Shown piece after piece: positions 1-64,000 of a stretch of 64,000 nucleotides of DNA. This stretch comes from Natronococcus sp. CG52. Its GTDB lineage: Archaea > Halobacteriota > Halobacteria > Halobacteriales > Natrialbaceae. A program made the translations under genes and the position numbers. How positions within the stretch are numbered: position 1 is the stretch's first letter; every line of letters begins with the position of its first letter. The stretch lies in contig NZ_CP099391.1 of the NCBI RefSeq assembly GCF_023913515.1, positions 2,914,001-2,978,000 of the forward strand. The letters are read 5' to 3'. The notes under the pieces were generated by a model. It saw only the letters and a program-made list of their open reading frames with translations, searched no databases and was not told the DNA's origin.

Positions 1-799
1 CCTCGCCGGCGAGGACCACCGCGCCGAACAGCGCGGCGAGCGCGTCGTGTGCGTTGCCGTCGGCCCAGATCGCGACCTCGCGGACGGTTTCGTGGTCGAG
101 GGCCCCTGGAGAGAGCCCGGTCGACGTCCGGTCGGTGACGACGTCGACGAGTTCGTGATGGCGGTAAGACGGGACCGTCACCGTCGGTCCGTCCCAGCCG
201 TCGGGTTCGGTCTGCCCGACGGCGATCGTCGAGACGTTTTCGGCCGACGGTTCGACGAGTTCGCGAACGCGCTCGTAAGAGAGCGTCTCGGGTTCGTCGT
301 AGTGATCGACAGCGATGACTGCACGCCGGTCCGGTCGCTCGAGCCGCGAGCAGAGTCGCTCGCGGAGATCGTCGGTTCCCACGCCGCTCTCGGGAACCGA
401 CTCCGCGGAGATCCGCGAGAGGACGGTCCGGTAGAACGCGAAGGCGCTCTCGACGCGACGCGCGTCGACGTAGACGAACCACGTCACCGGGCCGGTGCTG
501 CCGGCCCGCGTCGTCGTCCCCATCGTGCGAGTGGTCTCGCCGAGTCGATCGTTCAGCGCCGCGAACAGCGACGTGACGATCGCTGAGGTTCCGGCACCCG
601 CGGGACCGACGACCGCGACGGGCTCCGGAAGCGTGCCGTCGAACACCGCCTCGAGTGCGTCGAGCAGCTGCTCGAGCACGGGACCTCGACCCACCGGTTC
701 CGACCGGTGAACCACCGGACTGAGGTGTTCACGGTTGACGACGATCCCGTTGTCGCGGCGCGCGGATCGTCGTCGAGCGATGCGTTCCTGGAGGTCCAT
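1..799 (-). CDS. Orc1/Cdc6-like AAA ATPase with degenerate Walker A (3' end outside window)
   Basis: About 266 codons are visible from an ATG at 799; the C-terminus lies beyond base 1. Residues 23-75 resemble the start of Orc1/Cdc6 initiators: a conserved 'hRxxPvgR' stretch, then a P-loop. The P-loop reads GPAGAGTS (residues 65-72), with Thr where the nucleotide-binding Lys belongs. A Walker B-like VIAVDHYDE follows at 161-169. The start codon overlaps the glpC stop by one base (TAATG), so the gene is the last member of the glpABC operon. It is probably not a replication initiator; a regulatory or scaffolding role is a guess. It could also be another STAND/AAA-type ATPase. Confidence 0.6.
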   Translation of the reverse strand, partial: MDLQERIARRRSARRDNGIVVNREHLSPVVHRSEPVGRGPVLEQLLDALEAVFDGTLPEPVAVVGPAGAGTSAIVTSLFAALNDRLGETTRTMGTTTRAGSTGPVTWFVYVDARRVESAFAFYRTVLSRISAESVPESGVGTDDLRERLCSRLERPDRRAVIAVDHYDEPETLSYERVRELVEPSAENVSTIAVGQTEPDGWDGPTVTVPSYRHHELVDVVTDRTSTGLSPGALDHETVREVAIWADGNAHDALAALFGAVVLAGE

Positions 800-2169
800 T
801 ACGTCTCCTCCAGCTCCGTCCCCACGAGCGCGGCCTCGAGAACCTGCAGCGTGTGCTGGATCTCGTAGCCGGTTCCGTGCTCCATCTGCATCGAGCAGGT
901 CGGACACTCCGTCAGCCCGGTCGTGGCCTCCGCGTCCTCCATGTGCTCGAACATTTCCTCACCGATCTTCATGGAGGTTTCGTAGTTCTCTTCCTTCCAG
1001 CCGTAGGTGCCGGAGATTCCGGAACAGGAGTCGCCGACGTCCTCGGCCTCGACGCCGTCGATCGCGCTCATCACTTCGATCGTCTGTCCGTCCAGCCCCT
1101 GATTTCGCGAGTGGCACGGGGCGTGGTAGGCGAAGCTGGCGTCGTCGACCCGGGTCCCCTCGAGTTCGCCCTCGAGGTCCTCGTGGACCCGGAGGTACTC
1201 GACGGCTTCCCAGGTGTTCTCGGCGACGCTCTCGGTGCCCTCGAAGTCGAACAGCTCCGGGTACTCCTGGCGGAGCGACATCGAACAGGAGGTACAGGAG
1301 GCGATGACGTCGGCGCCGTCTTCGATCGCCGCGGAGAGTTCGCGAACGTTCGTCTCGGCGGCCCGTCGGGCGTCGTCGAGCATTCCGTTGGCGAACATCG
1401 GCGTCCCGGAACAGGCCTGTTCGGGAATCATGACCTCGTAGCCGAAGCGCTCGAAGACGCGCACGAGCGCCTTCCCGACCTCAGTCGTGTTGTAATTCGA
1501 GTAGCAGCCGTGGAAGTAGGCGATGCGCTTCTCCTCGCTCTGGACCTCGGCGCCGCGCTCCGCTCGCGCTTCCTGCGCTCGCTCCCTCGAGGTGGCGTTG
1601 CCACCTCGCTTTGCCCACCATTCACGAAAGGTCGTCTTCGCGAACTCGGGGAACTCTCGCTCGCTGGTGATGCCGAGGACCTTCTCGCCCATCCACTGCG
1701 TGACGGAGAGGCCCATCACGAAGTTCGCCGTCCGCGGGAACGCCGACGCCAGCGGGGCGAGCTGGCGGTAGTTCGAGAGCATCCGGTTGCGCCAGTACTC
1801 GCGGGAGAACTTGCTCATGTTCTCCTCGACGTACTCGGCTCGCGCCGTATTGTGCATCTGCGACAGGGGTACTTCGGAGGGACAGGCGCTGTCACAGCGC
1901 ATGCAGTTCGAACACTTCATCACCGAGTCGTCGATGTCGTGGTCGTCCTGACGCTTGAGCCGCCACTGCTCGGGTCCCTGGAACTTCGGGCCGGGGAACT
2001 CGTCGTCGACCTCGGCGACCGGACAGTTCGTGTCGCAGGTCGAGCACTTGTAACAGTTATCGGCGCCCGGTCGGAGGTCCATCTTCTCGGCCTCGGGGAA
2101 CACCTGGATCGGTTCGAACTCGTCGTCTCCTGGAACGTGGTCGTCGGTTGGTTGTTCTGCGTCGCTCAT
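799..2169 (-). CDS. glpC: anaerobic glycerol-3-phosphate dehydrogenase subunit C
   Basis: This 456-residue protein is the membrane-anchoring, electron-transferring subunit of GlpABC, which passes electrons from glycerol 3-phosphate to the quinone pool. Two [4Fe-4S] motifs are seen: C39/C42/C45/C49 and C86/C89/C92/C96, each ending in CP. The C-terminal half carries two CCG-type cysteine clusters, the first beginning with HGC near residue 222 and the second with CHS near 347. Between them and the ferredoxin part is a charged linker (residues 187-214). Part of that linker, residues 188-194, is encoded by a perfect 21-base hairpin. It lies third in the operon, 58 bases after glpB. Confidence 0.93.
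   Translation of the reverse strand: MSDAEQPTDDHVPGDDEFEPIQVFPEAEKMDLRPGADNCYKCSTCDTNCPVAEVDDEFPGPKFQGPEQWRLKRQDDHDIDDSVMKCSNCMRCDSACPSEVPLSQMHNTARAEYVEENMSKFSREYWRNRMLSNYRQLAPLASAFPRTANFVMGLSVTQWMGEKVLGITSEREFPEFAKTTFREWWAKRGGNATSRERAQEARAERGAEVQSEEKRIAYFHGCYSNYNTTEVGKALVRVFERFGYEVMIPEQACSGTPMFANGMLDDARRAAETNVRELSAAIEDGADVIASCTSCSMSLRQEYPELFDFEGTESVAENTWEAVEYLRVHEDLEGELEGTRVDDASFAYHAPCHSRNQGLDGQTIEVMSAIDGVEAEDVGDSCSGISGTYGWKEENYETSMKIGEEMFEHMEDAEATTGLTECPTCSMQMEHGTGYEIQHTLQVLEAALVGTELEET
1588..1608. repeat. 9-3-9 hairpin inside glpC
   Basis: CGAGGTGGC-gtt-GCCACCTCG is a perfect 9-base stem with a 3-base loop. It fills exactly seven codons (RGGNATS, residues 188-194 of GlpC) in a low-complexity linker. 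Its architecture matches the stem-loops in the gene-free stretch around 17.5-17.9 kb. Confidence 0.8.
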
Positions 2170-2227
2170 CGAATCACCGTGGTCGATCGCTCGCTCGAGT
2201 CAATTGCAGTCACTGTTAGGGTTGCGT

Positions 2228-3514
2228 TCATCTGCTCGCCTCGGTTCCGGCCCGCCCGCCCGCGACGTAGCCCGTCGCGAGCGAGACGCCGGCGCCGGAT
2301 TTCTCCGCCGCGTAGTCGTAGCCGCCGAGCACCCCACCCGCGGCGCGCAGGTTCGAGAACTCGGGTTCGTCGTCCTCGTCGAGCGGCCGCAGTTCGCGGT
2401 CCGGAACGAGTCCGAACCGGGCGTAGGGCTGCTCGCCGAAGACGTCCTCGACGAACCAGTCGTAGCGCTCCGCGGCGTGGGGGACGTGACAGTCGAAGAC
2501 GGGTTCGAACACTCGATCTCGCTCGCTCCGGACGCCCTTTCCGACGAGCCCGCCGGTCGCGAGCACGTACTGTTCGGCCCGGTACGGAACCTCCTGCCCG
2601 TGACGGTCGACGACGACGTGATCGATCGCGCCGTCGCCGTCGCTCTCGTAGTCGATCACGGGAACGCCCGACGTGACTCGCACGCCTGCGTCACTGAGCG
2701 CGTCGTACAGCAGGTCCTCGAGGCGCATTCCGGGTAGACTCGGCGGTCCCATCGGGACCTCGAAGACGTCGACGCCCAGCGCGTCCTCGAGGTCGGCCCG
2801 GACCTCGTCGGAGTGTTCGTCGCCCAGAATCGCCGGGAAGCCGACCCGCGACTCGTCTTCGAGGTTGGCGTCGACGGTCGCCGCGAGCGCCTCGCGAGCG
2901 GACGTCTCGCCCGCTCCCGCCTGGACGGTCTCCTCGTGGTCGAGCAGGTGGGCGTAGCGGTTGATCTTCGCGTCGTCGCGAACGATTCCGGGGAACGCGA
3001 CGGTGACGCCGCGAGCCTCGAACGGCGCGCCCGCCGCCTCGAGGTGAGACGCCGCCAGCGGCGCGTCGAAGTCGGTCAGCGTCTCGAACCCGACGAGCAG
3101 CGTGTCCTTCGGGACGGTCGCCAGGCCGGCGGCCGTCGAGACGGGGTAGCGCGCGGTCGGCTTGACGGTGCCGCCGTGGGTCGGAACGAGCGCGTTCGAC
3201 GCCGTGTGGCCTCCCGCGTAGGCGTCACCGGCGATCTCGTCGAAGAACGAGAGCGCGTCGCGCACCGCCTCGGTGCCGACGCGCTCGTAGGGATGGCCCT
3301 CGGGGAGAGCCGAGAGCGCCTCGAACGGATCGACGATCGGTCCGTCTCCCCCGGGCGTGTAGCCGAGGATATCGATCAGGCCGCTCGCGTGCCGGAGGGT
3401 GCTCTGCTTGTACGTGACCAGTCGGACCTGGACGCCTTCCTCCACCGCGGTGAGCGCGGCGGTCGCACCGGCCAGCCCGCCGCCGATGACGAGGACGTCG
3501 TCCTCGATCGCCAT
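2228..3514 (-). CDS. glpB: anaerobic glycerol-3-phosphate dehydrogenase subunit B
   Basis: This 428-residue flavoprotein is the second subunit of the GlpABC complex. A dinucleotide-binding motif (VIGGGLAGATAAL) lies at about residues 9-21. The C-terminal region ends with a second FAD-contacting stretch (AGGVLGGYDY, near 390) typical of the GlpB/FAD_binding_2 family. The ATG is separated from the glpA stop by a single base, consistent with translational coupling. Length fits the family. Confidence 0.92.
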   Translation of the reverse strand: MAIEDDVLVIGGGLAGATAALTAVEEGVQVRLVTYKQSTLRHASGLIDILGYTPGGDGPIVDPFEALSALPEGHPYERVGTEAVRDALSFFDEIAGDAYAGGHTASNALVPTHGGTVKPTARYPVSTAAGLATVPKDTLLVGFETLTDFDAPLAASHLEAAGAPFEARGVTVAFPGIVRDDAKINRYAHLLDHEETVQAGAGETSAREALAATVDANLEDESRVGFPAILGDEHSDEVRADLEDALGVDVFEVPMGPPSLPGMRLEDLLYDALSDAGVRVTSGVPVIDYESDGDGAIDHVVVDRHGQEVPYRAEQYVLATGGLVGKGVRSERDRVFEPVFDCHVPHAAERYDWFVEDVFGEQPYARFGLVPDRELRPLDEDDEPEFSNLRAAGGVLGGYDYAAEKSGAGVSLATGYVAGGRAGTEASR

Positions 3515-3515
3515 C

Positions 3516-5189
3516 TCACCGCACCCCCGTGTCGAACGCGCCGTAGTCGACGGGCTCCGCGGCGCTCGCGGGGTCGTTGTCGCGGTTCATCGTCGTCGCG
3601 TGCAGCGCGTAGTTGAGCATCGCCTGGGAGAGCTGTTCGCCCCAGAGGGCGTGGCGTTCGCCCTTCCAGCGCTCCTGGAACAGTTCGTCCAGCGCTTCCC
3701 GGGTCGTCTCCTCGTCGTACTCGGGGTGGAGTTCGCTGGCCATATTCTGACAGCAAAAGCCGCCCTGACAGTTGCCCATCGAGGCCCGCGTCCGGATGCG
3801 GACCGCGTTCAGGTCGGATCCCGACTGGGAGATCGCGTCGCAGACCTCCGCCCGCGTGACGCCCTCGCACTGACAGATGACCGGATTGGCCTCGTCCGTC
3901 TCGAGCACCTCGGGGGAGCGACTGCCGAGTCGCTGCTTGCTCCGGCGGGCAATCGGCGAGCGAAGCCCGAAGTCGTCCATCCCCTCCTCGAGCACCTCGA
4001 GGTTCTCGCTGCCCGGGAGCGATTCCTCCGCGGTGGCACACGAGGCGGTGACGCCGAGCTGTTCGCAGACGTGATCGGAGATCTGCTCGGCCATCGCTCG
4101 GTAGGTGGTGAACTTGCCGCCGACGATACTCGACATGCCGGCGACGTCGTCGCGCTCCTCGTGGTCGAGCAGGAAGAAGTCGCGCGTGATGTCCGTCGGA
4201 TCCTTCGTGCCGCGTCCCGGGGGCTCGTACAGCGGTCGGACGCCCCAGAACGAGCGGATCGTCCGGGCCTTCTCGAGGATCGGAACGAGTTCCGAGAGCG
4301 TGTCGATCATCATGTCGACCTCCCACCCCTCCTCGGGGTAGTCGTCCGGATCCTCGACCTCTTCGTCGGTCGTGCCGAGGATGGCGGTCGTCTCGTGAGG
4401 GACGACGATATCGGCGTCACCCTTCGGTCGACACCGGTTGACGACGGTGTCGACCTGTCGGACGTTCATAATCGTCATCACGCCCTTGGAGGGGCGGACT
4501 TCGACGTCGAGGTCGGCCATCGCACCGATCTGGCCGGCCCACGCGCCCGTCGCGTTGACCACGTAGTCGGCGGTGATCTCCTCGGTCGTCCCCGGCGTCT
4601 TGTGCGTCCGCTTGCCGGGCCCGGAGTCGTGTCGAACCTTCACGCCGTAGATATCGTCGCCGTCGCGCAGGAGGTCGACCACCTCGGCGTGGGTCTCGAC
4701 GCGCGCGCCGTGGCGTTCGGCGTCGATCGCGTTCGCGACGCAGAGTCGGAACGGGTCGATCGCCCCGTCGGGAACCTGAATCGCGCGCTTGACGTCCTTC
4801 GCGAGGTAGGGCTCCACCTCGCGAGCTTCCCTGCCGGAGAGGGCCCGCGCGGGAATCTTACACTCGCGACAGCCCTCGAGTTTCTCCTGGAAGTAGTCGT
4901 CGGGATCTTCGGGGCGCTGAACGAACAGCCCGCCGGTCATCTCGACGCAGTGACCGGCGATATCCCGGAGAATCTTGTTTTCTTCGATACACTCGGTCGC
5001 ACTGGCCTGGTCAGAGACGGCGTACCGTCCGCCGCTGTGCAAGAGGCCGTGCATCCGGCCCGTCGTCCCGTCCGTTAGATTGCCTCGTTCGACGAGGGTG
5101 ACCTCGAGGCCGCGCATCGCCAGGTCTCTGGCGATGCCACAGCCGGTCGAGCCACCGCCGAGTACGAGGACCTCCGTATCGTGTGCCAT
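3516..5189 (-). CDS. glpA: anaerobic glycerol-3-phosphate dehydrogenase subunit A
   Basis: This 557-residue protein is the catalytic FAD subunit oxidising glycerol 3-phosphate to dihydroxyacetone phosphate. The N-terminal Rossmann motif GGGSTGCG is at residues 11-18, and a DAO fold runs to about 375. The C-terminus has a BFD-like [2Fe-2S] domain with C439/C441 (CQCEGVTR) and C474/C479. It is first in the glpABC operon and divergent from glpK, sharing a 309-base promoter region. A TATA-like element at 5219-5230 lies 30-40 bases before the ATG. Confidence 0.95.
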
Positions 5190-5498
5190 CCCTTCGTACG
5201 TACCTAGCCGTCCCCCGTCTTTATTTTATCGGCGCTTCCCGAGCGGCCATAACAAACGGATAGAACGCTGGTTAGTGCGGCACGAACGAATATCAGAGAA
5301 ACAAATACGACCGCCAGGAAAGTGGACGTTTGGCCGCATATAATGTACGTTCCGTAGATTGTCGAATTACCAAGCACGAACCGCGATATCAGATTTTCGA
5401 TATTTTTGGTAACGTTTATAATGATCGTAGGAAATGTTTATCAGTAGAATGCGATCGTCAGTAAAGACGGCGCATGGGACAATCTGGGGCGACTACCA
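5190..5498. promoter_or_regulatory. divergent glpA/glpK promoter region
   Basis: This 309-base AT-rich stretch separates glpA (minus) from glpK (plus). The glpA TATA candidate is GATAAAATAAAG on the minus strand (5219-5230). For glpK, TTTATA at 5415-5420 and TTTATC at 5437-5442 are candidates, which would leave a 5' leader of some 30-55 bases. No clean operator palindrome was found. Joint control by glycerol is expected from family knowledge, not shown here. Confidence 0.6.
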
Positions 5499-7043
5499 AT
5501 GACAGCAAACACGTACGTCGGCGCAGTTGATCAGGGAACGACCGGAACTCGGTTTATGGTCTTCGACCACGGAGGACAGGTCGTCGCGAACGCCTACGAA
5601 AAGCACGAACAGTACTACCCGGAACCCGGCTGGGTCGAACACGATCCGATGGAGATCTGGGAGAACACGAAGAGCGTCATCACGACAGCACTCGGAAAGG
5701 CGGGGATCAGTCCCGACCAGCTCGAGGCCATCGGCGTCACGAACCAGCGCGAGACGACGCTCCTCTGGGACGCGGAGTCCGGTCGTCCGGTCCACAACGC
5801 CATCGTCTGGCAGGACCGACGGACGACGGACCGGGTCGAACAGCTCGAGGAGGACGGGATGGTCGGCACCATCCGCGCGAAGACCGGGCTCGAGGCCGAC
5901 GCCTACTTCTCGGCGACGAAAGCGGAGTGGCTGCTCGACAACGCCGACCCCATCAAGATGGAGCGGGCCCGCCCCGCGGACATACAGGACCGAGCGGCGG
6001 AGGGCGAGGTCCTCTTCGGGACGATCGACACCTGGCTGATCTACAACCTCACGGGGAACCACATCACCGAGGTCACGAACGCCTCGCGCACGATGCTGTA
6101 CAACATTCACGACCTCGAGTGGGACGACGAACTCCTCGAGGAGTTCTCCATCCCCGAGGCGATGCTGCCCGAGGTCCGCCCCTCGAGCGACGACGAGACC
6201 TACGGAACGACCGACCCCGAGGGCTTCCTCGAGGCGGAGGTACCCGTCGCCGGCGCGCTGGGTGACCAGCAGGCGGCGCTGTTCGGCCAGACCTGTTTCG
6301 ACGCCGGTGAGGCCAAGAACACCTACGGCACGGGCTCGTTCTTCCTGATGAACACCGGCGACGAGGCCGTCGAGAGCGACCACGGGCTGCTGACGACGAT
6401 CGGCTTCCAGCGCTCGGGCGAACCCGTCCAGTACGCCCTCGAGGGGGCGATCTTCGTCACCGGCGCGGCGATCGAGTGGCTCGAAGACATGTCGCTGATC
6501 GACAACCCGGCCCAGACCGCCGAACTCGCCCGCAGCGTGGACTCGACCGACGGCGTCTACGTCGTTCCCGCCTTCACCGGCCTGGGAGCACCCCACTGGG
6601 ACCAGCGCGCCCGCGGCACCATCGTCGGGATGACCCGCGGCACGCGCAAGGAGCACGTCGTCCGGGCGACGCTCGAGTCGGTCGCCTACCAGACCCGCGA
6701 CGTCGCGGAGGCGATGGAGGCCGACTCCGGCATCGAGATGGCGGATCTCAAGGTCGACGGCGGCGCGGTCAAGAACAACTACCTCTGTCAGCTCCAGTCC
6801 GACATCATCGGCTCGGAGATCGTCCGCCCGAAGGTCGACGAGACGACCGCGCTCGGCTCCGCGTACGCCGCGGGCCTGGCCGTCGGCTACTGGGGCGACA
6901 TCGAGGGGCTTCGCGACAACTGGCAGATCGACCGCGAGTTCGAACCGGAGATGGACCGCGACGAGGCGGACAAGAAGTACGGCCGCTGGAGCGACGCCGT
7001 CGAACGGTCGCTCGACTGGGCGCGGGACGGTGACGGTGAATGA
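5499..7043 (+). CDS. glpK: glycerol kinase
   Basis: This 514-residue FGGY-family kinase phosphorylates glycerol to glycerol 3-phosphate with ATP, feeding GlpABC. The phosphate-1 motif DQGTTGTR is at residues 11-18. The signature GTGSFFLMNTG lies near 280 and the C-terminal GGAVKNNYLCQLQSDIIG near 414. It divides from glpA and overlaps the next gene by four bases (ATGA), so the two are translationally coupled. Length is typical. Confidence 0.96.
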   Translation: MTANTYVGAVDQGTTGTRFMVFDHGGQVVANAYEKHEQYYPEPGWVEHDPMEIWENTKSVITTALGKAGISPDQLEAIGVTNQRETTLLWDAESGRPVHNAIVWQDRRTTDRVEQLEEDGMVGTIRAKTGLEADAYFSATKAEWLLDNADPIKMERARPADIQDRAAEGEVLFGTIDTWLIYNLTGNHITEVTNASRTMLYNIHDLEWDDELLEEFSIPEAMLPEVRPSSDDETYGTTDPEGFLEAEVPVAGALGDQQAALFGQTCFDAGEAKNTYGTGSFFLMNTGDEAVESDHGLLTTIGFQRSGEPVQYALEGAIFVTGAAIEWLEDMSLIDNPAQTAELARSVDSTDGVYVVPAFTGLGAPHWDQRARGTIVGMTRGTRKEHVVRATLESVAYQTRDVAEAMEADSGIEMADLKVDGGAVKNNYLCQLQSDIIGSEIVRPKVDETTALGSAYAAGLAVGYWGDIEGLRDNWQIDREFEPEMDRDEADKKYGRWSDAVERSLDWARDGDGE

Positions 7044-8158
7044 TCGACGCATTACTCGACCTCGCTGAGATCATCGCCGCCTTCGGCGGTGGCGCCTTCG
7101 GCGCCGCACTCGGGCCGCTACCGGCTTTCATCTTCACCGGGTTCATGGTGATCGCGGGCGAGTCTGCGGTGCTCGTCGACCCCGAGGCCCTTGAGATTAC
7201 GAACTCGGTCGCCTTCGGACCGCCGTTCTCGCCGGCGATCAGCTTCGCCGGCGGCGTGGCGGCGACGGCCTACGCCGCTCGCCAGGGCTACATGGATACC
7301 GGCTTCGACTACCACGAGGCGAAGAACATCGCCTTCGCGCTCGGCACGAAGCCCGACGTGCTCGCCGTCGGCGGCGCGTTCGGGATCCTCGGCTACTGGC
7401 TGACCGTGCTGTCGGCGGAACTCGGCATGCCGTACGACCCCATCGCGATGGGCGTCGTGCTCTCCGCGTTCGCCCACCGGCTGATCCTCGGCTACAGCAT
7501 CATCGGGAAGGTCCGGGGGTCGAATATCCTCGACATGAGCCCGTTCGAGCGCGAGGAGACGCGCGTCATCGGCAAACCCGCTACCAACGGCGGCGAGCAA
7601 ACCGATGGCGGCGAAGCGCAGGCGGCTGCCGCCGCGACCACTCAGAAGGAACGGTTCAAGGTCGAGCCGTGGCTGCCCCACCAGTACAAGTGGGGCCACG
7701 TCGCGATGATCGGTCTCGCGGCGGGGATCCTGGGCGCCTACGTCGGGGTCAGGACCGGCAGCGCGTTCCTCGGCTTCGGAATCAGTGCAGCTTCGCTCGT
7801 CTTCCTCAACTGCGGGGTCGAGAAGATCCCGGTTACTCACCACATGACCTTACCCGCCGCGACCGCCGCGCTGGCGGTTTACGTTCCCGCCGACGGCGGT
7901 GTTGCCGAGGCCGCGCCGGTCGCCTACGATAGCGGCGCGCTCCTCGCGGGCACCGGCGTCGAGGTCGCGTTGATCGTCGGTCTCGTCTTCGGCGTCGTCT
8001 CCGCACTCTTCGGCGAACTGTTCCAGCGGATCTTCTACGCGCACGGCGACACGCACGTCGACCCGCCCGCTGCGGCGATCGTGTTCGGGATCTTCCTGGT
8101 CGCGGTCATGTACGCCCTCGGCGTCTTCCCGACGACGGTCTACGTGCCGCTGTTCTGA
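7040..8158 (+). CDS. multispanning membrane protein in the glycerol-facilitator position
   Basis: This 372-residue protein has about eight to ten hydrophobic segments and a soluble Ala/Gln/Gly-rich linker near residues 180-205. The two halves look like a loose internal repeat, each ending in a stretch containing DPxAxxxVF/VL. No NPA motifs are present, so it is not a MIP-family aquaglyceroporin, although it occupies the slot annotated glpF beside glpK in other haloarchaea. Translational coupling to glpK (ATGA) supports glycerol uptake or retention as its role; that remains an inference. Confidence 0.7.
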   Translation: MIDALLDLAEIIAAFGGGAFGAALGPLPAFIFTGFMVIAGESAVLVDPEALEITNSVAFGPPFSPAISFAGGVAATAYAARQGYMDTGFDYHEAKNIAFALGTKPDVLAVGGAFGILGYWLTVLSAELGMPYDPIAMGVVLSAFAHRLILGYSIIGKVRGSNILDMSPFEREETRVIGKPATNGGEQTDGGEAQAAAAATTQKERFKVEPWLPHQYKWGHVAMIGLAAGILGAYVGVRTGSAFLGFGISAASLVFLNCGVEKIPVTHHMTLPAATAALAVYVPADGGVAEAAPVAYDSGALLAGTGVEVALIVGLVFGVVSALFGELFQRIFYAHGDTHVDPPAAAIVFGIFLVAVMYALGVFPTTVYVPLF

Positions 8159-8244
8159 TCGGCGCCCGACCGATCCGTTTTGCCGTTTTTCATACCCTCG
8201 TCCCAAACCGACGGCTTTAGGCTGCAGGTCACGGATCCGAAGCT

Positions 8245-8928
8245 ATGACGACAGACCCGCCGCTCGTGCTCGACATCGACGGCACGCTCACCCGCCCCGA
8301 GGGCTGGGGGATCGATCCGCGCGTCTTCGACCCGATCCGCGACTGGGACGCCCCCGTCGTGATCGCCACCGGGAAGGCCTTCCCCTACCCCGTCGCTCTC
8401 TGTCACTTCGTCGGCGTGCCGGAACTCGTCGTCGCCGAGAACGGCGGCGTCGTCTACACCGGCGACGACGTCTTCTTCACCGCCGACCGGGAGGCCGCCC
8501 AGGCCGTCGTCGAGGAGTACCGCAGTCGGGGCTACACGCTCGGCTGGGGCGAGGAAGACACCGTCAACCGCTGGCGGGAGACCGAGGTCGCCGTCAACTT
8601 AGAGCAACCCGTCGCCCCGCTGCGCGAGATCGCCGCCGAGCACGGCCTCGAGGTCGTCGATACCGGCTACGCCTACCACGTCAAGGACGCTGACCCGAAC
8701 AAAGGCGACGGCGTCGAGACCATCGCGGAACACGTCGGATTCGATCTCGCCGACGCCGTCGCCGTCGGCGACTCGATCAACGACGTCTCGACGTTCGAGC
8801 TCGTCGGCCGAAGCTTCGCCGTCGCGAACGCCGATCGCGCCGCGACTGAGGCCGCCGACGAGGTGCTCGAGGCGGTCCACGCCGACGGAACGCTGTCGGT
8901 GCTCGAGCGGGTTCGGGGCTCGTCGTAA
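8245..8928 (+). CDS. phosphoglycolate phosphatase, archaeal type
   Basis: This 227-residue HAD-superfamily phosphatase has motif I LDIDGTLT (residues 9-16, nucleophile Asp10) and motif IV GDSINDVSTFE near 175. The cap insertion and overall length match archaeal phosphoglycolate phosphatases (Pgp), which hydrolyse 2-phosphoglycolate. A TATA-like GGCTTTAGG about 30 bases before the ATG suggests a near-leaderless transcript. Related sugar-phosphate phosphatases cannot be excluded from sequence alone. Confidence 0.85.
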   Translation: MTTDPPLVLDIDGTLTRPEGWGIDPRVFDPIRDWDAPVVIATGKAFPYPVALCHFVGVPELVVAENGGVVYTGDDVFFTADREAAQAVVEEYRSRGYTLGWGEEDTVNRWRETEVAVNLEQPVAPLREIAAEHGLEVVDTGYAYHVKDADPNKGDGVETIAEHVGFDLADAVAVGDSINDVSTFELVGRSFAVANADRAATEAADEVLEAVHADGTLSVLERVRGSS

Positions 8929-8978
8929 TTCGACTCGCCACGCGGAACGCTTTTGCGTGTCCCGGCGAACCGCCACGT

Positions 8979-9317
8979 ATGGACGGAACCGCGGTCGCAA
9001 TCGCGCTCTTCGGTCTCGTCGGAACGGTCGCGATCTTCGCGCTCACCTATCGGGACGCAATCCGACAGGAAATTCCGCGGCCCCGGCTGTGGGCTGCGAT
9101 CGCGGCGATCCCCTTCACGGTCGGAGTGGGACTGTACCTGTTCGCTCCGGCGCCGATGACGGGCGTGATCATGACCGCCAACACCGGCCTGGTGCTGTAC
9201 ACGTTCGAGCGGGAGATCGCGAACGAGGACGACGAACCGGCCGAGCCGGGACAACTGCCGTACGGACCGGTCGGAGACGGGAGATCCGGCGAATCGACCG
9301 ACTCGAGCACGAAGTAA
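8979..9317 (+). CDS. small haloarchaeal membrane protein, unknown function
   Basis: The protein has 112 residues. An N-terminal hydrophobic helix (about residues 4-23) is followed by a short basic loop and two further hydrophobic stretches (about 37-52 and 57-73), then an acidic, proline-containing soluble tail. No catalytic motif is seen. A GCTTTTGCG element 25-30 bases upstream is a plausible TATA box. It lies alone between pgp and twy1. Confidence 0.65.
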   Translation: MDGTAVAIALFGLVGTVAIFALTYRDAIRQEIPRPRLWAAIAAIPFTVGVGLYLFAPAPMTGVIMTANTGLVLYTFEREIANEDDEPAEPGQLPYGPVGDGRSGESTDSSTK

Positions 9318-9390
9318 GACTCCGCTCGAGTTCGTCGACGGAGTACGACACCACACGGCTTTTGCCCGCGCCGATACAACGCACGCCAAC

Positions 9391-10407
9391 ATGAGCGACT
9401 CCGCGGATTCCGGGACGGCGAACGCCGACGGCGAGGACGACGCCCCGGCACAGGTCTCGAGCCCGGACTACCACAGCGAGAACCACACCGCGGCCCAGAC
9501 CTGCGGCTGGACGGCGAACGCCCTGCGCGGCGAGGGGAAGTGCTACAAGTACATCTACTACGGGATCGAGTCCCACCGCTGTATCCAGATGACGCCCGTA
9601 GTCAAGTGCAACGAGCGCTGCGTCTTCTGCTGGCGCGACCACAGGGGCCACGCCTACGAACTGGGCGACGTCGAGTGGGACGACCCCGAGGCCGTCGTCG
9701 ACGCCTCGATCGAGCTCCAGAAGCGGCTCCTTTCGGGATTCGGCGGCAACGAAGAAGTCCCGCGCGAGGTCTTCGATCAGGCGATGGAACCCCGCCACGT
9801 CGCCATCTCGCTCGACGGCGAACCGACGCTGTACCCCTACCTGCCGGAACTGATCGAGGCCTTCCGCGACCGCGGCATCACCACCTTCCTCGTCTCGAAC
9901 GGGACCCGACCCGAGATGCTCCGGAAGTGCGACCCGACCCAGCTCTACGTCAGCGTCGACGCCGCCGAGCGCCACACCTTCGATCAGGTCGTCGGCGCCA
10001 TGGAGGACGACGCCTGGGAGAAGCTCCTCGAGACGATGGAGGTCCTCGCCGAGAAGGACGAAACCCGCACCGTCCTGCGGACGACGCTCGTCGAAGGCGA
10101 GAACATGCACCACCCCGACTGGTACGCCGGCTTCTACCAGCAGGCGGATCCCGACTTCATCGAACTGAAGGCGTACATGCACGTCGGCCACTCCCAGGGC
10201 CGACTCGACAGGTCCTCGATGCCCGACCACGAGCGGGTCGTCGAGTTCACCGGGGAGGTCCAGGAGTACATGCCGGAGTTCACCGAACTGAAGGACGTTC
10301 CGGCCTCGCGCGTCGCGCTCCTGTCGAAGGAGAAAGACACCTGGGTGCCGAAACTGAAGAAGGGCAGCGAGTTCTGGGAGGACGATCCGCTCGTCGCCGA
10401 CTATTAG
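9391..10407 (+). CDS. twy1: tRNA 4-demethylwyosine synthase
   Basis: This 338-residue radical SAM enzyme makes the tricyclic base imG-14 from N1-methylguanosine at position 37 of tRNA-Phe, using pyruvate. The radical SAM motif is C73/C77/C80 (CNERCVFC). An N-terminal CxxxxxxxxxxxxC segment (C38, C51) fits the second cluster site of archaeal Twy1. The family signature SLDGEPTLYPYLPELIE is near 135. A GGCTTTTGCC box at about 9357 precedes the ATG by some 30 bases. Confidence 0.94.
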   Translation: MSDSADSGTANADGEDDAPAQVSSPDYHSENHTAAQTCGWTANALRGEGKCYKYIYYGIESHRCIQMTPVVKCNERCVFCWRDHRGHAYELGDVEWDDPEAVVDASIELQKRLLSGFGGNEEVPREVFDQAMEPRHVAISLDGEPTLYPYLPELIEAFRDRGITTFLVSNGTRPEMLRKCDPTQLYVSVDAAERHTFDQVVGAMEDDAWEKLLETMEVLAEKDETRTVLRTTLVEGENMHHPDWYAGFYQQADPDFIELKAYMHVGHSQGRLDRSSMPDHERVVEFTGEVQEYMPEFTELKDVPASRVALLSKEKDTWVPKLKKGSEFWEDDPLVADY

Positions 10408-10491
10408 GTCGCCTCGAGGAGCGTTTCGAATTCCGGTGGGTTTTTCCGCGGACTCGCCGATGAACGGACGACGCCGACAACGCTGGTGAAT

Positions 10492-10530
10492 TGCGTAACA
10501 GTTCCGTTACGCATGCCACATCCGGTATGC
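10492..10530. promoter_or_regulatory. tandem inverted repeats abutting the ribK TATA box (operator candidate)
   Basis: Two inverted repeats share three bases. TGCGTAAC-N6-GTTACGCA (10492-10513) is perfect over 8 bases. GCATGCC-N6-GGTATGC (10511-10530) matches at 6 of 7. Both have 6-base spacers. They end directly at the TATA box TTTTATC (10531-10537), which lies 27 bases before the ATG. The location suits a dimeric HTH regulator, most simply RbkR itself. Confidence 0.7.
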
Positions 10531-10559
10531 TTTTATCTCGGTGCACCAAACTCACTGCT

Positions 10560-11267
10560 ATGTCAGTGACAGCGGAGTCCACCGTCGGCCACGACGAACT
10601 CGCCGTGCTCAAGCTGCTCGCCCTCGAGGGTGGGCTCGAAGGCGACGTCAAGATTTCCTGTTCTCGTCTCGCGGATCGGCTCGACGCGTCGAACCAGACG
10701 GCCTCGAGACGTCTCCAGCGACTCGAGAGCGCCGACCTGCTCGAACGCGACACGGTCAGCGACGGCCAGTGGGTCGCGATCACCGACGCCGGCGAGCGGG
10801 CGCTCCACACCGAATACGAGGACTACCGTCGCATCTTCGAGACGGACTCGGAGGTCGAACTCGACGGCACCGTCACGAGCGGGATGGGCGAAGGTCGCCA
10901 CTACATTTCGCTGTCCGGCTACAAACGTCAGTTCGACGACCGACTCGGCTACGAGCCGTTTCCCGGCACGCTGAACGTCGACCTTCGCGAGGACAGCGTC
11001 CGCCGGCGCAGCGCCGTCGCCTCGCTCGAGCCGGTGCCGATCGACGGCTGGGAGGACGACGAGCGCACCTACGGACCCGCGGTCTGTCACCCTGCGACGG
11101 TCGAAACGGTCGACGGCGAGCGCTACGAGGAGGCGCACATCATCGCCCCCGAGCGCACCCACCACGACGAGGACCAGCTCGAGGTCATCGCCCCCGACAA
11201 GCTCCGGGAAGCGCTCGGTCTCGAGGACGGGGATCGCGTCACGGTTTCCGTGGGTGATGGCCGATGA
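10560..11267 (+). CDS. ribK: CTP-dependent riboflavin kinase fused to HTH regulator (RbkR type)
   Basis: This 235-residue protein has a winged-HTH domain (residues about 10-75) followed by an archaeal RibK domain (about 95-235), with motifs [12 protein letters not shown] and FPGTLNV. RibK makes FMN from riboflavin using CTP. Fused HTH-RibK proteins (RbkR) repress riboflavin genes in archaea. The ATG at 10560 is chosen because the TATA box at 10531 gives an essentially leaderless transcript; in-frame upstream codons would fall within the operator. It overlaps ribB by four bases (ATGA). Confidence 0.9.
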
Positions 11268-11965
11268 CCGGACGTCACGCCAGCGCGAACGCCAACACGG
11301 GAACGGGAAGCGGCGCGTCCGCCACCGCGTTCGAGCGCGCGCTCGAGGCACTGTGGGCGGGCGAGCCGGTGCTCGTCCACGACGCGGCCGACCGCGAGGG
11401 CGAGACGGACCTCATCTACCACGCCGACGCGGTGACTCCCGAAGCCGTCGCCCGGATGCGCAACGACGCCGGCGGACTGATCTGCCTCGCGCTGAGCCAC
11501 GAGATCGCGGAGGCGTTCGACCTCCCGTTCTACACCGACGAAGTCGACCACCCCGCCGCGGCCGACCACGAACTCGGCTACGACGAGCGCTCGTCGTTCT
11601 CGCTGACGGTCAACCACCGGGACACCTACACGGGTATTACGGACGCCGACCGCTCGAGAACGATCCGGGCTCTCGGCGAGGCCGCCGCGGCGCCCGAGGA
11701 GACGGAGTTCGCCGCCGAGTTTCGGGTTCCCGGCCACGTCCACCTGCTGAAAGCTGCACCCGACCTGCTCGCCCAGCGCGAGGGCCACACCGAACTCGGC
11801 CTCGCGCTCGCCGGCGCCGCCGACCTCCCGCCCGCCGTCGTCGTCTGCGAGATGTTAGACGACGAAACCGGCGAGGCGCTCACGCCCGTCGACGCCCGCG
11901 CGTACGCCCACCGGCACGACTTCGTCTACCTCGAAGGACGGGACGTCCTCGACCGACTCGGGTAA
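11264..11965 (+). CDS. ribB: 3,4-dihydroxy-2-butanone-4-phosphate synthase
   Basis: This 233-residue enzyme converts ribulose 5-phosphate to formate and the four-carbon precursor of riboflavin's ring. The conserved acidic motif DREGETDL is at residues 43-50, and a [11 protein letters not shown] stretch follows near 67. The first 20 residues are a variable low-complexity extension. It is translationally coupled to ribK, so one operon controls precursor supply and FMN formation. Confidence 0.93.
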
Positions 11966-11995
11966 ACGCGCGTCTCGCGATCTCGCTTCTCGTCC

Positions 11996-12346
11996 TCAGT
12001 CTCCGTCGGTCCCGAGCGACGTCCGTTCGGCGCCCGGACCGCTCCGGTACACCGCGTAGAGGACGAGAACGGCGATCGTAAAATCGACACCGTGCTCGAC
12101 GAGATGGTGGATCGTCATCGGTACCAGCCCGAAGACGGTCCCCAGTCCGACCAGCGATCTGGTCATGAGCAGGCCGAGCACGATCGTAATCAGCAGATAC
12201 CGCGTCGATCGCCGTCTGGAGTACGCGACGGCCCCGATACAGAACAGCACAGTCGTACCCGCGGCTGCCAGGACGATTACGGCGAGGAGGACGGGTGTCA
12301 ACTGGGGATCCACCCATCCGACGTCGAACGGGTTCGTATGTTGCAT
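11996..12346 (-). CDS. small integral membrane protein, unknown function
   Basis: The protein has 116 residues and three or four predicted membrane helices (about 19-42, 49-65 and 85-103) separated by short basic loops. A conserved-looking HHLVEHG lies before the last helix. It is divergent from a two-domain HTH regulator with about 160 bases between them. Membrane proteins of this shape often accompany such regulators in haloarchaea. No function can be assigned. Confidence 0.6.
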   Translation of the reverse strand: MQHTNPFDVGWVDPQLTPVLLAVIVLAAAGTTVLFCIGAVAYSRRRSTRYLLITIVLGLLMTRSLVGLGTVFGLVPMTIHHLVEHGVDFTIAVLVLYAVYRSGPGAERTSLGTDGD

Positions 12347-12505
12347 CTCCGCGACACTAGCTCTGACGGAGCGTCACCTATGTGCTTCGATCGCGAATTC
12401 GGACGGTCCATCCCGTTCCCACCCGATGAGAACGAACGAAAGCCGTTATCAGAACGACTGCGCTATCTCACGATACCGTCCGCTGCTGCCCCTCAATAGA
12501 TCCAC

Positions 12506-13033
12506 ATGACCGACACGAGACGACAGATCAGGACCCACGTCTACGGCAACGCCGGCATCCACTTCAACGAACTCGTCAGAGAGTCGGCGTTCGCGCCGGG
12601 GCAGATCCAGTATCACGTCCGCCGGCTGATCGACGACGACGAACTCGTCCGCGGCGAGTTCTACGGCCGAACCCACTACTATCCTCCAGAGTACGACGAG
12701 CGAGAGCAGGCCGTGCTGGCGCTGTTCCGGCGCGAAACCGCCCGCGAGATCGTCGTCTACCTGATCGGGCACGAACCGACCGGCCCCGGGGAGATCGCCG
12801 ACGCGCTCGAGATCGCTCGGAGTACGCTCGAGTACCACCTCGACCGACTGGTCGAGCGGGACGTCGTCGAGAAGGGGTACGACGAGCGAAACCGCGTCAC
12901 GCTTCGCCTGGCCAGTCCCGAACAGACCGGTGAGTTGCTGTCGACGATCGAACCCTCGGTCCCCGACCGGTTGCTCGACCGGTTCACCCGTCTCGTCGAC
13001 GGACTGCTCGAGAACGCGTCCGAATCGCGATAA
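12506..13033 (+). CDS. winged helix-turn-helix transcriptional regulator with two HTH domains
   Basis: This 175-residue protein has two winged-HTH units: one at about residues 5-60 (recognition helix near APGQIQYHVRRL) and one at 72-130 (near ARSTLEYHLDRL). Each has the 'YHxxxL' pattern of ArsR/MarR-like haloarchaeal regulators. There is no ligand-binding domain. The target is unknown; the divergent membrane protein is a likely one. Confidence 0.78.
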   Translation: MTDTRRQIRTHVYGNAGIHFNELVRESAFAPGQIQYHVRRLIDDDELVRGEFYGRTHYYPPEYDEREQAVLALFRRETAREIVVYLIGHEPTGPGEIADALEIARSTLEYHLDRLVERDVVEKGYDERNRVTLRLASPEQTGELLSTIEPSVPDRLLDRFTRLVDGLLENASESR

Positions 13034-13235
13034 CGGGATACGAGCGGCGGTTCGGTCGCTCTCGCGGTTCCTGAATCGGCAGCGAACTGGGCGACATCGA
13101 ACGGTTTCTCGGGGAGAGTCAGCGCACGGTCGCCGAGGGAAGAATCTTCACCCTGGCGACCCGTTTCGACGTTCGAACCATAATTTCGACGATTGGACCA
13201 GAAGTAAGAATATGCGACCGTGAGGAGAGCGGTGT

Positions 13236-14447
13236 ATGAATCGACGCGTCAAGCGACGGCGTTTCGTACAGGTACTGGGTGGCGGTCTCACGGTCGGCGT
13301 CGCCGGCTGTACCGGCGACGACGACGATGACGACGAGGGTCACGACGATCACGACCACGACGAAGACGACGAGACCGACGGCGAAAGCGGCGAGGGAAGC
13401 GAGGGACTCGCCTACGCCTTCGGCCCGAACACGATCGCGCTCATCGATCCGTCCGAAGGCGAGGTCGTCGACGAGATCACCGACGGCGTCGACGGCTACG
13501 AGTACGGCGACGCGGTCGTGACGAACGACGGCACGCAACTGTTCGTCATCGAGGAGACGCTCGGACAGGTGCTCGTGATCGACCTCGAGGCGCGCGAGAT
13601 CGCCGCCGAAGTCGCGATGGGGCCCGACGGTACCCACATGTACCACCCGAACGACGACGAGATGTGGGCACACTCCGACGCCGAAGGGACGTTCTACGTG
13701 ATCGACACTGCGGAGCACGAGGTTATCGAGACCGTCGACGCCGGGCTCGAGGGCGAGGGCCACGGCAAACTGCTCTACCACCAGGACTTCGGCGACGTCG
13801 GCTACGGGACGAACGTCAACGACCCGACCGCGCACGTCATCGACCTGAACGAGTACGAGCGGACCGACTCTATCGAACTCGGCGAGGAGGGCGGGACCCA
13901 CTACAAGGTCTACAGTCCGCAGAACGGGCTTGCCTACTTCGAGTACGAGGACGTAACGCCCGTCATCGACGTCGAGAGCGACGAGGTCGTCGACGAACTC
14001 GACGTCGCTGGCGGGATGTACCTCACGCCCGACGAGGAACGGCTCGGCATCGTCGCCGACGACGAGATCCACTTCTTCGACGCGACGAGCGACGACACCG
14101 AGGAGGTCGGGTCCGTCGCGGTCGAGGGCGGCCCGGACGCCCTCGAGTACTACGAGGGTGAGGACGGCATCTACGGGTTCACGGCGAACACGATGGACTC
14201 GGATACGGTGGTCATCGACGTCGACGACCTCGAGGAGGTCGATCGGATCGACGCCGGCGACATCGAACGACCCGAGGACGCCCAGCACCTCCACCGGTCG
14301 GGCGTCTCCGGCGACGGCTACTTTTTCACACCCGCGGAAGCCGACGGGACCGTCGCGGTGATCGACATGGCAGAACGAGAACTAATCGAACACGTCCCCG
14401 TCGAGGACGGCGTCGATACCGTCCAGTACGTTCCCGAATCGGTATGA
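13236..14447 (+). CDS. Tat-exported lipoprotein with His/Asp-rich N-terminus and beta-propeller repeats
   Basis: The 403-residue precursor has a twin-Arg region (KRRRF, residues 6-10) and a lipobox ending at C25 (GVAGC). A run of Asp, His and Glu (about 27-55) could bind metal ions outside the cell. Residues 60-400 hold repeated blade-like units containing VIDxxxxEV motifs, as in YncE/lactonase-type seven-bladed propellers. It overlaps the CopC-CopD gene by four bases, so a role in extracellular copper (or zinc) binding is inferred. It is not a recognised enzyme. Confidence 0.72.
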   Translation: MNRRVKRRRFVQVLGGGLTVGVAGCTGDDDDDDEGHDDHDHDEDDETDGESGEGSEGLAYAFGPNTIALIDPSEGEVVDEITDGVDGYEYGDAVVTNDGTQLFVIEETLGQVLVIDLEAREIAAEVAMGPDGTHMYHPNDDEMWAHSDAEGTFYVIDTAEHEVIETVDAGLEGEGHGKLLYHQDFGDVGYGTNVNDPTAHVIDLNEYERTDSIELGEEGGTHYKVYSPQNGLAYFEYEDVTPVIDVESDEVVDELDVAGGMYLTPDEERLGIVADDEIHFFDATSDDTEEVGSVAVEGGPDALEYYEGEDGIYGFTANTMDSDTVVIDVDDLEEVDRIDAGDIERPEDAQHLHRSGVSGDGYFFTPAEADGTVAVIDMAERELIEHVPVEDGVDTVQYVPESV

Positions 14448-16480
14448 GCCCGGATGGATCGCTCGAGCGCGAGTGCGGCGGACGCTCGGCGCGATACTGG
14501 ACGCTCGTCGTCCTCGCCGTCGGGCTGCTCGTCCTCGCGAGCGTCGCGACGCCGGTCGCGGCCCACGCCTACCTGAGCGATTCCGATCCGGCAAACGGCG
14601 GACAGCTCGAGACCGTTCCCGACGAGGTGGCCCTTTCTTTCTCCGGCGACGGCGTTCAGGTCGCCGACGTCACCGTGACCGATCCCGCCGGCGAGGACGT
14701 CAGCGGTGACGCCGAAATCGACCCCGACGATTCCCAGACCGTTCGCGTCCCGCTCGAGGACGCGGCCGACGGCGAGGACGCCGACGGAATGTACACCGTC
14801 GAGTGGGAGATCCTCGCCGACGACGGCCACGCGGTCACCGGCTCGTTCTTCTTCAGCGTCGGCGACGAGCCGCTCGACCGCGACGCGGTGCTCGAGGCCT
14901 ACGAGGACGACGAACGCGCCGACGAATCGGTTTCGCCGATCGAAACCGCGTCGAAGGGACTGTTGCTGATCGCGCTCGTCGGACTGCTCGGGGTTCCCGC
15001 GACCGCCGCGGTCGCCGTCTATCCGGTCGCCGGGCGATTCGAGACCTCGAGCTGGGTAGTCGACCGGCGACTCGTCCGACTGCTCGCCGGCCTCGGTGCG
15101 CTCCTGTTCGCAGCGACGCTCGCGCTCGGCCTGGCTCGCGCCGCGTCGCTCGGTCCGTTCTCCGCCGAGACCGTCGCCGAATTCGTCGGGACGCCGCTCG
15201 GACGGGCCTGGCTGGTCCAGCTCGCACTCAGCGCCCTTCTCACGGCCGTTCTCGTCGGTTCCGCGTTCGGCTCGCTCCGGCGTCGCGTCTGGCTCGGCGC
15301 CGCACCGGTCGGCGCGCTCGGGGTCGGCGCGACCGTCAGCTGGACGAGTCACTCGGCCACTGCGATCGATCGGCTCCAGGGCGCGGCGATCGACTTCGCG
15401 CACGTCGCGGGCGCGGGCCTGTGGATCGGCGGGTTGCTCGTCCTCGCGCTCGTGGTCCCGCCGCTGCTCCGCGACTCCGCGCCGGACGACCGTGCGGCGA
15501 TCGCCGCCGGCACGATCCGGCGGTACTCCCTGCTCGCGCTCGCCGGGGTGACCCTCGCGGGCGCGTCGGGGCTCGTCCTCGCCGCGTGGCACGTTCCCGG
15601 ACTCGAGTCCCTGACGACGACCTTCTACGGCGTCGCGCTCTCGACGAAGACGCTGCTGGTCCTGCTGGCGCTCGGTCTGGGTGGATTCACCCGGGTCGCC
15701 CTCCTCCGATACCTCGAGTCGTCCTCCGAATCTGGCACTCGCGGACTCGTCGATCGGCTGCTCGGCGGGAACGCCGACCCCGAGGTGCGCGAGGACGGCG
15801 GACGGGCGGGGAGCTCGATCACCGCGTTCGTCCGTGCCGTCCGGCTCGAGGTCGCCCTGCTCGTCCTCGTTCTCCTCCTCTCCGGGCTTCTAACGTCGGT
15901 TCCGACGGCCGCGGTCGTCGGCGGCGACGATGGCCCCGAGATCGCGACGATCGAACGCGAGGGGGACGTTGACGTCGAACTGACCGCCGTCCCGGCGAGC
16001 GTCGACGCAGGGGACGGTGACGACGAGAACGGCGACCGACTGCTGCTTCAGGACGGTGAGCCGGTCGTGCTCGAGGTCGCGTTCGCCGACGGCGGCGGCG
16101 AGCCGCTGGCGTCCGATCGAACGGTCCGGCTGCTCGCGAATTCGGATGCGGGAGAGACGTTCGAGGTCGACCTCGAGGAGACCGAAGACGGCACGTACGC
16201 GACCGTACGGACGCTGCCGACCGACGGCGACTGGGAACTCCGCGTCACCGGCGAACCGGACGGCGAGTTCGTCAGCGAGTGGTTCAACGCGCGCGTCGTT
16301 TCCGACGGTGACGGTCACGGTGATCACGACCACGAGCACGATCAGGACGACCGCCCCGCCGAGACGGACACCGGTTCCGCGTTCGCGACCGTACTCCAGT
16401 TCGGTGCCGTCGCGGTCGCGGTAGTCGGCTCCGTCGCCGTCGTCCTCGAGGTAGTTCGGTTCCGCGACCGCGAGCGGTGA
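14444..16480 (+). CDS. CopC-CopD fusion, copper resistance/uptake membrane protein
   Basis: The protein has 678 residues. A signal anchor (about 20-40) ends at AHAYLSDSDP, so mature CopC would begin with the metal-binding His41. The CopC domain runs to about 140. A CopD-type membrane region with eight helices follows (about 165-485), including GAGLWIGGLL. Next comes an extracellular beta domain (about 500-620), a His-rich segment (GHGDHDHEHD) and a last membrane helix. The His-rich tail echoes that of the preceding lipoprotein. Copper import is the family role; the direction here is unproven. Confidence 0.88.
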   Translation: MSPDGSLERECGGRSARYWTLVVLAVGLLVLASVATPVAAHAYLSDSDPANGGQLETVPDEVALSFSGDGVQVADVTVTDPAGEDVSGDAEIDPDDSQTVRVPLEDAADGEDADGMYTVEWEILADDGHAVTGSFFFSVGDEPLDRDAVLEAYEDDERADESVSPIETASKGLLLIALVGLLGVPATAAVAVYPVAGRFETSSWVVDRRLVRLLAGLGALLFAATLALGLARAASLGPFSAETVAEFVGTPLGRAWLVQLALSALLTAVLVGSAFGSLRRRVWLGAAPVGALGVGATVSWTSHSATAIDRLQGAAIDFAHVAGAGLWIGGLLVLALVVPPLLRDSAPDDRAAIAAGTIRRYSLLALAGVTLAGASGLVLAAWHVPGLESLTTTFYGVALSTKTLLVLLALGLGGFTRVALLRYLESSSESGTRGLVDRLLGGNADPEVREDGGRAGSSITAFVRAVRLEVALLVLVLLLSGLLTSVPTAAVVGGDDGPEIATIEREGDVDVELTAVPASVDAGDGDDENGDRLLLQDGEPVVLEVAFADGGGEPLASDRTVRLLANSDAGETFEVDLEETEDGTYATVRTLPTDGDWELRVTGEPDGEFVSEWFNARVVSDGDGHGDHDHEHDQDDRPAETDTGSAFATVLQFGAVAVAVVGSVAVVLEVVRFRDRER

Positions 16481-16578
16481 CGAACGCAGTCGGGTCCGCG
16501 ACTCGCGGCGACCCGACGGTCGTTGCTCGTGCTCGACAATCGCGAACGTTCATTACGAAGGGCTTCGTCCCCCCGTCC

Positions 16579-17508
16579 ATGGGCTTCGACGAGATGGACG
16601 TCGACACGATCTGGATGGACGGGGAGTTCGTCGACTGGGACGAGGCACAGATCCACGTGCTCACCCACGGACTCCACTACGGCAGCGGCATCTTCGAGGG
16701 TGTGCGCTGTTACGAGACCGAAGAAGGACCCGCGATCTTCCGCTGGGAGGAGCACTTAGAACGGTTCTATCAGTCCGCAAAGCCGTACGAGATGGAGATC
16801 GACCACACGCCGGAGGAGCTCACCGAGGCGACGCTGGAGCTCCTCGAGCGCCAGGACCTCTCATCCTGTTACATCCGCCCGATCGCCTTCTACGGCTACG
16901 ACAGCCTCGGCGTGAGTCCCGGCGACTGTCCGACCCGCACCGCAATCGCCGCCTGGCCGTGGGGCACCTACCTCGGCGAGGACGCCCTCGAGAACGGCAT
17001 CGACGTGATGGTCTCCTCGTGGCGCAAGCACTCCTCGAGCCAGATCCCGACGAACGCGAAGACGACCGGCCTCTACGTCAACAGTATGCTCGCCGGCGAG
17101 GAGGCGCGTCGTAACGGCTACGCCGAGGCGATCGTGCTGAACAAGGAGGGGCACGTCGCCGAGGGCCCCGGCGAGAACATCTTCCTCGTCCGGGACGACG
17201 AAATCTACACGCCCGGCCTCTCCGAGTCGATTCTCGACGGGATCACCCGCGACACCGCGATCACGCTCGCCGAGGATCTGGGCTACACGGTCCACGACAA
17301 CGTCTCGATCTCTCGCGGCGAACTCAACACCGCCGACGAGCTGTTCTTCACGGGTTCGGCGGCCGAGGTCACTCCCATTCGAAAGGTCGACAACGTCACC
17401 ATCGCCGACGGCTCGCGCGGTCCCGTCACCGAGGAGATCCAGTCGAAGTTCTTCGAGGTCGTCGAGCGCCGCACCGACGAGTACGACGAGTGGTTCAGGT
17501 ACGTCTAA
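16579..17508 (+). CDS. ilvE: branched-chain amino acid aminotransferase
   Basis: This 309-residue class IV PLP aminotransferase interconverts Leu/Ile/Val with their 2-oxo acids. The PLP lysine is K161 (TNAKTTGLYVNS), and the signature EAIVLNKEGHVAEGPGENIF follows. The usual Asn of 'GNYVNS' is Leu here. The ATG at 16579 (MGFDEMDVDTIW) is preferred because conserved sequence begins there. An in-frame upstream start would add 34 non-conserved residues overlapping the end of the CopCD gene. Confidence 0.93.
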   Translation: MGFDEMDVDTIWMDGEFVDWDEAQIHVLTHGLHYGSGIFEGVRCYETEEGPAIFRWEEHLERFYQSAKPYEMEIDHTPEELTEATLELLERQDLSSCYIRPIAFYGYDSLGVSPGDCPTRTAIAAWPWGTYLGEDALENGIDVMVSSWRKHSSSQIPTNAKTTGLYVNSMLAGEEARRNGYAEAIVLNKEGHVAEGPGENIFLVRDDEIYTPGLSESILDGITRDTAITLAEDLGYTVHDNVSISRGELNTADELFFTGSAAEVTPIRKVDNVTIADGSRGPVTEEIQSKFFEVVERRTDEYDEWFRYV

Positions 17509-18019
17509 CGGACTTTTACGCTGTCGTTCGGAAGACGCTCGGCGTCTTCCGTGACCGAGCGAATCGGAGATTTGCGAGGTCCGCGAAACCTTCGGTTTCG
17601 CTCGATGACGAGACGCCGGAGGCGTCTCGAACCACGTGCGGTCGCTTCGCGACTGCACTCGGTAAAATCTCGAGAGAGCTTCGCTCTCTCGGACAGCGAG
17701 AAACCTCTAGTTCCTCGAGCAGTCGGCGCGAAGTCGTTCGAAACGGCGAAGCCGCTTCGTGATACCGGAGGTTTTTGAGCACGCCGACGACCTCGCGGGA
17801 TCTTCGATCCCGCTCAACTTCGATGAAAAGCACCCCTCCCTCCCCTGGCTCGCGGCTTTGCCGCTCGCCTACCCGCGGCGCATAGCGCCGCGCTCTCCGG
17901 GTCGGTCGCGGTACAATTGAGGGAGGCTCCGCCGCGTTCGGCGGGAACTGCGTGTATCTATGGCCGCTTTCGAGAACAAAACCAGAACCCTTTGAGTCGA
18001 CAGCTTCCTGCAGTCGTGT
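17509..18019. other. gene-free stretch holding an array of short stem-loops
   Basis: No gene was found here. At least seven short perfect or nearly perfect stems with 3-base loops occur in a row: 17530-17550, 17583-17601, 17609-17629, 17637-17657, 17671-17691, 17739-17759, 17795-17813 and 17874-17892. Three have the 9-3-9 layout. Loops are TCG, TTC, GGA, TTC, TTC, GAA, TTC and ATA. Stem sequences differ, so this is not a simple repeat or a CRISPR array. Each stem ends in C/G closing pairs. Confidence 0.85.
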
Positions 18020-18460
18020 ATGAAACGACGAGCGGTTATCCTCGGTGCCTCGAGTCTCGCTCTTCTCGGCGGCTGTTTCTCCGACGACGACCGGGTCGAC
18101 GCGCGCGGCGATATCGAGATCGTCGTCGACGGCTCCCCGGTCGATCTCTCGGAAGATCGGTACCAGTCCGAGCACGCCGAAAACGACTCGGCCGCGTTCC
18201 ATCTTCACGAAGGAACCGACGACTGGTTCATGGAGGGCGAAGAACCCGTCACGTTTGCAGAAGGGATCGACCTGTTGCCCCACTTCGCGTTCGCGACCGA
18301 GGACGGCGATCGCGTCCTCGAGCACGACGGAACGACCTACGACGAGGGTGACGACGGCACCGTGATGATGTTCACCGTCAATGGCGACGACGTCGAGCCG
18401 ACCGAGTACACGCTGCGTGACGGAGACGAGATGGTGCTCGAGGTTACGACGGACGACTGA
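18020..18460 (+). CDS. small Tat-type lipoprotein, unknown function
   Basis: The 146-residue precursor starts MKRRAV and has a lipobox ending at C19 (LLGGC). The acidic mature part alternates short beta-strand-like segments and contains a few histidines (H57, H66, H68 region), including FHLHEGTDDWF. No domain was recognised. It is probably a surface-exposed lipid-anchored protein. A 6-base inverted repeat (AGCCCT/AGGGCT, 18480-18505) after the stop may be a weak terminator. Confidence 0.65.
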   Translation: MKRRAVILGASSLALLGGCFSDDDRVDARGDIEIVVDGSPVDLSEDRYQSEHAENDSAAFHLHEGTDDWFMEGEEPVTFAEGIDLLPHFAFATEDGDRVLEHDGTTYDEGDDGTVMMFTVNGDDVEPTEYTLRDGDEMVLEVTTDD

Positions 18461-18532
18461 CACCGTCGATGTCGTTTTCAGCCCTCTTGGTTTTGCAACA
18501 GGGCTGAAGTGGACTCGAGTCCGTTCGAACGT

Positions 18533-19012
18533 ATGCATTCTATCGACGATTCTGCGAGAGTGGTCGACTCCAGTGTCGGCCAGGCGGAGATCCGGGAACA
18601 CGTAACCATCCACGATTCCGAACTCGGTGACGGATGCCGGGTTTACGAACGGAGTTCCATCAAAAAGTCCCGAATCAGCGACGAGGTCGACGTCAACGCG
18701 GGAACGTACGTCGAGAACGCGGAAGTCGGATCCAACGTCCAAATCGGTCCGAACTGTAGCATCGTCGGCGTCACGCACGACCTGAGCGAGCAGGGGATGG
18801 AGTTCCGAAACGACGTTTTCGAGCGGATTATCCTCCGCGAAGGAGTCTTCGTCGGGGCCGGTGCCGTCCTCGCGCCCGGTATCGAAATTGGCGAGCGGAC
18901 GGTCATCTCGGCAGGGACGACCGTTTCGCAGGACGTCGGTCCCGAGAAGATCGTCCTCGGTTCGCCACCTACGCAGAAGATCGTGGATCTTCACGAGTGG
19001 ACGAATCGATAA
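18533..19012 (+). CDS. hexapeptide-repeat (left-handed beta-helix) acyltransferase
   Basis: The 159-residue protein is built of hexapeptide repeats ([LIV]GxxxxI pattern) from about residue 20 to 140, with loop motif VTHDLSEQG and the C-terminal GAVLAPGIEIGERTVISAGTTV typical of O-/N-acetyltransferases. The fold forms trimers that use acetyl-CoA or acyl-CoA. The acceptor is unknown; sugar or cell-surface modification is possible. The ATG at 18533 (MHSIDDSARV) is preferred over an in-frame ATG eight codons upstream. Confidence 0.8.
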   Translation: MHSIDDSARVVDSSVGQAEIREHVTIHDSELGDGCRVYERSSIKKSRISDEVDVNAGTYVENAEVGSNVQIGPNCSIVGVTHDLSEQGMEFRNDVFERIILREGVFVGAGAVLAPGIEIGERTVISAGTTVSQDVGPEKIVLGSPPTQKIVDLHEWTNR

Positions 19013-19268
19013 CTCTTGCACGCTGCCGAAAAATCGATCTTGGCCGGGCGCGGGCTCGCCACATTATGGCGAGCCCGAAACCCGGGGGAGGGCAGGCTGC
19101 TCACCGAAATCCGCCGCGAGCAGCGTCGGCTGCGAGCGGGCCGACGACCGACCCGAAACGAAGTGGAGGGAAGGGAGGAGTGCTTTTGATCAACCTTTTA
19201 CCGAGGGACGGCGCGCTGTGCGGCAGCTACGCTGCTGTCAGCGCGCAAGACCGCAGAGTAAAAGGTTG
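19013..19268. repeat. gene-free stretch with two large stem-loops
   Basis: A perfect 10-base stem CGGGCTCGCC/GGCGAGCCCG with a 7-base loop spans 19051-19077. A nested structure spans 19191-19268: outer arms CAACCTTTTAC (19191-19201) and GTAAAAGGTTG (19258-19268), middle arms GCGCGCTG (19211-19218) and CAGCGCGC (19239-19246), inner arms GCAGC/GCTGC with a TAC loop. The right outer arm ends four bases before the stop codon of the convergent DUF502 gene, so it may act as a two-way terminator or a structured RNA. Confidence 0.7.
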
Positions 19269-19271
19269 GTG

Positions 19272-20006
19272 TTAGTCGTCGTCTGCGTCCGCCTTCCCTC
19301 TGCCCGTCTCGTTCTCGCCGCCGTCGGTCGTCGCCTCGTCGACGACGTCGATCGAGACCCCCGCGTCCATGCCGCGGTTGCGGTTCGAGTCGCCGAACCC
19401 CGCGCTCAGCACGCGGGTGAGGGCGTCTTCGACGTCCTCCTCGAGTTCGGTGATCCGATCGGACTCGACCTCGATGACGAACCCCGTCGTGATGTTCGGC
19501 GACGTCGGCAAGAAGAGCACCTCGCGGCCGTCCTCGGTCACTTTGCCCGTCTTGAACGCGGTCATCCGGAGCCCGTCCCAGGTCTCGATTTTGACCGGCG
19601 TCTGGAGGGAGTCTTGCTCGCCGAAGGCGGTTTCGGCGGCCATCTTCGACGCGTTGTAGACGACCCGGATCACCGGAACGCGGTTAGCGATGTTGTCGAC
19701 GAGCCGTTCGACCAGCCCGCCGACGGTCGTTCGCATGAGATAGCCCACCGAGAACGTGAGGATGATGAAGACGGTCAGCGCGACGACGACCCGGAGGAAC
19801 TGTGCGATCTCTTCGCGCGTCTGCTGGGCCTGTGGGCCGTCGCCCGAGATGAGCGGCTGGAGGGCCGCCTCGTCGAGGATAAGACCGGGCGTGATCCCGG
19901 CGACGAGTCCGTAGAGCCAGTAGATGACGTAAAGCGTCACGAGGATGGGCCCGAGGACGATCAGCCCACTCGCGAAGTCCCGCTTCCACGAAGCCATGTA
20001 CTCCAA
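19272..20006 (-). CDS. DUF502 family membrane protein
   Basis: The 244-residue protein has two membrane helices (about 12-35 and 82-108) and a soluble domain (about 115-205) with the DUF502 pattern VRVVYNASKMAAE, FPxGxGTS-like FLPTSPNITTGF and an acidic tail. The family is widespread in bacteria and haloarchaea, and its function is unknown. The true start may be the ATG three codons further in (MASWKRDFASG). Confidence 0.8.
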   Translation of the reverse strand: MEYMASWKRDFASGLIVLGPILVTLYVIYWLYGLVAGITPGLILDEAALQPLISGDGPQAQQTREEIAQFLRVVVALTVFIILTFSVGYLMRTTVGGLVERLVDNIANRVPVIRVVYNASKMAAETAFGEQDSLQTPVKIETWDGLRMTAFKTGKVTEDGREVLFLPTSPNITTGFVIEVESDRITELEEDVEDALTRVLSAGFGDSNRNRGMDAGVSIDVVDEATTDGGENETGRGKADADDD

Positions 20007-20036
20007 CTCACACTAGGGGCTAATGAGCCCTTTCCT

Positions 20037-20873
20037 TTAGCGACCGATAATCGCCCGAATCGCAAACCAGAGGTTCTCCTTGCGCTCCATCGCGCGCCGG
20101 TAGAAGTACGACTTCCAGCGGCCGCCGTAGGGGACGTACTGCCAGACCTCGTACTCCTCGGCGAGTTCGTACTGCGCGTCGTCGCGCACGCCCATGAGCA
20201 TCTGAATCTCGAAGTCGGTTCCGTACTCCTCGTGGAGGTCGATCGCGCGGTCGATCATCGCCGGATCGTGGCTGCCGACCGCGACGCCGTCCTCGAAGTG
20301 CTCGAAGGCGTACTCGAGTAGCGCCTCGTACTCCCGGTTGACGCTCTCCTTGTCCCTGTACGCGAGTTCGGCCGGTTCGTCGTACGCGCCCTTGACGAAC
20401 CGGACCTTCCCGGGGACGTCGGCGAGCCGTTTGACGTCCTCGCGGGTGCGTTTGAGGTTCGCCTGGACGCAGACGCCGACCCCTCCATCGTGTTCCCGTG
20501 CGAGGTCCTCGAAGGCGTCGAGCGTCGCGTCGGTCGTCGTGTGGTCTTCCATGTCGATCCAGACGAAGACGCCGTGGTCGGCGGCCGTGTCGACGATCTC
20601 GGTGAGTTCCTCCCGGAAGACGTCCTCGCCCAGGTCGAGACCGATCTGGGAGGGTTTGACGGAAACACAGGCCTCGAGATTCGAGCGGGCGATGTCTTCG
20701 ACGAGTTCCCGGTACTCCACGGCGTCGGCGTGTGCCGGCTCGCGGTCGTCGTAGTGCTCGCCGAGCAGGTTCACGATCGCCTTGACGTTGCGGTCGTTCA
20801 GCTGCCGAACGTGCTCGAGCGCTTCCGCCGGCTCCTCTCCCGCGACGAACCGGCTCGCGATTGGCAGAATCAT
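20037..20873 (-). CDS. proline dehydrogenase
   Basis: This 278-residue FAD enzyme oxidises L-proline to 1-pyrroline-5-carboxylate and passes electrons to the respiratory chain. The C-terminal signature YVPYGGRWKSYFYRR (about 250-264) and the barrel motif VSVKPSQIG (about 70-78) are clear. Length matches the short monofunctional ProDH. A TATA box CTTATAAG at 20895-20902 on the minus strand gives a near-leaderless transcript. No pyrroline-carboxylate dehydrogenase is adjacent. Confidence 0.9.
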   Translation of the reverse strand: MILPIASRFVAGEEPAEALEHVRQLNDRNVKAIVNLLGEHYDDREPAHADAVEYRELVEDIARSNLEACVSVKPSQIGLDLGEDVFREELTEIVDTAADHGVFVWIDMEDHTTTDATLDAFEDLAREHDGGVGVCVQANLKRTREDVKRLADVPGKVRFVKGAYDEPAELAYRDKESVNREYEALLEYAFEHFEDGVAVGSHDPAMIDRAIDLHEEYGTDFEIQMLMGVRDDAQYELAEEYEVWQYVPYGGRWKSYFYRRAMERKENLWFAIRAIIGR

Positions 20874-20993
20874 ACCTGAATGATATGTTTCCCTCTTATA
20901 AGGATGTGGTGCTCTTCGCCGCCGGATACCGGACGCTTATTCGACGACCGCGAACCACCGCAGGTTAAGACACGCCAGTTCGTCCCGCCGAAC

Positions 20994-21539
20994 ATGGCAG
21001 TACTCGAGACGATCGTCGTCGCCTTCTGGGCGATGTTGCCCGCCTACGTCCCCAACAACGCCGCGGTGCTCGCCGGGGGCGGCCGACCGATCGACGCCGG
21101 CCGGACGTGGGGAGAGAAGCGAGTACTCGGCGACGGGAAGACCTGGCGCGGAACGGCGATGGGAATCCTCGCCGGCGTCGCGCTCGCGGGCGTTCTGAAC
21201 CTCGTCGCGAGCGACGTGAGCGCGGCGCTCGGGTTCGAGGTCCCGACGTTCGTCACCCCAGCGGCGCTCGGGCTCGCGGGCGGAGCGATGCTCGGCGACA
21301 TCCTGGCCTCGTTCCTCAAACGCCGGACCGGTCGCCGGCGCGGTGCGATGTTCCCGGGCCTCGACCAGCTCGACTTCGTCGTCGTTTCGCTCCCGTTAAC
21401 GGCGCTGCTCGCGACCGAGTGGTTCTTCGAGGTCTTCACGTGGGGCGTCGTCGCCGTCGTCGTCGTCCTCACGCCGATCCTCCACGTGACCACCAACGTG
21501 ATCGCCTACAAGCTCGAACTGAAGAACGAGCCCTGGTAA
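20994..21539 (+). CDS. carS: CDP-archaeol synthase
   Basis: This 181-residue membrane enzyme activates digeranylgeranylglyceryl phosphate with CTP to form CDP-archaeol in archaeal polar lipid synthesis. The signature LPAYVPNNAAVLAGGG (about 14-29) followed by RVLGDGKTWRGT (about 43-54) is diagnostic. Four to five membrane helices follow. The ATG at 20994 (MAVLETIVVAFW) is chosen as the conserved N-terminus; upstream in-frame codons would extend into the proline dehydrogenase promoter. Confidence 0.93.
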   Translation: MAVLETIVVAFWAMLPAYVPNNAAVLAGGGRPIDAGRTWGEKRVLGDGKTWRGTAMGILAGVALAGVLNLVASDVSAALGFEVPTFVTPAALGLAGGAMLGDILASFLKRRTGRRRGAMFPGLDQLDFVVVSLPLTALLATEWFFEVFTWGVVAVVVVLTPILHVTTNVIAYKLELKNEPW

Positions 21540-21839
21540 TCGATGGCACTCGGGACGGCAACTGTTCGTCCGGAACGGTCCCCTCGTCGGTCTCGAATCT
21601 CGTCGTACTCGTTGAGCGGCCCTCGAGATGATTCTCCATCGCGGTCGACGGTTGCCCGACCCAGAACGGCAGTCGCGAGCCGATCTCGTGGCGACCGACA
21701 TCGACCGCTACAGACACGGTTATCGTGTATTCCGCACTCGGTATCCGGTCTCGGCGCTGCTCCCGGATTCAGTTTCTGTGTACGTCCTATATGATTACTG
21801 TGAATAAACTATTTATCACTGTTTCACCTGGCCTTACGT
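21540..21839. promoter_or_regulatory. intergenic stretch with inverted repeat over the aminotransferase TATA box
   Basis: No gene is seen in the first 250 bases. At 21800-21819 an inverted repeat GTGAATAAA-CTA-TTTATCAC (8 paired bases, one bulged A) covers the TATA-like element CTATTTATC. That element is centred 27 bases before the ATG at 21840, so a regulator bound here would block transcription. Confidence 0.6.
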
Positions 21840-23255
21840 ATGACGGCAGGCCCACCCATCGAGGAGTTACACTACGAGGAGGCACCGAGCGTCGACACCG
21901 TTCCCGGTCCGCGGTCGCGGGAACTGCTCGAGAAGCAACGCGAGATCGACAGCAGTGCGGTCGCGTACCCCGAGGATATTCCGGTCGCGTTCGAGGAGGG
22001 ATCGGGTGCAACGGTCCGCGACGTCGACGGGAACACCTACATCGACATGTTCGCCGGCATCGGCGTGCTCAACGTCGGTCACGCGAACCCGTACGTCCTC
22101 GAGGCCGTCCACGAGCAGGCCGATAAGCTCGTCCACACGGTCGACTTCCCGACGGAGGCCCGACTCGAGCTGATCGAGAAGCTCGACGAGATCGCACCCG
22201 CGGGTCTGCAGGGGAACCAGAAGGTCGTCTTCGGCGGTCCCACCGGCAGCGACGCGGTCGAGGCTTCGATCAAGCTCGCCAAGTACAACACCGGCGGCGA
22301 CGGCCTGATCGCGTTCCGCGGGGCCTACCACGGCGCGACGACCGGCGCGATGAGCCTCACCGGTAACAAGAGCTTCAAGGAACGCTACTCGCCGTTGCTT
22401 TCGGACGTCGTCCACGCCCCCTATCCGGACCCGTTCCGACAGGGGAAGGCACCCCAGGAGGCGGTCGATCACGCGCTCGAGGAGGTCCGGGCGATCGTCG
22501 AGGATCCGTACGGCGGCCTCGCGAACCCGGCCGGCATCTTCGTCGAGCCGATCCAGGGCGAGGGCGGCGTCATTACGCCGCCGGAGGGCTTCCTGCAGGG
22601 ACTGCGCGACATCGCCGACGACAACGATATCGTCCTCGTCTTCGACGAGATCCAGAGCGGCCTCGGCCGCACCGGCGAGTGGTGGGCCAACGACTGGGAG
22701 GGCGTCACGCCGGACGTGATGACCTCGGCGAAGGCGCTGGGCGGCGTCGGCTTCCCGCTGTCGGCGACGATCTACCACGAGGACCTCGATACGTGGGGCT
22801 CGGGCGACCACGCCGGCACCTACCGCGGCCACGTCGTCGCGATGCGGGCCGGAACCCGCGCGATCGAGTACATCCAGGAACACGATCTGCTGGCACACGC
22901 CCGCGAACTCGGGTCGTCCATCCGCGACCGCCTTCGCGAGGTCGCCGACGGGAACGACCGCATCGGCGAGGTCCGCGGACGGGGACTGTTCATCGGCGCC
23001 GAGTTCGTCGACGCCGACGGCGCTCCGGACGGCGACTTCGTCGACGCCGACGGCGCTCCGGACGGCGACTTCGTCGACGCCGTGCAGCAGTACTGTTTCG
23101 AACACGGCGTGCTCGTCTGGACGGCCGGCCGACACGGCAACGTCCTCCGACTCCTGCCGCCGCTCGTGCTCACCGAGGACCTCGCGGAGACGGCGCTCGA
23201 CGTCGTCGCCGACGGGATCGAGCACGTGACGGCCGAGACCCAACAGACCGCCTGA
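21840..23255 (+). CDS. class III aminotransferase, diaminobutyrate type (DoeD candidate)
   Basis: The 471-residue PLP enzyme has Lys298 ([12 protein letters not shown]) as its Schiff-base residue and [13 protein letters not shown] before it. The substrate-side motif reads [16 protein letters not shown], as in 2,4-diaminobutyrate transaminases (EctB, Dat, DoeD), rather than the NSGAEAVE of GABA/ornithine enzymes. The likely reaction is amino transfer from diaminobutyrate to 2-oxoglutarate. Residues 389-410 are a perfect two-copy repeat of an 11-residue unit. RidA follows after 16 bases. A GABA- or ornithine-like substrate remains possible. Confidence 0.8.
23004..23082 (+). repeat. 33-base tandem duplication inside the aminotransferase gene
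   Basis: Two identical 33-base units lie at 23004-23036 and 23037-23069, and the first 13 bases of a third copy follow (23070-23082). Each encodes [11 protein letters not shown]. The frame is kept. Identity at every base suggests a very recent duplication, or a collapse/expansion in assembly. Confidence 0.95.
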
Positions 23256-23271
23256 ACACCGCGACTCGACT

Positions 23272-23661
23272 ATGTCCGACAAAACACCGATCAGCACCGA
23301 CGGCGCACCGAGCAGCGACAACCCCTACTCCCAGGGCGTCCGCGCCGGGGAGACCCTCTACGTCTCCGGCTACGGCCCGGTCGACCCCGAGAGCGGCGAG
23401 ACTGTCAACGGTGACATCCAGGACCGGACCGAACGCGTCCTCGAGAACATCGCCGCGGTCGTCGAGGAGGCCGGCGGCGACGGCCTCGCGGACGTCGTGA
23501 AGGTCACCGTCTACCTCACCGACCTCGAGGATTACGAGCGGGTCAACGAGGCCTACGGCGCGCAGTTCGGCGACGAACCGCCGGCCAGGGTCTGCGTCGA
23601 GGTCTCGCGGCTGCCCGAGGACGTCCGCGTCGAGATGGACGCCACCGCGTATCTCGGATAG
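23272..23661 (+). CDS. RidA family enamine/imine deaminase
   Basis: The 129-residue protein is of the YjgF/YER057c/UK114 fold. The catalytic arginine is R106 in PPARVCVEVSRLP, and GYGPVDPESG near 33-42 matches the family's N-terminal loop. RidA hydrolyses reactive 2-aminoacrylate and related imines released by PLP enzymes. It sits 16 bases after the diaminobutyrate-type aminotransferase, and a threonine dehydratase lies further along, so protection against imine by-products is a sensible role. Confidence 0.9.
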   Translation: MSDKTPISTDGAPSSDNPYSQGVRAGETLYVSGYGPVDPESGETVNGDIQDRTERVLENIAAVVEEAGGDGLADVVKVTVYLTDLEDYERVNEAYGAQFGDEPPARVCVEVSRLPEDVRVEMDATAYLG

Positions 23662-23702
23662 AGAGACGAATTCGGGCTCGAACTCACCTACCCGTTTTCG
23701 CA

Positions 23703-24715
23703 CTATCGAATCCAGTTTCCGTACGACTTGAACTCGGCGAGTTGCGACGCCGTCGCGTCTCCGTCGGTAAACGTCACCTGCCGGTAGGTCGGCGTCCCGA
23801 GTTCCTCATCGGAGTCGATAGAGAGCCAGTAGACCGGTCGGTCGGCACTGTGACTCGAGAGGAGCGATCGAAGCGCCGCGATCGTCTCGTCGTCGAGTTG
23901 ATAGAGGACGTGTGTGCTGAACACGACGAGTGCGGCGTCGTCCGGCGCCTCCGAGAGTAGGTGGGGGAGCCGCTCGAGCACGTCGCCTTCGATTAGCGTC
24001 GGTCGATTCTGTCGAGCGACCTCGAGCGCGGCCTCGAGCCGTTCGTGACGACGGGTCCGTCCGGGGGAATCAACGCGTGGAGCCACCGCGCGTCCGCCTC
24101 GTCAGTTACGTCGAGCGGATTCAGGTCGATACCGCGCCGATACGCGACCGACGGGAGTTCTCGAGGGAGCGGCGGCCGGCGGTCGCTGCGCACCGCCGTC
24201 TCGATCGCGACGGGAGAATCCTCCTCGCCGAACCGCCCGATTCCCTCGAACTCGTACCGGTACCGATCCCAGTTGAGGTTGAGCCCCGCGCTCGTGCCGA
24301 TCTCGATCTGCGCCACGGCGTCCGTCTTCGCGGTTCTGGCGACGCGCTCGAAGGCCGGAAGGAGGACGGCCGAACGGCCGACGTCGTTCGTCTGACAGCG
24401 GCGAGTCGCGATCACGGACCGCAACTGCGCTTCGTTCGCCAGACAGAAGTCCCGAAAGTGCGGGACGGGGTCTTCGTCGGGGACGTCTCCGTTACAGGTT
24501 GGATAGAACCGCTCGAGTGGATGCTCTCGTCCCTTCAGGAGGAGCGACTGCACCGCAGCGAGCAGGAGTTGGGGTTCGGTTTGTTCCGTTGACGCTTCGA
24601 CGGCGATATCACGTATCCGAGGGTCGTCGGCCGCAGCGTGGGCCACTGCTGCGTACAACGGGGACTGATCCTCGACCCAGCTTGCGTATCTCGCGAACGT
24701 CTCGGCGATATCCAT
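23703..24715 (-). pseudogene. DUF2332 family protein, frameshifted
   Basis: The frame beginning at ATG 24715 (MDIAETFARYASW) runs to ...DARWLHALIPPDG and then loses similarity. The expected continuation (GRTRRHERLEAALEVARQNRP... to GNWIR) is in another frame ending at 23703. The break sits at a run of five G (24063-24067, + strand); one extra base there restores a single frame of about 338 residues, the usual length for DUF2332. It is either a real inactivating mutation or a homopolymer sequencing error. The family has a Rossmann-like fold and unknown function. Confidence 0.8.
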
Positions 24716-24902
24716 AGACCGATTTCTCACTCCGCTGTCATAAAACTCGCAGCACACTCATCGGTGACGAACGGTGAGCGGCCGGTCCGCTGCCTGTTAC
24801 TGGAGTTCGTCGACTGCTCTCCGGCGTGAACAGTTCTCGTGTTTGAACCGAATACGATTATTGATTATCGTTAAGTGCAGCCACTCCCTACTGCCGCAGA
24901 CG

Positions 24903-26183
24903 ATGGTGCACGACGTTCGAAACAGGCTTTCCGAGATACGGCGCGATCTCCATCGCCACCCGGAACCGGGGTGGCGGGAGTTCCGGACGACCGCCCGCGT
25001 CGTCGAGGAACTCGAGCGGATCGGCGTCGACGAGATCGCCGTCGGCCGGGAGGCGCTCGAGACCGACGCGCGGATGGCCGTTCCCGAGGAAAGCGAACTC
25101 GAGTCCTGGCTCGAGCGGGCCCGCGAGGCCGGAGTTCGATCGGATATCCTGGAGCGCACTGCGGAGGGTCACACCGGCGCGGTCGCCGTCCTCGAGCAGG
25201 GGGAGGGGCCGTCGGTCGGTCTTCGGGTGGATCTCGACGGGATCTCGCTGCGGGAGTCCGACGAGGCGGGCCACCGGCCGGCGGACGAGGGCTTTCGCTC
25301 CGAACACGAGGGGTACATGCACGCCTGCGGCCACGACGCCCACGCGACGATCGGGTTGGGGGTCCTCGAGGCGGTGAAGGGCAGCGACTTTTCGGGGACG
25401 TTCAAGGTGTTCTTCCAGCCGGCGGAGGAAATTTCCGGCGGCGGGAAGGCGATGACCGAAGGCGGCTACCTCGACGACGTCGACTCCCTGTTCGCGCTTC
25501 ACATCGGGTTGAACCACCCGTCGGGAACGATCGTTGCTGGGGTCGAGAAACCGCTCGCGATGGCGCACGTGACGGCCACCTTCGAGGGGGCGAGCGCACA
25601 CGCCGGGAAGGCGCCCAACGAGGGGGCGAACGCGATGCAGGCGATGACGTCGGCGGTCCAGAACGCCTACGCGATCCCGCGCCACAGCGACGGGATGACC
25701 CGCGTGAACTTCGGTCGCGTCGAGGGCGGAACCGCGAGCAACGTCATCGCCGAGGAGATCACCGTCGAGGGCGAGGTTCGGGGCGAGACGACGGCGCTGA
25801 TGGAGTACACGCGAACGGAACTCGAGCGCGTCATGTACGCCGCGGCGGAGATGCACGACTGCGACGTGACGCTCCGGACGATCAGCGAGTCGCCGCGGAC
25901 GGACAGCGATCCCGCACTCCGCGAACTCGTCGGCGACGTCGCGAAGGGGAACCGACGCATCGAGACGGTCGTTCCCACCGAGGAACTCGGCGTGAGCGAG
26001 GACGCGACGTACCTGATGCAACGCGTCCAGCGGGGTGGCGGACTCGCGACGTACGTCGTTCTGGGAACGGATCACCCGACGAATCACCACACGCCGACGT
26101 TCGACGTCGACGAGGACAGCCTCGAGACCGGCGTCGACGTCCTCGCCGAGAGCGTGATCGAACTCTCCGCTCGCGGATCGTAG
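24903..26183 (+). CDS. M20 family amidohydrolase (AbgA-like)
   Basis: The 426-residue metallohydrolase has metal-ligand motif HACGHDAH (C142, H144) and the catalytic glutamates QPAEE near 175-179. The inserted dimerisation domain contains GxSAHAGKAPNEGANA near 225-240, and the last His ligand is in NHHTPTFDVDED. The closest named relatives are aminobenzoyl-glutamate and indole-acetyl-amino acid hydrolases, which cleave N-acyl amino acids. It lies in the ectoine-like island and is paralogous to the gene ending at 32524. The ATG at 24903 fits a TATA-like ATTATTGATTAT at about 24858-24869. Confidence 0.87.
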   Translation: MVHDVRNRLSEIRRDLHRHPEPGWREFRTTARVVEELERIGVDEIAVGREALETDARMAVPEESELESWLERAREAGVRSDILERTAEGHTGAVAVLEQGEGPSVGLRVDLDGISLRESDEAGHRPADEGFRSEHEGYMHACGHDAHATIGLGVLEAVKGSDFSGTFKVFFQPAEEISGGGKAMTEGGYLDDVDSLFALHIGLNHPSGTIVAGVEKPLAMAHVTATFEGASAHAGKAPNEGANAMQAMTSAVQNAYAIPRHSDGMTRVNFGRVEGGTASNVIAEEITVEGEVRGETTALMEYTRTELERVMYAAAEMHDCDVTLRTISESPRTDSDPALRELVGDVAKGNRRIETVVPTEELGVSEDATYLMQRVQRGGGLATYVVLGTDHPTNHHTPTFDVDEDSLETGVDVLAESVIELSARGS

Positions 26184-26456
26184 CGACGATCCGGACCGGG
26201 ACGAGTGAGCGTGCGGTCGGCAATCGACCCGCCTCGCGTCCGGTGACCGCTCCGCTCGTCGGTACACGAAAACCGTATCACGAAGCTGATTCCCCGACGG
26301 AAATCGCGTTCCTAACTGGCACCGATCTGTCACTCTCCGAACGGCGGAAGAGATCGTTTCGACCGATATCGGGATGGAGCGAGTCGAAAAGTGTGCGGAT
26401 AGAATCACGTTTGCCGGATCAGAAGGGTTAATTCGGGCCGTAACCGTGTTTTGTGT

Positions 26457-27104
26457 ATGAGTCAGGACGACGTGCCGGAGTCACTACAGACCGCAGCGGA
26501 CTCCGATCGGCCACGTGGGATCCTCACGCCCTCCGATCGCGACTTCTTACTCGGTCGGAAGACCGATTACACTGACCACTCGAAAAAACAGAAGCGAAAC
26601 CGGATTCGACGCCGGGTCAGAAACGCGATTCTCGACTTCAGTATCCTCTTCGAGTACATGGAGGAACGGGATCGGAACACGGTCTTCGACCCCGACGACG
26701 AGGACCGGGACGACTACACGCAGGGGATCACGGACACGCTCGCCTTCCTCCACCTCGGAACGATGGGCTACTACACGCCGTTCAAGGATATGCTCTCCGA
26801 GGGCGTCGGCAAGGCCGAACAGCGACTCGCCGGTTCGAACTACCGGATGGTCAACGTCGAGTTCAACGTCGATCCCGTCGGGCAGATCGACGTCGACGAG
26901 GTCGTCGAGAAACTCGAGAACGAGGAGTTCGCCCAGCTTACCGACGAGGAACTCCGGGCGTTCGTCCGGCTGTTGACGATGTCCGACGACTTCTCGCCGG
27001 AGGCGACCCGCGAGGAGATCAAAGACCGCGTCGACGAGTACGCGAAACGGGTCAACGAGAGCGCCGAGACCCGCGAGCAGAAACTCGAGGAGCTGACGAA
27101 CTGA
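26457..27104 (+). CDS. conserved haloarchaeal protein, unknown function
   Basis: The 215-residue soluble protein is highly charged and mostly helical. It contains RGILTPSDRDFLLG (about 20-33), a motif met in several haloarchaeal hypothetical proteins, a basic stretch KKQKRNRIRRRVRNAI (about 42-57), and an acidic C-terminal coiled-coil-like region (about 175-215). The basic segment could contact nucleic acid. A TTG codon two codons upstream is rejected in favour of ATG at 26457. Confidence 0.7.
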   Translation: MSQDDVPESLQTAADSDRPRGILTPSDRDFLLGRKTDYTDHSKKQKRNRIRRRVRNAILDFSILFEYMEERDRNTVFDPDDEDRDDYTQGITDTLAFLHLGTMGYYTPFKDMLSEGVGKAEQRLAGSNYRMVNVEFNVDPVGQIDVDEVVEKLENEEFAQLTDEELRAFVRLLTMSDDFSPEATREEIKDRVDEYAKRVNESAETREQKLEELTN

Positions 27105-27505
27105 GACGCCCGCAACCCGACTCCGGCACCGTCGAGAAACGAAGTCGGGGTGCCGCGATCGGTTCGAAGCGACAGTGTACGCTAGCGAGCGCTCTCGGCC
27201 GTACGCGCTTGCGGACCGAACGATGTGGTGTCCACGGGACGCGCTCGCCGTGAACGCTCTTTTTCTGCGTTCTATGGCTCTCAATAGCGGTTGTGAGGCC
27301 GGATAAGATCGGGTTCGGCTGATTTCGAGACGGGGTACGAGACGATCTTGATAAACGCAATTTGTATATACCAGATACGAAAAGGAAATGCTTAATATGT
27401 AGAGTAGCAACCGGATTGGTATGCTATCGCTCAGCATAGCGAGTGTTCGGTGGAAGGGGGGACAGAAACCGTTCAGCAGTCGCTCGATTACGGGGGTGAC
27501 TGGGG
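27105..27505 (+). promoter_or_regulatory. BCCT transporter upstream region with small upstream ORF
   Basis: The first 250 bases show no gene. AT-rich elements GTATATAC (27364-27371) and CTTAATATG (27391-27399) follow. The second lies 27 bases before an ATG at 27421 that opens a 30-codon frame ending at 27513, overlapping the transporter ATG (27506) by eight bases. The small frame starts MLSLSIASVRW and is in a different frame from the transporter. It would be translated from a leaderless mRNA and coupled to the transporter start. Confidence 0.5.
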
Positions 27506-27513
27506 ATGAGTGA
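27421..27513 (+). CDS. possible 30-residue upstream peptide of the BCCT gene
   Basis: The frame runs from ATG 27421 to TGA 27511-27513. The peptide begins MLSLSIASVRWKGGQK and is basic in its middle. No similarity is known to me. Support is positional only: a TATA-like element 27 bases upstream and an overlap with the transporter start. It may be chance. Confidence 0.3.
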   Translation: MLSLSIASVRWKGGQKPFSSRSITGVTGDE

Positions 27514-29134
27514 GTCCGACGCGGGGACGTTCGATCAGTTCTTCGACGAACTCGATCCGATCGTCTTCCTGTTCGGGGCGGGGATCACGGTCGGCGTGAT
27601 CGCGATGTTCTTCATCAGTCCGACCACCGTCGAGAACACCATCACGGCGCTCAACGAGGGGATGCTCGAGTACCTGAACTGGGCGTTGCTGGCAATCGTG
27701 TTCACCATCGTCCTCTTTTTGCTGTTCCTGATCGTGGGCCCGTGGGGGAAGATCAGGTTCGGTGACGACCCGCCGGAGTACAGCTTCCTGTCGTTTTTCG
27801 CGATGCTGTACTCCGCAGGCTTCGCAGCGGGGGTGGTGTTCTGGGGACCGACCGAGGCGCTGTTCTACTACGACAACCCGTCGCCGCTGTTCGACGTCGG
27901 CAGTCAGTCGGGTGCGGCGATGAGCATCGCCGTCCAACAGACGCTCTTCCACTGGGCACTGCCCCAGCTGGCCGTGTTCACGATCATGGGGATCGCGATC
28001 GGCTACTTCGCGTACAACTACGAGAACGTTCCGCTGCGGGTGTCGTCGGCGCTCACGCCGATCCTCGGGAAGGAGAACCTGGACGGACCGGCCGCGAAGA
28101 CGATCGACATCCTCGCCGTCTTCGCGACCATCGGCGGCGTCGCGACCTCGCTCGGGTTCATCGGGAGCCAGTTCGTCAGCGGCCTCAACTTCCAGTGGGG
28201 GATCGACCTGGGGAACACCGGAATCATCCTCGTGGTGACGACGATGACGCTCCTGTTTACCATCTCGATGGTGCTCGGGGTCGACAAGGGGATCCGGCGG
28301 CTCTCGAACTTCAACATGGTTCTCTTCTTCATCCTCCTGGCCGTGACCTTCATCGTCGGTCCGACGATCTTCCTGGTCCTGCTCGGAACGCAGGCGATCG
28401 GCGGGATGATCACCGACTTCATCTCCATGAGCCTCTTTACCGGTGCCGGCACCGAGGGTGGTACCCAGTGGGTGAACGACTGGACGGTGTTCTACTGGGC
28501 CTGGGCGCTCTCGTGGTCCCCGTTCGCGGGCCTGTTCATCGCACGGATTTCCCGCGGCCGAAGCGTCCGCGAGGTCGCGTTCACCGGCATCGTCGCGACC
28601 TCGGCGGCGACGATTCCGTGGTTCGTCTCGCTCGGCGGAACGGCCGTCTGGATGCAACACAACGGGATCGCCGACTTCAGTGAGGTCATGGCGTTCGAAG
28701 TCGGCGCGGAAGCCACCGGCTTCATCATGTTCGACGCGTTCCCGCTCGGGACCGTGTTCATGATCGCGTTCATGCTGCTGGTCACGACGTTCTTCATCAC
28801 GTCGGCGGACTCCTCGACGCTCGCCGTCTCGATGATGACGACCGGCGGGAAGGCACAGCCGTCGAACATCAACCGGATCTTCTGGGGTGTGGTCCTCGGG
28901 ATGACCGCAGCGATCCTCATGATCCTCGGCGGCGTCGACGCGCTCCAGTCGGCGGCGATCATCACCGGCGGTCCGTTCGCGTTCGTCTGCTTCCTCGCGA
29001 TGCTCGGCCTGATCAAACACTTCGGGTCGAACCACGGGCGGGCGTTGCTCCAGGACGAGACCGTCCTCATCGGCTCGAGTGACGAACCGTCGACGATCGG
29101 CGGGACAGCCCAGACCAGCGAGGACGACGACTGA
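27506..29134 (+). CDS. BCCT family betaine/compatible-solute transporter
   Basis: The 542-residue protein has twelve predicted membrane helices. The BCCT signature WTVFYWAWALSWSPFAGLF followed by IARISRGRSVREV (about 325-357) and the earlier GVVFWGPTEALF are unmistakable. BCCT carriers import glycine betaine, choline, carnitine or ectoine, usually with Na+. Its location between two M20 hydrolases and aminotransferases suggests uptake of a catabolised osmolyte such as ectoine. The short N- and C-terminal tails lack an obvious osmosensing extension. Confidence 0.93.
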   Translation: MSESDAGTFDQFFDELDPIVFLFGAGITVGVIAMFFISPTTVENTITALNEGMLEYLNWALLAIVFTIVLFLLFLIVGPWGKIRFGDDPPEYSFLSFFAMLYSAGFAAGVVFWGPTEALFYYDNPSPLFDVGSQSGAAMSIAVQQTLFHWALPQLAVFTIMGIAIGYFAYNYENVPLRVSSALTPILGKENLDGPAAKTIDILAVFATIGGVATSLGFIGSQFVSGLNFQWGIDLGNTGIILVVTTMTLLFTISMVLGVDKGIRRLSNFNMVLFFILLAVTFIVGPTIFLVLLGTQAIGGMITDFISMSLFTGAGTEGGTQWVNDWTVFYWAWALSWSPFAGLFIARISRGRSVREVAFTGIVATSAATIPWFVSLGGTAVWMQHNGIADFSEVMAFEVGAEATGFIMFDAFPLGTVFMIAFMLLVTTFFITSADSSTLAVSMMTTGGKAQPSNINRIFWGVVLGMTAAILMILGGVDALQSAAIITGGPFAFVCFLAMLGLIKHFGSNHGRALLQDETVLIGSSDEPSTIGGTAQTSEDDD

Positions 29135-29214
29135 TAGGGTCGGTTGTAACTGTTTACCGGTCATTCGCCGGAGCGGGTGTCGAATGACCGGAAATGACTT
29201 ACAACCGATCCTAT
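29134..29214. terminator. 81-base nested hairpin after the BCCT gene
   Basis: Outer arms ATAGGGTCGGTTGTAA (29134-29149) and TTACAACCGATCCTAT (29199-29214) pair at 15 of 16 positions, with the remaining one a possible G-U. A symmetric 7/7 internal loop follows, then a perfect 11-base inner stem CCGGTCATTCG/CGAATGACCGG (29157-29167/29181-29191) and a 13-base loop. The element starts on the last base of the stop codon. It is longer than ordinary haloarchaeal terminators and could also be a small palindromic repeat element. Confidence 0.75.
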
Positions 29215-29412
29215 GAAACGGCGATCGTCCTCTCCTCGCGATCGACGGCGTCTCCTCGAAATCAGTCTCGTGCCGTTCTTCGGTCCTCGCTCGTCGATCG
29301 GAGTATCTCGACCGGCAGGCCCTGACCGCGCCGTTGAGAGGGATCCCCGTCGGTTGTGGCGGACCAGTTGCCGGAGAGACGAATCCCATTCCCACTCGAT
29401 CTATAACAAGTT

Positions 29413-29435
29413 TTAATGTATGTGGTACACATTAA
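29413..29435. promoter_or_regulatory. inverted repeat just before the second aminotransferase
   Basis: TTAATGT-N9-ACATTAA is a perfect 7-base inverted repeat ending six bases before the ATG at 29442. It overlaps the TTTTAATG TATA candidate (29411-29418), so it is well placed for repression by a dimeric regulator such as Lrp. Confidence 0.55.
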
Positions 29436-29441
29436 CTGTGT

Positions 29442-30803
29442 ATGAATAGGGACACCGCGGAACCCGACGCGGACGCGCTTCCCGGTCCGAACGCCCAGCA
29501 GTGGGTGGAGTTTCACCAGAGCTACTCGGCCCCCAGCGAGTACTCCCACGAGTTCGTCTGGGACATCACCCGAGAGGCGGACGGACCGTTCGTCACGGAC
29601 GTCGACGGGAACGTGCTGCTGGATTTCACCTGTCACATCGGCGCGGCGCCGCTCGGCTACAACAACGAGAAGATCCTCGGGAAACTCCGGGAGTTCGACC
29701 TCGTCGAACCGATGAAGATCGCCGGCCAGGACATGTACTTCGGCGCCGGCCCGACCCCCGAGGAGTCGGACGTGCCGGGCTCGAGTCACCTGATGGAGCA
29801 ACTCACCGAGGTCTCGAGCCAGTACGGGATGGACACCGTCTTCCTCTCGAACTCCGGCGCGGAGGCCGTCGAGAACGCGATGAAGATCACCCACGACCAC
29901 CGGGCACCGTCGAAATACGGCATTTCGTTCGCGGGCAGTTTCCACGGTCGCACCTTCGGGACGCTCTCGATCACGAAGTCCAAGGAGGTGTACACGCGTC
30001 ACTACCCCGAAATCAGCGGAATCGAGACGGTGCCGTTCTGCGCCGATCGGGGCTGTGACGCCGACAGCTGCGACTGCGGCTTCTTCGCCGGCGGCGGTTC
30101 ACAGCTTCGCAACTCGCTGTCGCCCGAGGGCGGGCACATCAACCCCGACGAGATCGCGTTTCTCACCCTCGAGCCGATCCAGGGCGTCGGCGGCTACCGC
30201 TTCCCCAGCGAGGCGTTCATGCAGGAGGTCGCGGACGTCACCGACGAGTACGACATTCCGCTCGTGGTCGACGAGATTCAGTCCGGCGTCGGTCGCACCG
30301 GCGAGATCTGGGCCTCGGACCACTACCCGATCGAACCCGACGTCATCGCCAGCGCGAAGGCCCTCCGCGTCGGCGCGACCATTTCGCGTTCGGAGCTCTT
30401 CCCCGCCGAAAAGAATCGTCTCGGCTCCACCTTCGGCGGCGGCGACCTCCTCGGCTCGATGATGGGCGCGCTCACCCTCGAGGCCATCGAGGAGTACGAC
30501 CTGCTCGAGAACGCCACTCGACGCGGCGAGCAGGCGAAGGAGTTGCTTCGCGACGACTCACCCGACCACGTCGTCGACGTGCGCGGGAAAGGCCTGATGC
30601 TCGCCGTCGAGTTCGACACCCCCGAGCGTCGTGCCGCCGTGGTGAAAGAATCGCTGAAACGCGGGCTGTTGACGCTGGGCTGTGGCAAGAAGACGATCCG
30701 ACTGTTGCCGCCGCTGGACTCGAGCGAGCGCGAGATCGAGTTGGGGATCGGGATCTTCCTCGAAGCGATCGAGGCTGTCGGTCCGAACGCGAAAGCGGCG
30801 TAA
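29442..30803 (+). CDS. class III aminotransferase (GABA/ornithine-like)
   Basis: The 453-residue PLP enzyme has NSGAEAVENAMKI (about 131-143), VDEIQSGVGRTGE (about 275) and Schiff-base lysine K306 (ASAKALRVG). The motif set is that of 4-aminobutyrate or acetylornithine aminotransferases. An unusual insertion near residues 200-212 has four cysteines (CADRGCDADSCDC), possibly a metal site. It transfers an omega-amino group to 2-oxoglutarate in this class; the exact substrate is unknown. It may share the osmolyte/amino-acid catabolic role of its neighbours. Confidence 0.82.
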   Translation: MNRDTAEPDADALPGPNAQQWVEFHQSYSAPSEYSHEFVWDITREADGPFVTDVDGNVLLDFTCHIGAAPLGYNNEKILGKLREFDLVEPMKIAGQDMYFGAGPTPEESDVPGSSHLMEQLTEVSSQYGMDTVFLSNSGAEAVENAMKITHDHRAPSKYGISFAGSFHGRTFGTLSITKSKEVYTRHYPEISGIETVPFCADRGCDADSCDCGFFAGGGSQLRNSLSPEGGHINPDEIAFLTLEPIQGVGGYRFPSEAFMQEVADVTDEYDIPLVVDEIQSGVGRTGEIWASDHYPIEPDVIASAKALRVGATISRSELFPAEKNRLGSTFGGGDLLGSMMGALTLEAIEEYDLLENATRRGEQAKELLRDDSPDHVVDVRGKGLMLAVEFDTPERRAAVVKESLKRGLLTLGCGKKTIRLLPPLDSSEREIELGIGIFLEAIEAVGPNAKAA

Positions 30804-31288
30804 TCGATTTCTGTATTCGTAACTCGGTTTTCGCTTCGACGATCGTATAGCGCGAGTCGTACAGCGCGGATCGTATAGAGCGACCCCTCCACGGAGTACA
30901 ACCGTCCACGTGCGGTGGCGTGCGCTGGGCCGCGATGAACGAACAGTGAATCGCGGGACGAAGCCGCGCGAGGGATGAGTGAGCGAGCGAAGCGAGCGAA
31001 CGAATCGACTGGGGTGGGTGTGGAAATCCCTCGTTGCCAGCGCGAGTAGAACGTAGGATATGCGACTCACAAATCGTGGACACTAGGGATTACCACGTCC
31101 TCCCCAACCGATTCACTCACTCACTGCGTTCGTTTCGCTCATCCCTCGCGGTAGTCAAACCGCGACTCCGTCGCGGTTCAGCGCGCCAGCAGTGTCCTCG
31201 AGGTGGGTAGTCAGGCGAGTCGTACTCGGAGTGGGTGGTCGGAAGCGTCGTACTGAAACGAGTAGTTGAGAGCGTTCTACTGGAGTGG
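30804..31288. repeat. gene-free stretch with long imperfect palindrome and tandem repeats
   Basis: Three imperfect 14-base direct repeats of GATCGTATAGCGCGA type lie at 30841-30883. From about 30921 to 31187 the sequence is one long imperfect palindrome. The best arms are 30967-31037 and 31076-31150, starting with a perfect 13-base match (CGCGAGGGATGAG). A 9-3-9 hairpin AACCGCGAC-tcc-GTCGCGGTT is at 31158-31178. Three copies of a 27-28-base repeat then run from 31216 into the dehydratase stop codon. No gene is evident. Confidence 0.8.
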
Positions 31289-32527
31289 TTAGTCGAGCGA
31301 GCGTTCGACGACGGACACGCCATCGAGATCGGATAGCGCCTCGAGCACCCCTGCCAGATGTTCGGGCCCACTTCCCTCGAGCCCGATCGTCACCGGAACC
31401 CGATTCGGGTGATCGACGTTGCTCCGGCGGGCGCGCTCGAGGACGTCCAGTTCCGCACCCTCTGATTCGACGGTCTCCACCACGCTGCCGACGGTCGTCG
31501 GCCAGCCCGCGACGGCCAGTCTGGCCTCGACGTAGCGCTCGAGTTCGTGCAGGCCAGTCCGCGTCAGTTCGGCGTGCTCGGTGAGGTTGACGTTCCCGCC
31601 CGAGATCACGACGCCGACGTGCTCATCCTCGAGGTCAAGCTCCGCCGCCTCGGAAATGACGGCCGCCAGCGGAGCCGCGCCGGCGCTCTCCACGACGGTC
31701 TTCGCACGCTCGGCGAGCAACGTCACGGCAGCCGCGATCTCGCGGTCGCTGACGCTCACCACGTCGTCGACGACCTCGCGGGCGTTCGCGAACGTGGTCT
31801 CGAGCATTCGCGTGTCCGCGATCCCCTCCGCGACGGTGTCGACGTCCTCGAGTTCGTGGATCGCGTCGCCCTCGAGCGACGGTTTCGCGTGGGAGGCGCC
31901 CTCCGGCTGGACCCCGACGACTCGAATATCCGGATCGTGGGCCTCGAGCACCGTCCCGATGCCCGAAATGAGCCCGCCGCCGCCGATCGCGACGAGTACG
32001 GTGTCGATCTCCGGGTACTGCTCGAGCAGCTCGAAGCCGATCGTCCCCTGACCGGCGATGATCGCCTCGTCGTCGAAGGGGTGGACGAACGTCTCGCCGG
32101 TTTCCTCGGCGCGCTCGAGGGCGTACTCGTAGGACCGTTCGTAGATGTCGCCCTCGACGACGACCTCGGCGCCGTAGCCGCGGGTCGCCTCGATCTTGGC
32201 GGCCGGCGTGACTTCAGGGACGACGATAGTGGTATCGATACCGAGCAGTTGGCCGGCCAGCGCGACGCCCTGGGCGTGGTTGCCCGCGCTCGAGGAGATG
32301 ACGCCCACCTCGCGCTCCGGGGGCGACAGTTGGGCCATCGTGTTGTACGCCCCGCGGATCTTGAACGAGCCCGTCCGCTGGACGTTCTCGAGTTTGAGGC
32401 CGACGGAGGCCGCGCCGCTCATCTCGGCGAAGGTTCGCGAGGTATCGAGCGGCGTCCGGTGAACGACGTCCTCGATTCGGTCGCGTGCGTCCTCGACATC
32501 TTCGAGGGAGACGAGTCGACTGCTCAT
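31289..32527 (-). CDS. threonine ammonia-lyase (biodegradative-like) with ACT domain
   Basis: The 412-residue PLP enzyme deaminates threonine (and serine) to 2-oxobutyrate (pyruvate) and ammonia. K56 lies in TGSFKIRGA; the phosphate-binding loop GGGGLISGIG is near 186; SSSAGNHAQG follows the family pattern. Residues about 330-412 form one ACT-like regulatory domain. It overlaps the upstream M20 hydrolase stop by four bases (ATGA). EutB, a related hydroxyectoine dehydratase, is shorter and lacks the ACT domain, so threonine dehydratase is preferred. Confidence 0.88.
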   Translation of the reverse strand: MSSRLVSLEDVEDARDRIEDVVHRTPLDTSRTFAEMSGAASVGLKLENVQRTGSFKIRGAYNTMAQLSPPEREVGVISSSAGNHAQGVALAGQLLGIDTTIVVPEVTPAAKIEATRGYGAEVVVEGDIYERSYEYALERAEETGETFVHPFDDEAIIAGQGTIGFELLEQYPEIDTVLVAIGGGGLISGIGTVLEAHDPDIRVVGVQPEGASHAKPSLEGDAIHELEDVDTVAEGIADTRMLETTFANAREVVDDVVSVSDREIAAAVTLLAERAKTVVESAGAAPLAAVISEAAELDLEDEHVGVVISGGNVNLTEHAELTRTGLHELERYVEARLAVAGWPTTVGSVVETVESEGAELDVLERARRSNVDHPNRVPVTIGLEGSGPEHLAGVLEALSDLDGVSVVERSLD

Positions 32528-33864
32528 TCACTGTCCTCCGCGTCCGCGACGTCTCCCACGTCCGTCTCCTCGTCGACGTGCGGAACCGGATGCCGGCGCT
32601 CGAGTTCCCGGATCGTCTCGACGAGGACGTCGACGCCGTGCTCGAGGCTGTCCTCGTCGACGTCGAACGTCGGCGTGTGGTGACTGGTGGGGTGGTCGGT
32701 GCCGACGATCAGGTAAGTTGCGAGCCCGCCGTCCCGCTGGACGCGCTCCATCAGGAACGTGGCGTCCTCGCTCGCACCGAAGTCGGCCGCCGGAAGGACG
32801 TGATCGACTCCGCGGACGCCGCTCGCGACCTCGCTCACGAGCGCCTGCAACTCGGGATCGCTGTCGGCCCGCGGCGACTCGCTGACGACCTCGACGTCGG
32901 CCTGACAGCCGTGCATCGTCGCGGCGGATTTGACCGTTCGCTCGAGTCGCTCCTTCATGTACTCCATCAGTTCGGTCGTCTCGCCGCGCGCTTCGGCCTC
33001 CATGTGGGCCTCCTCGGCGATGACGTTGCTCGCGGAGCCGGCCTCGGCGTAGCCGATATTCACCCGGGTCATCCCGTCGCTGTGACGGGGGATACCGTAG
33101 GCGTTCTCGATCGCCGTCCCCATCGCGTGCATCGCGTTCGCCCCCTCGTTGGGTGCCTTGCCGGCGTGTGCGGAGGTGCCGTGGATCGTCGCGTCGACGT
33201 GACACATCGCGAGGGGCTTTTCGATTCCGGCCACGACTTCGCCCGTCGGATGATCGAGGCCGACGTGGACGGCGAGCAGGTAGTCCAGATCGTCCGCGAA
33301 CTCGCTCTTCGCCATCGGGCAGCCGCCGCCGCTGGTCTCTTCAGCGGGCTGGAAGAAGACGACGAGTCGGCCCGAGAAGTCGCTCTCTTTGATCGCCTCG
33401 AGGACGGCCAGCCCCCAGGTCATGTGGACGTCGTGGCCGCAGGCGTGCATCGTGCCGTCGATCTCCGAGCGAAAGCCCTCGGCGACCGGGTCGTGGTCCT
33501 CGTCGAGCGACTCCTCGATGAACAGCGCGTCGATGTCGACGCGCAGCCCGATCGCAGGCCCCACGCCGCGCTCGAGGACGGCGACCGCGCCGGTGTTGCC
33601 GCCGGCCATTCGATCGAGCAGGTCGGGGTCGGCACCGCGATCGCGTGCCCGTTTGTCCCACGACGCGAGTCGGCGGTCTTCGGGGACGGCCATCCGGTCG
33701 GCGGGATCGTAGGCGTCCGGGCCGACGGCCAACTCGTCGACGCCGATGGCTCGTATCTCCTCGACGACGCGAGCGGTCGTGTAGAACTCGCGCCAGGCTG
33801 GCTCGGGGTGGCGGTGCAAACTGCGCCGGAGGGACACGAGGCGGTCCCGTATCGGCTCGTTCAT
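32524..33864 (-). CDS. M20 family amidohydrolase (AbgA-like), paralogue
   Basis: The 446-residue enzyme is a close relative of the M20 gene at 24903, with HACGHDVH (C142, H144), QPAEETSGGG near 180 and the final SHHTPTFDVDED. It is likely to remove an acyl group from an N-acyl amino acid. A GTG three codons earlier is possible, but the TATA candidate (TTAATTATAC on the + strand, 33891-33900) favours ATG at 33864. It is translationally coupled to the threonine dehydratase. The C-terminal acidic tail is longer than in its paralogue. Confidence 0.86.
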   Translation of the reverse strand: MNEPIRDRLVSLRRSLHRHPEPAWREFYTTARVVEEIRAIGVDELAVGPDAYDPADRMAVPEDRRLASWDKRARDRGADPDLLDRMAGGNTGAVAVLERGVGPAIGLRVDIDALFIEESLDEDHDPVAEGFRSEIDGTMHACGHDVHMTWGLAVLEAIKESDFSGRLVVFFQPAEETSGGGCPMAKSEFADDLDYLLAVHVGLDHPTGEVVAGIEKPLAMCHVDATIHGTSAHAGKAPNEGANAMHAMGTAIENAYGIPRHSDGMTRVNIGYAEAGSASNVIAEEAHMEAEARGETTELMEYMKERLERTVKSAATMHGCQADVEVVSESPRADSDPELQALVSEVASGVRGVDHVLPAADFGASEDATFLMERVQRDGGLATYLIVGTDHPTSHHTPTFDVDEDSLEHGVDVLVETIRELERRHPVPHVDEETDVGDVADAEDSE

Positions 33865-34014
33865 GACAGTCACTGACGTTCCCCACGGACTTAATTATAC
33901 ACAATCAGTGTTGACGCCGACTACACAAAAAGGATAAGAGAGAGGATGACAACCGTAGGGTATAGTTGCGTCGCAGCGGCGGGGATCCGTCACTGCAACG
34001 CAGGAGTCACCTAC

Positions 34015-34992
34015 ATGAGCACGAATCCAGACGTCGTCGTTCTGAGAGAGGGAACGGAAGGGCTGTCGATGGAATCGTACGCCGAAACGCTGCGCCAACG
34101 GCTCCCCGAGCACACCGTCGCGCTCGCGCGAACGCCGGAAGAGGAGCGCGAACTCGTCCCGCAGGCGCGAGTCGTGACGGGCATCACGATCGAGGAGGAA
34201 CTGCTCGACTCGGCCGACCGACTCGAGCTGTTCGCGTGTACGTTCGCCGGCACCGACCACGTTCCGATGGACGCGCTGGTAGATCACGGCGTCGCCGTGA
34301 CGAACGCGGGGGGGATCCACGCCCCCGGCATCGCCGAGCAGTCGATCGCCAACATGCTCGTCTTCGCGCGAAATCTCCACGAGGGGTGGCGGCGCAAGTC
34401 GAACGGGGAGTGGCGCCACTTCCAGTCCCGCGAGTTTACCGACAGCACGGTCACGATCGTCGGTCTCGGCTCGATCGGACAAGAGATCGTCCAGCGTCTC
34501 GAGGGCTTCGAGGTCGAGACGATCGGCATCCGCTACACGCCCTCGAAGGGCGGTCCGACCGACGAGGTGCTGAGTTTCGAGGAAGCGGACATCCACGAGG
34601 CCTTTTCGCGAAGCGAGTACGTCGTCCTCGCCTGCCCGCTCAACGACCTGACGCGCGAACTCGTCGACGAGGACGCGCTGGCGACGCTCCCGCCGAACGC
34701 GGTGATCGTCAACGCCGCTCGCGGCGGCATTATCGACACCGACGCGCTCGTCTCGGCGCTGCAGTTCAGCGGGATCCGCGGCGCCGCACTCGACGTCACC
34801 GACCCCGAACCGCTGCCGAACGATCACGAACTCTGGGACCTCGAGAACTGCCTGATCACGCCCCATACGGGCGGCCACACGCCGAAACACTGGGACCGAC
34901 TGGCCGACATCGTCGCGCACAACGTCGGTGTGATCGAGGAGGATGGGAACGGTGACCTCGAGAACGCCGTCTACCGGCCGGAGTCGAACTGA
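34015..34992 (+). CDS. D-2-hydroxyacid dehydrogenase (NAD-dependent)
   Basis: The 325-residue protein is of the D-isomer-specific 2-hydroxyacid dehydrogenase family. The NAD-binding motif VGLGSIG is near 147-153, the catalytic Arg is in NAARGGIID near 234-242, and the catalytic His is in TPHTGGHTPKHW near 285. It interconverts 2-oxo acids and D-2-hydroxy acids. It is followed after nine bases by a D-lactate dehydrogenase-like FAD/Fe-S protein, so the pair may act on the same substrate. An in-frame ATG at 33946 is less likely because it lies in the divergent promoter. Confidence 0.85.
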   Translation: MSTNPDVVVLREGTEGLSMESYAETLRQRLPEHTVALARTPEEERELVPQARVVTGITIEEELLDSADRLELFACTFAGTDHVPMDALVDHGVAVTNAGGIHAPGIAEQSIANMLVFARNLHEGWRRKSNGEWRHFQSREFTDSTVTIVGLGSIGQEIVQRLEGFEVETIGIRYTPSKGGPTDEVLSFEEADIHEAFSRSEYVVLACPLNDLTRELVDEDALATLPPNAVIVNAARGGIIDTDALVSALQFSGIRGAALDVTDPEPLPNDHELWDLENCLITPHTGGHTPKHWDRLADIVAHNVGVIEEDGNGDLENAVYRPESN

Positions 34993-35001
34993 CGAATCAC
35001 G

Positions 35002-38000
35002 ATGGCCACCGACAACTCGCCTTCCACGACCGACCACAGCGACCAGACGTCCACGCCGGACGAAACAGATCTCGGGCCACCGTCGGATCCGCGTGCGGCG
35101 GACCCCGCGACGGATTCGCGAGCCGACTACGACTACGTCGGTGGCGACGTCGATCGTCCCGCGCTCGTCGCGGACTTACAGGAGCGAATCGACGGCGAGG
35201 TCCGGTTCGACGAGTACAGCCGGCGGCTGTACGCGACCGACGCGAGCGCCTACGAGATGACGCCCATCGGCGTCGTCCTCCCGCGGTCGACGGCCGACGT
35301 CGCGAGCGTCGTCGCGTACTGCGCCGAGAACGGAATCCCGGTGCTCCCGCGCGGCGGCGGAACGAGTCTCGCGGGGCAGGCGGTCAACGAGGCCGTCGTC
35401 CTCGATTTCACGGCGCACATGGGCGAGGTGCTCGAGATCGATTCGGAGGAAGGGCGGGCGACCGTCGAAGCGGGGGCGGTGCTCGCCGACCTCAACGACG
35501 AACTCGCGCCCCACGACCTGAAGTTCGCGCCTGATCCTGCGGCGGGAAATCGTAGCACGATCGGCGGCGCGATCGGCAACAACTCGACCGGCGCCCACTC
35601 GCTGCAGTACGGCAAGACCGACGCCTACGTCGAGTCCTGCGAGGTCGTCCTCGCCGACGGCTCCGTCGAGCGCTTCGGCGAGGTGACGGTGGCCGAACTG
35701 CGCGATCGGGACGATCCCGACGGCGACCTGCTCGGGCGGATCTACGACGCCCTGCGTCGCGTGATCGACGACGAAGCCGACTCGATCAGGGACGTGTTCC
35801 CGCAACTGAAGCGCAACGTGTCGGGATACAACCTCGATCGACTGGTCGCGGAGGCCTACGGGAGGCCCGACGCCTTCGACGAGAACGCTGGCGACTCTGC
35901 CGTGATCGACGACGACGTCGAACTCGATCCCGACGCGACGATCAACCTCGCTCGCGTCTTCGCCGGCAGCGAGGGAACCCTCGGCGTGATCACCGAGGCG
36001 ATCGTCTCGCTCGAGTCCGTCCCCGAGACGACGTCCGTCGCCCTGCTGACCTACCACGACCTGCTCGAGGCGATGGCCGACGTCGACACCATCGTCCGGA
36101 CGCACGATCCGGCGGCGATCGAGGCGATCGACGACGTGCTGATCGACCTGGCCGAGCGCACCGAGGAGTTCGCCGACCTGGTCGAACGACTCCCCGCGGG
36201 TACCGAGACGGCGCTGCTCGTGGAGTTCTACGCCGAGAGCGACGACGACGGCCGCGAGCAGGTTGCAGATCTGCTGGCGGATCGGTTGCCCGACGAGGAC
36301 GTGCCGGATCCGACGGCCGACGACGCCGACGCGGACGACGAGGGCAACGTGACCGCGTCCGAGCACGACCCAGTCCGTGCTTTCGACGCACTCGAGGCCC
36401 ACGACCCCGACGGCATCGCCGAACTCTGGAAGCTTCGAAAGAGTGCGGCGCCGATCCTCCTCTCTCGTACCTCCGACGCGAAACACATCTCGTTCATCGA
36501 GGACACGGCCGTCCCGACCGAGAATCTCGCGGACTACGTCGCCGACTTCCAGGCGGTGCTCGAGGAGTACGACACGTTCGCGAGCTTCTACGCCCACGCG
36601 GGGCCGGGCTGCATGCACATGCGGCCGCTGGTCGACACGAAGAGTGCGGACGGACTCGAGGAGTTCGAGGCCGTTTCGGACGCCGTCACGGACCTCGTCG
36701 TCGAGTACGGCGGCTCCGTCTCCGGCGAACACGGCGACGGCCGCGCGCGCACCCAGTGGAACCGCAAGCTCTACGGCGACGACGTCTGGGAGCTCTTTCG
36801 CGAGCTGAAGACGGCGTTCGATCCGGACTGGCTGCTCAATCCGGGGAACGTCTGCGGCGACCACGAAATGATCGAACAGCTCCGTTTCGACCCCGACTAC
36901 GAGTTCGAGGCGGGGTTCGAACCCGCCCTGAACTGGGAGAACGAGAACGGCTTTCAGGGCATGGCCGAACTCTGTCACGGCTGTGGCGGCTGTCGCGGCG
37001 ACCAGGAGACGACCGGCGGCGTGATGTGTCCGACCTACCGCGCGGCCGAGGAGGAGAGTCTGAGCACCCGCGGCCGGGCCAACATGCTCCGTGGAGCGAT
37101 GAGCGGGGAACTCGACGTCGACGCAACCGACGCGGAGTTCCTCGCAGAGATCATGGACCTCTGTATCGGCTGCAAGGGCTGCGCCCGCGACTGCCCGAGC
37201 GAGGTCGATATGGCGAAGCTCAAGGCCGAAGTGGAGCACGCGAACCATCAGGAGAACGGCTCGAGTCTCCGCGACAGGCTGTTCGCGAACGTCGACCGGC
37301 TGAACGCCGTCGGCTCCGCGCTGGCGCCGCTCTCGAACTGGGCGAGTCGGCTCCCCGGCTCCGGCCTCGTTACCGAGAAGACCCTCGGAATCGCTCGCGA
37401 GCGCGACCTCCCGACCTTCGCCGGCGAGAGCCTCGAGGAGTGGTTCGAAGCGCGCGGCTCTCGAGTTCCGCTCGAGGAGGCCGACCGGAAAGTCCTGGTC
37501 TTTCCGGACACGTACACGAACTACAACCACCCCAGAGCCGGGAAGGCGACGGTGCAGGTCCTCGAGACGGCCGGCGTCCACGTCCGGATCCCCGACGAGG
37601 TGACCTCGACCGGCCGACCGGCCCACTCCAAGGGCTTCCTCGACGTCTCCCGCGATCGGGCCCGAACGAACGTCGGCGCCCTCGCGCCGCTCGTCGAGGA
37701 CGGCTGGGAGGTCGTCCTCGTCGAGCCCTCGGACGCCGTCATGTTCCAGTCCGACTATCTCGACCTGTGCTCCGGCGTCGACGTCGAGGCGGTCGCCTCG
37801 AGCACCTACGGCGTCATGGAGTACGTAGAGCGGTTCGACCTGGCCGCCGAACTGCCGACCGCAGCGCCCGAAGAACGGCTGACCTACCACGGCCACTGTC
37901 ACCAGAAGGCGACGAAGAAGGACGGCCACGCGGCGACGGTGCTCGAGGCCGTCGGCTACGAGGTCGACGCGCTCGACTCGGGCTGTTGCGGCATGGCCGG

Positions 38001-38208
38001 CTCGTTCGGCTACGAGGCCGAGCACTACTCGCTCAGCCAGCGGATCGGCGAGATCCTCTTCGAGCAGGTCGAGGAAAGCGACGGCGAGACGGTCGTCGCG
38101 CCCGGCGCGTCCTGCCGGAGCCAGCTGTCGGGGTACGACGGCTGCGAGGAGCCGCCCCACCCGATCGAGAAGGTCTCGGACGCGCTCTCGGGCGAGCCCA
38201 CTCGCTGA
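35002..38208 (+). CDS. FAD/Fe-S D-lactate dehydrogenase-like oxidoreductase
   Basis: The 1068-residue protein joins a GlcD/Dld-type flavin domain to a GlpC-like Fe-S module. The FAD motif LPRGGGTSLAGQAV lies near 115, and the FAD-oxidase C-terminal domain extends to about 640. Ferredoxin-like clusters follow: CHGCGGC near 657 and CIGCKGCARDCP near 720. CCG-type cysteines come last: HCHQKATKKDG near 964 and SGCCGMAGSFG near 993. Such proteins oxidise D-lactate or other D-2-hydroxy acids and pass electrons to the respiratory chain. It forms an operon with the preceding dehydrogenase. Confidence 0.9.
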   Translation: MATDNSPSTTDHSDQTSTPDETDLGPPSDPRAADPATDSRADYDYVGGDVDRPALVADLQERIDGEVRFDEYSRRLYATDASAYEMTPIGVVLPRSTADVASVVAYCAENGIPVLPRGGGTSLAGQAVNEAVVLDFTAHMGEVLEIDSEEGRATVEAGAVLADLNDELAPHDLKFAPDPAAGNRSTIGGAIGNNSTGAHSLQYGKTDAYVESCEVVLADGSVERFGEVTVAELRDRDDPDGDLLGRIYDALRRVIDDEADSIRDVFPQLKRNVSGYNLDRLVAEAYGRPDAFDENAGDSAVIDDDVELDPDATINLARVFAGSEGTLGVITEAIVSLESVPETTSVALLTYHDLLEAMADVDTIVRTHDPAAIEAIDDVLIDLAERTEEFADLVERLPAGTETALLVEFYAESDDDGREQVADLLADRLPDEDVPDPTADDADADDEGNVTASEHDPVRAFDALEAHDPDGIAELWKLRKSAAPILLSRTSDAKHISFIEDTAVPTENLADYVADFQAVLEEYDTFASFYAHAGPGCMHMRPLVDTKSADGLEEFEAVSDAVTDLVVEYGGSVSGEHGDGRARTQWNRKLYGDDVWELFRELKTAFDPDWLLNPGNVCGDHEMIEQLRFDPDYEFEAGFEPALNWENENGFQGMAELCHGCGGCRGDQETTGGVMCPTYRAAEEESLSTRGRANMLRGAMSGELDVDATDAEFLAEIMDLCIGCKGCARDCPSEVDMAKLKAEVEHANHQENGSSLRDRLFANVDRLNAVGSALAPLSNWASRLPGSGLVTEKTLGIARERDLPTFAGESLEEWFEARGSRVPLEEADRKVLVFPDTYTNYNHPRAGKATVQVLETAGVHVRIPDEVTSTGRPAHSKGFLDVSRDRARTNVGALAPLVEDGWEVVLVEPSDAVMFQSDYLDLCSGVDVEAVASSTYGVMEYVERFDLAAELPTAAPEERLTYHGHCHQKATKKDGHAATVLEAVGYEVDALDSGCCGMAGSFGYEAEHYSLSQRIGEILFEQVEESDGETVVAPGASCRSQLSGYDGCEEPPHPIEKVSDALSGEPTR

Positions 38209-38425
38209 ACGTCGGTACCGCCAGCCGTTTCCCGTGGGCTACGCTTTCCGGTCCTTCTCAGTGACGGTTTCAGATTACACCGACTCGCTGAGAGAACCGA
38301 ACATCACGGTAAGCTGACCACTCACAGTAGTATCTGAACACGGCCCTTCTCAATGGGTCGACGACACCACTCGGTCGTCTCCTCGTCCCGTACGACCGGT
38401 GAATCTTCTTTACGATTCGTGCGTA

Positions 38426-38435
38426 ATGGTACCAT
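38426..38435. promoter_or_regulatory. perfect palindrome at the lrp start
   Basis: ATGGTACCAT is a perfect 10-base palindrome ending on the base before the ATG of the Lrp gene. A TATA-like TTCTTTACG lies about 27 bases upstream of the ATG. Autorepression is a common habit of Lrp proteins, so this is a candidate operator. Confidence 0.4.
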
Positions 38436-38909
38436 ATGTCTTCGACCGTACTGGACGACGTCGACAGGGAGATTCTGTACGCACTCCAGCAAGACGCTCG
38501 CAACACGACGACGAGAGCTATCGGTGAGCAGGTGGGCGTGACGGCGAGCACCGTCAGTAACCGTATCACCCACCTCGAAGCGGACGGGATTATCACCGAT
38601 TACTACACCGTGCTGGACTACGATCGGGCAGGTTTCCCCTTGCACGTCCTGATTACGGCCACCGCGCCGATAGTCGAACGAGAAGCTCTCGCTCGACGAG
38701 CGCTCGACATCCCCGGCGTGGTGAACGTCCGCGAACTCATGGTCGGAGAGGGCAATATTCGACTCGAAACCGTCGGCCAGTCCAACGACGACATCACCCG
38801 TATCGTCACGGAGTTGTCCGAAATGGGCGTATCGATTAGCGACGAAGTCCTCGTTCGAAACCAGTATCGCCACCCGCTGGCCTTCCTCGAGACCGATACT
38901 GAGATCTGA
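38436..38909 (+). CDS. Lrp/AsnC family transcriptional regulator
   Basis: The 157-residue protein has an N-terminal HTH (DDVDREILYALQQDARNTTTRAIGEQ..., about 5-50) and a C-terminal RAM effector domain (about 65-145). Haloarchaeal Lrp proteins sense amino acids and control their metabolism. It sits between the D-lactate dehydrogenase operon and the ectoine hydrolase operon. In bacteria an AsnC-type regulator (DoeX) controls ectoine breakdown, which makes it a candidate controller of this island. Confidence 0.9.
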   Translation: MSSTVLDDVDREILYALQQDARNTTTRAIGEQVGVTASTVSNRITHLEADGIITDYYTVLDYDRAGFPLHVLITATAPIVEREALARRALDIPGVVNVRELMVGEGNIRLETVGQSNDDITRIVTELSEMGVSISDEVLVRNQYRHPLAFLETDTEI

Positions 38910-39045
38910 TAGTGATCTGGAACGTCGTTTACAACCTGGAAGGGGCTATTTAGGCGTCTACATATTTTCAAAGGATCTACCTGCGAACGTGTGAGAACAA
39001 CTATCATCCGTCACCGCCTCGCTTTCCACCGAGGTCGGAATACCA

Positions 39046-39387
39046 ATGAAAGCGTCTCCCAGCCACAGTACCGAGTGGAACGACGAAAAACTCGATAGCT
39101 CCCTCCGGATTCTGGCCAACTCCGTCCGACGACACCTGCTTTGGCAACTATCTCAGGAGAACGACACCGTTGCGACCATCGACGAACTGTGTGACGGACT
39201 CCTAGTCGATGGTAGTGAGAAACTGACCGGTGACGAAGCACGAATCGCACTCTTGCATACCCACCTACCGATGCTTTCCGACGCCGGGATAGTCGACGTC
39301 GACTGGGAACGGGAGACGGTCCGGTATCGGAGCGGCCACCGCATCGAATCTCTCCTGAGGCCGATACGCGCCACCACTGAGGCGTGA
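39046..39387 (+). CDS. DUF7344-like winged-helix protein
   Basis: The 113-residue protein has the pattern ILANSVRRHLLWQL (about 21-34), THLPMLSDAGIVDVD (about 76-90) and VRYRSGHRIESLL near the end. This matches the small haloarchaeal winged-helix domain often labelled DUF7344. Such proteins are presumed DNA-binding regulators or phage-type switches. It is convergent with the glutamate dehydrogenase gene. Codon use is a little less GC-biased than in its neighbours. Confidence 0.7.
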   Translation: MKASPSHSTEWNDEKLDSSLRILANSVRRHLLWQLSQENDTVATIDELCDGLLVDGSEKLTGDEARIALLHTHLPMLSDAGIVDVDWERETVRYRSGHRIESLLRPIRATTEA

Positions 39388-39471
39388 GGACTCGAGATTT
39401 CCCGACCGTAACGGGTAGAGTACCGGTCAGAAAGCGCGTATCGCGTCAGTGACCTGAACGGAGACGCTCGA

Positions 39472-40758
39472 CTACGGCCAGAGGCCGCGCTTCTCCTTCG
39501 CCTCAGCGATCCGCGAGAGCGCGACGACGTAGGCCGCGTCGCGCCAGGAGAGCTCCTTCGCCTCGACCTCCGTCCGGACCTCCTCCCAGGCGTCGAGCAT
39601 CTTCTCCTCGAGTTCCTCGTTGACCTCCTCGAGGCTCCACTTCCGGCGGTTGATGTCCTGGAGCCACTCGAAGTAGCTCACCGTCACCCCGCCGGCGTTG
39701 GCGAGGATGTCCGGAATCACGCGGACGCCGCGCTTCTCGAGGATCGTGTCGGCGGCGAACGTCGTCGGGCCGTTCGCGCCCTCGACGACGATCTCGGCCG
39801 CGATGCTGTCGGCGTTGTCCGCGGTAATGACGTTCCCGACCGCGGCGGGGATCAGCACGTCCACCTCGAGTTCGAGGATCTCCTCGTTGGTGAGGTGTTC
39901 CGGCGCGTCCTGCTCGAGGACTGCCTCGGGCTCCTCCTCGTGGGTCGGGATCGATCCGATGTCGAGTCCGTCCGGGTCGTAGATCGCGCCGTTGACGTCG
40001 CTGACGGCGACGACGGTCGCGCCCCACTCCTCGAGCAGGCGGGCGGCGTTCGCGCCGACGCTCCCGAATCCCTGGACGGCGACCGCGGTATCCTCGAGGT
40101 CACCGCCGTAGTAGTCGACGGCCTCGCGGGCGGCGATCGCCGTCGATCGACCGGGCGCTTCCTCGCGCCCGTAACTGCCGCCGATGACGGGCGGCTTCCC
40201 GGTGACGACGCCGGGGATCGTCTCGCCCTGTTGCATCGAGTAGGCGTCCATGAACCAGGCCATCGTCTGGGCGTCCGTCCCCATGTCGGGTGCCGCGACG
40301 TCCGTCGTCGGCCCGATGACGTAGCGCAACTCTTCGGCGAACCGGCGGGTGAGCCGCTCCCTCTCCTCGTCGCTCAGCGACTTGGGGTTGATGGAGATGC
40401 CGCCCTTCCCGCCGCCGAAGGGGAGGTCCATCACGGCGCACTTCCAGGTCATCCACATCGAGAGGCCGATACACTCGTCGGCGTTCACCTCGGGATGGTA
40501 CCGGAGTCCGCCCTTGTACGGCCCGCGGACGTCGTCGTGCTGGGCGCGGTAGCCCGTGAAGACGTCGACGCTCCCGTCGTCGCGCTCGAGCGGGACCGAT
40601 ACCTGCTCGACCCGCGTCGGGTGTTTGAGCCGTTCGATGACTCCGTCGTCGACGTCGACGTGCGTTGCGGCGCGCTCGAGCTGCCGGCGGGCAGTGACGA
40701 GCGCCGAATCGAGTTCCTCGTCCGGCTCGGCTTCCTGCTGGGATGGTGGTGTACTCAT
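39472..40758 (-). CDS. glutamate dehydrogenase
   Basis: The 428-residue enzyme interconverts glutamate and 2-oxoglutarate plus ammonia. The motif [12 protein letters not shown] (about 81-92) precedes the catalytic Lys106 in [17 protein letters not shown]. The Rossmann motif [15 protein letters not shown] is near 230. It starts seven bases after the stop of the ectoine hydrolase gene on the same strand, so the two are co-transcribed. A job recycling glutamate formed by transamination of diaminobutyrate follows from that context. Confidence 0.93.
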
Positions 40759-40764
40759 CGAGAA

Positions 40765-41943
40765 TTACGTAGTGAACAGTTTCCGCGGGAAGTCCGCAAG
40801 TGTTTCGGCTCCGTTGCTGGTGACGTGGAACGTCTCGCTGATCTCCATGCCGATCTCGTCCGTCCAGATGCCGGGGATCATGTGGAACGTCATGTCCTCC
40901 TCGAGCACCGTCTCGTCGCCGGGACGAATGCTCGCGGTGTGTTCGCCCCAGTCCGGCGGGTAGCCCAAACCCATCGAGTAGCCGATGCGGTCCTCCTTCT
41001 CGAGACCGTACTCTGCGATCTTATCGCGCCAGGCCTTCTCGACTGCCTCGCAGGTGACGCCGGGTTCGGCGACGTCGAGTGCAGCTTCGATTCCCTCGAC
41101 GACGATGTCGGCGGTTCGCTCGAGTTCCGCGGGCGGATCGCCGACGAACGTCGTCCGGGCGAGCGGCGAGTGATACCTGTGACGGCAGCCGGAGAGTTCG
41201 ATGATAACCGGATCGCCGTCCTCGAACGGGCGGTCGGTCCAGGTCAGGTGCGGCGTCCCGGTGTGGTCGCCGGAGGGCATCAGCGGGACGATCGACGGGT
41301 AGTCGCCGCCGAACTCGTCGGTGCCGCGGATCAGCCGCTCGTAGATCGCCGCCGCCGCCTCGTACTCGGGGACGCCCTCCTCGATCGCGTCGAGTCCCGC
41401 CTGCATCGCGTTCTCGGAGATCCGGGCCGCCTGGCGCATGTACTCGAGTTCTTGCTCGGACTTCTTGACGCGGACCCAGTTGACGAGCAGCGTCGTGTCC
41501 TCGAAGTCGGCCTCTGGAAGGTTCTCCTGAAGGCGCGTGTAGGATTTCGCGGTGAAGTAGGAGGCGTCCATCTCGAGCCCGATTCGGCCGCCGTCGACCT
41601 CGAGTTCCTCGAGCACGCCCGCGACGTAGTCCATCGGGTGGAGGTCGTACGGCGAGTGGACGTGATCGTCGCTGTAGGATCGAATGCTCCCCTCCGAGAG
41701 CCAGGTGGTCGCCCGCGCGCCGTTGGCGTCCATCTCGCGGCCAACCCAGACCGGTTCGTCGCGCTCGGGCGTGACCACGACGGCCTGGTGGACGTAGAAC
41801 GACCAGCCGTCGTACCCCGCCAGGTAGTTCATGTTCGCCGGGTCGGAAACGACGATGGCGTCGAGTTCCTCCTCGCGAAGGCGCTCCTTCGTCCGCTCCA
41901 GCCGTCGTTCGTACTCTCGCTCGTCGAAGATATCCTGGGACAT
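40765..41943 (-). CDS. doeA: ectoine hydrolase-like M24 family protein
   Basis: The 392-residue creatinase/aminopeptidase-fold protein matches what I remember of ectoine hydrolase DoeA/EutD along its length: NYLAGYDGWSFYVHQ (39-53), MDANGA (71-76), LHPMDY (101-106), HLTWTDRPF (232-240), GYPPDWGEH (327-335) and ETLADFPRKLF at the end. Metal-ligand positions of true M24 peptidases are replaced: E249 where an Asp is usual (VIIELSG) and YHSP where a second Asp is usual. It would open ectoine to N-acetyl-diaminobutyrate. Annotation as Xaa-Pro peptidase would be misleading. Confidence 0.85.
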   Translation of the reverse strand: MSQDIFDEREYERRLERTKERLREEELDAIVVSDPANMNYLAGYDGWSFYVHQAVVVTPERDEPVWVGREMDANGARATTWLSEGSIRSYSDDHVHSPYDLHPMDYVAGVLEELEVDGGRIGLEMDASYFTAKSYTRLQENLPEADFEDTTLLVNWVRVKKSEQELEYMRQAARISENAMQAGLDAIEEGVPEYEAAAAIYERLIRGTDEFGGDYPSIVPLMPSGDHTGTPHLTWTDRPFEDGDPVIIELSGCRHRYHSPLARTTFVGDPPAELERTADIVVEGIEAALDVAEPGVTCEAVEKAWRDKIAEYGLEKEDRIGYSMGLGYPPDWGEHTASIRPGDETVLEEDMTFHMIPGIWTDEIGMEISETFHVTSNGAETLADFPRKLFTT

Positions 41944-41994
41944 GATAACGGGTGCTGTATCCGGTAGGTTGCGCAGAAGCGCTAAAAGTTTTTC

Positions 41995-42022
41995 GTGTAC
42001 AATGGTTACAGTAATTGTATAC
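41995..42022. promoter_or_regulatory. inverted repeat upstream of the ectoine hydrolase promoter
   Basis: GTGTACAAT-N10-ATTGTATAC matches at 8 of 9 positions per arm. It lies immediately upstream of the minus-strand TATA candidate ACTTTTAGC (about 41981-41989), which precedes the doeA ATG (41943) by about 40 bases. Position and symmetry fit an Lrp/AsnC-type regulator. The divergent pterin dehydratase gene begins about 100 bases away. Confidence 0.6.
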
Positions 42023-42120
42023 CTCGTGGAGGGGCCGGTCGGGCGCTGTAAATCGGCCCCCGCCGTCGATAGATCCGACGGCAGGAGAGTTACATAGCTC
42101 CGGACACCGTCTGATCACGT

Positions 42121-42480
42121 ATGGCAGAGACCGAACTCGCGGACCGAGAGTGCGAGGCCTGTACCGGCGACGAGGATCCGCTCGAGGGCGAGGAACTGAT
42201 CGACCTGTACGAGGAACTCGACCGCGACGTCTGGAAGGTGGTCGACGAACACCACCTCGAGGGCACCTACGAGTTCGAGGACTTCCGCGATGCGCTCGAG
42301 TTCACGAAGGCGGTCGGCGAACTGGCCGAGGAGGAGTGGCACCACCCCGACGTCCACCTCTCGTGGGGCGAGGTGGTGATCGAGATGTGGACGCACAAGA
42401 TCGACGGCCTGCTGGAAGCGGACTTCGTCATGGCGGCCCGCATGGATCGGATTCACGAGGAGTACGAACCGGACGAGTAA
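42121..42480 (+). CDS. pterin-4a-carbinolamine dehydratase
   Basis: The 119-residue protein carries the family motif [23 protein letters not shown] (about 70-90), with the catalytic HHP-x-x-x and a second His. It dehydrates 4a-hydroxytetrahydropterin, recycling pterin cofactor for aromatic amino acid hydroxylases. The N-terminal 20 residues include CEAC, possibly a metal-binding addition found in some haloarchaeal members. It stands alone, divergent from doeA. Confidence 0.88.
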
Positions 42481-42542
42481 CCCGCGAACGGCGCGCGACT
42501 CGGCGTCGGAAACGGTTAGCGTGTGCGAATCGTTGCCCCGGT

Positions 42543-43049
42543 ATGGGCATCGATGACACGCTATCGGCGCTCCCGGATCCCGGAGCCCACAGCTTTCCGG
42601 AGTACTCCCTCCCGCGCGGCGATCCGGTGATGCCGATCGCGCTCACCGGAGACGAACTGACGACGCTTCTGGACCTGTACGAAACTTTCGCGGCCGTCGA
42701 CCCCACCGGGATCGATTCGAACCCGTTCCTCGAGGCGACGACCCGGTTCCTCGAGCAGACGTTCGGAACGCCGGTGTACCGGCCGGACGAGCAACTCGCC
42801 GACGACATCGCGGCGATGCTCAACGACTTCTCCGGCGACCTCGCCGGCGACTCACTGGGCGTCGTCGACGCGACGCCGAAACACCACAAGACGCTCTACT
42901 TCTTCCTGACCTCCTGTCGAGCCTACCGTTCGGCCGTTCACGTTCGGTTCGAGCCGGCTGAAGATGCGATCGACACGCTCTACCGGGTCTACGAGCGCGT
43001 CGTCGACCAGGAGATGTACCTCAAACGACCCCAGACCGTCCTCAAGTAG
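42543..43049 (+). CDS. conserved haloarchaeal protein, unknown function
   Basis: The 168-residue soluble protein starts MGIDDTLSALPDPG at 42543. It is predicted to be mainly helical, with a conserved-looking CRAYRSAVHVRFEPAEDAI in its C-terminal third. No domain was recognised. Codon use and composition match its neighbours, so it is a real gene. Its stop overlaps the remnant amidohydrolase on the other strand by eight bases. Confidence 0.65.
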   Translation: MGIDDTLSALPDPGAHSFPEYSLPRGDPVMPIALTGDELTTLLDLYETFAAVDPTGIDSNPFLEATTRFLEQTFGTPVYRPDEQLADDIAAMLNDFSGDLAGDSLGVVDATPKHHKTLYFFLTSCRAYRSAVHVRFEPAEDAIDTLYRVYERVVDQEMYLKRPQTVLK

Positions 43050-43293
43050 GAGCGAGCCACAGCCAGCCCTCCTCGACGTAGTCGGCGAGTTCCGGGTCGG
43101 CGTCTCGCCGGGTGCCGGCCGCTCGATCGAAGACGTCGGTCGCGCGGTCGGTCGCCCTCTCGAGGATCGCCTCCTCGTCGACGGTCCGGACCGCGCCGTC
43201 CTCGAGGACGATCTCCCCGTCGACGACGACGGTATACACGACGCCGGCGTTCGCCCCGTAACCGAGGTTCGGAACCGCCGTGTGCAGCGAAGC
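43042..43293 (-). pseudogene. C-terminal remnant of an amidohydrolase (cytosine/SAH deaminase-like)
   Basis: Only about 80 C-terminal residues survive. Reading backwards from the stop at 43042 gives [19 protein letters not shown] followed by [10 protein letters not shown], the usual end of chlorohydrolase/SAH-deaminase-type amidohydrolases. An in-frame stop (TGA) interrupts it just upstream, near 43294. The catalytic barrel with its metal ligands is absent. A GTG at the VVYTV junction could start a 65-codon frame, but the product would have no active site. The break lies next to a small hairpin GGCGGA-agt-TCCGCC (43311-43325). Confidence 0.75.
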
Positions 43294-43436
43294 GCGTCAC
43301 GCAGGGCGGCGGCGGAAGTTCCGCCTTCGGGAGTCGGTGTCGTCGGCTTTTCGAAGCGCGTTCCCAGAGGGCCTCCGGTGGCCGCTGTCCGCCAGTATCA
43401 GACGGTTTATTTCGATGGGGACCGCCACTCCCCACA

Positions 43437-43964
43437 ATGGCGAACCAGGACCTCATCGACGCGCTGCGCGAGGCGGAGGCCGTCGAGTTCGGCAAATTCG
43501 AACTCTCCCACGGCGGCACGAGCGAGTACTACGTCGACAAGTACCTCTTCGAGACCGATCCCCGCTGTCTCGAGGCCATCGCCGACGCCTTCGCCGAGCG
43601 CGTCGATTCGGACGACAAACTCGGCGGCGTCGCCCTGGGCGGCGTTCCGCTCGCCGCCGCGACGAGCGTCGCCGCGGGCGTCCCCTACGTCATCGCGCGC
43701 AAGCAGCGCAAGGAGTACGGCACAGGTAACCTGGTCGAGGGCCGCCTCGAGGAGGGCGAGGAGGTCGTCGTCGTCGAGGACATCGTCACCACGGGGACGA
43801 GCCTGGTCGACGCCGTCGAGGCGCTGCGCGAGGCCGGCGCGACCGTCGAGCGCGCGCTGGTCGTCGTCGATCGACAGGAAGGAGGCCGGGAGAACGTCGA
43901 AGGCGCCGGCGTCGAGATGGAGGCGCTCGTGACCGCGGAAGAGCTGCTGGCCGACCGGGACTGA
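43437..43964 (+). CDS. pyrE: orotate phosphoribosyltransferase
   Basis: The 175-residue enzyme joins orotate to PRPP, giving OMP in pyrimidine synthesis. The PRPP loop [25 protein letters not shown] (within about 101-126) and the flexible-loop lysines RKQRKEYG (about 82-89) are clear. Length matches short archaeal PyrE. It is downstream of an amidohydrolase remnant, with about 140 bases of apparently non-coding DNA between. Confidence 0.94.
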
Positions 43965-44077
43965 CACGCGATCTCGATACGTGTGCGCTAAGCACCACGT
44001 AGCCGTCCGGACAGTCCCAACGGCCGCAGTACGCGTTTATACTCGGGGAAAGCGTACGGATAATCCGGGTGAGACAG

Positions 44078-44374
44078 ATGTTGTTCGTAGTTACCATGCA
44101 CCACAGCGCAGACAACTGCTGGGCCCGGTCGGAGAACGAAGAGAAGGCCGAAGAGTGGGTCGACGGAATGGGGGAGAAGGCCGAAGAGGAAGGTGTCGCG
44201 GTTCGGGGAGCGTACGTCACTCCGAACGAGCACGCGTTTTACTTCGTGCTCGAATCCGATACCTTCGAGGCGGTAACCGCTTTCCTCGGACCGCCGCTCC
44301 TCCAGGATCACGAGGCGCACGTCGCGCCCGTCATGCCGCTCGGCGACGCTCCGCAACTCCTCCTCGAGGAGTAA
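44078..44374 (+). CDS. small dimeric alpha/beta-barrel-like protein, unknown function
   Basis: The 98-residue protein begins MLFVVTMHHSADNCWAR. A beta-alpha-beta pattern and central FYFVLESDTFEAVTAFLGP suggest a ferredoxin-like (DUF3303-type) fold. The HHSADNC segment is conserved-looking and could bind a ligand or metal. The ATG at 44078 is favoured over a GTG three codons upstream. No function can be given. Confidence 0.6.
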   Translation: MLFVVTMHHSADNCWARSENEEKAEEWVDGMGEKAEEEGVAVRGAYVTPNEHAFYFVLESDTFEAVTAFLGPPLLQDHEAHVAPVMPLGDAPQLLLEE

Positions 44375-44534
44375 CCGCCGATCACTCTTTACCGTCGGCT
44401 TCTTCGATCCTCGATACGCCCGCGTCGACGACACTCACGCGTTTCACGCTCGTCATCGAGCGCGACTTCGACGAAACGCTTCGAGAGGAAGGTCGCGGAG
44501 TCCCGCAACCGCCGTCGACCGGCGGCGAAGCGAG

Positions 44535-45176
44535 TTACTGCCCGTAGGACTCGAACTTTTCGAGCACCGCCTCCAGTTGCTCGTCGGTCAGCGTCCGCGG
44601 CTCGAGGCCGGCGGCCCGCGTCTCGAGGTACAATCGAGCCAGACTCTCGACGTGGTGGGTGTTCTCCAGCGCCGTCTCGAGGTCCGGCGCGGTGACGACG
44701 AGACCGTGGTTCTCGATGAACGAAGCGGTCGATCCGGCGTCCTCCATCGCCCGGACGATGTTCTCGGCCAACTGATCGGTGCCGTAGGGTGCGTACTCGG
44801 CGACCGGCACCCGCTTCCCGACCGCGACGATCATGTAGTGGATCGGCGGCAGCGACTGGCGGGCGACCGCCATCGCCGTCGACCACGGCGAGTGGGTGTG
44901 AACGATGGCGCCGACGTCCTCCCGTCGGTAGATGGCGCCGTGCATCGGCACCTCGCTACTGGGGGCCATCTCGCCGTCGCGCTGCTCGCCGTCGACGCCG
45001 ACGATCGGCGTCTCCGCGACGTCGAAGCTGTCGTAGGGAACGCCCGTCGGCGTGATCGCGAACGCGTCGCCGTCCGTGCCGTCGCGGACGCTCAGGTTCC
45101 CCGTCCGCGCGGGGGTCAGTTCGGCCAGTTCTGAGGCGTACTCGACGACCTGTCGTCGCTCGGACTCGAGGATCAC
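44535..45176 (-). CDS. class II aldolase/adducin family protein (L-fuculose-phosphate aldolase-like)
   Basis: The 213-residue protein carries the Zn-binding HTHSPWSTA (about 95-103) and a later HH pair (ENTHHVE). The substrate-side motif ITPTGVPYD near 42-50 is shared with fuculose/ribulose-phosphate aldolases. It probably cleaves or epimerises a sugar phosphate to give dihydroxyacetone phosphate or glycolaldehyde. The start is GTG at 45176, overlapping the HAD gene's stop (GTGA) and preceded by a strong GGAGGTG ribosome binding site (45182-45188 on the + strand). Confidence 0.82.
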
Positions 45177-45874
45177 AGTACCACCTCCGTTAGGTCTTCG
45201 AACGCATCTATCCTGTGGTCGGGTTCGCGCCGTCCCTCGAGGGGCTCGTCCGGATCGGCGTTCCAGAGCACCGTCTCGAGACCGACGGCGTTGGCGCCGA
45301 CGATGTCGGCTCCGACGTTGTCGCCGACCATCACCGCCTCCGACGCCCGTCGATCGAGTCGCGCCAGCGGCAGGGTGAACATGACCGAGCCCGGCTTCTC
45401 CCGGCCCGTCTCCTCGGACGTGAGCAGAAGATCGATGTAGGGCTCGAGCCCCAGTCGATCGACCTTCTCGAGCTGAATACGGGTCGTCAGGTTGGTCGTG
45501 ATCGCGACGTCGATACCCTCCTCCTGCAGAGTCGCGAGCGTCTCCTCGACGCCGGGGAAGAGCTCCATCTCGCCGACGTAGGCCTCCCAGAACGCGTCGC
45601 CGAGCGCCAGGGCGTCGCCGGGCTTCGGTTCGCCCGCGTACTCCTCGAGCGCCCGCTTGAAGTACAGGAACCGCTCGTGGGTGGCCGCCGTCCCGGAGAG
45701 CTCCCGCTTTACCTCCCGGCGACCCGTCTGGTAGAACTCCTCGAACGCCTCCCGATCGAACCCGTACCCCAGGTCGCGAGCGGTTTCTCGACCCGCCTCG
45801 AGGCCCGCCTCCTTGCACGGCGGATACGGGTAGAGCGTGTCGTCGAAATCGAAGAGCACGGCGTTGATCGGCAT
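45173..45874 (-). CDS. HAD family hydrolase
   Basis: The 233-residue phosphatase-like protein has motif [11 protein letters not shown] (about 7-16), motif II ITTNLT near 124, Lys in [10 protein letters not shown] near 155 and motif [14 protein letters not shown] near 177. It resembles YjjG/2-haloacid-dehalogenase-like HAD hydrolases. It is translationally coupled to the class II aldolase, so it may process the same sugar phosphate. It starts 83 bases after the thiamine salvage operon. Confidence 0.82.
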
Positions 45875-45957
45875 ACCGTGTCGTGCACCGTCGAGCGAAA
45901 AACGAGTATCGGTGCGCGGTCGTCCCCCTCGGAAGGTAGCGGGTGGATCCCCTCCGC

Positions 45958-46137
45958 TCACCCGGTTCGGGTCCACTCGTCGACGAGCCCCAACACGACG
46001 TAGACGAAAACGAGGACGACGCAGAGAACGGCGGCCCAGACGAGCGCGGAGAACGCCGTTTCGCCGAGCACCCCGGGCGCGACCGTCCATCCGCTCGCGG
46101 GTACCCCGTAGATCGACGGGTCGACGAGTGCGTTCAT
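45958..46137 (-). CDS. 59-residue single-helix membrane protein, symporter partner
   Basis: A reading frame of 60 codons starts with ATG at 46137, overlapping the symporter stop by four bases (ATGA), and ends with TGA at 45958. The protein begins [11 protein letters not shown]. One membrane helix is predicted at about residues 28-51 ([20 protein letters not shown]), followed by a short charged tail LVDEWTRTG. Small subunits (DUF3311-like) often accompany SSS symporters. Coupling makes a functional link to the symporter very likely. Confidence 0.75.
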
Positions 46138-47648
46138 TCGTCCACCTCTCGACCGCCGTCAGCGACCGGATCGTCGAGTTGCCTGATCTCGCGATCGAGC
46201 GCGTCGAGATCGACCGCCGCGTCGGTCAGCGCGGTTGCTATCGCCGTCACGACCGCGGAGACGGCGGTCGCGCCGACGAACGCGGCGAGAAAGGACGGCT
46301 CCGGGAGAACGCTTCCGACGCCGGGGATCGCGCCGAGCGGTGCGCGCACCAGCGGGAAGAAGGCGATTCCGACGACGATGCCCGCGACGCTCGCGGCGAT
46401 CGCACCCGGCCCGGAGAGTCGTTCGGTGTACAGTCCGGCGAGAAACGGAACGAAGACGGCCGCCGCGAGCAGGTCGGCGGTCAGGAACAGTTCGAGGACG
46501 CTGTACCCCTGCGCGCCGATAACCATCGCGCCGAGCGCGACCGCGATCGTCAGCCCTCGCCCGCCGAGCCAGAGCGTTCGCTGGTCGACGCCGTCGAACA
46601 CCCGCGCCAGATCGGCGGTGACGACGCTCGCAATCGCGTTGAACATCGTGTCGGCGGAACTCATCACGAGCAACACGGCGAGCACGACCACGGCGAGCGT
46701 AACCCAGGTCGGGAACGCCTCCTCGAGCACCAGGAAGAACGCGACGCTCGCGGTTCCGGGCTCCGTCAGACCGAGCGCGGCGGCGGCGACGCCGAACAGC
46801 CCCGCCAGTAGAATCATCGGAACGACGACGACCGCGGCGACCGCGAAGCCGCGTCGGAGCGAGGACGTTCCGTCGGCCGCGTAGACCCGCTGCCACATCC
46901 CCTGGTTCAGCATGTTCGCCCCGAGAATGGCGAGAGCCACGTAGACGCCGAACTCGAGAGCGGGGCGAAACGTCGGATCGAGCAGCGTCGCGTCGGTCGC
47001 GACGGCGGCCGCGTGTATCTCGCCGGTACCGCCCAGCGCGAGGAGCGCGCCCGCGAAGCTGATCGCGAGCAGCGGGAGGATGACGAGGGTCTGGATGGTA
47101 TCGGTGACGATGCTGGCGACGAGCCCTCCGTACGTCGTGTAGACGAGCGTGAAACTCCCGACGAGCAGTGCCGTCTGCCAGTGAGGGATATCCGCGACGA
47201 GCGCGAGCGCCCCGGCGATACCGGTCAACTCCGCGGTGAGGAAGATGAACATGTAGAAGACCGAGACCAGCAGGACGAACAGGTACATTCCGGCGCCGAA
47301 GCGCGCGTAGGCGAACTCCGTCAACGAGTGCCCCGACGGCATCACCGTTCGGATCCGTGCGCCGACCGGAACGAACAGGAGAAGGGGAACGGCGCTCCCG
47401 ATCGCGTAGCCCAAAATTGCCCCGACACCGCCGAAGGCGGCCCCGGCCTCCGCGGGACTGAAGAGGATCCACGCGCCCATCATCGAAGCGATGACGGTGG
47501 CAGTGAGGGTCCCGTTGCCCGCCGTGTCGCGCGCGCTGATGAAGTCGTCGACCGATCGGACCCGTCCCCTGGCAGCGAGCAGTCCGACGACGGTGAACGC
47601 CGCGACCGTCGCGACGGTTATCCCGAGTGCGAGCGTCGAGGAGACCAT
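46134..47648 (-). CDS. sodium:solute symporter (SSS) family transporter
   Basis: The 504-residue protein has about thirteen predicted membrane helices. The SSS pattern VDDFISARDTAGNGTLTATV with MMGAWILFSPAEAG lies near 35-65, and GHSLTEFAYARFG near 105. It follows two TenA genes without a gap and precedes a 59-residue coupled membrane protein. Import of hydroxymethylpyrimidine or a thiamine breakdown product is inferred, similar to the proposed ThiV carriers. Pantothenate or proline transport is possible but less supported. Confidence 0.85.
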   Translation of the reverse strand: MVSSTLALGITVATVAAFTVVGLLAARGRVRSVDDFISARDTAGNGTLTATVIASMMGAWILFSPAEAGAAFGGVGAILGYAIGSAVPLLLFVPVGARIRTVMPSGHSLTEFAYARFGAGMYLFVLLVSVFYMFIFLTAELTGIAGALALVADIPHWQTALLVGSFTLVYTTYGGLVASIVTDTIQTLVILPLLAISFAGALLALGGTGEIHAAAVATDATLLDPTFRPALEFGVYVALAILGANMLNQGMWQRVYAADGTSSLRRGFAVAAVVVVPMILLAGLFGVAAAALGLTEPGTASVAFFLVLEEAFPTWVTLAVVVLAVLLVMSSADTMFNAIASVVTADLARVFDGVDQRTLWLGGRGLTIAVALGAMVIGAQGYSVLELFLTADLLAAAVFVPFLAGLYTERLSGPGAIAASVAGIVVGIAFFPLVRAPLGAIPGVGSVLPEPSFLAAFVGATAVSAVVTAIATALTDAAVDLDALDREIRQLDDPVADGGREVDE

Positions 47649-48407
47649 TCACGACCCCCCCGCGTCGGTCGACTGCAGGTCGTACGCCTCGTCGAAGAAC
47701 GCGGCCTCGAGGTCGACCGTCCGGCGGAACAGCCGTTCGACGCGAGCCTGCCGCCGCGGCGAGCAGTCCGGACCGACCGCGTCGAGCTGATCGCGAAGTT
47801 CGTCGACGAACGCGACGAACGACGGCACCGCGTGGAGGTCGATCCACTCGGCGTAGTAGAACGGCAGATTCGCACCGGCGCTCGGTCGTTCCCCGTTCGG
47901 ATTTCCGTACCGGTCCGCGACCGCCGTCGCCCACTCGCGGTAGATCCACTCCGCGGGGACGAGCACGGCGAGCGTCTCGGCGTACCCGCCCTCGCGGGCG
48001 GCCCGGCCCAGCAAGTCGACGAGCGCCGCGGTCGTCGGCGAGCGGTCCGGATCGCGCCGCTGCGCCTCCGACACGTCCAGCGCGTCGAACGACCGCTCGA
48101 CGTAGTCGTTCTCCTCGACGGTCACCGTCTCGAGGAACTCGATCAGCGGCCGTTTCGCGGCGACGTCGGGCGCCTGGCCGACCGCGAACCCGAACGCGCC
48201 GACGAGCGCGTCCAGGAAGGCCGAATCCTGAACGAGGTAGGTCGCGAACGCCTCCTCCTCGAGCGTTCCCGCACCCAGTTCCCGCGTAAACGGGTGGTCC
48301 ACAGCGTCGGTCCACGCCGACTCCGACCGTTCGCGAAGCCAGGCGGTGAACCGCGGGTCGTCCGCTCCGTCGGCGTAGTCCGCGTACGACGCCGGGACGT
48401 CGCTCAC
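47649..48407 (-). CDS. TenA family protein lacking the catalytic Cys (TenA_E-like)
   Basis: The 252-residue protein has the TenA all-helical fold. It keeps the substrate Asp (D61 in LVQDSAF) and an ending FFDEAYDLQ, but where TenA has PC it reads LVPAEWIYREW (A152, E153). This is the pattern of TenA_E proteins, which in plants hydrolyse pyrimidine breakdown products of thiamine. The GTG at 48407 is chosen because it overlaps the upstream tenA stop (GTGA). It is coupled to the symporter gene. Confidence 0.82.
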   Translation of the reverse strand: MSDVPASYADYADGADDPRFTAWLRERSESAWTDAVDHPFTRELGAGTLEEEAFATYLVQDSAFLDALVGAFGFAVGQAPDVAAKRPLIEFLETVTVEENDYVERSFDALDVSEAQRRDPDRSPTTAALVDLLGRAAREGGYAETLAVLVPAEWIYREWATAVADRYGNPNGERPSAGANLPFYYAEWIDLHAVPSFVAFVDELRDQLDAVGPDCSPRRQARVERLFRRTVDLEAAFFDEAYDLQSTDAGGS

Positions 48408-49063
48408 AGCCCCCACCCCTCCTGCGTGTAGGCCATCTCCCAGAACCGGTACTCGAGTTTGGCGCTCGTCAGGAACGCCTCGCGCATCGCATCGTGTTCG
48501 CCGGGGTACCGCTCAGCGCACCGATCGACGAACTCCCGACACCACGCCGTCGCCTCGCGGAACTCCTCGCCGGTGTAGGTGTCGATGAACGGCGTGAACT
48601 CGTGGTCCTCCTCCGCGAGGTCGGCCGCGTGTTCGGCGACGTCGAGGTAGCCCTGCATGCACGGGTAGAGCGCCGCGGCGATCTCCGCGATCGATCCCTC
48701 GTGGGCCGTCCGCACGAGGAAGTTCGTGTACGCGACGCAGGTCGGCGCCTTCTCGACCGCCTCGAGTTCGTCCGGCGAGATACCGTACTTCGCGGCGAAC
48801 TCCCGGTGAAGATCGAGCTCGTTGTCCAGCACCTGGTGGGCGACGCCCAGCAGGTGGGTCATCGTCTCCTCGTCGCGCGCCTTGCCGCCCGCGATCGCGA
48901 ACAGGCGGGCGTAGTCGAGCAGGTATCGGTAATCCTGTTTCACCCAGTGTTCGAACGCGTCCTCGTCGAGCGTTCCCGCGGCGAGTTCGACGACGAACGG
49001 GTGCTCGAACTGTGCTTCCCAGACGTCTCGACCGTGCTCGAGGAGCTCCTCACTGAACGTCAT
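48404..49063 (-). CDS. tenA: aminopyrimidine aminohydrolase (thiaminase II), TenA_C type
   Basis: The 219-residue protein has Asp44 (VKQDYRYL) and Cys135 (LYPCMQGY), the same numbering as in Bacillus TenA, and the C-terminal Glu in LEYRFWEMAYTQ. It hydrolyses 4-amino-5-aminomethyl-2-methylpyrimidine to HMP for thiamine salvage. It is the first gene of the salvage operon. The ATG at 49063 is chosen because sequence before it is not conserved and lies in the promoter region shared with thrS. Confidence 0.92.
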   Translation of the reverse strand: MTFSEELLEHGRDVWEAQFEHPFVVELAAGTLDEDAFEHWVKQDYRYLLDYARLFAIAGGKARDEETMTHLLGVAHQVLDNELDLHREFAAKYGISPDELEAVEKAPTCVAYTNFLVRTAHEGSIAEIAAALYPCMQGYLDVAEHAADLAEEDHEFTPFIDTYTGEEFREATAWCREFVDRCAERYPGEHDAMREAFLTSAKLEYRFWEMAYTQEGWGL

Positions 49064-49247
49064 CGCCCTCACTTGGGGAGGACCCGAGATATACGTGGCG
49101 AATACCACCAACTCATATCGCGGGCTGGTGGACGCTGTGGTCGACTCGGACGGCGAGGACCGTCGATCGGTCGTTCGAGACCGACCCTCAGCGACCGACC
49201 GCACCATCACAATGTTTTTATCCCGCTCGAGATAACTCGTAGTCACG
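49064..49247. promoter_or_regulatory. divergent tenA/thrS promoter region
   Basis: This region separates tenA from the thrS leader. On the plus strand GTTTTTATC (49214-49222) is a good TATA box about 27 bases before the leader ATG at 49248. I looked for a thiamine (TPP) riboswitch in front of tenA and saw none of its conserved segments. A minus-strand TATA for tenA is less clear; GATATACGTG near 49088-49097 is a candidate. Confidence 0.5.
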
Positions 49248-49289
49248 ATGGTAGGTGTCCGCTTTACAGGGGCTCTCGCCCGCTTCTAA
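49248..49289 (+). CDS. 13-residue leader peptide of thrS
   Basis: The frame is ATG to TAA in 14 codons, giving MVGVRFTGALARF. The upstream TATA box places the transcription start at or within a few bases of this ATG, so it would be read from a leaderless end. There is one Thr codon (ACA, codon 7). The peptide could sense translation speed; no homologue was checked. Confidence 0.5.
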   Translation: MVGVRFTGALARF

Positions 49290-49391
49290 TCCACACCTAC
49301 CGCTCGCTGTGCCGGTCCCGATCCGCCAGCGAGCGGCGTGCGCGGACGCCCGTCCGAACTTCTGTCCGAAGTTCCCACACCGATTACAGCC
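49248..49391 (+). promoter_or_regulatory. thrS leader with 13-codon peptide and alternative stem-loops
   Basis: A leader peptide MVGVRFTGALARF is encoded at 49248-49289 (stop TAA). Its first codons form the 5' arm of GGTAGGTGT/ACACCTACC (49250-49258/49293-49301). A second perfect stem CGCTCGCTG/CAGCGAGCG follows (49301-49309/49327-49335). CGGAC (49343-49347) can pair with GTCCG at 49352-49356 or at 49364-49368; the second choice excludes a GAACTTC/GAAGTTC hairpin (49356-49362/49368-49374) just before thrS. The layout resembles ribosome-mediated attenuation. Confidence 0.65.
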
Positions 49392-51335
49392 ATGTCAGAA
49401 CCAGATTCACAGCAGCGGATAGCGGTCGTACTGCCAGACGGATCCGAACTCGAGGTCGACACCGACGCGACGGTCGAAGACTGCGCCTACGAGATCGGTC
49501 CCGGCCTCGGAAGCGACACGGTCGCCGGAAAGCTCGACGGCGAACTCGTCGCCAAGGAAGCACCCGTCTACGACGGCGCGGAACTCGAGATCGTCACCGA
49601 CGGCTCCGAGGAGTATCTCCGGGTTATGCGCCACTCCGCCTCGCACTGTCTCGCCCAGGCCGTCGAGCGCCGCTACGACGACGTCGACCTCGCGATCGGC
49701 CCGCCGACGGACGAGGGATTCTACTACGACTTCGACAACCTCGAGATCGACGAGGAGGATCTCGACGGCCTCGAGCGCGAGATCGAGGAGATCGTCGCGG
49801 AGGACTACGAGATCGAGCGCGAGGAGCTCTCCGTCGAGGAGGCCCGCGACCGGCTGGCCGACGAACCGTACAAGCTCGAGCTTCTCGAGGAACTCGCCGA
49901 CGAGGACGAACAGGTCACCTTCTACAGCCAGGGGGAGTGGGAGGACCTCTGTGCCGGCCCGCACGTCGACTCGACGGGCGAGATCGGCGTCGTGAAACTG
50001 CTCGAGATCGCCGGCGCCTACTGGCGCGGCGACGAGGAGAACACGATGCAGACGCGGATCTACGGCACGGCCTTCGCCGAGGAGAGCGACCTCGAGGAGT
50101 TCCTCGAGCGCAAGCAGGAAGCCGAGAAGCGCGACCACCGCCGCATCGGCAACGAGATGGATCTCTTCTCGATCCAGGACGTGACGGGCCCCGGACTGCC
50201 GCTGTATCACCCGGCCGGGAAGACGGTGCTGAAGGAACTCGAGGACTTCGTCGAGAGCCTCAACCACGACGCGGGCTACGACTACGTCGAGACGCCCCAC
50301 GTCTTCAAGACGGACCTCTGGCACCGCTCGGGCCACTACGAGAACTACGCCGACGACATGTTCATCTTCGACGTCGGGGACGACGAGTTCGGTCTGAAGC
50401 CGATGAACTGTCCCGGCCACGCCGCGATCTTCCAGGACCACTCCTGGAGCTACCGCGACCTGCCGATCCGCTACGCCGAGAACGGGAAGGTCTACCGCAA
50501 GGAACAGCGCGGCGAGCTCTCGGGACTCTCGCGGGTCTGGGCGTTCACGATCGACGACGGCCACCTGTTCATCCGGCCCGACCAGATCCAGAGCGAGGTC
50601 GAACAGATCATGGACATGATCACGGACGTGCTCGAGACGTTCGACCTCGAGTACGAAATGGCGCTGGCGACCCGACCCGAGAAGTCCGTCGGCAGCGACG
50701 AGATCTGGGAAAAAGCGGAGGAGCAACTCGAGAACGTCCTCGAAAAGCGCAACCTCGACTACGACCTCGAGGAGGGCGACGGCGCCTTCTACGGCCCGAA
50801 GATCGACTTCGCGTTCGAGGACGCCATCGGCCGCTCGTGGGACGGCCCCACCGTACAACTGGACTTCAACATGCCCCAGCGGTTCGACCTCGACTACGTC
50901 GGCGAGGACAACGAGGAGCACGAGCCGGTGATGATCCACCGCGCGCTGTACGGCAGTTACGAGCGGTTCTTCATGATGCTCATCGAGCACTACGAGGGCC
51001 GGTTCCCGCTGTGGCTCGCGCCCGAACAGCTCCGCGTGCTGCCGATCTCCGACGACAACCTGGGCTACGCCCACCGCGTCGCCAACGAGTTCGACGGGTT
51101 CCGCGTCGAGGTCGACGACCGCGACTCGACCCTCGAGCGCAAGATCCGCGCGGCCCACGACGACCGCGTCCCCTACCAGATCATCGTCGGGGACAACGAG
51201 GAAGAAGACGGGAACATCTCGGTGCGCGACCGCTTCGAGGATCAGGAGTACGACGTCGAGATCGAGGCGTTCCGCAACCACCTCGAGGCCGAACGCGACG
51301 AGAAGCGGACGGAACCGGACTTCCTGCAGGGCTGA
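49392..51335 (+). CDS. thrS: threonyl-tRNA synthetase, bacterial-type domain layout
   Basis: The 647-residue enzyme charges tRNA-Thr. A TGS domain (about 8-70) is followed by a second editing domain with HSASH (about 79-83) and CAGPH (about 188-192), then the class II core: [23 protein letters not shown], motif 2 ([13 protein letters not shown]) and motif 3 near 555. The C-terminal anticodon-binding domain follows. This layout is the bacterial/eukaryotic form, not the D-tyrosine-deacylase-like editing domain of most archaea. The ATG at 49392 begins MSEPDSQQR after the structured leader. Confidence 0.95.
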
Positions 51336-51347
51336 GACGGGCGACGA

Positions 51348-51950
51348 TCACTCCGTTCTGACTGCCTTTACCGTCCGTAACCCGACGAACCGCGGGACGC
51401 GCTCGGCGTAGCGTTCGTACGCCTCCCCGTACTGCTCGCGAAGCCACGGCTCTTCGGCGAGCGGAAGCGTCAGCCACCAGACGGCGTAGATCGCACAGAG
51501 CGCGGCGACCAGCGCCGAGTTCGCGAGCAGTGCGAAGCCGACGCTCGCGACGACGTAGCCGACGTACTGCGGATTCCGGGAGTACCGGTACCAGCCGCCG
51601 GTCCGCAACTCGCCGGTCAATCCTGCAGTCTCCTCGGTTCCCAGATCGAGCCCGGACGCGAGAGCCACGACGAATCCGGGAACGAACAGCGCCAGCCCCA
51701 CGAACAGCGAGGAGGGCCGCGGCAGGCCGAGGCTGTTCCAGTCCACCAGCGCGACGACCAGCAGACTCACTGTAAACACCTGTGAGAGCGTCCACTGCGT
51801 GTAGAACCGCCAGTCCCGCTCGCCGGGCGGCCAGTAGTTCGCAGCGCCGACCGCGCTGGCGACCACGCCCACGAAGTTAGCGAGCAACGCACCGACGCCG
51901 ACGGCGAACGCGACCGTCGACAGCGACTCGAGCGAACTCGACTCGATCAT
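51348..51950 (-). CDS. isoprenylcysteine carboxyl methyltransferase-like membrane protein
   Basis: The 200-residue protein has five predicted membrane helices. The signature GWYRYSRNPQYVGYV (about 119-133) and the C-terminal EEPWLREQYGEAYERYAERVPRF are those of the ICMT/PEMT/NnrU group, which binds S-adenosylmethionine at the membrane. The methyl acceptor is unknown, possibly a lipid or an isoprenoid. ATG at 51950 is preferred over an upstream in-frame start 15 codons earlier. Confidence 0.8.
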   Translation of the reverse strand: MIESSSLESLSTVAFAVGVGALLANFVGVVASAVGAANYWPPGERDWRFYTQWTLSQVFTVSLLVVALVDWNSLGLPRPSSLFVGLALFVPGFVVALASGLDLGTEETAGLTGELRTGGWYRYSRNPQYVGYVVASVGFALLANSALVAALCAIYAVWWLTLPLAEEPWLREQYGEAYERYAERVPRFVGLRTVKAVRTE

Positions 51951-52041
51951 GGGCGACGGTTCCGCCGGGCACCCCCTCGGCGTTCTCGCGGACACGCTAG
52001 AGGATTTATAAGGGATCGAGAACCAGCCCCGGTATACGCCG

Positions 52042-52752
52042 ATGAAGTATCTCGACCTGTGGCTCTCCCAGCCCGACTGGATGCTCCACCCGATGCAGCG
52101 ATTTATCAGGGAGACGGAGGCGGTGCGGTACGAGGAGCTCCAGGCCTGGAACGTCGACGCTCGAGCGCCCGACCTCGAGTACGAACTGTTCTACGTCGAG
52201 GCCGACCGCGGGCCCTACGAGGCGGCGCTCGAGCGCGTCGACTCGGTCCGCTGGTACGATCTGACGCCGGTCGACGACGACGCCTTTTACCTCTACGTCT
52301 GCCAGGAAACCCGCGACGAGGACGTTCGCTGGCGGGAGGCGTTCGCCGCGCTGGACCTCGTCGTCGTCCCGCCGATCGTCTACGACGCCACCGCCGCCTT
52401 CTCGATGACCGTCGTCGGGACCGGCGAGAACCTCCAGGCGATGCTCGACGGTCTCCCCGACGAGATCGACGTCACCGTGCGGACGATCGGGGAGTACGAC
52501 CGCCGACACGCGCCGCTCGTCGACGACCTCACCGATCGGCAACTCGAGGCCGTCGCGGCCGCGGTCGACGTCGGCTACTTCGAGGTCCCGCGCGAGGGCG
52601 GGGTCGACGAGGTCGCCGCCGAACTCGGCTGCGCCTCGAGTACGGCATCGACGTTGCTACAGAAGGCCCAGGCTCGAGTGATGCGGCGGCTGGTTCGGCG
52701 ATACGGCCGAGAACGGGCGGCTCACGGCTCACCCGGCCGTTCTAACTGCTGA
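52042..52752 (+). CDS. Bat-type helix-turn-helix regulator
   Basis: The 236-residue protein ends with the haloarchaeal HTH_10 domain (about 160-222): LTDRQLEAVAAAVDVGYFEV followed by a recognition helix in CASSTASTLLQKAQARVM. The N-terminal domain (about 1-150) has the beta-rich layout of Bat-like sensor regions. Regulators of this group control diverse genes. No target is indicated by position; it lies 95 bases before gfcR. Confidence 0.85.
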   Translation: MKYLDLWLSQPDWMLHPMQRFIRETEAVRYEELQAWNVDARAPDLEYELFYVEADRGPYEAALERVDSVRWYDLTPVDDDAFYLYVCQETRDEDVRWREAFAALDLVVVPPIVYDATAAFSMTVVGTGENLQAMLDGLPDEIDVTVRTIGEYDRRHAPLVDDLTDRQLEAVAAAVDVGYFEVPREGGVDEVAAELGCASSTASTLLQKAQARVMRRLVRRYGRERAAHGSPGRSNC

Positions 52753-52846
52753 ACGGTCGTCTCGCTCTCGAAACCCCATGTTCGTGATGTTCTCACACGC
52801 CCGAAGAGATCGAAATACCCATGGTTGCAGAATCGTGCATACCACT

Positions 52847-53557
52847 ATGAACCGCGCCGAGAAGGCCGCCCTCCAGCTACGGGCGGTCGACGTCCTGCGG
52901 ATGTTGAAGGAGACGCGAACGTACGACGAACTCGCCGACGAGACGGACCTGCCGGCCGGCGACCTCAACCGCTACGTCAACGGCCACGTCCTCCCCGGAA
53001 CCGACCGGGCGGCGGAGGTCGTCGAGGAACTGGGACGAGACGCGCTCGCGGACGAACTCGACGCCAGGATCACCGTCGACGACGAAGGGTACGTCGACAA
53101 CACGGCGACCGTCTTCGACCAGCCCTTCCTGGATCTCGTCGCCCCCGTCGTCGCCAACGCGTTCGACTTCGACCGACCCGACGTCGTCCTGACCGCCGCG
53201 ACGGACGGCATCACGCTGGCCGGGTCGCTCGCGAGCTACTACGGCACTCGCTGCGCCTACGCGAAGAAGACCAAGGAGACCGCCGTCGAGGAGTTCATCG
53301 AGGCTCGCGAGCGGCTCCAGTCCGGCATCGAGATCACCTACTACCTGCCGGCCTCGGCGATCGATTCGGGCGAGTCGGTTCTCGTCGTCGACGACCTCAT
53401 CCGCTCGGGGGAGACCCAGGAACTCCTGCTCGACATCGTCGAAACCGCCGACGCCGACGTCGCCGGGGTCTTCGCGCTCATCGCGGCCGGCGACGACGGC
53501 ATCGAGCGCGCCCGCGAGCGAACGGACGCGCCGGTCGGCGCGCTCACGACGGTCTGA
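52847..53557 (+). CDS. gfcR: transcriptional regulator GfcR (phosphoribosyltransferase-like)
   Basis: The 236-residue protein joins an HTH (about 8-50) to a PRTase domain with the PRPP loop VLVVDDLIRSGETQ (about 181-194). In Haloferax, GfcR activates sugar-degradation genes (semi-phosphorylative Entner-Doudoroff pathway and lower glycolysis). It is often misnamed orotate phosphoribosyltransferase; the true pyrE is at 43437. The start ATG 52847 (MNRAEKAALQLRAVDV) is the conserved one. Confidence 0.9.
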   Translation: MNRAEKAALQLRAVDVLRMLKETRTYDELADETDLPAGDLNRYVNGHVLPGTDRAAEVVEELGRDALADELDARITVDDEGYVDNTATVFDQPFLDLVAPVVANAFDFDRPDVVLTAATDGITLAGSLASYYGTRCAYAKKTKETAVEEFIEARERLQSGIEITYYLPASAIDSGESVLVVDDLIRSGETQELLLDIVETADADVAGVFALIAAGDDGIERARERTDAPVGALTTV

Positions 53558-53561
53558 CTCG

Positions 53562-54719
53562 CTACCCATCGCCGTCGCTGATACTGACGAACTCGAAGTC
53601 GCTCGAGCGATCGTCGAACCGGTCGAGTTCGAACGGCTCGGTGGGGACGGGCGGCTCCGTCTCGGTCACCAGCGCGCGGACGAGCGCCGCGGCGACGGGT
53701 GCGGTCATCACCCCGCGACCGTGGAAGCCGGTCGCGACCGCGAGGCCGTCGGGACCATCGTCCGGCGCGTCGACGATCGGTCTGGTGTCCGGAGTCGCGG
53801 CGTCGATTCCGGCCCAGTCGCCGCTGGTTCGTGCGCCGTCGAACCCCCGGAGAAACATCGGAACGAGGGTCGCGACGTGCTCGAGAAATTCCCGGTCCGC
53901 GTCCCCGCTGGCGGTCGCCGGCTCCTCCGCAGCGAACGACCAGCCGCCGACTAGCAGGTTCCCGTTCAGTTCCGGGCGGAAGTAGACGTGGTCGCCGGGG
54001 ACCCAGCCCATGGGAAACGAGGACGCGATCGGGTCCTCCGGCTCGAGGACGACGCACTGCGTTCGATACGGACGGATCGGGAGCGCGAGGTGATCGCTAA
54101 CGATCTCCGGGGTGTGCCAGCCCGCAGCGACGACGACGCGCTCGGCACGGACGACGCCGGTTTCGGTTTCGACGCTTGCGACCCGACCGTCGTCGACGCG
54201 GAGGCCGTCGACCGGCGTCCCCGTCCGTATCCGCGCACCATCCCTCTCGGCGTCCGCTGCGAGGCTCGTCGTCAGCGTGTACGGATCGAGGAAGCCGGTG
54301 TCGCCGTGACGGACCGCACCCGCGAAGGACTCGAGGTCCAGGCGGGGGTGACGCCGTTCCACGTCGGCAGGCTCGAGAAAGGCGACGTCGAACCCCTCCG
54401 AAGCGAGACGGTCGACTCGCCGGCGGACCGTCTCCTCGCGCGCCGGCGAGACGAGCTCGAAACTGTCGCGCTCGACGAACTCGACGTTACCGGTCCCGTC
54501 GTACTTCCGGAAGAACTCGTTTGCGTACTCGGCGATTCGCGGGTAGTCGGTGTACGAGGGCGTCATCGTGATCTCGCCCGCGGCGCGTGCGGTCGCCCCG
54601 CACGCGAGTGCGTCGCGCTCGAACAGGGTGACCTCGAGGCTCGGTGCGAGTTCCCGCGCGACCGCGCAGCCGACGACGCCGCCGCCGACGATCGCGACGT
54701 CACATCGCTCGTCGCTCAT
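53562..54719 (-). CDS. FAD-dependent amino acid oxidoreductase (DadA/glycine oxidase-like)
   Basis: The 385-residue DAO-family flavoprotein has the dinucleotide motif AIVGGGVVGCAVAREL (about 9-24), then GATARAAGEITMTPSY. The C-terminal FAD contact ATGFHGRGVMTAP lies near 342. It probably oxidises a D-amino acid, glycine derivative or secondary amine. It is the last gene of an operon with two aminotransferase genes; six bases separate it from the truncated one. Confidence 0.82.
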   Translation of the reverse strand: MSDERCDVAIVGGGVVGCAVARELAPSLEVTLFERDALACGATARAAGEITMTPSYTDYPRIAEYANEFFRKYDGTGNVEFVERDSFELVSPAREETVRRRVDRLASEGFDVAFLEPADVERRHPRLDLESFAGAVRHGDTGFLDPYTLTTSLAADAERDGARIRTGTPVDGLRVDDGRVASVETETGVVRAERVVVAAGWHTPEIVSDHLALPIRPYRTQCVVLEPEDPIASSFPMGWVPGDHVYFRPELNGNLLVGGWSFAAEEPATASGDADREFLEHVATLVPMFLRGFDGARTSGDWAGIDAATPDTRPIVDAPDDGPDGLAVATGFHGRGVMTAPVAAALVRALVTETEPPVPTEPFELDRFDDRSSDFEFVSISDGDG

Positions 54720-54725
54720 CGCTGT

Positions 54726-55175
54726 TCACCGAACCGTTTCCAGCCCGTCCTCGAGCGCGACGACCTCCTTCGCGCCGGTGTACGTGCACACGAGTTTGAT
54801 CGCACCCTCGATGGCTTCGGTTCCGGAGTTACAGAAGAACGTCTTCTGCACGTCGTCCGGCGTGATCTCGGCGAGTCGCTCGGCGAGATCCGCTACCGGC
54901 CGGTTTCGGTAGACGTACGAGCAGGTGTAGACGAGTTCGTCGAATTGTCCCTTTACCGCGTCGACGGCGTCGGGATGGTTGTGACCGGCGTTGGTCACCG
55001 AGATGCCCGAGAAGCAGTCGAGGTACTCCTCTCCCTCGGCGGTCACCATCGTCGTCCACTCGGCACGATCGATCGCGAACGGATCGTACCCCTCGGCGAT
55101 GGGCATCACGTACCCGTCGTACGTCGCGATCACGTCGTCGGACGGTCGATCCGTCGTGTCCTGGTTGGAAGTCAT
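54726..55175 (-). pseudogene. class III aminotransferase with large internal deletion
   Basis: The 149-codon frame keeps a normal N-terminal third, including FSGISVTNAGHNHPDAV and FFCNSGTEAIEGAIKLVCTYTGAKEVVALE. It then ends in DGLETVR. Intact relatives are about 450 residues; the PLP-lysine region is missing. The tail looks like the last residues of such an enzyme, so an in-frame loss of about 300 codons, perhaps at a short match around VALE/ALE, is likely. The frame has no stops, but the product cannot bind PLP covalently. Confidence 0.8.
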
Positions 55176-55187
55176 TGATAGCCGGGC

Positions 55188-56582
55188 TCAGTCGTCGTAC
55201 GGGTGATCGACCTCGCGGAACGCCTCCTCGGCGACCTCCAGCGCGTGATCGATCTGCTCGTCGGTGTGGGTGTACGTCGTGAAGAAGCGCTCTCCTTGCA
55301 TCGGATTGCCGAACAGAACGCCGCGGCCGGCGGCCTCGAACCACCAGTCGGCGAACTGCTCCTCGTTCGCCTTCCAGCTGTCGCGGTAGTAGTGGATGTC
55401 CGCGTCGGTCATGTAGACCTGCCCCATCGAGCCGACGTGCTGGACGTTCACCGGCAGGCCGACGTCGTCGGCGACCTCCTGCAGACCCGTAAAGAGGCGA
55501 TCACCCAGGCGGTCGATGTGGTCGTAGACGTCCTCGCGCTCGAGGATCTCGAGCGTCTTCAGCCCGGCCGCCGCGGAGACGGGGTGGCCGTTGTAAGTGC
55601 CGCCGTGGAACGCGGAGGCGTGCCACTTCTCGTCTTCCTTCTTCTCCGGCGGTGCGATCTCCTGCATGATCTCGGCTTTCCCCCCGAAGCCGCCGGTCTG
55701 GTAGCCGCCGCCGGCGACCTTCGCGAAGGTGGTCATGTCGGGAGTGACGCCGAATCGTTCCTGGGCGCTCCCGAGTCCGAGTCGGAACCCGGTCATCACC
55801 TCGTCCCAGATGAGGACGATCCCGAGTTCGTCGGTGAGTTCCCGAAGGAACTCGTGGTAGCCGTCGCGCGGTTTGAGACAGCCACACGAGAACATCACCG
55901 GTTCGATGATGACCGCGGCGAGGTCGTCGGCCTGTTCGCGAAGGATCGCTTCGGTCGCCTCCTTGTCGTTGAACGGGAAGGCGACGACGGTGTCGCTCAC
56001 GGCGTCTGGAATCCCGGTGCCGTAGGAGACGGTGTTGGGTCGATCGACCGGACCGAGCGCCTCCTCGCTGGCGTAGACGCTCTGGAGCGCGTAGTCGTGT
56101 GCGCCCGCGTATCCGCCCTCGGGCTTGGCGATCTTGTCCTTATCCGTGTACGAACGCGCGACCCGAAGCGCGTGCATCGTCGCTTCCGAGCCGCTGTTAG
56201 CGAGGCGAACCTGCTCGATGCTCGGCGTCAGCTCGGCGATCTTCTCCATGAACTCGATGGCGATCGGCTGTGGCGTCGCCGTCAGGTCGCAGGTGTCGAC
56301 CTGAGCCTTCACCGCCTCGCGAACCTCCGGGTGGCCGTGCCCGAGGATGATCGGTCCCAGCGCCAGCAGGAAGTCGAGGTACTCGTTGTCGTCGATGTCG
56401 TAGACGTGCGATCCGCCCGCTTCGTCGACGTAGAAGGGGTACGGATCGAACGCCCGCACGTTCGACTCGACCCCTAGCGGCGTCACCGCCTTCGCGCGTT
56501 CGTGAAACTCTTCGCTCCTCGGCGTTCGCTCCCGGAGCAGTTCGGCGTGGTCGTACTCGTGTTCCTCGTCACCAAGGCTCAT
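55188..56582 (-). CDS. class III aminotransferase, glutamate-1-semialdehyde aminomutase-like
   Basis: The 464-residue PLP enzyme has NVRAFDPYPFYVDEA, GHGHPEVREAV, ANSGSEATMHALRVARSYT and WDEVMTGFRLG as in GSA aminomutases and their catabolic relatives. The Schiff-base lysine is in TTFAKVAGGGYQTGGFGG. Its operon partners (amino acid oxidase, Pot-type transporter nearby) argue against haem synthesis and for an amine or beta-amino acid substrate. The ATG at 56582 is chosen because a minus-strand TATA (GATTTATTG, 56606-56614) gives a leaderless start. Confidence 0.8.
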   Translation of the reverse strand: MSLGDEEHEYDHAELLRERTPRSEEFHERAKAVTPLGVESNVRAFDPYPFYVDEAGGSHVYDIDDNEYLDFLLALGPIILGHGHPEVREAVKAQVDTCDLTATPQPIAIEFMEKIAELTPSIEQVRLANSGSEATMHALRVARSYTDKDKIAKPEGGYAGAHDYALQSVYASEEALGPVDRPNTVSYGTGIPDAVSDTVVAFPFNDKEATEAILREQADDLAAVIIEPVMFSCGCLKPRDGYHEFLRELTDELGIVLIWDEVMTGFRLGLGSAQERFGVTPDMTTFAKVAGGGYQTGGFGGKAEIMQEIAPPEKKEDEKWHASAFHGGTYNGHPVSAAAGLKTLEILEREDVYDHIDRLGDRLFTGLQEVADDVGLPVNVQHVGSMGQVYMTDADIHYYRDSWKANEEQFADWWFEAAGRGVLFGNPMQGERFFTTYTHTDEQIDHALEVAEEAFREVDHPYDD

Positions 56583-56679
56583 TGGCAGTACCGACGGGGA
56601 GGCAGTCAATAAATCTTTGGAGAACTCAACCCTACCCCGAAGTTAGTACGAAATTTTCCCGAATAAGGCGTAAATAAGA

Positions 56680-57567
56680 TCACTCGAGTAGGGCGCGCTC
56701 GAGCGGTAACACCAGTCCCTTCAGACCGCCGCCGGCTTTTTTCGTCTCCCTGATCGACAGCTCCGTCACGTCGATTCCGCGGTCGTGCAGCGCCGATCGG
56801 ACGGTCTGGTTGCCCGCCGGGAGCAGCACCGAGCCGGGCTCGACGACGATCGTGCTCGTCGCGCGGTTTCGCTGTTCGCGCATCGGGACTGGAACGACGT
56901 CGATTCTCCGATCGGCGAGCAACTCGAGGAACTCGTCGGGCACGGCCTCCGGGTACACCAGCGCGAGCTCGGGCGCGACCATCGAGAACACGAGCGCGAG
57001 GTGGGTCTGACCGGTACTCTCCGTACTCCCGAAAATCGGCACTTCGACGACGTCGATGTCGTAGGTCTCGAGCAGCGTGCGGACCTGCCGGATGCCTTCG
57101 GCGTTGGTCGTCCGGGAGCGTCCGATCGCGACGGTCTCTTCGTCGACCCAGACGACGTTTCCGGCCTCGAAACTGCCGGAGCCGTGCACCGAGTGGTAGA
57201 TCGGGGTACCGAGTTCGACGCACCGCTCCGTGATACGGCGTTCCTCGCCGCGGCGCGTTTCCTCGACCATCTTCCCGATGCAGATTCCGCCCTCGACGGC
57301 GAAGGCGACGTCGCGGACGAACAACGACTCCGCGAGCTGTTCCGGGACGTCGCCGAGGTAGTGGACCTCGACCCCGCTGGCCTCGAGTTCGTCGACGAGC
57401 GCCTCGTGTTCCTCCGCGACTTTCTTCTGGCGGGGGAGCCCGTCCCAGTTCCACGCGTCGGGGTCAACGACCGTGTTGAACTCGGGGCCCGGCTCGTGGA
57501 CGAGCACGCGCTCGAGCCGACCGACTTCCGAGCGAACGGAGGGGGAGAGGTTCCACATCTGGCTCAT
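56680..57567 (-). CDS. arginine deiminase/DDAH-fold protein lacking the catalytic Cys
   Basis: The 295-residue protein has the amidinotransferase fold: VRDVAF (D86), FEAGNVVWVDEETVAIGRSRTTNAEG (shown in parts, about 133-158), H189 in QTHLALVF and a final GGGLKGLVLPLER (279-291). Active enzymes read GGG-x-x-C near the end; here the position is Gly284. The Asp after the His and the Asp of E-x-G-D are also changed (A191, N137). It overlaps the Lrp gene by four bases. Guanidino-group hydrolysis by the usual covalent mechanism looks impossible. Confidence 0.78.
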   Translation of the reverse strand: MSQMWNLSPSVRSEVGRLERVLVHEPGPEFNTVVDPDAWNWDGLPRQKKVAEEHEALVDELEASGVEVHYLGDVPEQLAESLFVRDVAFAVEGGICIGKMVEETRRGEERRITERCVELGTPIYHSVHGSGSFEAGNVVWVDEETVAIGRSRTTNAEGIRQVRTLLETYDIDVVEVPIFGSTESTGQTHLALVFSMVAPELALVYPEAVPDEFLELLADRRIDVVPVPMREQRNRATSTIVVEPGSVLLPAGNQTVRSALHDRGIDVTELSIRETKKAGGGLKGLVLPLERALLE

Positions 57568-58022
57568 CGGTCGTCGTTCAAGTCCAGCGCGTGTTCTTCT
57601 TTGACGTTCCGGAGTGCGACGTCCGTCGACGTCTCGATGACGCCCTCGTAGCTCCCGATCTGTCGGAGCAGGTCGGTGAGTTCGTCTCGCTCGCTGACCC
57701 GCACTTTCAACTGCAGGTCGGCGTCGCCGGTGATCTCGTGAATCTCCTGGATCTCGGACTCCTCGACGAGCCGCTCCGCGACTTCCGAGAATCGTCCCGG
57801 CTCCGTACTGACGCGAACGAACGCGACGTGATTTATCCCGAGCAGTTCGGGATCGAGCACCGCCCGATACTCCCGGATGTATCCCTCCGACTCCAGTCGA
57901 TTCGCGCGTTCGTGGATCGTCGCCGATCCCATGTCGAGACGTCGGGCGATCTCGGAGAGCGCCGTCCGTCCGTCGGCCTGTAGAATTTTCAGGATCTTCC
58001 GGTCTACCTCGTCGAGCTCCAT
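57564..58022 (-). CDS. Lrp/AsnC family transcriptional regulator
   Basis: The 152-residue protein has an N-terminal HTH (MELDEVDRKILKILQADGRT..., about 1-50) and a RAM ligand domain (about 65-140). It is divergent from the Pot-type transporter and coupled to the deiminase-fold gene, so it probably controls both. ATG at 58022 fits the usual family N-terminus; a start 13 codons upstream is possible. Confidence 0.9.
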   Translation of the reverse strand: MELDEVDRKILKILQADGRTALSEIARRLDMGSATIHERANRLESEGYIREYRAVLDPELLGINHVAFVRVSTEPGRFSEVAERLVEESEIQEIHEITGDADLQLKVRVSERDELTDLLRQIGSYEGVIETSTDVALRNVKEEHALDLNDDR

Positions 58023-58105
58023 ACCGACCCCATTCGGCTCGCGCGTCCTGTGTGTTTTCATGTGTTGAAATTTTCCTGCTACCGCATTCTCGAGGGAGTA
58101 GTATA

Positions 58106-58120
58106 ACGTTTGTCAAACGT
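58106..58120. promoter_or_regulatory. perfect palindrome between lrp and the ABC transporter
   Basis: ACGTTTG-T-CAAACGT is a perfect 7-base inverted repeat with a single central base. It lies midway in the 186-base divergent region, upstream of the transporter TATA candidate ACTTATTTG (58165-58173). It is the natural operator for the adjacent Lrp protein. A weaker TTTCA-N5-TGAAA (58056-58070) lies nearer the lrp start. Confidence 0.65.
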
Positions 58121-58208
58121 GCAGCTGTGTGAAAATATTGTCGGAAAATCGCCCCCACTGCCAAAACTTATTTGACCCGCGGCGGAAGAGTGATCGAGAA
58201 AGACACCC

Positions 58209-59228
58209 ATGGGAACTGAGCACAGTATCGATCGCGGCGAGTCGACGGCGGTCCACCGGGCAGTTCGGGCGGTTCGCCGGAATCGGTGGACTGGACTCAT
58301 CGTGAATATCACGCCGAGCGCGTTCTGGTTGATCGTCTTCTTCCTGATCCCGCTGGGCGTGATGTTCTACTACAGTTTCGGCCAGCGCGGCGCGTTCGGA
58401 GAAGTTCTGCTGGGTGCGGAACATCTGGGACTCCAGCAGTACGAACTCTTCTTCGTGCCGCCGGACGCGTCGGTCCCGGAAGCGATCTGGTGGACGGTTG
58501 CCTGGATCATCGAGGGATTGACGCCGGTCGAACTCGGACTCGCGGCCGGCGAGCCGACGCCGTACGTCCAGCTGACGATCAAGAGCATCGGTTACGGGCT
58601 CCTCGCCACCCTCGTCTCGCTCGCCATCGGGTATCCGGTGGCGTACTACATCGCCCACGTAGCGCCCGCCCGGTACCAGAACCTGCTGTTGATCCTCGTG
58701 ATTCTGCCGTTCTGGGCCTCGTTCCTCGTTCGCGTCTACGCGATACAGATCCTGCTGTCGCGAAACAGCATCCTCACGACCGCGCTCGGGATCCTGCCGT
58801 TTTACGAGACCGGACAGTCGTTGATGAACACCCAGTTCGCGGTGTTGCTAGGATTGACCTACATCTGGATTCCGTTCATGATCCTGCCCGTCTACGCCAG
58901 CATCGAACAGATCGACTTCACCCTCCAGGAGGCGGCGATGGACCTCGGCGCCGACCGGTTCGAGGCGTTTCGGCGCGTGATCTTTCCGTTGTCGATGCCC
59001 GGCGTCGTCGCCGGGAGTATTCTCGTCTTCATCCCGACGGCCGGAGCGTTCGTCATCCCGGAACTGCTCGGGGGGCCCCGCAGCCAGATGATCGGGAACT
59101 TCATCGCCAACCAGTTCGGTGCCGCCGGAAACTGGCCGCTCGGAGCCGCCGCGTCGTTCGTTCTCATGGGAATCATGCTCGCCGCGATCGGAATCTACCA
59201 GCGGTACGGGGAGAGTGATCTGGCATGA
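58209..59228 (+). CDS. ABC transporter permease (PotB-like)
   Basis: The 339-residue protein has six predicted membrane helices after a basic N-terminus. The permease-ATPase contact loop EAAMDLGADRFEAFRRVIFPLSMPG is near 238-262, and GAFVIPELLGGP follows. The family imports spermidine, putrescine or similar cations. An insertion of about 60 residues (about 60-120) precedes the second helix. The next permease overlaps by four bases (ATGA). Confidence 0.9.
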   Translation: MGTEHSIDRGESTAVHRAVRAVRRNRWTGLIVNITPSAFWLIVFFLIPLGVMFYYSFGQRGAFGEVLLGAEHLGLQQYELFFVPPDASVPEAIWWTVAWIIEGLTPVELGLAAGEPTPYVQLTIKSIGYGLLATLVSLAIGYPVAYYIAHVAPARYQNLLLILVILPFWASFLVRVYAIQILLSRNSILTTALGILPFYETGQSLMNTQFAVLLGLTYIWIPFMILPVYASIEQIDFTLQEAAMDLGADRFEAFRRVIFPLSMPGVVAGSILVFIPTAGAFVIPELLGGPRSQMIGNFIANQFGAAGNWPLGAAASFVLMGIMLAAIGIYQRYGESDLA

Positions 59229-60079
59229 GTCTCGCCGACGACCCCTCGCTCTGGCAACGCGTGCGCCGGGTTCGATCCCGGATCTTCGAACACGGCACCG
59301 TGGTGCTCGCCTTCCAGGCGCTGCTCGTCTACCTGTTCCTGTACGTTCCGATCGCCGTCGTCATCGCGCTCTCGTTCAACGACTCGCGGTACGCCGTCGT
59401 CTGGCAAGGGTTCACGACGGAGTGGTACGAAGCCTTGCTCACCGGCGAGACCGTCGCCAGAGTGAATCCCGCCGCAGCGTTTCAGTCGCTCGTGTACTCT
59501 ATCGAGATCGCCATCGTCACCGTACTGGTGAGCACTGTCTTCGGAACGATGCTGGCGTTCGCACTGGATCGGTACGAGTTCCCGGGTAAGGGGCTGTTCA
59601 TCGGACTCGTCTATATGCCGATCATCATTCCGAGTATCGTGATGGGGATCTCGCTGCTGTTGTTCTTCAACATTATCGGAATGAGCCTCGGCATCGGGAC
59701 CGCAATGATCGCACACATCGCGTTCGGCATCAGCTTCGTCGCGGTCGTGGTCGCCGCCAGGCTCCAGACGTTCGATCGAACGCTCGAGGAGGCGGCGAAG
59801 GACCTCGGCGCGAACGAACTGGAGACGTTCCGGTACGTCACCTTCCCCCTGATCAAACCCGGCATAATCGCCGGTGCACTGCTCGCGTTCGCGATGAGCT
59901 TCGACGACTTCGTCGTGACGTTTTTCGTCATCGGACGGGAGAACACGCTTCCAATTTTCTTCTTCGCGATGGTCAGACAGGGCATCTCACCGGGTGTCAA
60001 CGTCATCGCGTCGCTCATTATCGTCGCGACGCTCCTTCTCGTCGCGCTCGCGCAGTGGATCGAGGGCCCGATATGGTAA
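59225..60079 (+). CDS. ABC transporter permease (PotC-like)
   Basis: The 284-residue protein has six predicted helices and the contact loop EEAAKDLGANELETFRYVTFPLIKPG (about 188-213), then SFDDFVVTFFVIG, a PotC hallmark. It is coupled to the first permease and precedes the binding-protein gene by 100 bases. Confidence 0.9.
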   Translation: MSLADDPSLWQRVRRVRSRIFEHGTVVLAFQALLVYLFLYVPIAVVIALSFNDSRYAVVWQGFTTEWYEALLTGETVARVNPAAAFQSLVYSIEIAIVTVLVSTVFGTMLAFALDRYEFPGKGLFIGLVYMPIIIPSIVMGISLLLFFNIIGMSLGIGTAMIAHIAFGISFVAVVVAARLQTFDRTLEEAAKDLGANELETFRYVTFPLIKPGIIAGALLAFAMSFDDFVVTFFVIGRENTLPIFFFAMVRQGISPGVNVIASLIIVATLLLVALAQWIEGPIW

Positions 60080-60179
60080 CATAAATTCTTAGACTCCTCG
60101 AAGCTTTCACCATAATATTCCTCAGTAAGGCCCGATTTTGCCGAAAGGAATAAGGTTGGGAGTGATGAACACGCATAGT

Positions 60180-61304
60180 ATGCACCGAGATAGACGGACC
60201 GTTTTGAAATCTACCGGAGCACTCGCGACGGTCGGACTCACCGGTCTCGCCGGCTGCCTCGGGGGCGACGACGACGAAACGGGCGGTACCGACGTCGATA
60301 CCGACGAACTCGAGGACAGTCTGAGCGTCTTTCAGTGGGGGGACTACTGGCCCGACGGCTTCGTCCAGTCGTTCGAGGACGAACACGACGTCGACGTCAG
60401 CGTTTCGAACTTCGCGTCGAACGAGGAGATGTTCAACAGCCTGCAAGCGGGTGGCACCGACCAGTACGACCTCATTTTCCCGAGCGACTACATGGTCAAC
60501 GTCCTCCACGAACAGGACATGATCCAGCCGCTCGACCTCGACGCGATTCCGAACTTCGAGAACCTCTCGGAGATGTTCCGGGACGCGCCGTACGATCCGG
60601 GGGAAGAGCGACACTCCGCACCGTACCAGTGGGGGACCTCCGGTATCGGCTGGAACGAGAACATGATCGGCGAGGTCGACATTACCTCCTGGGACGCCCT
60701 CTGGGACGAGGAGTGGGCTGGCCAGATCACGATGCTCAACGATATGCGCGAGACGATCGGCGCTGCGCTCAAGCGACTGGGGTACTCGTTGAACACGACC
60801 GACGAGGGGGAGATCGAGGAGGCCAAAGAGCTCCTCATCGAGCAGAAAGACCTCCTTCGGACGTACGACTCGAGCAACTTCGAGACGAACCTGGTCAACG
60901 AGCAGAACAGTCCCGTCCACGCCTGGTCCGGCGGCGTCTTCGCCGCACTCTGGGAGACGTACGACGAGGACGAGGACTACTCTCCGATCAACTACGCCAT
61001 CCCCGAAGAGGGAAGCGTCGTCTGGGTCGACACGGCTGCCGTCACGGCAGAGGCTCAGCACCCGAACGCCGCCCACGCGTTCATCGACTACTTCCTCGAC
61101 GCCGAGAACGGCGCCGAGATCACCAACTACACCTACTACGGAAGCCCGAACGAGGCCGCCGAGGAACACATCGCCGACGAGATCCTCGAGGACGAAGCGA
61201 TCTACCCGGACGACGAGACGATGGAGAACCTCGAGTTCATCGAGAACATCGGCGAGGCGACGCAAACGTACGACCAGGCGTGGACCGAAATCCAAAACGC
61301 GTGA
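60180..61304 (+). CDS. Tat-exported substrate-binding lipoprotein (PotD-like)
   Basis: The 374-residue precursor begins [19 protein letters not shown], with a twin-Arg motif and a lipobox ending at C26 (GLAGC). The mature protein has the PotD/type 2 periplasmic-binding fold, with [15 protein letters not shown] near 53 and [13 protein letters not shown] near 98. It would capture a polyamine-like solute outside the cell. It has its own TATA candidate (GGAATAAGG, about 60146-60154). In-frame starts at 60165 and earlier are less consistent with it. Confidence 0.88.
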
Positions 61305-61308
61305 ACGA

Positions 61309-62466
61309 ATGAGTCAGTACGACGTTCAGCTGGTGGATATCACGAAACGGTTCGACGACGTCGTCGCCGTGGACGACGTCTCCCTGGAGATCGAACGGGG
61401 CGAGTTTCTCACGCTACTCGGCCCGAGCGGCTGCGGAAAGACGACGACGTTGCGCTGCATCGCGGGATTCGAGACGCCGACAGAGGGCGACGTGTACGTC
61501 CGCGACGAGCGCGTCAACGGGGTGCCACCGTTCGAACGCGATACGAGCATGGTGTTTCAGTCCTACGCACTGTTCCCACACATGACCGTCGGCGAAAACG
61601 TCGCGTTCGGCCTCGAGCGACGGGGCGTCCCGGACGAACGCGCCACCGACGGAGGGACGGTCAGCGCCTCCGGCGGGCTTCGCGAGTCCCTCCAGGGGCT
61701 GATCGGCCGGCAGGGTCGCGAAGAGATCGACGCGCGCGTAGCGAAGGTACTCGACCTCGTCGAGATGCCGGGATACGAGGACCGCGCGATCTCCGAACTC
61801 TCGGGCGGCCAGCAACAGCGGGTGGCGCTCGCCAGGGCGATCGTGACCGAACCGGCCGTACTGTTGCTCGACGAGCCGCTCGGCGCCCTCGACCTCAAAC
61901 TGCGCAAGAACATGCAGGTCGAGCTGAAGAACCTCCAGGAGGACCTCGGCATCACGTTCGTCTACGTTACGCACGACCAGGAGGAGGCGCTGACGATGAG
62001 CGACCAGATCGCGGTGATGAACGACGGCCACGTCGAACAGCTCGGCACCGCGACGGAGATATACGAACAACCCGAGACGGAGTTCGTCGCCGACTTCATC
62101 GGCGAGACGAACCTCGTCCGGGGCAGCTACGTCGAGACCGACGACGGCGCGGTACTCGAGGCGAACGGTCTCTCCTTTGCCGTCTCTCGCGACGCGGAAG
62201 CGGCGGCGTCGAACGGTGCCTCGTTCGCGATCCGCCCGGAGAAGATCCGTCTCGGCGACGACGCCCGCGGGCAGGACAACGAGTTCGAGGGCGAAGTGAT
62301 CGAAGAGATCTACAAGGGGAACCTCGGAAAGTTCGTCGTCCGTCTCGAGAACGGCCAGCGACTCACGATCGACATGCAGATCCGCGACCAGGGGGCCTAC
62401 CGGTCGACCGGAGAGACGATCCGCGTCGGCTGGTCCCGGGAGAACGCGGTCGTCCTGACGGAGTAA
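61309..62466 (+). CDS. ABC transporter ATP-binding protein (PotA-like)
   Basis: The 385-residue ATPase has Walker [10 protein letters not shown] (38-46), Q-loop [20 protein letters not shown], signature LSGGQQQR and Walker [12 protein letters not shown]. The C-terminal TOBE domain follows from about 290. An insertion of about 28 residues (about 109-136) sits between the Q-loop and the signature. It lies five bases after the binding-protein gene, giving the unusual order permease-permease-binding protein-ATPase. Confidence 0.93.
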
Positions 62467-62486
62467 TTCGACGCGCTTTGGTATCC

Positions 62487-64000
62487 ATGAGCTCAGACAC
62501 GTACGACGATACGATCGAACGGAACCACGACCGAGCGATCGACGACGCGAACGCGGATCGAACGTTCGAGTCGTGGATCGACGGCGAATCAGCACCCGCA
62601 ACGAGCGGCGAACGGATCGACGTGCGGGATCCAGCGGTCGACGAACCGATCACGCAGGTTCCCCGCGGCGACGACGCGGACGTCGACGCCGCGATCACCG
62701 CCGCTCGAGAAGCGTTCGACGACGAGTGGCGCGAGACGACGGCGAGCGACCGGGCCGGCCGGCTCCGCGCGTGGGTCGACCGGATGCGCGAGCACGTCGA
62801 CGAACTCGCCCTCCTCGAGAGCCTCGAGGTCGGAAAGCCCCTCGCACACGCGAAGGCTGACGTCGAGAACGGCTTCGGTTTCTTCGAGTACTACGCCAGG
62901 GTGGCCGTCGCCGAGGAGGGGACCCACGTCCCGACGGGGGCGGAGACCCACGCCTACGTCCGACGTGAGCCCTACGGTGTCGCCGGCCAGATCCTGCCGT
63001 GGAACTATCCCATCCTGCTGATGGCCTGGAAGGTCGGTGCGGCGCTGGCCGCGGGGAACGCGAGCGTCGTCAAACCCTCGGAGGAGGCGCCGCTGGCCGT
63101 TATCCGTGCCGCACAGCTCTCCGAAGGGATCCTCCCTGACGGCGTGTTGAACGTCGTTCCGGGCTACGGCGAGGAGGCCGGCGAGGCGCTGACGACCCAC
63201 CGGGAGGTCGACAAGCTCTCGTTTACGGGTTCGGTACCCGTCGGCCAGAAAATTATGCGCTCGGCCGCCGAGACGGTTTCGCCCGTCACGCTCGAACTCG
63301 GCGGTAAGAACCCCTTCATCGTCTTCCCCGACGCCGACCTCGAGGCCGCTGCCGCGTCGGCGGCGGCCGGAGGATTGTACAACGTCGGCCAGTCCTGCGA
63401 CTCCGCGTCACGGCTGATCGTCCACGAATCAGTCAAAGCGGAGTTCGTCGACCACCTGCTTGCCGAGTACGAGGGGTACGACCCCGGCGATCCGCTCGCC
63501 GAGGGGACGACGCTCGGCGCACTCTGCTTCGAGGGACAGCTCGAGAAGGTCGAAAGCTACGTCGAACTCGGCAGGGACGAGGGTGCGGCCGTGCTGACGG
63601 GGGGCGAACGGGTGAACGAGGATCTGGCGAGCGGGCTCTTCTACGAGCCGACGGTCTTCGACGACGTGACGCCGGACATGCGCCTCGCCCAGGAGGAAAT
63701 CTTCGGACCGGTCCAGATGCTACTGACGTTCGAAACGTACGAGGAGGCGATCGAGATCGCCAACGGCGTCGACTACGGACTCGTCGCGGCCGTCGCGACC
63801 AGCGACGCTTCGCTCGGCCACCGCGCAGCGGCAGACGTCCAGGCGGGCAGCGTCTGGGTCAACCAGTACTTCGGGACGGTTCCCGGGACGCCGTTCGGCG
63901 GTTACAAACGCTCCGGCGTCGGACGCGAGTGCGCCGCCGAGACGATCGGCGAGTACACCCAGAGCAAAGCAGTCAGCGTCGCTCTCGAGGAGCCCGACCT
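62487..64000 (+). CDS. aldehyde dehydrogenase (3' end outside window)
   Basis: At least 504 codons are visible from ATG 62487. NAD-dependent aldehyde dehydrogenase motifs are clear: GQILPWNYPILLMAWK near 168-183, FTGSVPVGQKIM near 245, the general base in LELGGKNPF near 269, and the catalytic C304 in GQSCDSASRL. The end FGTVPGTPFGGYKRSGVGRE is typical of betaine/aminobutyraldehyde-type enzymes. It starts 20 bases after potA and probably oxidises the aldehyde produced from an imported amine. Confidence 0.92.
   Translation, partial: MSSDTYDDTIERNHDRAIDDANADRTFESWIDGESAPATSGERIDVRDPAVDEPITQVPRGDDADVDAAITAAREAFDDEWRETTASDRAGRLRAWVDRMREHVDELALLESLEVGKPLAHAKADVENGFGFFEYYARVAVAEEGTHVPTGAETHAYVRREPYGVAGQILPWNYPILLMAWKVGAALAAGNASVVKPSEEAPLAVIRAAQLSEGILPDGVLNVVPGYGEEAGEALTTHREVDKLSFTGSVPVGQKIMRSAAETVSPVTLELGGKNPFIVFPDADLEAAAASAAAGGLYNVGQSCDSASRLIVHESVKAEFVDHLLAEYEGYDPGDPLAEGTTLGALCFEGQLEKVESYVELGRDEGAAVLTGGERVNEDLASGLFYEPTVFDDVTPDMRLAQEEIFGPVQMLLTFETYEEAIEIANGVDYGLVAAVATSDASLGHRAAADVQAGSVWVNQYFGTVPGTPFGGYKRSGVGRECAAETIGEYTQSKAVSVALEEPD

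Follow-up and report, generated by a model that had tools for sequence, protein, structure and literature searches.

The thrS gene of Natronococcus sp. CG52 is preceded by a leader that comparison of haloarchaeal genomes shows to be, with high confidence, a real element: conserved, specific to thrS, apparently translated, and equipped with competing, covarying helices. The best explanation is a threonine-specific, ribosome-sensing attenuator of thrS (probability about 0.6). It would be an archaeal ribosome-mediated attenuator, old in haloarchaea, in which the ribosome reaches the switching arm through leaderless initiation and the sensor is a single threonine codon, both rare and invariant. 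The analysis was carried out on a window of 64 000 nucleotides (contig NZ_CP099391.1, positions 2 914 001–2 978 000); coordinates refer to this window, and thrS, its promoter and all leader features lie on the + strand.

Promoter and translation of the leader

The thrS gene (49392–51335; ORF P0001) encodes a bacterial-type threonyl-tRNA synthetase (ThrRS) of 647 aa with matches to TIGR00418, TGS and tRNA_SAD; in a protein comparison with its product, the nearest named ThrRS sequences were those of Natronococcus and other Natrialbaceae. Divergent from thrS lie two adjoining TenA-family genes (47649–49063), the first a clear thiaminase II, and then a sodium:solute symporter; these genes may form a cluster for thiamine salvage. 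No tRNA genes were found nearby, and a search of the locus for a sigma-type promoter or a terminator yielded neither.

The TATA box of the thrS transcript (TTTTAT, 49216–49221) begins 32 nt upstream of the leader ATG at 49248. Measured from the first T of the box to the A of the leader ATG, the distance was 32 nt in 94 and 33 nt in 11 of 105 loci; the same loci carried no comparable box upstream of the thrS ATG. A TATA box that places the transcription start at a 13-codon peptide had been proposed in the first-pass annotation and is supported by this spacing. At loci lacking the leader, the box stands 30–31 nt upstream of the thrS ATG itself (20/23). As the spacing matches that at the leaderless thrS genes of other families, the leader occupies the start position of a leaderless gene, and this promoter spacing puts the transcription start probably at, or a few bases from, the leader AUG. 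Leaderless mRNAs, which have no 5′ UTR, make up 72 % in Haloferax volcanii, and haloarchaeal transcripts are mostly of this kind (PMC4983044); a leaderless leader ORF would therefore be a distinct design.

The leader ORF (49248–49289) encodes the peptide MVGVRFTGALARF in the codons ATG GTA GGT GTC CGC TTT ACA GGG GCT CTC GCC CGC TTC TAA; its alignment spans 107 loci in three families, as well as distant copies. Of 222 substitutions counted along a minimum spanning tree from codon 8 onwards, 112 were synonymous, against 27 % expected (p = 3e-13, a value that is only indicative because the tree edges are not fully independent). The spacer between the leader and thrS, read in the thrS frame as a control, gave 29 % synonymous against 29 % expected. 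Indels within the ORF keep the frame, in steps of 3, and the stop codons interchange (TAA 101, TGA 2 and TAG 2 in 105 loci). Translation of the leader is thus strongly supported by comparative evidence.

The C-terminal ARF of the peptide is kept through synonymous changes, as would be expected if the peptide sequence itself, and not the supply of Thr-tRNA, stalled the ribosome upon some ligand. Such nascent-peptide arrest is nevertheless unlikely: a chain of 13 residues barely enters the exit tunnel, the C-terminus varies widely outside Natrialbaceae, and the codons TTT and ACA are fixed at the codon level.

Distribution and ancestry

In a search of 125 genomes from the family of strain CG52, nearly all gave a leader DNA match with E<1e-5, and a covariance model found one match per genome, at thrS; this conservation makes chance untenable as an explanation. 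Essentially every complete Natrialbaceae genome with this type of thrS carries the leader in front of it. Families are given by the labels of an anonymous genome set, in which f1 corresponds to Natrialbaceae in the broad sense. In a survey of the regions upstream of thrS at 130 loci, the leader was present in f1, f7 and f10 and absent from 23 loci sampled from f4, f5, f6, f12 and f17. The covariance model of helix A (described below) detected further copies in f4, f5 and f17 in front of divergent thrS genes (54–69 % identical over the stretches compared); direct reading of the sequence ahead of thrS revealed another in f3. At these distant loci the leader ORF was in frame and adjoined thrS in 32 of 32 tested. 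In total the leader occurs in about 150 genomes; besides Natrialbaceae it is present in two neighbouring families and has a patchy distribution over at least four further haloarchaeal ones. On a ThrRS tree its presence requires 5–7 changes, which indicates that it is old and has been lost, gained or transferred several times. One locus scored as leader-bearing in this tree (L050) was taken as a chance occurrence of TTTACA in a bacterium, and weak model matches in G147, G171, G348 and G468 were discarded, as they do not lie at thrS.

Three Natrialbaceae genomes (G039, G040 and G118; loci L245, L244 and L246) encode only an unrelated ThrRS, 28–31 % identical; none has a strong leader match, and G039 and G040 have no match at all. 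Most of the remaining weak or absent matches come from fragmentary assemblies or from the variants L217 and L218, discussed below. In two genomes thrS is present twice, the threonine leader preceding one copy while the other is leaderless (G153, L325 and L350; G288, L326 and L351).

Helices and the TTT ACA codon pair

The region 49240–49410 folds at −64 kcal mol−1, compared with −50.4±3.9 kcal mol−1 for shuffled sequences (z −3.5; 0/200 as good). Helix A pairs a 5′ arm within leader codons 1–4 (49250–49258) with a 3′ arm directly past the leader stop (49293–49301), and encloses the inner hairpin P1a (GGGC-TCTC-GCCC, 49270–49281) between the Thr codon and the stop. In 38 diverse sequences, 94.8 % of the cells of helix A and P1a were paired and six pairs had changed on both sides; none of 500 shuffles scored as high on any measure, with an alignment that had been fitted to the model. 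P1a persists despite register shifts and altered pairs (GGGC:GCCC, GGGG:CCCC, CGGGC:GCCCG); in f4 g80 it is missing or modified. Counting covariation among close relatives alone gave no information, since their helix A is almost invariant.

Hairpin P2 (CCGCTCGCTG ... CAGCGAGCGG, 49300–49336) shares its first bases with the 3′ arm of helix A and has a perfect stem of 10 bp (49300–49309/49327–49336). Of its cells 88.5 % were paired and 22 had changed on both sides (0/500 shuffles), and its loops vary in length and sequence. A small hairpin (GAACTTC-TGTCC-GAAGTTC, 49356–49374) precedes thrS in part of Natrialbaceae only.

Helix X pairs an arm overlapping the 5′ arm of helix A (49254–49262) with GCGGACGCC at 49342–49350. 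Its mean duplex energy at 93 Natrialbaceae loci was −20.8 kcal mol−1, against −15.2 kcal mol−1 for shuffles, and compensatory variants (CTGC:GCAG and CCGT:ACGG) occur. When arms were swapped, leaders with GTGTCCGTT or GTGTCTGCT, the two best-sampled variants, paired better with their own downstream arm (7.0, 6.4) than with the majority arm (5.7, 5.1); this preference was absent in the six GTGTCTACT leaders and in the leaders of other families. Outside Natrialbaceae helix X was not significant, and only helix A was. As both use 49254–49258, helices A and X are mutually exclusive.

The stems of the first-pass annotation can be judged against these results. The 9-bp stem formed with the first codons of the peptide is helix A; the second perfect 9-base stem is present and perfect, with a length of 10 bp (P2). 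Mutually exclusive stems are real, the best-supported pair being A and X, the latter missing from the earlier account, and not the local pair near thrS. Covariation in related thrS leaders, which had been put forward as a check on the stems, was found for helix A and P2 and, within Natrialbaceae, for X, and the stems and the peptide, on whose conservation that reading had been made to depend, are both conserved.

A structured, covarying leader directly upstream of thrS would also be expected if ThrRS, or ThrRS together with tRNA-Thr, bound the leader and repressed its own translation by analogy with E. coli thrS, the ORF being secondary. This is improbable, since no loop resembling the tRNA-Thr anticodon is conserved, the loops of P2 are variable, and the coding signal and the in-frame variants require translation. 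The arms of helix A also form an inverted repeat just downstream of the start site, and a palindromic operator for a transcription factor would keep complementarity in the DNA as well; such an operator is very improbable, because the distance between the arms varies by tens of bases (roughly 80 nt in L210, 51 nt in L217/L218), covariation extends to P2 and X, and selection acts at the codon level.

The presumed sensing site of the attenuator is the rare codon pair TTT ACA (Phe6-Thr7, 49263–49268). Codon 6 was TTT and codon 7 was ACA in 105 of 105 aligned leaders, and both recur in L217 and L218. In a codon usage sample of 41 window ORFs picked by G+C content at codon positions, TTT made up 8 % of Phe codons and ACA 1.8 % of Thr codons. 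TTTACA was found in 32 of 32 distant leader copies, a count to be read with the fact that the covariance model that found them contains the motif. Codons 2–5 are constrained by the helices; TTTACA lies outside helices A and X, and persists in L217 and L218. The standard 13-codon leaders have a single Thr codon and no Thr run. Given this invariance, codon 7 probably serves as the threonine sensor.

A simple upstream ORF, whose termination would set a fixed, low level of re-initiation at thrS with the helices as tuning and no sensing of an amino acid, agrees with an ORF that is translated by comparative criteria and with helices that close around its stop codon. It leaves unexplained both the invariable ACA (Thr) and TTT (Phe) and the confinement of the leader to thrS, and is considered rather unlikely. 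One invariant codon that fits the synthetase downstream, with hairpins on both sides, could also be the specifier codon of an RNA that senses tRNA-Thr directly, like a T-box. Searching Rfam up to E 10 matched no T-box to the leader, no conserved antiterminator element was seen, and the evidence for the ORF means that ACA is translated, so that T-box-like sensing is held to be highly unlikely; nor did any other Rfam family match the leader.

Proposed attenuation model and comparison with known systems

In the attenuator model, a ribosome would start the 13-codon leader by leaderless initiation once the RNA emerges. By covariation, the 5′ arm (leader nt 3–16) pairs either with the arm just past the stop (helix A) or, in Natrialbaceae, with one 40–60 nt further downstream (helix X), the two being mutually exclusive. 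With Thr-tRNA plentiful, the ribosome would translate through to the stop, after which the 5′ arm would re-pair. With Thr-tRNA short, it would wait with ACA in its A site, and roughly nt 1–30, including the 5′ arm of both helices, would lie under it. A ribosome at the stop codon would instead sit on the 3′ arm of helix A. Both positions, reckoned with general footprint sizes of ribosomes, suit a sensing role. Since a ribosome waiting at ACA would hold the 5′ arm, neither A nor X should form and the mRNA towards thrS should be open; slow decoding of ACA would thus be predicted to favour thrS expression and raise ThrRS synthesis.

No U-run or T-rich terminator was found in the leader region, so that control is likelier to act at translation than at termination. 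Modelled accessibility of the thrS start (ensemble folding with a free, an ACA-stalled and an at-stop ribosome state) gave no consistent direction. A GGAGGT resembling a Shine–Dalgarno (SD) motif occurs within or beside P2 in some f7 genomes, and in some f4 genomes close to thrS. According to Kramer et al. 2014 (as cited in PMC8576121), SD motifs do not function in the 5′ UTRs of H. volcanii, and these GGAGGT motifs are therefore no proof of an output. Of the attenuation leader proposed for thrS in the first-pass annotation, the translated, thrS-specific leader and the competing stems hold on comparative grounds. Ribosome-mediated attenuation driven by Thr-tRNA supply is the best, still putative explanation of its mechanism; the single Thr codon, in place of a run, and the missing terminator count against it.

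Two features do not fit the attenuator model neatly, namely the geometry of L217 and L218 and the spacer that preserves the frame. In L217 and L218 the leader is 30 residues long: an unrelated N-terminus replaces the usual one, the ATG is still in frame, and the peptides end in RRFTRAVARF and LRFTRAFARF. Both retain helix A, which in L217 is rebuilt from other bases. Between the 5′ arm and ACA they carry a 51-nt in-frame insertion, so that a ribosome stalled at ACA would not cover the 5′ arm. Another locus, L210, has an insertion of roughly 80 nt with internal inverted repeats at the leader stop, between the arms of helix A.

The spacer from the leader stop to thrS (49290–49391 here) has a length divisible by 3 at 89 of 107 loci, and this length changes by multiples of 3 on 54 of 76 edges of the minimum spanning tree. 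Because the spacer lengths keep the frame, read-through of the stop codon to an N-terminally extended ThrRS was considered. It was rejected, as the spacer substitutions carry no coding signal (codon positions 70/65/68; synonymous fraction 0.29 vs. 0.29 expected) and additional in-frame stops occur at some loci.

In bacteria, attenuation by a translating ribosome is textbook knowledge. No report of it in archaea was found in the open full-text literature, which omits most subscription papers. A leader containing Trp codons was reportedly once suggested for the trp operon of a methanogen, an operon later assigned to a repressor. The thrS leader is compact, is directly testable by point mutations, and offers a route to asking how archaea sense charged tRNA.

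Like the bacterial trpL, hisL, thrL and leu/ilv attenuators, the haloarchaeal element has a short translated leader with a cognate codon ahead of a gene for the same amino acid, and the position of the ribosome is proposed to choose between mutually exclusive helices. Bacterial attenuators usually have codon runs, whereas this leader has one fixed rare codon; it also differs in being archaeal, in leaderless initiation at the 5′ end of the mRNA, in the lack of an intrinsic terminator, in using its own first codons as the switching arm and in having a synthetase gene as its proposed target. With the erm and cat translational attenuators it would share a stall in the leader ORF that rearranges hairpins and makes the downstream ORF translatable; those respond to antibiotics through stalled peptides, whereas the invariant element here is a threonine codon. 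The thrS T-box of Gram-positive bacteria is likewise a synthetase leader with one key codon and alternative structures, but is untranslated and binds tRNA directly. The E. coli thrS operator is also a structured RNA upstream of thrS; it mimics the anticodon arm of tRNA-Thr and binds ThrRS, whereas the haloarchaeal leader has no such conserved loop and carries a leader ORF.
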